From the IMG/VR virus record IMGVR_UViG_3300026519_000055, positions 1-28,451 of that record: 28,451 nucleotides of DNA. One strand, 5' to 3'. Under the pieces are notes generated by a model that had not been told where the DNA came from, searched no databases, and worked only from the letters and a program-made list of their open reading frames with translations. This document shows positions 1-28,451 of the stretch, one piece after another. The translations under genes and the position numbers were made by a program. The DNA comes from a virus. Numbering within the stretch: position 1 is the first letter of the stretch; each line of letters begins with the position of its first letter.

Positions 1-5926: not shown

Positions 5927-6257
5927 ATATCCCTGGAAACCAAACGAACTCCACTCGCTCGTCGAAGGGTTGCCGGTGCCGAACCGCGATTGCTGTGGAT
6001 GGGACGACAACCCGCTCGGCTATATGGTTAGTGGGAGGTATGTTCAAGACTCAGTTGCAGCATACATCTATGCAGCCATGTTGGCCGAAGAACTTGCGAA
6101 GGAGCACGCATGGATTCCATCAATCATGTATCGTGACGATGAGCCGCAGTGGGGCGTGTCGAACTACATTAACCAGCCGACAAGCATGAAGGTATACAGC
6201 GGGCCAACGCTTCTACACGCGATTGTTGCCGCATGGAATGGCGTAAATGAACAGTAA
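5919..6257 (+). CDS. Hypothetical protein, paralogue of the gene at 5430 (112 aa)
   Basis: The ATG at 5919 overlaps the end of the 55-codon gene, with GGAG upstream. The N-terminus repeats the WKPNEL / GL.VP / GWDDNPL pattern of the protein at 5430. The remainder (SVAAYIYAAMLAEELAKEHAWIPSIM, LLHAIVAAWNGV) is helical and resembles small phage proteins of unknown function with a terminal ALVAAWNA-like helix. It overlaps the next start by 11 bases. Confidence 0.6.
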   Translation: MTEYPWKPNELHSLVEGLPVPNRDCCGWDDNPLGYMVSGRYVQDSVAAYIYAAMLAEELAKEHAWIPSIMYRDDEPQWGVSNYINQPTSMKVYSGPTLLHAIVAAWNGVNEQ

Positions 6258-6465
6258 TCCAAAGCGAGGCGCACGAGAAATATACACAACCGACCAGCGC
6301 GGAACGATCGTCATGACTCGCAACCTTGACGGGGCGCCCAAACCGACGCCCGTTAGTGTTGTCGTGGAAAAGGTGATTCACCAGTCAAAGTCTCTTGTAG
6401 TCAACTGGGCCGGAATTACGCTGACAGTACAGATGAAGGACTTTACACCTGATCACAAATCTTGA
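6247..6465 (+). CDS. Hypothetical beta-rich protein, 72 aa
   Basis: This frame starts with ATG 6247 and overlaps the preceding gene by 11 bases. Alternating hydrophobic residues (PTPVSVVVEKVIHQSKSLVVNWAG, ITLTVQMKDF) suggest a small beta-barrel or sheet. The ribosome site is weak (GGA about ten bases upstream), so translational coupling is likely. No family was recognised. Confidence 0.5.
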   Translation: MNSNPKRGAREIYTTDQRGTIVMTRNLDGAPKPTPVSVVVEKVIHQSKSLVVNWAGITLTVQMKDFTPDHKS

Positions 6466-6473
6466 GATAAGCA

Positions 6474-6701
6474 ATGACGCATGAAGGACAACTCAAGCGA
6501 ATCAGGCAAGAATTTGCCGCGATGCACGAATTTGGCATTGTCACGGTCACAAAGGCTGAGACTAACCACCTTCTTGCGTTGGCGACTGAGGCAGTGAACA
6601 GAAGAAAGAATGCAGGTGTAAGTATTACTTACAGCAGCGCAGTTACACCTTGTGCTATCCAGTCCGACCACCTGCTCGCGGAGCTGGGTGGTAAAGGATG
6701 A
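6474..6701 (+). CDS. Hypothetical small helical protein, 75 aa
   Basis: ATG 6474 begins eight bases after the previous stop. The sequence is helical at the N-terminus (QLKRIRQEFAAMHEFG) and continues VTKAETNHLLALATEAVNRR. The stop overlaps the start of the Gp37/Gp68-family gene (ATGA), indicating coupling. The function is not recognisable. Confidence 0.5.
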   Translation: MTHEGQLKRIRQEFAAMHEFGIVTVTKAETNHLLALATEAVNRRKNAGVSITYSSAVTPCAIQSDHLLAELGGKG

Positions 6702-7741
6702 AAGTCAACCTGGACATCATCAAACCGCGAGGCGTAACGCGGACAGAAATCGAGTGGGCAGACTACTCGGCCAACCCGGTGCGTGCGGTCGATCGCAAGA
6801 CAGGCGAGGTCGGTTGGCACTGCCGGAAGGTGTCGGCGGGTTGCGCGAACTGCTACGCCGAGACGATCAACAAGCTGTTCGGCACAAAGACCGACTACAC
6901 AGCGGCGTCCGCCGAGCATGTACGGCAGGTGCTCGACGAGGGCGTGCTGCAAAAGCTCCTTCGCATGAAGCCGCGAGGCCCGTTCAAGAACGGCATGGAC
7001 CGGCCTGCGATTTTCATAGGCGACATGAACGATCTGTTCTACGGCGACGAGGCCGACCGCTTTGCCTGCGAGAGTGCGGGAGTGCTGCTCGATCCGATCC
7101 CGCTTGACTTGGTTGACAGGATTATGGCCGTGTGTGCGCTGCGGCCCGACATGAACTTCCTGTTCTTGACGAAGAGGCCCGAGCGGATGGCTGAGATGTT
7201 TGCTGCAAGCAACACTGAAACTGCATGGCGTGTAAACGAAGCTGCTTGCAGAATGTCTAGTGCAAAGATTAGACAGCCCGGGCAAGTCGGGCAGCCTGTT
7301 ATACAGTGGCCTCTCCCCAATGTCTGGCTTGGCACGAGTGTCGAGAACCAGGCGGTCACCGACGAGCGGATCCCGCATCTGTTACGATGCCAGGCTGCAG
7401 TGCGGTTCTTAAGTGTCGAGCCTCTTCTCGGGCCGATCGACTTCTCGGCGTATTTCGGTCGTCACTTCGCAGGCATGGTCGATCGTGATAAGGCGTACAA
7501 CGCGGGCATCGGCTGGGCGATCTTCGGCTGCGAAAGCCGAAGGAAGAGGGTTGGACGCAACGCAGATCATGTCAACCACCACATTGCCTCTGGTGTGCGG
7601 CAGTGCCAATCGGCTGGCATCCCCGCGTTCGTCAAACAGATCAACGCTGACTTTCTCGTAAGCCACGACCCCGCCGAGTGGCCCGAGGAGTTGCGCGTGC
7701 GGCAGATGCCGGGAGCGAGCCGAATGGATGATTCACGGTGA
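6698..7741 (+). CDS. Phage Gp37/Gp68-family (DUF5131) protein, divergent copy
   Basis: The 347-residue protein carries the family's cysteine motif C42-x6-C49-x2-C52 (SAGCANCYAE), IEWADYS near the start, FLTKRPERM, a VWLGTSVENQ segment, FLSVEPLLGPI and a C-terminal PAFVKQI. The three-cysteine motif has been likened to that of radical SAM enzymes; the chemistry is unknown. It is longer than the second copy at 15510, with an insert between the cysteine motif and the TKRPER segment, and the usual GGESG motif is replaced by FGCESRRKR. The start ATG overlaps the preceding stop. Confidence 0.85.
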   Translation: MKVNLDIIKPRGVTRTEIEWADYSANPVRAVDRKTGEVGWHCRKVSAGCANCYAETINKLFGTKTDYTAASAEHVRQVLDEGVLQKLLRMKPRGPFKNGMDRPAIFIGDMNDLFYGDEADRFACESAGVLLDPIPLDLVDRIMAVCALRPDMNFLFLTKRPERMAEMFAASNTETAWRVNEAACRMSSAKIRQPGQVGQPVIQWPLPNVWLGTSVENQAVTDERIPHLLRCQAAVRFLSVEPLLGPIDFSAYFGRHFAGMVDRDKAYNAGIGWAIFGCESRRKRVGRNADHVNHHIASGVRQCQSAGIPAFVKQINADFLVSHDPAEWPEELRVRQMPGASRMDDSR

Positions 7742-8166
7742 CTCTCGGCTACTCGCTCCACAACCCGCTAACGGTGGTGAGTCGGGAACGCCCAGACAAG
7801 ATTGCTGCGAAGTACGAAATCCCTGGCAAGATCGTCCGGCTCCTCTCGGAGCTACAAGATATAGACCCCAAAGCGGCAACGGCTTTGGTTGCCGAGCTTG
7901 CGGCAGCATCTGGCGTTACCACGGTAACCAATGGCAAGCAGTCGTCGGATGATGCTGTTGAGCAAGTCCGTAGGTTCTTTGCGCGGGAGCCTGATGTCCC
8001 GAAGACCAAGGACGAAATCGTGAGTGGGACGGGACTGTCTGATAGCGCGGTCCACACACTCATCTACCGGAGCAAACCCAAGCTGTTCGATAGCCTGCCC
8101 AACCCTGATGGGGGGCGAGAGCGGGTGTATCGCTTGCTGGTTGATGGCCAAGGCGGTCTGCCATGA
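7738..8166 (+). CDS. Hypothetical protein with helix-turn-helix-like C-terminus, 142 aa
   Basis: GTG 7738 overlaps the preceding stop (GTGA), the same junction type as at 2323, 10446 and 16676. The C-terminal half (VRRFFAREPDVPKTKDEIVSGTGLSDSAVHTLIYRSKPKLF) has the spacing of a winged helix: a DEIVSGTGLSDSAVHTLIY helix-turn-helix followed by a strand-rich RERVYRLLVDG wing. It may regulate transcription. It is the last gene before the tRNA, followed by about 120 bases with only weak hairpins. Confidence 0.6.
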   Translation: MTLGYSLHNPLTVVSRERPDKIAAKYEIPGKIVRLLSELQDIDPKAATALVAELAAASGVTTVTNGKQSSDDAVEQVRRFFAREPDVPKTKDEIVSGTGLSDSAVHTLIYRSKPKLFDSLPNPDGGRERVYRLLVDGQGGLP

Positions 8167-8287
8167 GAAGATGTCAAGGGCTGGCTCAGTAGCCCGAAAG
8201 CGCACCGCGACCCCCGGGTAGCTTTGACGGATGCCTGGGAATTCGGTGCGGCCTGGGACACCCCTTAGCGGGGGGATCAAACCAGAT

Positions 8288-8373
8288 GCTACCGTGGCGA
8301 AACTGGTAAACGCAGTCGGTTTGGGACCGACCTTCCTTCGCGGGATTTGCGGGTTCGAGTCCCGCCGGTAGCA
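8288..8373 (+). tRNA. Class II tRNA with leucine-type body and UGG (proline) anticodon
   Basis: A complete cloverleaf is visible: acceptor GCTACCG (8288-8294) with CGGTAGC (8366-8372); leucine-like D arm TGGCGAAACTGGTAAACGC; anticodon stem GTCGG/CCGAC with loop TTTGGGA (8320-8326), so anticodon TGG; a 17-nt variable arm with a TTCC/GGGA stem; T arm GCGGG/CCCGC with loop TTCGAGT; discriminator A73. No CCA is encoded. The D arm and long variable arm are typical of tRNA-Leu, while the loop TTTGGGA is that of bacterial tRNA-Pro(UGG). Leucyl-tRNA synthetase generally ignores the anticodon, so it could put leucine at CCN codons. Base pair 1-72 is G-C, not the G72 favoured by E. coli-type prolyl-tRNA synthetase. 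Confidence 0.9.
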
Positions 8374-8399
8374 ATACAGAATCACTATACGGCATATCG

Positions 8400-8421
8400 G
8401 CCCTGTTGTCAACAGGGCTTT
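8400..8421 (+). terminator. Terminator after the tRNA
   Basis: GCCCTGT (8400-8406) pairs with ACAGGGC (8412-8418) around a TGTCA loop, followed by TTT. It is 27 bases downstream of the tRNA and is the likely 3' end of its transcript. Confidence 0.65.
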
Positions 8422-8439
8422 AGCCGTTGCGCCGGATGA

Positions 8440-8691
8440 ATGGTTCAAGCTGTCTTGGAGATTGGCTCGGAGTATCGCAGCCGCTTTCCCTGCGCCGACC
8501 GGATTGCGGTCTCCGACCCGCTCGCCCTCCGCCCCAAGGACGCGGCCAAAGCCCTTGGTATCGGGCAACGCAAGCTATGGGCACTCGCCCACCACGTTCA
8601 TGCGAGAGGGCAGGCCAAACGCTGCCCGTACAAAAAATATGCAAGAATTTTCGTGCAACTACTTGACAAGTGGTGGTCAATACGCCTATAG
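8440..8691 (+). CDS. AlpA/excisionase-like helix-turn-helix protein, possibly truncated
   Basis: From ATG 8440 the product is 83 aa. Residues 28-50 (ALRPKDAAKALGIGQRKLWAL) match the first helix-turn-helix of AlpA/MerR-like DNA-binding proteins (usually LSPKEAAALLGIS..TLWRL). The following part (GQAKRCPYKKYARIFVQLLDKWWS) does not show the usual wing or the R-Y-R..DL..W pattern except for the final LLDKWW, so the 3' half may be frameshifted or unusual. The end overlaps a strong promoter (8663-8692). It may be a small regulator. Confidence 0.5.
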   Translation: MVQAVLEIGSEYRSRFPCADRIAVSDPLALRPKDAAKALGIGQRKLWALAHHVHARGQAKRCPYKKYARIFVQLLDKWWSIRL

Positions 8692-8692
8692 T
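8663..8692 (+). promoter_or_regulatory. Strong sigma70-type promoter
   Basis: TTGACA (8663-8668), an 18-base spacer and TATAGT (8687-8692) form the best promoter in the window. Transcription would begin near 8699 and run to the gene at 8766. Confidence 0.75.
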
Positions 8693-8715
8693 AGTTGGAT
8701 GAGGGGACAACTCGG

Positions 8716-8759
8716 CCAACCGGAGAGCAGGTTGGGGTAGCCCGGAGACGGGCAAGGAG
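8716..8759 (+). promoter_or_regulatory. Two leader hairpins ending at the ribosome site
   Basis: CCAACC (8716-8721) pairs with GGTTGG (8730-8735). GCCCG (8740-8744) pairs with CGGGC (8749-8753) around a GAGA loop. AAGGAG (8754-8759) follows directly, so the second hairpin abuts the Shine-Dalgarno site of the gene at 8766. Confidence 0.6.
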
Positions 8760-8765
8760 TTAGAC

Positions 8766-8972
8766 ATGGCGCACACCACCACCACCACCATCATCGACGA
8801 GCGTCTGCATCGCCTTATGGCTAGCGCGTCCGCTGTTCAGCACGGCAACGGCACATGGACAGCAAGCGTCGCAAGCATGAACACAATGCGGGGTTACGGC
8901 CAAACGAAAGACGACGCCTTGGCAGCGCTGTCCAGAAAGCTGCGCCGTGTAATTGCTCGTCAATCGGCCTGA
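8766..8972 (+). CDS. Small HicB-like-fold hypothetical protein, 68 aa
   Basis: ATG 8766 follows AAGGAG. After a threonine-rich start, the sequence GNGTWTASVASMNTMRGYGQTKDDALAALSRKL has the shape of the HicB-like beta-beta-beta-alpha half-domain (a GxWxA strand, G.T.DDAL helix). No toxin gene is adjacent, so a toxin-antitoxin role is not supported. Its own strong promoter and structured leader suggest early or high expression. Confidence 0.55.
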   Translation: MAHTTTTTIIDERLHRLMASASAVQHGNGTWTASVASMNTMRGYGQTKDDALAALSRKLRRVIARQSA

Positions 8973-8981
8973 CCAGACCTT

Positions 8982-9063
8982 GCCCCCTGCCCATTCAGCC
9001 GCAATGTGGGTGATTATGGGCGGGGGGCTACCCAATCACCGCCGAGAGGCGTTGGTTGGGTTT
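8982..9063 (+). terminator. Tandem GC-rich hairpins, terminator-like
   Basis: GCCCCC (8982-8987) and GCCC (8989-8992) pair with GGGC (9018-9021) and GGGGGC (9023-9028). A second hairpin pairs 9030-9043 with 9048-9061 over 14 positions, one of them mismatched, around a GAGA tetraloop, and is followed by TTTGCTT. Together they probably end the transcript of the gene at 8766. Confidence 0.55.
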
Positions 9064-9117
9064 GCTTAGGAGGCTGCTCGACCGCTGGCCGTTAATGAAA
9101 GTTGGCGGCCCGCGATT

Positions 9118-9321
9118 ATGCAACAAACTATCCGCTCCACCCTCGCCCCGCTCATCCGCGAGCATGGTGTGCTCAAGACCGCGCGAGAGGCTGGGCTTGA
9201 CAAGTCCGAGCTATCGGCGTGGTTGACCGGCAGGGTCAAAAACCCCAGATTCATGCGGGACGACAAGCTCGACCGCATATGCCGCGCGCTTGGCGTGCAG
9301 CTGGTCTTGCGGTCGGATTGA
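9118..9321 (+). CDS. Small helix-turn-helix regulator, 67 aa
   Basis: The sequence TIRSTLAPLIREHGVLKTAREAGLDKSELSAWLTGR has the helical spacing of an XRE-type helix-turn-helix (turn around AGLDKSELSAW), followed by DDKLDRICRALGVQLVL, as in the last helices of Cro/CI-like domains. At 67 aa it is a bare DNA-binding domain. The stop overlaps the -35 box of the next promoter (9318), so it could control that promoter. The ribosome site is weak. Confidence 0.65.
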   Translation: MQQTIRSTLAPLIREHGVLKTAREAGLDKSELSAWLTGRVKNPRFMRDDKLDRICRALGVQLVLRSD

Positions 9322-9347
9322 CCGCTACCCACCACATGCGGTAGACT
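9318..9347 (+). promoter_or_regulatory. Promoter before the lipoprotein gene
   Basis: TTGACC (9318-9323), an 18-base spacer and TAGACT (9342-9347). The predicted RNA starts near 9354, where CCCAG (9356-9360) can pair with CTGGG (9370-9374). Confidence 0.5.
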
Positions 9348-9391
9348 TGTGCAGACCCAGCGATTCAGCCTGGGGTTTGCGAGGTGGCGGC

Positions 9392-9940
9392 ATGGGAATC
9401 AAAAGCGTGTTGGCGGTCTGGGCGATTTGCGGCGTAATGGCGATTTTCGCCTTTTCTGGGTGCGAAGCTGGGAGCGCCGGGGCGTTGCAGGCCGAGGTCG
9501 AGGCGATGCGGTTGGCGTATGACGCCGAGCTTGCCGACTTGGAGGCGCAGCGCGATGCCGCGCTGGAGGCGGGCAACATTGATCGGGTGGACGACATCGA
9601 GACCGCCATCGAACTCAACGAATCACTTTCTGCCAAACTTAACGAGCAGGCGGCCAGGTTGGAGGCGTTTGTCGACGAACAGGGCAATGTGGATGGTGCG
9701 GCTGTTATTCGAGAAATCGGCTACACGCTTGGCCCTTATGGAATCCTCGGCTCCGGTCTCGGCATCGCCCTTTGGAAGTGGGCTCAAGCCAGGAGCGGCC
9801 TCAACTCGATTGCCAGCGGTATGAAGGCCCTTCGCAGCAGAAGCCCCGAGGTCAAGACCGCGATGAAACAGCACCGGAGCGTGCTTGATGGTTCTTTTAC
9901 CAACTACGCCAAGCGAGTCGTCGAGAAGGTTGAGCCGTAA
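9392..9940 (+). CDS. Putative lipoprotein with coiled coil and membrane segment, 182 aa
   Basis: ATG 9392 follows GAGGTGG. Residues 1-24 form a lipoprotein signal (hydrophobic stretch ending FAFSGC, C24). Residues 29-105 form an acidic coiled coil (LQAEVEAMRLAYDAELADLE, ELNESLSAKLNEQAARLE). A hydrophobic, glycine-rich segment (about 118-135) follows and the C-terminus is basic. Envelope placement, coiled coil and the small membrane-protein genes downstream suggest a lysis-related envelope or spanin-like protein, but no endolysin was found nearby, so the role is uncertain. Confidence 0.6.
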   Translation: MGIKSVLAVWAICGVMAIFAFSGCEAGSAGALQAEVEAMRLAYDAELADLEAQRDAALEAGNIDRVDDIETAIELNESLSAKLNEQAARLEAFVDEQGNVDGAAVIREIGYTLGPYGILGSGLGIALWKWAQARSGLNSIASGMKALRSRSPEVKTAMKQHRSVLDGSFTNYAKRVVEKVEP

Positions 9941-9952
9941 TTGGAGCAAATC

Positions 9953-10153
9953 ATGGCAGAAACAGCGTGTGGCAAGAATCGACTCCCGTTCACAAGCGAC
10001 ACTTCCGAAGAAAAGCGGCAGTGCGAGCTTGACGCTTGGGAAAGCTTCGCCAGCCAGTGCGGCGGGTGTGCCACGCCGGAGTGCGTGAATCAACTTTTCC
10101 AGCAATACCTCGATGTCAGAGCCAAGTGTGCCAGTAGCCCGGAGGCCCCATGA
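9953..10153 (+). CDS. Hypothetical cysteine-rich protein, 66 aa
   Basis: ATG 9953 has GGAG six bases upstream; the TTG at 9941 is less likely. Six cysteines (C6, C24, C36, C39, C44, C59) are spread through a mostly helical sequence. There is no signal peptide. It overlaps the next start (ATGA) and lies in the putative lysis cluster. No family was recognised. Confidence 0.55.
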   Translation: MAETACGKNRLPFTSDTSEEKRQCELDAWESFASQCGGCATPECVNQLFQQYLDVRAKCASSPEAP

Positions 10154-10449
10154 GCCCTGCGAAAGTCGCCAAGATTGGCCATGATGTAGGTCATGCAGCA
10201 GCGCCATGGGCAGCTATTGCCGCCATTGCGTTACTCATCATCCAAGGGCAGATGAACCGGCCCGCTTCTGCCGGTAGTGTGCAACCAGAGGTTTTGAGCG
10301 TCCACCTCGACAGAATATCGGAAGGTATGGCGCGTCTTGAAAAAGGGCAGGAGAGTTTGAACAACAAACTGAACCCGGTCATCAACGAAATCACCGGCTT
10401 GCAAATCCGTGTCGGTGCCCTAGAGCAAGCAAAAGGCGGGAATCCGTGA
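10150..10449 (+). CDS. Membrane-anchored coiled-coil protein, possible spanin or holin-like, 99 aa
   Basis: ATG 10150 overlaps the previous stop. A hydrophobic helix (about residues 15-33, AAPWAAIAAIALLII) is followed by an outside helical region (HLDRISEGMARLEKGQESLNNKLNPVINEITGLQIRVGALEQ) with heptad-like spacing. One N-terminal span plus a periplasmic coiled coil is the layout of inner-membrane spanins and some phage membrane accessory proteins. The position after a lipoprotein gene fits a lysis cassette, but the evidence is only topological. Confidence 0.55.
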   Translation: MSPAKVAKIGHDVGHAAAPWAAIAAIALLIIQGQMNRPASAGSVQPEVLSVHLDRISEGMARLEKGQESLNNKLNPVINEITGLQIRVGALEQAKGGNP

Positions 10450-11354
10450 GGCAGCTCGCCCGAGACATCCTGACGGCAGCCAGTGCAGCCGCCGTGTTCG
10501 TGGTGACGGCTGCCAACGAAATACAAATCGGTGGACTACCGACCCTTGCCATTCCAGACGGGGCGGTTGTTTTGGACTTCGGCCCAACTATTGATTCTTC
10601 AGAAATCTATAGCAAATCAACATGTGTCGCGTCGCACACTTGCGACAGCGCAGGTGGGTCGATCGAGTTACGGTGTTACGGGTGTAACCAGCTCCCACGG
10701 TCTCTAGAGACCGTTTTTTGCGAGTTACCAGTTACGGAACTCGGTGTTACGGGTGTCGCAAGCCGCGACAACCTGCGACAGTTGACCCCGCAAACACATA
10801 TGTGTGGATCGGGTTCACATGTGGGTCCACATGTGCGTGAGCCAGAAGAAACACCAGCACAACTATTACCGGATGATTCCCACACGGAAACACTAGGCTA
10901 CGCGAGATGTAGCCCCGCTACATTGCGCGTAGCGGACCATTTTCCCGATTGCAGAAAAAAGGTGTCAGAATCGCGCAAGTCCTTGCGGCAAGCAGACTTA
11001 CAGCAGAGTTGCACTTGCACGAACGAGCCGCAATTGCAATTTTTCGGCGGGTGTTACGCGATATGTGACATTGTTACACCGCGTGTAACGCACCCTTCTG
11101 GGCAACCAGTCATGACCGGTCATAACCGGTCGGAAACTCCGCAACCGTTTGGGCACCGTTTAGACTCCTCTCTCTCCCACCCCCCGGCTCGGCGCGTGGC
11201 GCTTCAGGCGAACGCCCGGGCGGGGGTGGTTTTTGATCAACCCGCTCTCGTCGACGGTTCACTACTCCACCCTGCATTGTCGCTGGGCACCGTCGGCGAG
11301 GGTTTTTTGAGTTGGGGCAAAGCATGGCTCTTGGTGATGCAACAAACGCGGTAA
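10446..11354 (+). CDS. Doubtful open frame: hydrophobic start, then palindrome-array sequence
   Basis: GTG 10446 overlaps the preceding stop (GTGA), and the first ~50 residues look real: a hydrophobic N-terminal segment (ILTAASAAAVFVVTAA) followed by strand-like IPDGAVVLDFGP. From about codon 58 the frame runs through a dense series of palindromes, a perfect terminator at 10697-10719, and two more terminators, ending 30 bases inside the next gene. The encoded tail is cysteine/histidine-rich and resembles no fold. The true product may be short, the 3' part may be an insertion of non-coding DNA, or the frame may be kept open for a reason not visible here. Confidence 0.3.
   Translation: MRQLARDILTAASAAAVFVVTAANEIQIGGLPTLAIPDGAVVLDFGPTIDSSEIYSKSTCVASHTCDSAGGSIELRCYGCNQLPRSLETVFCELPVTELGVTGVASRDNLRQLTPQTHMCGSGSHVGPHVREPEETPAQLLPDDSHTETLGYARCSPATLRVADHFPDCRKKVSESRKSLRQADLQQSCTCTNEPQLQFFGGCYAICDIVTPRVTHPSGQPVMTGHNRSETPQPFGHRLDSSLSHPPARRVALQANARAGVVFDQPALVDGSLLHPALSLGTVGEGFLSWGKAWLLVMQQTR
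10625..11123 (+). repeat. Heterogeneous array of iteron-like palindromes
   Basis: More than ten dyads of different families lie within ~500 bp. They include TGTCGC/GCGACA (10625-10630 with 10642-10647; 10754-10759 with 10765-10770, plus 10774-10780); GTTAC/GTAAC (GTTAC at 10667, 10675, 10724, 10731, 10746; 10675-10688 is a hairpin; 11073-11089 is a perfect dyad); ACACATATGTGT (10794-10805); paired CACATGTG (10816-10835); GGCTAC/GTAGCC (10896-10914) and CCGCTAC/GTAGCGG (10915-10935), which are inverted near-copies; CGCAAG/CTTGCG (10974-10987); and ATGACCGGTCAT (11112-11123). Each family differs from this phage's own iteron, but several share its dyad layout. Confidence 0.7.
10697..10719 (+). 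terminator. Perfect-palindrome intrinsic terminator
   Basis: ACGGTCTC (10697-10704) pairs perfectly with GAGACCGT (10707-10714) and is followed by five more Ts. It is the cleanest terminator in the window. It falls inside the frame that starts at 10446, which argues against that frame being translated to its end. Confidence 0.8.
11177..11234 (+). terminator. Long GC-rich terminator
   Basis: CCACCCCC (11177-11184) pairs with GGGGGTGG (11222-11229). The stem probably continues through GC-rich flanks (11185-11202 with 11208-11221), and TTTTT follows at 11230-11234. It insulates the late genes from the array. Confidence 0.7.
11247..11308 (+). terminator. Second terminator-like hairpin
   Basis: CTCGTCGACGG (11247-11257) pairs with CCGTCGGCGAG (11290-11300), eleven positions with one T-G wobble, around a 32-base loop, followed by GGTTTTTT. 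It ends 15 bases before the spike gene start; no promoter was seen between them. Confidence 0.5.
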
Positions 11355-13948
11355 CGCTTTCAAACGGTCGAGGGTTCACTGTCGACTTTGAAGGTCTTGA
11401 TGACACCCTCATCACAGGCTTCGAGGCCGGGAAGGTCGTCACGCTCGCCGGGACGAGCGAGGGGTACGACTCGACAGGCACACTCGGCACCATCGCCCGA
11501 TCTGGCATTAGGGCGGCGTTCCGTTCGGTCGCAGACTATGGCCCTGGCGTCGGTGCTCGTGTGACTTTCGATTGGCTGGAACCCTTCTGCAACGATTGCA
11601 CCGGCATCACAGTTGATCTTCCTGCGGGCCTTTTCGACGACGGGACAAACCAGAGCAACGCGGCTTCAGGTCTTGCTGTCAGCAATGTGGGCAACCTGCT
11701 CGACTACCCGACTATGCAGGTTGGTCTTTGCGGTGTGATCGACGCGGCCGGTGAAATCGGCGTCAACTATTCGGCGGTCTCGGGCACAGTCTCTGTCGAG
11801 TGCCTCGCGTTTCAGGCACCTTATCCGTCGACGCTCTCGGGGGAGCCTGCAGCAGCGGTCAAGCTGGAGGTCGCCGAAGAACTTGTGCTTGATGGGACAG
11901 GTATCGTCGGAATTGGTGGCGTCGCCGATGGCGAGGCTGTGACGGGGGCTGGTTATTCGGCGATCGTGGTCGGCACTTATGCAGCGGGGGATCAGAACAT
12001 TACGGTGCGAGAGGTCGCGGGTACGCCGACCGGCGGACTTTCTTTTAGTGGCGGGAGCACAGGAACATGGCAGTCTGGTGGTTCGTCGCTCTCATCCATG
12101 GTCACGGCAATGAGTCGGTCGAGGTACAACCCGTCAAGGTACTATGGAGCGAGTCAGACAGCTGGGTTCATCAGTGAAGACCCTTACGCAGCCAACGGCG
12201 GCGGATCATTCGTCTTCAAGTCGGACTTCGATCTTTCAACGCTCGACGACGGCAACATCAACATTTACCAGACCGCGTGGCCGACACTGGGGGATGCTCA
12301 GAGTGTTCGTGATATTACGACGGTACCAGAGTCTCGCCGGGTACACTGGCAGTGCTATAACGACTCAGCCTCTACACTCACGACAGAGACGACTTATGTT
12401 GACTCTCGCGGCACCATCCCGTGTTCCGGGCTCAGCTTCAAGAACCCGACAAGAGGAGAGCTGGTGACCGGAGCAACAAGTGGTGCGACTGCGATTTATA
12501 ACGGAAAGTCCGGCAACACAATGCTCGCCAACTATTTGAGCGGCACCTTCAACGCAAGCGAATCGCTCGTCTTTGAAGCCTCTGGGACAACTGGCGTCTC
12601 AACCGCAGGTACGCCGAGCTGGAATGGTGATGATACAGCGGCGGGTACAACGGGGGCACCCTTCCGCACGCTCCCACAAGCAATCGTCGCGGCGCAGTCC
12701 GGATCGACTGGTGTGCGATACCGGTTCGTTCTCAAAGGAGACGGGGGTTCACGGACTGATTACTACGCGCATGGACGCGCGATTTTTACATCGAACGATC
12801 TTTCGACTTGGGCGGAAGTTGTCGGCGATACAGGCCTTACCGCGTCGCACCTTGTCGTGCTTGGGCGAGGCTCGGGCACCTCGACAGATTCAAGGTGCAA
12901 GCGTCTTCGATTTATTGGCGTCACATGCTGGATCGGTCGTCTCGGGACGACGACCGGAACATCAGCGTTCCAGGGCGACAACAACCGAAACACTGCCCTC
13001 TGGCTTGATCGGTGCGCCCTCACTCATGGTGCTGGCCGGGCAAACACTTCTGTCGGCGGTTGGATGCTGACGGAATACGGAGATGCTGGAGGCGGAGGAC
13101 TTTATGGTACTGGTACACAAACGACCGAATGGATAGCGTCTGGATTCGCGCAGTACGATCTTGCTCGCGATTGTGACGCGGATACCGTCGACGCCGACAT
13201 GATCCAAACAAACAGTCTGTTGATGGAAGTCTTTGGCCGCGACAACGATTCACAAGACCCACTCGCCCACGAAGACTGCATCCAGGTGCAAAGTACCGCC
13301 GACTTATGTGCTGTGGCGTACAACATCGTCTGCCCAGAAATCATTACGCGGCAGCTCTTTCTTGCAGATGATGTCCGGGGGTTCGCGCTCGTCAACTTTG
13401 TCGGCATTGCCGTGACGACCGATGCAGACCCGTCTCTTTCGCAAATCGGGAATAGTGGGACGCTACACAACATCTCGAATTTGTTCTTTGCTCATGTTGT
13501 TCTTGTTAATAGCGATATCAGAACCCGTGTTGGTGCAAGCGGCGATGTCGACGACCATATTGCATCAACATATAGCGTCTTCCTCGATCTTGATGTCGGC
13601 TTGGGCAACAGCGATAAGGTGCGGGCGTCGCATTGCCACCTTCTCGACGCAGCGACTGTTGACTACCCGACGATAACCGGCGATGCTGCGGCTACAAACC
13701 CATGGGCAAACGGCGTGCGGGCCGACCAGGGCGACGACATTGCCAAACGCGATTACTCTCCGGCGTCAAGCAAGCTTCAATCAAGAGTTTCTACCGGCCA
13801 AAGGTATATTCCAGGCGACATTTTCGGGTACATAATCGCCAACGATGGCACGGGTTCGATCGGGGCTGTGCAGGTTGCATTGTCAGCGCCAGCGGCAAGA
13901 AGCAGCGGGAATATGAGTATATCTATTTCGGTAGGCTTAAACATGTAG
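11324..13948 (+). CDS. Large beta-helix spike or fibre protein, 874 aa
   Basis: ATG 11324 is preferred over TTG 11312; both have weak ribosome sites. The N-terminal ~170 residues are beta-rich (AVTLSNGRGFTVDFEGLDD, GTLGTIARSGIRAAFRS). A middle part contains a GELVTGATSGATAIYNG unit. From about residue 440 come PFRTLPQAIVAAQSG, FVLKGDG and successive short strands and turns of the kind found in right-handed beta-helix proteins such as tailspikes and pectate-lyase-like folds. The C-terminus is small-residue rich. It is followed at once by a spike-base gene, so it is probably a receptor-binding or polysaccharide-degrading spike. No catalytic residues could be assigned by eye. Confidence 0.7.
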   Translation: MALGDATNAVTLSNGRGFTVDFEGLDDTLITGFEAGKVVTLAGTSEGYDSTGTLGTIARSGIRAAFRSVADYGPGVGARVTFDWLEPFCNDCTGITVDLPAGLFDDGTNQSNAASGLAVSNVGNLLDYPTMQVGLCGVIDAAGEIGVNYSAVSGTVSVECLAFQAPYPSTLSGEPAAAVKLEVAEELVLDGTGIVGIGGVADGEAVTGAGYSAIVVGTYAAGDQNITVREVAGTPTGGLSFSGGSTGTWQSGGSSLSSMVTAMSRSRYNPSRYYGASQTAGFISEDPYAANGGGSFVFKSDFDLSTLDDGNINIYQTAWPTLGDAQSVRDITTVPESRRVHWQCYNDSASTLTTETTYVDSRGTIPCSGLSFKNPTRGELVTGATSGATAIYNGKSGNTMLANYLSGTFNASESLVFEASGTTGVSTAGTPSWNGDDTAAGTTGAPFRTLPQAIVAAQSGSTGVRYRFVLKGDGGSRTDYYAHGRAIFTSNDLSTWAEVVGDTGLTASHLVVLGRGSGTSTDSRCKRLRFIGVTCWIGRLGTTTGTSAFQGDNNRNTALWLDRCALTHGAGRANTSVGGWMLTEYGDAGGGGLYGTGTQTTEWIASGFAQYDLARDCDADTVDADMIQTNSLLMEVFGRDNDSQDPLAHEDCIQVQSTADLCAVAYNIVCPEIITRQLFLADDVRGFALVNFVGIAVTTDADPSLSQIGNSGTLHNISNLFFAHVVLVNSDIRTRVGASGDVDDHIASTYSVFLDLDVGLGNSDKVRASHCHLLDAATVDYPTITGDAAATNPWANGVRADQGDDIAKRDYSPASSKLQSRVSTGQRYIPGDIFGYIIANDGTGSIGAVQVALSAPAARSSGNMSISISVGLNM

Positions 13949-13958
13949 GAGCAAGGTT

Positions 13959-14225
13959 ATGGCAATCAGAATCCCAGGAACATCGGCAGGAGTTGGTACA
14001 GAGCCTCCGGCAGAATCATTTGAGATTACACCGCACGACAGTAACGACGAGGCAGAAATCTGCCGTTGCATTTATGTAGGCGTATCTGGGGATGTTTCGG
14101 TCGTCCACCCAAGCGGCACCACGACTCTCTTCAAAAACATCGCTGCTGGCTTGTGGCACCCAATGGTTTTCAGGCGAATCAACAGCACAAATACGACTGC
14201 AACCGACATCATCGGCGGGTACTAG
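13959..14225 (+). CDS. Spike base protein, RCAP_rcc01079 (GhsA)-like, 88 aa
   Basis: ATG 13959 follows GGAGCAAGG. The protein has the compact pattern of the Rhodobacter gene-transfer-agent head-spike base family: ITPHDSND, then IYVGVSGDVSVVHPSG, TTLFKNIAAGLWHPMVFRRI and a final STNTTATDIIGGY. Members attach the spike fibre to the virion. It follows the large beta-helix protein by ten bases, so the two likely form one spike, probably on the head rather than the tail. The family match rests on motif recall, not a search. Confidence 0.75.
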   Translation: MAIRIPGTSAGVGTEPPAESFEITPHDSNDEAEICRCIYVGVSGDVSVVHPSGTTTLFKNIAAGLWHPMVFRRINSTNTTATDIIGGY

Positions 14226-14264
14226 TGCGCCGAGCTGGTCAATCCTAAATCAAAGGGCGGTATA

Positions 14265-14897
14265 ATGTCAGATTGTGGACGAAATGATAATCTTGGCACA
14301 GGCCACCAGGGGGCTTTGGGGGGCCTTGAATACATTGCCGAGCCGCTACGATTCCTCGCCGTTCCGATTGACGATTTGAACATTGACCCGGCAAATGCTC
14401 GCAGGCACGGCCAGCGCAACCTCGACGCTATTGCAGACAGCCTCACCCGATGGGGGCAACGGCTGCCCGTGGTGGTTCAGCGCGAGGGCATGGTTGTCCG
14501 GGCTGGCAATGGGCGAGTAGAGGCTGCTCGCCGCCTTGGGTGGACTCATATGGCAGCTCTTGTGGTTGACGAGTCCAGCGTGGATGCCACGGCCTTTGCC
14601 ATCGCCGACAACCGCACCGCTGAGCTTGCTGAGTGGGATGATGAGGTGCTGGCTGATCTGCTGGGCAGCTTGCCGAATGAGCTGATGCTGGAGACTGGGT
14701 TCGATCAGGCCGATCTCGATTGGCTGCTGGAGAAGGTGGTTGAACCTGCCGTCCACGAAGGCCCGCCATTGAGGCCTTTGAAAATGGGCTGGGCGTTGGT
14801 CGGTGTGCCGATTGAGAGGTGGGGAGAGGTTGCTGACGCTATAGAGGCGATGGCGGAGACCGAAGGCTATGTCGTTGAAACAACACAAAACGGATAA
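14265..14897 (+). CDS. ParB-like N-terminal domain protein, 210 aa
   Basis: Residues ~25-140 carry the ParB/sulfiredoxin-like fold: VPIDDLNIDPANARRH, then LDAIADSLTRWGQRLPVVVQ, a GNGRVEAARRLGW box (equivalent of the ParB GERR box) and AFAIADNRTAELAEWDDEVLADLL. Phage proteins of this type are common next to DNA methyltransferases; in bacterial ParB the fold binds CTP. The 70-residue C-terminus has no recognised domain. ATG 14265 lies in TATAATG with AAAGGGCGG upstream. It overlaps the next gene by 29 bases. Confidence 0.85.
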   Translation: MSDCGRNDNLGTGHQGALGGLEYIAEPLRFLAVPIDDLNIDPANARRHGQRNLDAIADSLTRWGQRLPVVVQREGMVVRAGNGRVEAARRLGWTHMAALVVDESSVDATAFAIADNRTAELAEWDDEVLADLLGSLPNELMLETGFDQADLDWLLEKVVEPAVHEGPPLRPLKMGWALVGVPIERWGEVADAIEAMAETEGYVVETTQNG

Positions 14898-16305
14898 CGG
14901 CAATCTGATTGCAAAGGTGACTTTGCGCCGTGTGTTTCTTGAACGATATCACAGCGACGGTGGCGCCATGGTCTTCGATGCGTTTCGAGGAAACGGTTGT
15001 ATTTGGGACAAGATTCGAGCGTCTACACCCATTAAGTCGCATTGGGGAGTTGATACACGAAAGTTCCCGGGCGTTCTACGAGTCGACAGCTTACGCATTA
15101 TTAAGCAGCCTATGGTTGAAAATGTATACGACCTTGACGCTTATGGATCGCCGTGGGCGCATTGGCTAGGTCTACTTGGTTCGCTGAACCACTCTGCTAC
15201 GGTGTTTTTGACCATCGGCAAAAAGAACACTACAGCCAGGCCACTTACAGATGTAGAACTCGACTTGCTCGGAATTGGCAAGATGTGTTCACCGTGCCCG
15301 ATGATTTGTTGTGGACTTGTTCGTATGTCTGAGGCTGCTATGATTTGTGCCGCGGGAGAATATGGATTTACGATCGACTCTTGGGGGAGTTCAGAAACAA
15401 ATACAGCTCGATACCTTGCGGTCCGGCTGGAGAAGACCTATAATGACCAAGCCCGGGATTGCGCCCCGGGCTTGGAAGACACCCACCCGTCTGGAAAGGA
15501 GACGAATGAATGTCCGAATCAACGATTATTGCGTGGACAAACCACACTTTCAACCTCGCCTGGGGATGCGTCAAGGTTTCGCCAGGGTGCAAAAACTGCT
15601 ATGCCGACACGCTTTCGTCAAGGTATGGCTACGATGTATGGGGGCCGAGAAAGCCGCGTAGAGTTTTCGGCGAAAAGTATTGGAACAACCCGCTCAAGTG
15701 GAACCAGGAGGCCGAACTGGCAGGAGAACGGCGTCGGGTGTTCACCTCGTCGATGTGCGACTGCTTTGAAGACCACCCGACAATCGACGCGGAGAGGGAA
15801 AAGCTCTGGCCTCTCATTCGCAAGACGCCGTGGTTGGATTGGCAGGTTCTTACGAAACGGCCAGAAAGATACGCCGAATGCCTGCCCGATGATTGGGGCG
15901 AGGGCTACGCAAATGTCTGGCTCGGAACTTCGATTGAAAACGAGGACTACATATGGCGAGCGGACGAACTTAGAAAAATCCCCGCAGTGGTCCGCTTTAT
16001 CTCGTACGAGCCCGCCCTTGGTCCGCTCGATGCTCTCGATCTTGAAGGGCTGGACTGGATTCTTTACGGCGGCGAGAGCGGGCCGGGCTTCCGACCTCAC
16101 AATGCCGATTGGGCGCGGTCGATGCGTGATAGGTGTGGTTCACCACCCGCTAATTCTCGCCGATGGCCTGTGTTCTTTTACAAGCAATCTTCTGACATTC
16201 GTACGGAGATGGGGATTGAACTTGACGGCGAAATTGTGCGAAACTACCCCACCCCACTTACCGTGTCAGCCGGTTTGTTTGGCTAGAACTGTGGTGGCAC
16301 CATGA
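14869..16305 (+). CDS. SAM-dependent methyltransferase-like protein; frame reads through the next gene
   Basis: ATG 14869 overlaps the ParB-like gene by 29 bases. The first ~190 residues look like a class I methyltransferase: MVFDAFRGNGCIWD (motif I, SAM loop), HWGVDTRKF, then VYDLDAYGSPWAHWL (acidic DAYG motif) and FLTIGKK. The coherent part ends near VRLEKTY (about 15440). The frame then stays open for a further 290 codons, completely overlapping the Gp37/Gp68-family gene at 15510-16286 in another frame, with low-complexity, arginine-rich sequence. A stop was probably lost by a point change or small frameshift (stops in another frame lie at 15441 and 15444), or the real protein ends early. 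Paired with the ParB-like gene, it may modify DNA. Confidence 0.55.
   Translation: MSLKQHKTDNGNLIAKVTLRRVFLERYHSDGGAMVFDAFRGNGCIWDKIRASTPIKSHWGVDTRKFPGVLRVDSLRIIKQPMVENVYDLDAYGSPWAHWLGLLGSLNHSATVFLTIGKKNTTARPLTDVELDLLGIGKMCSPCPMICCGLVRMSEAAMICAAGEYGFTIDSWGSSETNTARYLAVRLEKTYNDQARDCAPGLEDTHPSGKETNECPNQRLLRGQTTLSTSPGDASRFRQGAKTAMPTRFRQGMATMYGGRESRVEFSAKSIGTTRSSGTRRPNWQENGVGCSPRRCATALKTTRQSTRRGKSSGLSFARRRGWIGRFLRNGQKDTPNACPMIGARATQMSGSELRLKTRTTYGERTNLEKSPQWSALSRTSPPLVRSMLSILKGWTGFFTAARAGRASDLTMPIGRGRCVIGVVHHPLILADGLCSFTSNLLTFVRRWGLNLTAKLCETTPPHLPCQPVCLARTVVAP
15416..15475 (+). promoter_or_regulatory. Promoter with perfect TATAAT followed by an 11-bp hairpin
   Basis: TTGCGG (15416-15421), a 17-base spacer and TATAAT (15439-15444). 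Directly after it, 15447-15457 pairs perfectly with 15465-15475 around a 7-base loop (15458-15464). There is no T-run, so this is a leader hairpin rather than a terminator. It would drive the gene at 15510. Confidence 0.6.
15510..16286 (+). CDS. Phage Gp37/Gp68-family (DUF5131) protein
   Basis: ATG 15510 has AAAGGAG eight bases upstream. The 258-residue product is a typical family member: IIAWTNHTFNLAWGC, cysteines C20-x6-C27-x2-C30 (VSPGCKNCYAD), WGPRKPRRVF, VFTSSMCDCFED, VLTKRPERY, VWLGTSIENEDY, FISYEPALGPL, YGGESGPGFRPH and FYKQSS near the end. It shares the cysteine spacing with the divergent copy at 6698. The family is suspected to be radical-SAM-like, acting on an unknown substrate. Its own promoter and leader suggest separate control. 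Confidence 0.9.
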   Translation: MSESTIIAWTNHTFNLAWGCVKVSPGCKNCYADTLSSRYGYDVWGPRKPRRVFGEKYWNNPLKWNQEAELAGERRRVFTSSMCDCFEDHPTIDAEREKLWPLIRKTPWLDWQVLTKRPERYAECLPDDWGEGYANVWLGTSIENEDYIWRADELRKIPAVVRFISYEPALGPLDALDLEGLDWILYGGESGPGFRPHNADWARSMRDRCGSPPANSRRWPVFFYKQSSDIRTEMGIELDGEIVRNYPTPLTVSAGLFG

Positions 16306-16679
16306 CAACTGAAGGCCACTACGCCAACGGCAAAGCTCTTGCCGAGTCGATGCTCGAAGAGAAGAACATGCTCCGCGCGAATGTGGCGTCGGTCATCAAG
16401 ACCATCGACGACTGCGGGGCTCGTGGCGTGCCTGTCTCTGAGAAGCTGGCCGAAGCATTGCCGATTATCGCTGCCAGACTCATGGCACACCACGAGCCCC
16501 GGATGCAGGCAACTGGTGCGAAGTTGGTCCAGGCCGCTATGCGCTACAACCTTGATCGGTTTAGCGTTGCAATGCACGAGGCGAGGCTCACGACCGGCCT
16601 TGCAACAGAGAACCACGGGGTCATTTTTGAACTTGTCGAGGCAAAGCCGCCGCCGTCTAGCGGGAGAGTGTCTGAGTGA
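16302..16679 (+). CDS. Hypothetical helical protein, candidate small terminase, 125 aa
   Basis: ATG 16302 lies 15 bases after the preceding stop. The product is predominantly helical (SMLEEKNMLRANVASVIKTIDDCGARGVPVSEKLAEALPIIAARL, RMQATGAKLVQAAMRYNLD) and its stop overlaps the large terminase start (GTGA). The position and helical character fit a small terminase subunit, which binds phage DNA and feeds the motor, but no DNA-binding motif is evident. It could equally be a helper protein. Confidence 0.5.
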   Translation: MTTEGHYANGKALAESMLEEKNMLRANVASVIKTIDDCGARGVPVSEKLAEALPIIAARLMAHHEPRMQATGAKLVQAAMRYNLDRFSVAMHEARLTTGLATENHGVIFELVEAKPPPSSGRVSE

Positions 16680-17983
16680 ACGACGCCCGCCCACGAGTGC
16701 GAGTCGAGTGCCTGCCCAAGCAGTTGGAGTTCATCCGCGCGCAGCAGGATGAGTGCGGTTATTCAGGAGCTTGGGGTGCGGGAAAGTCGCGTGCGCTTTG
16801 TTTGAAGGCAGCGATGCGGGCAAGCACGCCTGGCGCTCGTGAGTGGCTCGTGAGACGGACGCTTGTGAGCCTGCGCCAGACCACTATCCGCACTCTTATA
16901 GAGCCGGAAGGAAGTCTGCCGCCCGTCTTGCGTGAGGGAACTTACAGCCATAACAAGGCTGATCGTATAATCAGACTGCATAGTGGGGGTGAGATTGTTT
17001 ACGACGGCATCGAAGACTCTCGGCAAACCTCAAAAAGCGGACAACACAAACACGGCTCGATGAATGTTTCTGGCTTGAACATCGACGAAGTTGTAGAACT
17101 AACAGAGTCGGACTACGCCTGGGCTCGGTCTCGGGTCCGCATGAAGATCGAAGGCCTCCCGCTCCAAACCAACTGGGCGAGCAACCCTGGCCCGCCGTCG
17201 CACTTCATTGCCAATCGGTTCGGACTCGCTCTTGGTCATCAGCCGATGAAGGGCACATTCTGCGTTCAAACATCAGCAATCGACAACTTCTTTCTCCCGC
17301 AGGAGTACCTTGACCAACTGAAGACCTACACCGGCCTGACATATAAGCGTTATGTGCTAGGCTTGTGGGTCGGCAGTGACGGCCTGGTTTACGATAAGTG
17401 GGATCGGTCCCGCCATGTGATCCGCCGAGATGGCCCATGGGATCGAACTATTGTTTGTGTTGATGAAGGCTACACTAACCCGTTTGTTGCTTTGCTCGTC
17501 CGCATAGACCCTCTTGGCCGCTTCCACATCGAAGAGGAGTGCTATCACAGCCAGTGGGTGAGAGATGCCAAGGTGGGCTTTATCGGCCGCATAGCACACG
17601 AGGCCGAGGCGGTGATTGTGGACCCCTCAGCGGCCGAGTTGATTGCCGAACTTCGGGCTGCTGGCCTGCCCGTGATCGAGGCCAATAACGAGGTGTTTGG
17701 CGGGATCATGCGTGTGCAGCAGCGGCTTGAATGTGACATCGACGGCCTGCCTGGACTGACTGTTGACACAAGCTGCATAGAGACAGCCCGCGAGTTCGAG
17801 ACCTACGAATGGAAGCCGGGTCGTGACGAGCCGGCAAAGGTTAATGACCATGTGATGGATGCTATTCGTTACGGCGTTGCGTACATCGACCGGGCATCGT
17901 TCGCAGGCGTGTCCGTCGCACAGCTTGGCGGCGTCGCTACAATTAATGACGACGAGGACCTGGGGTGGTCGACATGGGGCTGA
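16676..17983 (+). CDS. terL: Large terminase subunit
   Basis: GTG 16676 overlaps the preceding stop. This is the ATP-driven DNA packaging motor and endonuclease. The ATPase has Walker A GAWGAGKS (31-38), Walker B NIDEVVE (D137/E138) and coupling motif TNWASNP (165-171). The nuclease part shows the acidic triad expected of RNase H-like terminase nucleases: D263 in VCVDEGYTNP, D316 in VIVDPSA and D395 in HVMDAIRYG. Length (435 aa) is normal for the family. The portal gene follows after 16 bases. Confidence 0.95.
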   Translation: MNDARPRVRVECLPKQLEFIRAQQDECGYSGAWGAGKSRALCLKAAMRASTPGAREWLVRRTLVSLRQTTIRTLIEPEGSLPPVLREGTYSHNKADRIIRLHSGGEIVYDGIEDSRQTSKSGQHKHGSMNVSGLNIDEVVELTESDYAWARSRVRMKIEGLPLQTNWASNPGPPSHFIANRFGLALGHQPMKGTFCVQTSAIDNFFLPQEYLDQLKTYTGLTYKRYVLGLWVGSDGLVYDKWDRSRHVIRRDGPWDRTIVCVDEGYTNPFVALLVRIDPLGRFHIEEECYHSQWVRDAKVGFIGRIAHEAEAVIVDPSAAELIAELRAAGLPVIEANNEVFGGIMRVQQRLECDIDGLPGLTVDTSCIETAREFETYEWKPGRDEPAKVNDHVMDAIRYGVAYIDRASFAGVSVAQLGGVATINDDEDLGWSTWG

Positions 17984-17999
17984 TACAAGGGCGCTACAA

Positions 18000-20144
18000 A
18001 TGAATATCCTTTCCAACATCAAACGCGCTCTCTTTCGGAACGACGATACGGTAACTCCGACATGGCTCGGCTATGTTGACGCCCTTGTCGCCGACACAGA
18101 GGCAATTCGTAACCGGTGGCAAAATGTCACAACTGCCCGCGAAGTCGCCAAACGCATCCATGGGCCTGCACTTGGCTGCGCGTTGTTCAACGCCAAGGCG
18201 TGCGCCTCTGTTCCCCTTCGCCTGTTCAGGCCGGGTACTGGAGGCACTAAGTCATTGCGTGGCTATAAGTGGCGAACCGTCGAAGATGTTCGCACCCAGG
18301 AACATTTGCGAGACTTCCGCCGCGTTGGGCGCAAAGCGGTGCTACTTGCCGAGCAGGATGACGAGGTTATCGAGGTGTTAGACCATCCAGTTCTCGACCT
18401 ACTCCAAAAGCCAAACCCGCAATCAACAGGAACAGAGTGCGAGGTTGAGCGGTGGATGAACAAGTGGATGTTCGGCAACGACCTGTCTTTGGTCATTCCA
18501 GGAGAAAGAAGTCCGTCTGCTTTGGTTTCTCTCATGCCGCAATTTGTCCGCGTTCAGCCTGATAACGAGCGCCTGATCGCGCATTATTGGTTCGGCAGAC
18601 AAGAGCATAATATGCTGCGATTTGACGCTGACGATGTGATACACCTCAAGTTATGGCCGCACTGGAACAATCCGTATTGGGGCATGAGTCCAATGGACAT
18701 TATCTTCCGCGAACTCGATCTATACGAGTTCAGCCTTGCCGCTGAACAGTCCAGGTGGCAGCGTGGCGGATATCCAGGCGGCGTGCTTTCTTTGAAAAAC
18801 ATGCCGAATCAAAAATCGCTCGATGATGTTGCCCGCGAGATTGAGAAGCGTAGTTCAGGCGTGGATAAGACCGGCAAACTGCTGGTAACATCCGAGGGCG
18901 CTTACACCCAGCTAGGCAAGACGAACGAGATGGGGTACCTTCCCGGAATGGAGCACATTGAGCTTCGTATTGAGCAAGAGTACGGAGTTCCTGAGGCTTT
19001 CCGGAGAATGAACGCGGCAAACCTCGCCAGCAGTGTAACTGCTGTTGATGTGTATATGAGGTACACGATCAATCCAGCGTTGACCGTTGACGCCGAGCAG
19101 TTGACCGAGCTTCTACTACCAATGTTTGGCATCGACCCCGGTAGCGCATGGTTGGCTTATGACGACATTGTGCCAAAAGACTTGGAAGCTATCAGGCAAG
19201 ACACGCAGGTGCATGTTGCTGGTGGCGTGATGAAGATCAATGAACAGCGCGCCCGCATGGGACTTGAGCCTGTGGAAGGTGGCGACGAGCTTCGGATCAA
19301 CGGTGTACCACTCAACGAGGTCGGGCAAATCGCGTCCCAAATGCCTCAGCAGTTTGGTGTCGCCTCTATACCATCACCGCAAGCATTGCCGCCCAACAAG
19401 TCGGGCCACCGCCTCAAAGCTGTTGATGACGGCTTGACCGCGGGTTTACTTGATGCCGGTGACTCAGACGAGTTGGTGAGTTCTATCCGCGCAGATGTAG
19501 AGTCTTGGATCGACGATGTGCGGGCGCGGTTTAGTGTGAGCCCCGAAGGTGCAGTTGACCTTGGCGCAGAGCAAACCAAACTTGAAGCGGCCATTATGCC
19601 GCGCGTTCAACAATTGGTAGAGGCTGGTTTTGACATCGGCAACGAAGACCTCGAAAAGATCAATGTGGACCCCGTTATAATGACTAACGAGGCAGCGACC
19701 GCCATCGTCCGAGAGCGTGGTTCGCTTATCATTGAAGAGATTATTCGGACAACCGAGGACCAGATTCGGCAGGCGATCTTGCTCGGTGTCGAGGAACAGC
19801 GGCCGCTCAACGAAGTGATCGACCAACTCAAAGAGTCTCTTGGCGAGCAGGCAGGCGCGAGGGCCGAGCGTATTGCTCGCACCGAAACGAGCAACGCTGT
19901 GAACGCTGGTCGGCAGGAGGTTTGGTCTGAGGCCGGTGTCACTCGCAACCGGTGGCGGCTGGCTCCAGGAGCGTGCCCGATATGCCAGGCGCTTGTAGCA
20001 CTAAGCGGGGGCGAGGTTGACATCGGCGAGCCGTTCGTTACGGCGGGCACACAACTGGCTACATTCACGCCTAAAATGGACATTACGCGCCCACCCGCTC
20101 ACCCCAACTGCCGCTGCAGCATGGCACCCGTGGAAGGATCGTGA
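18000..20144 (+). CDS. Portal protein fused to a Mu gpF-like head morphogenesis domain, 714 aa
   Basis: ATG 18000 was chosen over an upstream frame extension that lies inside terL. Residues ~60-430 are HK97-type portal: PVLDLLQKPNP, KWMFGNDLSLVI, ADDVIHLKLWPHWNNPYWGMSP, EQSRWQRGGYPGGVL, PEAFRRMNAANLASS and LEAIRQDTQVHVAGGVMKINEQRARMG. Residues ~490-714 are a Mu gpF-like domain: RIARTETSNAVNAGR (626-638), GACPICQ (C659/C662) and HPNCRC (H701, C704, C706), probable metal ligands. The portal forms the ring at the packaging vertex, and gpF-like proteins are ejected or assist head assembly. These are usually two genes; here they are one. Confidence 0.92.
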   Translation: MNILSNIKRALFRNDDTVTPTWLGYVDALVADTEAIRNRWQNVTTAREVAKRIHGPALGCALFNAKACASVPLRLFRPGTGGTKSLRGYKWRTVEDVRTQEHLRDFRRVGRKAVLLAEQDDEVIEVLDHPVLDLLQKPNPQSTGTECEVERWMNKWMFGNDLSLVIPGERSPSALVSLMPQFVRVQPDNERLIAHYWFGRQEHNMLRFDADDVIHLKLWPHWNNPYWGMSPMDIIFRELDLYEFSLAAEQSRWQRGGYPGGVLSLKNMPNQKSLDDVAREIEKRSSGVDKTGKLLVTSEGAYTQLGKTNEMGYLPGMEHIELRIEQEYGVPEAFRRMNAANLASSVTAVDVYMRYTINPALTVDAEQLTELLLPMFGIDPGSAWLAYDDIVPKDLEAIRQDTQVHVAGGVMKINEQRARMGLEPVEGGDELRINGVPLNEVGQIASQMPQQFGVASIPSPQALPPNKSGHRLKAVDDGLTAGLLDAGDSDELVSSIRADVESWIDDVRARFSVSPEGAVDLGAEQTKLEAAIMPRVQQLVEAGFDIGNEDLEKINVDPVIMTNEAATAIVRERGSLIIEEIIRTTEDQIRQAILLGVEEQRPLNEVIDQLKESLGEQAGARAERIARTETSNAVNAGRQEVWSEAGVTRNRWRLAPGACPICQALVALSGGEVDIGEPFVTAGTQLATFTPKMDITRPPAHPNCRCSMAPVEGS

Positions 20145-20146
20145 CT

Positions 20147-20452
20147 ATGAATTGCATGGAGTTCGTCATACGGTTTGAGAAAAGGTTGCCATGGGCTTGG
20201 GAACAATGGCCCACAAATACGCATGTTGACCCTGCTGCAGTTGATCTTGGGACCACCCCGCCGGAGTCACTTGACATCTTGTCAGCGATACGCTTTTGCA
20301 AAGAGTGTGAGGAGCGGGGCCATAGCGGGAAAGAGCCGGGTTGGGTCGGGCCACACTTGCTCGGCGTCGCCAGCAAGGGAGAACCGAGAGCGACGAATGA
20401 ATACATCACACACTACTCAAAGTGGGGCACTGCCCCAGCAGGAAGCGATTGA
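20147..20452 (+). CDS. Hypothetical protein between portal and protease, 101 aa
   Basis: ATG 20147 has AAGGA eight bases upstream and is two bases after the portal stop; GTG 20141 overlapping that stop is an alternative. The sequence has a helical start (MEFVIRFEKRLPWAWEQWP) and SLDILSAIRFCKECEERGHSGKEPGW, a small cluster with two cysteines and a histidine. There is one base between its stop and the protease start. No family was recognised; the position suggests a head-assembly accessory. Confidence 0.55.
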   Translation: MNCMEFVIRFEKRLPWAWEQWPTNTHVDPAAVDLGTTPPESLDILSAIRFCKECEERGHSGKEPGWVGPHLLGVASKGEPRATNEYITHYSKWGTAPAGSD

Positions 20453-20453
20453 C

Positions 20454-21146
20454 ATGACCACAACCATTATCGACCGCATCCGTAACCGACACCACCTTGG
20501 AGCAAGCAGCCCCATTGGTGTGCGTGGTTCGTTCGGAAAGGATGTGGAGGTTGACACAAACAACGGCAATCGGGACATCCTTGTGATCGCCAACACCGAC
20601 GACATCGACCTCGACACCGAAGTAGTTGTTCCACGCGGCGCAGACACCTCGTACTTCTTCAAGAACGGCAAGATATTTGCCGACCACTGGTACGACCTTG
20701 ATAAATGCGTCGGCTCGCTGAGGAAGGCTATCGCAGTCCCAAATACCCAAGACCATCGGGCGTGGAAGGTGAGGATTAGGGTGGCTTCCACCCCGCTTGG
20801 TGACGATGTTCTGACGATGGCCCGCGAGGCAGGGATTGGTTCGAGCATCGGCTTTGAGCCTACCGACTTTGGTTCACCCACTGAGGAAGAAGAGAAGGCG
20901 TACGGTCGTGACGGAGTTGTACCAAAGTCCGTCGTCCGTGAATGGAAGTGGCTCGAACTCAGCCTTACTTGTATGCCGTGTAACGTGGCGTGCCAGGGCG
21001 GTGTAATGAGCGTCGACGAAACCAGGATTGCAGCAATGGACGACCTGGTTACAAAGGGGCGAATCAAACGAGAATCAGCTGCGATGTTCGGCCTGGCCGA
21101 TGCGGCCCCCCCACCGCGCGGGCGTGTGATTGTGATGGGACTGTGA
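20454..21146 (+). CDS. Prohead protease (HK97-like, peptidase U35)
   Basis: ATG 20454 follows an AGGA site; ATG 20397 in the same frame would overlap the previous gene. The 230-residue protein shows the HK97 prohead protease layout: strand ILVIANTDDIDLDTEVV, a histidine in IFADHWYD (H78), RIRVASTPLGDDVLTMAREAG and the serine motif GIGSSIGFEP (S130/S131), followed by WLELSLTCMP. It would cleave the N-terminal scaffold part of the capsid protein encoded at 21844. Confidence 0.85.
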   Translation: MTTTIIDRIRNRHHLGASSPIGVRGSFGKDVEVDTNNGNRDILVIANTDDIDLDTEVVVPRGADTSYFFKNGKIFADHWYDLDKCVGSLRKAIAVPNTQDHRAWKVRIRVASTPLGDDVLTMAREAGIGSSIGFEPTDFGSPTEEEEKAYGRDGVVPKSVVREWKWLELSLTCMPCNVACQGGVMSVDETRIAAMDDLVTKGRIKRESAAMFGLADAAPPPRGRVIVMGL

Positions 21147-21147
21147 C

Positions 21148-21234
21148 ATGTTGAACAGGCGCTCATTCATCAAGTGGACAGGTGTATCCGCAGCCCTGGC
21201 ACCATTCATTGACAGGATACAAGACTCTAAATGA
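21148..21234 (+). CDS. 28-residue peptide resembling a Tat signal
   Basis: ATG 21148 lies one base after the protease stop, and the TGA stop overlaps the next start (ATGA). The peptide contains NRRSFIKWTG followed by a short hydrophobic run (VSAALAPF), matching the twin-arginine export motif (S/T-R-R-x-F-L-K) but with no mature protein behind it. The ribosome site is weak. It may be a real membrane micropeptide, a translational coupler for the next gene, or a remnant of an exported protein. Confidence 0.5.
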   Translation: MLNRRSFIKWTGVSAALAPFIDRIQDSK

Positions 21235-21698
21235 CAACCATGACAACATGCCAAAAATGTGAAGGCCTTTGCCGGATGATCGAGCAGGCCGCATGGTCGC
21301 CCGAGCAGATCGAGGCGTATGTAGCCAAGCCCGTAGCCTATGAATGCAAAGGAGCTGGTGTGAAAGACCTCACGCTCGGACTGAGTGTGGCCCACACCAA
21401 GTGGGTCTGGAAGCCACGCGCAGATCGTAGCCCTGAACACCAGACAGACTACGACCGGCTTGAGGAGTCGCTTATCGCCTATGGCCTCAAGAGCCCTGTG
21501 ATCTGTTGGGAGGGGCATGTCTTATTTGGACTGCGACGAGTAGAGATCATCCAGCGGCTCGGGCTGCACGAGTACATTTCCGTTATCAACATCACAGAAG
21601 ATGTCCGGCGTTTTTGGAAGTACGACATTGAGCGGATCAACCGGCACCTCAAGCCGATAGCGGCGATTGATCTTGACACAACCCGCGGTCTCTGGTAG
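21231..21698 (+). CDS. ParB/sulfiredoxin-fold-like protein with N-terminal cysteines, 155 aa
   Basis: ATG 21231 overlaps the stop of the 28-residue peptide. Residues 7-14 contain three cysteines (C7, C10, C14). Residues ~75-120 (LEESLIAYGLKSPVICWEGHVLFGLRRVEIIQRLGLHEYISVINI) have the spacing of a ParB-type nucleotide-binding domain, with FGLRR in place of the GERR box. The last part is helical. The -35 box of the capsid promoter lies inside its 3' end (21673). It is the second ParB-fold protein in the window; the match is weaker than for the gene at 14265. Confidence 0.55.
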   Translation: MTTMTTCQKCEGLCRMIEQAAWSPEQIEAYVAKPVAYECKGAGVKDLTLGLSVAHTKWVWKPRADRSPEHQTDYDRLEESLIAYGLKSPVICWEGHVLFGLRRVEIIQRLGLHEYISVINITEDVRRFWKYDIERINRHLKPIAAIDLDTTRGLW

Positions 21699-21701
21699 TA
21701 T
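21673..21701 (+). promoter_or_regulatory. Promoter for the capsid operon
   Basis: TTGACA (21673-21678), a 17-base spacer and TAGTAT (21696-21701). The box layout is the same as at 699. Transcription would start near 21708, 136 bases before the capsid start. Confidence 0.7.
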
Positions 21702-21708
21702 TGACCAG

Positions 21709-21765
21709 ACGCCCAGGCAGGGCGTTACCAAGTTCCTGTGTCGGCAGATGCCCGATGCGTATCGG
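21709..21765 (+). promoter_or_regulatory. Capsid mRNA leader hairpins
   Basis: ACGCCC (21709-21714) pairs with GGGCGT (21720-21725) exactly at the predicted RNA start. CCGAT (21752-21756) pairs with ATCGG (21761-21765) around GCGT. A stem at the 5' end can protect mRNA from decay, which would suit a capsid message. Confidence 0.5.
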
Positions 21766-21843
21766 CTCCCACGAGGTTGAGCCCTGAACGCAACCGCGAT
21801 GCCCTGAGCAGGCGTGTTTCACACTCAAAACAAGGGCACCACC

Positions 21844-23394
21844 ATGAAGAAAGTCAAGGTACAATTTGCGCGCGCGCTGAAGATCGCTCGTGCCAACGGC
21901 TACGAAGGACCGTCAACCTTCCCCGAGGTCAAAGCGTGGATGGAAGACAAGGAGAACATCGTCGACGCGGAGGGCCGAGACATCGAGGTCGTCAAGACCG
22001 TCACTATCGCTGTTTCTTCCGACAAAGGCGAGGAGGTCCAGTTTGTCGACAACACCATGCCAAACACCACAGAAGAGCCAGTCGAAGAGCTTACAAAGGC
22101 GGAAGATGAGGAAGACGAGGAAGACGAGACTGAGAAGACGATCACCATCTCAGACTTCAAGCGGCTCCGTGCCAAGGCACGAAAGCTCGAAGGGCTCGAA
22201 GGCATCAAGGCGAGCGGCGTTAACCGAGTGCTCGCAGAGACCGCCGAGAAATACACTGCGTCAATTCACGAGAACATCGCGGCCTCGAAGGCTTACAACC
22301 GCCGGGCAAAGAGCCCGCAACCAGGCCAGACTCCTACCGTGTGGAGTAGCGCGGACGAGGCCGAGGCGTTTGGCGCGTTCTCGCGCTTGGCATTTATGGG
22401 CCAGCGCGAATACGGGCAGAAGGCTCGTGATAAAGAAATTATGGCCAAGGCCAACATCACGACTACTTTCACTTCGGCCGGCGCGTTGATCCCGCCGGCG
22501 TTTACCCCCAGGTTGATCGACCTCCGGGAAAGCTACGGCGTTTTTCAGGGTCTTGCGCAAAACGAAACGATGTCTTCCGACATCCAAAGCTTCCCGCGCA
22601 GAACGGGCGACCTGACGGTTTATTCACCCGGCGAGGCAGGAACGATTACCGAGTCCAACATGTCGTTCGATGGGGTCGAGATTCTCGCCCGAAAGCGGGC
22701 TGTTATCTCGAAACTCAGCAACGAATCAATTGATGATTCTGCGCTGAATATTTCGGACGTCGTTGCCACAAACATCTCGTGGTCGTTTTCAAAAGACATC
22801 GACGAACGGGGGTTCAATGGTGACGGCACAAGCATGTACGCCGGTGATGTTGGTATTCGCGAAAAGCTCAAGGGCTTGAGTTCAACAATCGCAGACATTG
22901 CTGGGCTCTTTGTCGGTTCTGGCAATCTCTACAGTGAACTGGTGCTGGCCGACTTTGAGTCTGTTCTTGGTCTCCACCCAGACTTTGATACTCCTCTCGG
23001 CGAGCCTAAGTGGATCGTCAACAAGCGGTTCTACACCGAAGTTATGATGAGGCTCGCGCTCGCTTCCGGCGGCGTCACAGCGCTGGAAATCGAGGGCAAG
23101 CGCGCAAATGTGTTTCTTGGGTACCCGGTCGTGTTCGCGCGGTCGATGCCACGGACAGAAGCCAACTCGCAGGTCTGCGCGTTGTTCGGCAACATCGACG
23201 CCGGGGCTATGTACGGAGACCGGAAGACAATGGAGATTGCCACCAGCTCCGATCGTTACTTCGAGCAGGACAGTATCGCCATTCGCGGCATTATGAGGTC
23301 AGGCATCACCGTCCACGATGTGGGCAATGCCAGCGCAACAGAAGCCGACCGCGAACCTGGGCCGATCGTCGGACTCATCACAAGGGCAAGCTAA
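21844..23394 (+). CDS. Major capsid protein (HK97 fold) with N-terminal scaffold domain, 516 aa
   Basis: ATG 21844 has AAGGGC upstream. Residues 1-200 form a charged scaffold-like part with a strongly acidic run (about 77-98, rich in E and D). From about residue 200 the sequence is that of an HK97-type capsid: NITTTFTSAGALIPPAF, SFPRRTGDLTVYSPGEAG, ILARKRAVISKLSNES, KDIDERGFNGDG, WIVNKRFYTEV, NVFLGYPVVFARSMP and IAIRGIMRSGITVHD. The protease encoded upstream probably removes the first ~200 residues near KEIMAK. Mature chains would form the icosahedral shell. Strong promoter and leader fit high expression. Confidence 0.93.
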   Translation: MKKVKVQFARALKIARANGYEGPSTFPEVKAWMEDKENIVDAEGRDIEVVKTVTIAVSSDKGEEVQFVDNTMPNTTEEPVEELTKAEDEEDEEDETEKTITISDFKRLRAKARKLEGLEGIKASGVNRVLAETAEKYTASIHENIAASKAYNRRAKSPQPGQTPTVWSSADEAEAFGAFSRLAFMGQREYGQKARDKEIMAKANITTTFTSAGALIPPAFTPRLIDLRESYGVFQGLAQNETMSSDIQSFPRRTGDLTVYSPGEAGTITESNMSFDGVEILARKRAVISKLSNESIDDSALNISDVVATNISWSFSKDIDERGFNGDGTSMYAGDVGIREKLKGLSSTIADIAGLFVGSGNLYSELVLADFESVLGLHPDFDTPLGEPKWIVNKRFYTEVMMRLALASGGVTALEIEGKRANVFLGYPVVFARSMPRTEANSQVCALFGNIDAGAMYGDRKTMEIATSSDRYFEQDSIAIRGIMRSGITVHDVGNASATEADREPGPIVGLITRAS

Positions 23395-23412
23395 CCACAC
23401 AAGGAGCTTCAC

Positions 23413-23886
23413 ATGGGAGCTATTGGAACAGCGTCACAAACGATTCGCACCGTGGTTTGCATTCAGCCGCAAGCCATCAAAAACAATGCAGAATGGGTCG
23501 GCTCGACGGGATCGACGCCCGTAACTGTCGACACAGCAGCTTCTGGTGTCAAATACAACAGCGCTCGCGTCATGTTCGCGCTCGGGGCTACAGATGTCAC
23601 GATCGCCGGTATGAATGTCATGGAATCAGACGATGATTTGACCTATGCCGAAATCCCCGGGCTCGACTTCACCACAGATGGCACCGCGCCTTCTGCGACT
23701 GACGACAACAAGACATTCGCGGCATTTGTTGACCTTCGAGACAAAAAGCGATACATGCAGCTTTACGCTGTTGCCGGAAACGGAACATCTGGTTCGTATC
23801 TTTGCGCGTGGGTCGACTTGTTCGACGCGACGGAGACTCCGGCCAATACGGCAGATCGCAACAACTCGCAGGAACTCTTCGCATAA
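23413..23886 (+). CDS. Probable head decoration or virion protein, 157 aa
   Basis: ATG 23413 follows AAGGAG. The protein is beta-rich and small-residue rich (YNSARVMFALGATDVTIAGMNVMESDDDLTYAEIPG, FAAFVDLRDKKRYMQLYAVAGNGTSGSYLCAWVDL) without helices or cysteine clusters beyond two. Similar short beta proteins directly after the capsid gene often decorate the head, but some are structural proteins of unknown place. A hairpin at 23897 follows. Confidence 0.6.
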   Translation: MGAIGTASQTIRTVVCIQPQAIKNNAEWVGSTGSTPVTVDTAASGVKYNSARVMFALGATDVTIAGMNVMESDDDLTYAEIPGLDFTTDGTAPSATDDNKTFAAFVDLRDKKRYMQLYAVAGNGTSGSYLCAWVDLFDATETPANTADRNNSQELFA

Positions 23887-23896
23887 ACCATCCAAT

Positions 23897-23928
23897 CACC
23901 CGCAGTCCCAAAAGGTTGCGGGTGCTTT
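23897..23928 (+). promoter_or_regulatory. Intergenic hairpin with ribosome-site-like bases in its loop
   Basis: CACCCGCA (23897-23904) pairs with TGCGGGTG (23917-23924), an 8-bp stem. The 12-base loop contains AAAAGG, and CTTT then precedes the ATG at 23929. It could be a weak terminator lowering expression after the decoration gene or a structure that presents the ribosome site. Confidence 0.45.
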
Positions 23929-24105
23929 ATGAAACTCACACTCAAACAGCCGTACCTCCAATGGCAGGCGGGCGATGTGGTCAACCTTCCGTCGGGGGTT
24001 GCCAAGACATTGATCGCGCTAGGGAAGGCCGTAGCAACGCCGCAGACCAAGGTGGTTTTGAGATCACCAAGAAACAAGGGCGCAGGTCTGACCCGCATCA
24101 ACTGA
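23929..24105 (+). CDS. Small hypothetical protein, 58 aa
   Basis: ATG 23929 begins directly after the hairpin. The product starts MKLTLKQPYLQWQAGDVVNLPSG and continues AKTLIALGKAVATP, with a basic C-terminus (RSPRNKGAGL). The pattern of a short beta segment, then an LIxxGKA helix and a basic end is seen in small proteins between capsid and adaptor genes of many tailed phages. A connector or head-completion role is possible; nothing proves it. Confidence 0.6.
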   Translation: MKLTLKQPYLQWQAGDVVNLPSGVAKTLIALGKAVATPQTKVVLRSPRNKGAGLTRIN

Positions 24106-24114
24106 GGGTTCTTT

Positions 24115-24729
24115 ATGCCGGTTATAACGCAAGCCGACTACAAGACTTGGGCCGGTATCACCGGGAGCGACCTTGACGCATGGCTCGCACTTATACTGCC
24201 CGCCGCTCAATCTCGCGCAGAAGAGTGGTGCGACCGTGAGTTCGACTCGAAATCTAGGACCGAGTTCTACGACAGCTTCGGTGCAGGGAGCATCCAACTC
24301 CGAAGCACACCGGTGACTGCCGTTGAAAGCGTGAGCTACCTCTCCGGCACTTCAAGCGGTGTGCCGAGCTACACAGCCTTTGACTCAAGCTCGTATTGGT
24401 TCGACGGAGACAGCGGCCTGCTAAGCCGATTCACGGCCTTTGATGTGTTCCCGTCCAAACTCGACCGCGACGGCACGCCAGTGTGGCCGGAAGGTACCAG
24501 GGGCATCAAGGTGGTCTACACAGGGGGCTATACAGATGCTCCAGACGGGCTCAAGCTTGCAATGTATTCTCTTGTCGACAACTTGCGAGCGAAGCGAGGA
24601 AAGGGCGCCATGATGCAATCAGAGTCGATGGGAAGCTACTCGTACACACGCGCGGCTCTGACGAGCGAGACAACAGACCAGCTGATGCGTGAGTTCGGAT
24701 TCACCCCTTATCGAAGGGGGATGGCATGA
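24115..24729 (+). CDS. Head-tail adaptor (gp6-like connector), 204 aa
   Basis: Helical N-terminus (DYKTWAGITGSDLDAWLALILPAAQSRAEEWCDREFDS) followed by a beta-rich middle (RTEFYDSFGAGSIQLRSTPVTAVESVSY) and the typical WPEGTRGIKVVYTGGYTDAPDGLKLAMYSLVDNLRA part of phage adaptor proteins. Such proteins sit under the portal ring and begin the tail connection. The start is ATG 24115, nine bases after the small gene's stop. It overlaps the next gene by four bases. Confidence 0.8.
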   Translation: MPVITQADYKTWAGITGSDLDAWLALILPAAQSRAEEWCDREFDSKSRTEFYDSFGAGSIQLRSTPVTAVESVSYLSGTSSGVPSYTAFDSSSYWFDGDSGLLSRFTAFDVFPSKLDRDGTPVWPEGTRGIKVVYTGGYTDAPDGLKLAMYSLVDNLRAKRGKGAMMQSESMGSYSYTRAALTSETTDQLMREFGFTPYRRGMA

Positions 24730-25082
24730 CCATTGTCTTTGATACTATTCTTTTTAACAGCGAAGCGACGATCACGGCTACCACATGGTCTACCTCGTCG
24801 TCTGACGGCTCTATATCTCGCGCCGATGGCACAGCTCAAACCAATGTGCCCTGCCGTATTAACGCGATGAACGCATCGGAGTCGATTAGGATCGGTCGCG
24901 AGTTCGGGCAGACGACATTCGAGGGGTTCTTTCCAACCCAGCTTGGTGATGGTACGTCGGTCGTGCTGACAACCGACTCCAAGGTGGTGGTTGGTTCTGT
25001 GACTTACCGGGTACTTGGTCCGCCCGTCGACCAGGGTGGGGTTGGCGGACTTTACGCCGTGACGCTGGAGGTTGACCAATGA
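24726..25082 (+). CDS. Head closure (stopper) protein, 118 aa
   Basis: The ATG at 24726 overlaps the adaptor stop. The protein is short and beta-rich (TILFNSEATITATTW, VPCRINAMNASESIRIGREFGQTTFEGFFP, DSKVVVGSVTYRVLGPPVDQGG, YAVTLEVDQ), the pattern of phage head-closure proteins that keep DNA in the head and connect to the tail. The gene order adaptor, stopper, gp10-like, terminator supports this. Sequence similarity itself is weak. Confidence 0.7.
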   Translation: MTIVFDTILFNSEATITATTWSTSSSDGSISRADGTAQTNVPCRINAMNASESIRIGREFGQTTFEGFFPTQLGDGTSVVLTTDSKVVVGSVTYRVLGPPVDQGGVGGLYAVTLEVDQ

Positions 25083-25666
25083 CTTCTACTGTCGAATGGA
25101 AGGGTGATGAGTTCGTCAAGAGTGTCATTATCCCCGCGGCGCACGACGGGCTTGCGGATGCGGCCAGGCGTGTGCAAACCACGATGAGCAATCTGCTCAA
25201 CGGGCCGAGTCCGAGCCTGCCGGGCTCGCCGCCTGGCAATGACACCGGGGCTCTTGTTAACAGCATTGTCCACACAAAGCCTCGCAACTTGCGAGTGAGC
25301 ATCGGCACAAACCTCCCTTATGGACTCACGCTGGAGAAGGGCGCAACGATCATGGCGAGGGGTAAGTTCCTCACCATACCACTCAGCGACAAGGCCAAGC
25401 GGCTTCGGCGTCAGAATGTCAGCTTGCGCAATGTCAAAAGCCCGAAGCTGTCATTCATCCGCACACCAAGTGGCGCGTATTTGGTACGCAATGTAGGTGG
25501 CGCATCGAAGCGCACAGAGTTCTGGTTCAAACTTGTGCAATCGGTGACGATCGCACCACGCCCATGGGCAGCGCCTGCGCTCAAGGCGGCAAAGCCTGCA
25601 TTGCAGGCTGCGTTTAGTAAAGGCATGGAAAAGGGCATCGCAAGGCGTGCTGGGGCCGCACTATGA
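25079..25666 (+). CDS. HK97 gp10-like neck or tail-completion protein, 195 aa
   Basis: The pattern GALVNSIVHT, then RVSIGTNLPYGLTLEKG (residues ~57-90) is the core of HK97 gp10-like proteins, usually written G.L..SI, V.IG...PYA...E.GT. An FLTIPLSDKAKRL segment and a basic region follow, with PRPWAAPALKAA near the end, as in the family. It links head closure to the tail terminator. ATG 25079 overlaps the stop of the preceding gene. Confidence 0.8.
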   Translation: MTSTVEWKGDEFVKSVIIPAAHDGLADAARRVQTTMSNLLNGPSPSLPGSPPGNDTGALVNSIVHTKPRNLRVSIGTNLPYGLTLEKGATIMARGKFLTIPLSDKAKRLRRQNVSLRNVKSPKLSFIRTPSGAYLVRNVGGASKRTEFWFKLVQSVTIAPRPWAAPALKAAKPALQAAFSKGMEKGIARRAGAAL

Positions 25667-26085
25667 ACATTGCCGAACTCACCAAAGTTGTACGGGCGCG
25701 GGCTGTGGCCGACACAGGTACAGGCGGCCTCTTTGAGGCTGGCAACGAGATTATCAACGCCTTCAACGCTTGGCGTGTTGCGCCAAAAACATCTATGCCA
25801 TACGGATGGTTCGAGATTGCGAGCGCGGAACAAGACGACACCATACCGCGCGATGAATACATAGCAACGGTTCGCTTGCACCTGACGACGGATGTTACGG
25901 CTGGGTTCGGATACCCGGATGAAATACTCGATCGGTATTTCGCGCTGTACCACCGATGGACCCCAGCGCTCGTTGGCGGGTGGACGGCTGGCATCATGGT
26001 GTGCAGTCGGTTCGGCATGATCGGCGAGGATAACGAATACCACTTCTGGTTGGACTTTGAACTGCGAGTAAGCAAGGCGGTGTGA
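25663..26085 (+). CDS. Tail terminator protein, 140 aa
   Basis: ATG 25663 overlaps the preceding stop. The protein has a helix, then SMPYGWFEIASAEQDD, DEYIATVRLHLTTDVT, a DEILDRYFALYHRW helix and an ending strand EYHFWLDFELRVSKAV. The alternation of strands and the closing DFELRV strand are typical of tail terminators that cap the tail tube. It is immediately followed by the tail tube gene. Assignment rests mainly on order and secondary-structure pattern. Confidence 0.65.
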   Translation: MNIAELTKVVRARAVADTGTGGLFEAGNEIINAFNAWRVAPKTSMPYGWFEIASAEQDDTIPRDEYIATVRLHLTTDVTAGFGYPDEILDRYFALYHRWTPALVGGWTAGIMVCSRFGMIGEDNEYHFWLDFELRVSKAV

Positions 26086-26086
26086 T

Positions 26087-26881
26087 ATGGCTGGCGTAAC
26101 GATTGGCATTGAGAGCAGCACGACTTGGGCGTCGAGCGAGTTTCTGCTCGCAAAGATCGCAGATATCGGCGGTTCTTACAACGAAACGACAGATATGCAC
26201 GACGTGACGTCTCGCAGTGCTTCGACATTTGCAACCAACACTGTCGGCCTTTCTAGCGCGACCGCCAATATTTCGGGCCGCTTTCCCGCTACAGCGCCGC
26301 TCACTGGTTATGCAGGCAATGTAACAATGGCTGGCAAGTATGGCGACATCAACGATAACGCCGTCAACCTTGTGGGTTTCAGCATTGATTTCAACTGGCC
26401 TTCTATTGAAACGACCAGCAAGATCGCGGGCGAGAGCATTTTCTGGCGGACATTTAAGCCAAGCGTTTATACGGCTACCGGCGTTGTCCGGGTGTTGGTC
26501 GACGAAACCGAGCCGCTCATCAGCGCGGTGAAGGCGGGCGATTCTGTCGTTGCGGCTGTGCTCGACATGGACGGGACCAACACATTTGCGGGTAACATAC
26601 ATATTCACGGGATTGGAATGAGTATGCAGGTTGGCCAGGCCAACACACTTGAGTTCCCGTTCACATTTATTGGTGCCGTGACGGCCGTTGGTTCCGGCAA
26701 CTTCTTTGCTGCCGGCGCTGTGCCTTTGGTGACGCCACAGACGCTTGTTGTGAGCGCTGCAAGTGGCCGGCAGTATTCTGGCTCTGCTTTTCCGACGCGC
26801 GTCGGCGTCAACTTGAACATCGGCAGCCCGATCGAAGTGAGTGTGGACGCGCAGTTCACCGGTGTGGTCACACCTGGATAG
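26087..26881 (+). CDS. Major tail (tube) protein, 264 aa
   Basis: ATG 26087 lies one base after the previous stop. The sequence is beta-rich with typical tube features: ESSTTWASSEFLLAKIADIGG (start), MHDVTSRSAST, TGYAGNVTMAGKYGD, then WRTFKPSVYTATGVVRVLVDE, MDGTNTFAGNIHIHGIGM and LEFPFTFIGAV. A GxxxSxxxT-rich C-terminus may be an added domain. Position between tail terminator and tape measure, length and fold pattern all agree. Confidence 0.8.
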   Translation: MAGVTIGIESSTTWASSEFLLAKIADIGGSYNETTDMHDVTSRSASTFATNTVGLSSATANISGRFPATAPLTGYAGNVTMAGKYGDINDNAVNLVGFSIDFNWPSIETTSKIAGESIFWRTFKPSVYTATGVVRVLVDETEPLISAVKAGDSVVAAVLDMDGTNTFAGNIHIHGIGMSMQVGQANTLEFPFTFIGAVTAVGSGNFFAAGAVPLVTPQTLVVSAASGRQYSGSAFPTRVGVNLNIGSPIEVSVDAQFTGVVTPG

Positions 26882-26925
26882 GGGGCTGTGGTGTCGCGTA
26901 ACGAACAACAGCTCAGTGATGGTGG

Positions 26926-27189
26926 TTATCGTTTGCTGGCGCGTCGGTGTAACCACATGCACAGAGCAGCGATAGCGCAACCAAATGCCAGAAGTGAACC
27001 GCTGATGACAAGAATGTATCTGTGGGCTGTAATGTCGTCAACAGTTCGTGGATCATTGAAAAGCAGCAAGAATGCCAAGAACGCGGCCCCAACGCTTCCT
27101 GGAATGAAACCGAAAGCAACTCCGAGAGCTGGAATGGACTGGCTCCGTCGGTGCTCGTCTAATGCTTCACGGATGTCGTTTTTGTCCAT
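26926..27189 (-). CDS. Antisense two-span membrane protein, 87 aa
   Basis: This gene is read from the minus strand between tail tube and tape measure. ATG (27189-27187) has AGAGAGG seven bases upstream; a start nine codons further up lacks a ribosome site. Two hydrophobic spans (about residues 22-44 and 58-80) are separated by a short DPRTVDDITAHR loop, with a cytoplasmic DEHRR start and HRRASKR end. It has its own promoter at 27212-27240. It looks like a moron, for example for superinfection control, but no family was recognised. A + strand frame opposite (26888-27235) has unnatural composition. Confidence 0.65.
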   Translation of the reverse strand: MDKNDIREALDEHRRSQSIPALGVAFGFIPGSVGAAFLAFLLLFNDPRTVDDITAHRYILVISGSLLAFGCAIAALCMWLHRRASKR

Positions 27190-27211
27190 AGCTCGCCTCT
27201 CTTTCAAACTC

Positions 27212-27240
27212 AACATAGGAGAAGGCTATGGGTAAGTCAA
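27212..27240 (-). promoter_or_regulatory. Promoter for the antisense membrane gene
   Basis: On the minus strand TTGACT (27240-27235), a 17-base spacer and TATGTT (27217-27212) precede the gene by about 23 bases. The boxes lie across the start of the tape measure gene, so transcription from here would run against late transcription. Confidence 0.55.
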
Positions 27241-28319
27241 GCAAAGTCGGCTCTGCCCACGTTGATATCACCGCAAAGACCGACAAGCTAGAAAAAGACC
27301 TCAAAAATGCCGAGTCCAGCGTTCATCAAAGCACCTCAAAAATGGGGAAGTCCGCTGAAAAGAACATTGGCGGGGCAATGTCAGCAATCGGCGACGCGGC
27401 GACTAGGCTGCAGGCGATAGTGTCAAAGCTGTTTATCCCGCTTACGATTGTCGCCTCGATCTTGGCGATCGTAAGTAAGTTCCAAGAAGCTACAAAAGCA
27501 GCCAGGAACTTCCAGCGAGCGGCGAAGGATATAGCACAGGACGCGAAGGACAGGGTGGCATTACTCAATGCCGAGAGCGGGGAGATGGTAACGCAGGTCG
27601 AACTTATCAGAAGGCAGTCGGCTGAACGAAAGTTGCTCGATGATAAGATTGATGAGGCAATAGCCGAGCATTCAGGAGGATTTAGGCAGCTCGCAAGATT
27701 AGTTCACTCCGCGTTCACGGATGCACCGGTTACCACAAGCGAGAAGCTGGCGGTAATCGCAAAGGAGCAGGTGAGTTTATTTCAAGCGCAGGTTGAGGAG
27801 CAAAACAAACTCAGAAAGCTCGCCGAGGATAGGGCTGCTTCTGAAGCAAAGATCGCAGAATCCGCTCGGCAGTCTGCCGCGGAAGGTATTCGTGCGCAAA
27901 TAGAAGCAATGGACAGAAGTCTAAAAACCCCAATCGAGCAGATCAAGCTTCGATACGCTGATTTGTACGCTGAAATCGAAGAGCTGAGCGACCAACTTTC
28001 CGAGAGCGAGGTAGAGAACTTCAAGCGTGTTATTGACGCCAGAAAGAAACTAGAGATTGACGCGATCTTCGAAGCCGAGAGCGTGCGGCGCAAGGCCGAA
28101 TCAGACCGCCTGCAACGAGAGCAGCAAGCAATCAGAGACCGCGAACGGCGAGAGCAGCAAGCGGCCGAGCGAACGGCACAATCACTGGAGCGTGCTATTT
28201 CTTCCGCGTTCGACAAGCTCGATAACCGCGCGGCATCGCTCAACGATGCAACATCATCAACTCTTGGCGCATTGCTTCAGCGCATCGAAATATTCATCGA
28301 CAACCAAGGAATGGGGTAA
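27228..28319 (+). CDS. Tape measure-like protein, short, 363 aa
   Basis: ATG 27228 follows AGGAGAAGG. The protein starts GSAHVDITAKTDKLEKDLKNAESSV, a tape-measure signature, followed by a hydrophobic segment (about 68-84, KLFIPLTIVASILAIVSKF) and very long charged helices rich in A, E, R, K and Q (SAERKLLDDKIDEAIAE, RRKAESDRLQREQ). Tape measures set tail length; at about 0.15 nm per residue this would correspond to a tail near 55 nm, short for a siphovirus. The stop overlaps the next start (TAATG). Confidence 0.8.
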   Translation: MGKSSKVGSAHVDITAKTDKLEKDLKNAESSVHQSTSKMGKSAEKNIGGAMSAIGDAATRLQAIVSKLFIPLTIVASILAIVSKFQEATKAARNFQRAAKDIAQDAKDRVALLNAESGEMVTQVELIRRQSAERKLLDDKIDEAIAEHSGGFRQLARLVHSAFTDAPVTTSEKLAVIAKEQVSLFQAQVEEQNKLRKLAEDRAASEAKIAESARQSAAEGIRAQIEAMDRSLKTPIEQIKLRYADLYAEIEELSDQLSESEVENFKRVIDARKKLEIDAIFEAESVRRKAESDRLQREQQAIRDRERREQQAAERTAQSLERAISSAFDKLDNRAASLNDATSSTLGALLQRIEIFIDNQGMG

Positions 28320-28451
28320 TGGCGCTTATAGCAACACCACTACATCGCGGCCAGTCGTACGAGCGCAATAACGCAAGTCAGGCGCAGTCTGTGGTTTCCT
28401 TCAGCGTCAACGGCCCATATTCTGCCGTTGAAAACGCGATTGCAAACAATG
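28319..28451 (+). CDS. Start of a downstream tail gene (partial)
   Basis: ATG 28319 overlaps the tape measure stop. Forty-four codons are visible before the window ends; the sequence starts MALIATPLHRGQSYERNNA and continues to SVVSFSVNGPYSAVENAI. The position after the tape measure suggests a distal tail or baseplate-hub component, but the part shown is too short to assign. Confidence 0.6.
   Translation, partial: MALIATPLHRGQSYERNNASQAQSVVSFSVNGPYSAVENAIANN

Follow-up and report, generated by a model that had tools for sequence, protein, structure and literature searches.

The window analysed here is an entire IMG/VR virus record of 28,451 bp, which encodes replication proteins (an O-like initiator, a DnaC-like loader, and RusA), TerL, a Mu-F-domain portal, and an HK97-type capsid. 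This one phage contains two DUF5131 (PHROG 2045) genes, at 6698-7741 and 15510-16286. No near relatives were found among the INPHARED phages, and searching Planctomycetota with the window TerL returned distant matches only. One contig encoding a TerL relative (68%), L013, bears at 4161-4233 a degenerate tRNA-Ala(UGC)-like gene, apparently in the same slot as the window tRNA and also behind a hairpin.

ARAGORN detects a single tRNA in the window, at 8287-8374 on the plus strand, which it names Pro(TGG) from the anticodon, and Rfam model RF00005 matches over its full length at 8288-8373 (57.1 bits, E 5e-10). This gene is a class II tRNA that combines a leucine scaffold with the anticodon UGG, corresponding to the proline codons CCN. 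All stems are intact, including the acceptor stem GCTACCG/CGGTAGC with its G1:C72 pair. The D arm is of the leucine type, U8, A14, A15, G18 G19, and A20a are present, the long variable arm (8332-8348) comprises 17 nt, CTTCCTTCGCGGGATTT, and the T arm, GCGGG TTCGAGT CCCGC, is accompanied by the discriminator A73; CCA is not encoded. The structure parse places the anticodon (positions 34-36) at 8322-8324, within the loop TTTGGGA (8320-8326), followed by G37. No chance match to the structure pattern was obtained in 100 shuffles of the window.

We compared the tRNA with two covariance models, one (R1) trained on eight tRNA-Leu from two planctomycete genomes, the other (R2) on ten tRNA-Pro from genomes bearing the related cassettes described below. 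The window tRNA scores 62.7 bits with the Leu model and 32.4 bits with the Pro model. True leucine tRNAs score 102 and 91 bits with the Leu model versus 39 and 31 with the Pro model, and true proline tRNAs 94-103 bits with the Pro model versus 40-45 with the Leu model, values that serve as yardsticks only, because those tRNAs sat in the training sets. The complete cloverleaf with a leucine body and the UGG anticodon, both described in the initial annotation, are thus confirmed, and the isotype models rank leucine above proline.

The identity elements point in the same direction. All determinants of the bacterial leucine set (PMC9976931) are present, namely A73, A20a, the large variable arm, and the tertiary bases between the D and T loops (U8:A14, G18, and G19). 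From the bacterial proline set (PMC9976931), the tRNA has G35, G36, G37, A73, and G49, while G72, G15:C48, and U17a are absent, the window tRNA having C72, A15:U48, and no U17a; its 17-nt arm also differs from the class I short variable loop of tRNA-Pro. The body being that of leucine, this is not a proline body with a foreign anticodon, as is typical of the tRNAProX family. LeuRS and SerRS are among the few synthetases that ignore the anticodon (PMC9976931). With its leucine body and proline anticodon, the window tRNA should be charged by LeuRS, as the initial annotation had also suggested. Dual charging by LeuRS and ProRS is possible, given the proline determinants G35-G36-G37, A73, and G49.

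Directly upstream of the tRNA lies a small ORF of 142 aa (7738-8166, plus strand). It has no convincing family in Pfam or PHROG, and its predicted structure is of low confidence (mean pLDDT 46) and unusable. By inspection, it appears to have a helical N-terminus and an HTH-like (winged-helix) C-terminus, the latter resembling an ORF in the same position at an IS1595-linked locus, L027 (32% over 37 aa, E 9e-5). A small GC hairpin (8261-8274, plus strand) just upstream of the tRNA matches in position the hairpin of other cassettes, and is no stronger than in shuffled sequence (z 0.0). Downstream, a hairpin at 8400-8418 (plus strand) is followed by TTT and may be a weak terminator. Of the proper terminator initially described, the strong hairpin stands, but only TTT follows it and a plus-strand terminator scan gives it no score. 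A sigma-70-like promoter match (11/12 bases) occurs downstream of the tRNA at 8384-8412 on the minus strand, directed back through the tRNA, and a comparable match is found on the plus strand at 8663-8692. The window contains no match to, or remnant of, an IS1595 transposase and no terminal inverted repeat, and Pfam and PHROG scans of ten window proteins revealed no aminoacyl-tRNA synthetase.

Related tRNAs in bacterial genomes and viruses

A degenerate pattern combining the Leu D arm, the long variable arm, and any NGG anticodon matched 21 genome contigs and a further two from viruses, and 16 of the genome contigs have well-formed leucine-scaffold tRNAs of the cassette type. We set aside four genome hits in which ARAGORN finds no tRNA (L020, L029, L037, and L039) and a Ramlibacter hit (L034) resembling a normal chromosomal Leu(GAG) gene in which a single anticodon base has changed. 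The anticodon is UGG in 16/16 genome cassettes and in the two viral contigs, with base 34 left free in the pattern. These counts are lower bounds, because the pattern sees a single D-loop spacing; the genome records are mostly metagenome bins. Their titles name Phycisphaerae or Phycisphaeraceae, Dehalococcoidia, SAR202 and Chloroflexi, Armatimonadetes, Acidobacteriaceae, Verrucomicrobiia and Spartobacteria, Acetobacteraceae, Betaproteobacteria, and Deltaproteobacteria.

The tRNAs nearest to that of the window come from Phycisphaeraceae (L036 and L025, 84% over stems and arms), followed by L027 and L021, compared to at most 71% for the ordinary leucine tRNAs examined. Since these closest relatives already have UGG, the single A-to-G step from a UAG anticodon that had been suggested is not needed inside the phage. 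The Leu model also outscores the Pro model in the eight other UGG cassettes that were scored, as well as in additional copies linked to transposons. The G1:C72 pair is kept in the window and in 14 other UGG cassettes, whereas 4/19 (L018, L022, L026/L076, and L038) have C1:G72, which fits bacterial ProRS. At least 8 of the 16 cassette genomes have a canonical class I tRNA-Pro(UGG), and the cassette tRNA is therefore an addition. In two Phycisphaeraceae bins (L121:1414-8629 and L052/L066), we also observe arrays of 14 to 30 tRNA genes, which include unusual leucine tRNAs of about 75 nt.

The cassettes share a common order of small ORF, hairpin, and tRNA, the stop codon of the ORF lying 30-145 nt upstream of the tRNA in most of them. 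The upstream ORFs are very divergent and of two types. The first combines an N-terminus of helical or coiled-coil character with a winged-helix-like C-terminus, for which L032 gives a HARE-HTH match (E 2e-5) slightly short of the Pfam cut-off; the second, in L024, L025, and L036, is an ImmA/IrrE-type peptidase. No convincing upstream ORF is found in L035, L038, and L040. The upstream hairpins have a mean z of -3.2 (60 nt), compared to -0.8 for 38 ordinary tRNAs (49 nt); with both taken at 49 nt, the values are -2.5 and -0.8 (p 0.003). The window shares with these cassettes the leucine scaffold with a non-leucine anticodon and the small ORF directly upstream, but no transposase or terminal inverted repeats surround its tRNA.

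Viral contigs were also scanned for leucine scaffolds whose anticodon is not one of leucine (base 35 other than A), which yielded at least 69 tRNAs that fold well. Among the matches listed, 13/14 copies with anticodon GTT have U1:A72 and G73, the three GTG copies all have C73, and the acceptor end fits the anticodon in half of the Ser and Gln copies. Because these acceptor ends fit the new anticodon, full identity switches are common in phages. Leucine-type class II tRNA-Asn(GUU), tRNA-Gln(UUG), and tRNA-His(GUG) with a new acceptor identity occur at L189, L205, L208, L227, L228, L238, L245, L252, L265, L280, L281, and other phage loci. A73 and G1:C72 are mostly kept, among the matches listed, in copies with UGG, UUA, UGC, UCC, UUC, or UGA, and several of these unswitched copies lie downstream of an HTH-like ORF or close to an IS1595 transposase. 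By its sequence, the window tRNA, with A73 and G1:C72 kept, is a member of this unswitched group. Leucine-scaffold UUA tRNAs, which would read the stop codon UAA, are found at L192, L210, L254, L264, L270, L273, L287, and L323, the last of which adjoins an IS1595 transposase.

Linkage to IS1595 transposons

At 11/16 genome loci, and likewise in viral contig L019, the tRNA has an IS1595-family transposase, or what remains of one, no more than about 3 kb away. By comparison, none of 30 ordinary tRNA loci, taken with 1.5-kb flanks, is near IS1595 (p 3e-7 against the 3-kb cassette count). In 13 of the 14 cassette genomes searched, there are one to seven IS1595 matches per genome; in the phylum of G001, only 15 of 119 sampled genomes have any match.

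Brute-force screening for pairs of inverted ends bordered by direct repeats identified ten complete IS1595 transposons of 1.9-3.0 kb (L033, L035, L038, L040, L313, L336, L338, L373, L375, and L378), each enclosing such a class II tRNA together with the transposase. Their inverted repeats match at 13-16 of 16 positions, with a consensus near CGGAAGTATGTACTTGACGC, and their 8-bp target duplications are perfect (8/8). An element score of 22 or more is reached by 9/10 of these elements (L375 scores 21), compared to 0/60 mismatched flank pairs. We show that, at the level of sequence, the tRNA form and its IS1595 linkage extend across several bacterial phyla. The initial annotation had missed this linkage, as well as the order of ORF, hairpin, and tRNA. 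No description of a tRNA passenger of IS1595 elements was found in the open-access literature searched, which is weak evidence of novelty.

An independent search used only the transposase as its seed, and its best matches among 396 sampled genomes also carry class II tRNAs, with the anticodon UGG in G007 and G568, and UGC in G395 and G693, whereas G411 has a serine-type body with G73 and the anticodon UGG. The transposon-borne UGC copies have C3:G70 in place of the alanine determinant G3:U70 that AlaRS requires, so this enzyme should not charge them. Since LeuRS and SerRS ignore the anticodon, leucine and serine scaffolds are what missense would require.

Other genes of interest lie near transposases of this family. 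In a SAR202 genome contig (L028:4596-4720), a second tRNA-like element is located beside the same IS1595 transposase as the first, and its anticodon region, CCTTAGGTTCGCACC, has an exact complement 74 nt downstream. A verrucomicrobial genome has a tRNA-Arg(UCU)-like gene with G1:U72 in the neighbourhood of an IS1595 transposase (L083:2606-2679), and near another such transposase a class II tRNA that combines the anticodon UAU with G73 stands beside a tRNA-Ala(UGC)-like gene (L387:3005-3190). In plasmids L325 and L326, the IS1595 transposase gene is followed by a hypothetical gene and then by a PIN or VapC-type toxin gene.

Codon use and alternative explanations

A recoding of the phage's own proline codons, one of the roles initially put forward, is not supported by alignment: out of 39 CCA sites of the window phage aligned to relatives, 25 have a proline majority in the relatives and none a leucine majority. 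We also rejected codon supply as a role, because CCA accounts for 83 of the 346 proline codons of the phage and no fewer than half of the relatives' hosts possess a tRNA-Pro(UGG) themselves, which leaves no clear need for it. In IS1595 elements bearing UGG tRNAs, a CCA codon tends to occur near the C-terminus of the transposase (L019, L023, L027, L028, L035, L038, L312, L313, L336, and L373), where more distant transposases have leucine. The count, made by hand and tested post hoc, is 11/16 versus 2/15 (p 0.003). At this column, Ser, Gln, Tyr, or Val is found in closer transposase relatives that lack a UGG tRNA, and other IS1595 elements conserve TCG equally at the transposase end. Given these observations and the post hoc nature of the test, recoding of the transposase is regarded as no more than a lead.

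The chief rival to missense is that the leucine scaffold was captured by mobile elements and remoulded into a proline tRNA, now charged by ProRS and merely helping to decode CCN. The presence of G35, G36, G37, A73, and G49 in the window tRNA is consistent with this, as is the identity switching seen in phages for leucine scaffolds that bear anticodons of Asn, His, or, in some cases, Gln or Ser, and the possibility stays alive because of the four copies with C1:G72 (L018, L022, L026/L076, and L038). Nevertheless, the window and 14 other UGG cassettes retain G1:C72, A15:U48 replaces G15:C48, and U17a is lacking, all of which argue against a proline identity. The UGC copies without G3:U70, the serine-scaffold UGG copy with G73 rather than the A73 of proline, and the canonical tRNA-Pro(UGG) already owned by at least half of the hosts do not fit this explanation either, and we consider it unlikely, with perhaps one chance in five of being right. 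If instead the tRNA were a decoy or a nuclease-resistant form shielding the phage or transposon from host anticodon nucleases, the altered anticodon loops of phage tRNAs, which have been proposed to evade nucleases (PMC10264068), would provide a precedent, and the PIN or VapC genes adjoining some plasmid IS1595 elements would make sense. Such a nuclease model, however, predicts functional replacement of the cleaved isoacceptors and not a mismatch between body and anticodon, and the scaffold is constant while the anticodons vary (UGG, UGC, UUA, UCC, UUC, and UGA), which makes a decoy improbable.

The conserved order of ORF, hairpin, and tRNA, with stop codons 30-145 nt upstream in most cassettes, might also indicate that the tRNA body is a processing or stability element for the upstream mRNA, its decoding being unimportant. 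Any tRNA would do for this purpose, and the strict U34, the non-leucine anticodon, and the intact decoding loop would be left unexplained; we judge this explanation at least as improbable as the decoy. The least probable of all, with hardly any weight, is the relic that the initial annotation had considered, in which the phage acquired a host tRNA-Leu(UAG) that then mutated without consequence. A UAG anticodon is indeed one step away and isolated changes of this kind exist, as in Ramlibacter L034, but the stems are all intact, and the relic is disfavoured because the same form is conserved across several phyla and embedded in intact transposons.

Proposed mechanism and comparison with known systems

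We conclude that the window gene is probably a phage-borne copy of a mobile missense-tRNA cassette. The parts of this reading differ in strength. That the cassette is mobile is very likely, and leucylation of its tRNA is likely, while a toxin-like role, suggested by analogy, is tentative. The cassette consists of a small ORF, a hairpin, and a class II tRNA whose anticodon has been altered away from leucine, usually to UGG. Its RNA would be produced by read-through from the upstream gene, through the hairpin, and then trimmed, and the host would add the CCA. LeuRS, which does not read the anticodon, would charge the tRNA with leucine, and EF-Tu would bring the leucyl-tRNA to CCN codons in competition with the host tRNA-Pro(UGG), so that a fraction of proline residues would be replaced by leucine. 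Mobile elements would most likely use it as a conditional module, toxin-like or stress-related, curbed by the linked regulatory gene. It is conceivable, and no more than a tentative proposal, that the tRNA, charged with leucine or serine and having a foreign anticodon, is the effector of a toxin- or defence-like module that poisons the proteome by missense, linked to a DNA-binding or ImmA/IrrE regulator and spread by IS1595 elements and phages.

The best-known dedicated bacterial missense tRNAs form one family, which has a proline body. If our reading is true, the cassettes would constitute a second missense-tRNA family, built on scaffolds with anticodon-blind synthetases and borne by transposons and phages across phyla, and deliberate mistranslation would be a mobile trait. 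The cassette is a directly testable system, comprising one small RNA. Annotation based on the anticodon, which here gives 'tRNA-Pro', conceals such genes.

Several known systems share features with the cassette. Nuclease-evading phage tRNAs also have an altered anticodon loop, but they are treated as same-identity replacements for cleaved host tRNAs (PMC10264068). IS1595-family elements have a PF12762 transposase, terminal inverted repeats, and 8-bp target duplications, as in the relatives of the window cassette, whereas in the window copy the transposon itself is missing. The nev-tRNAs of nematodes resemble the cassette tRNA in their class II body, long variable arm, and non-leucine anticodon (Gly CCC or Ile UAU), and are charged with leucine in vitro (PMC4300185). 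They differ in being eukaryotic, and mistranslation is undetectable in worms, showing that leucine-charged tRNAs with foreign anticodons can persist and be conserved without measurable missense (PMC4300185). Body and anticodon likewise disagree in the bacterial tRNAProX family (tRNAProA, tRNAProN, and tRNAProT), known from Streptomyces and its relatives, whose members cause mistranslation and prove toxic upon expression in E. coli (PMC10365949). By analogy with this family, a general error-making role, toxin-like or stress-linked, is our best remaining guess for the cassette. Nevertheless, tRNAProX pairs a proline body with an anticodon for Ala, Asn, or Thr and has a linked ProRSx (PMC10365949), whereas the cassette has a leucine (or serine) class II body, mostly a Pro or Ala anticodon, and a linkage to IS1595 transposons and phages.
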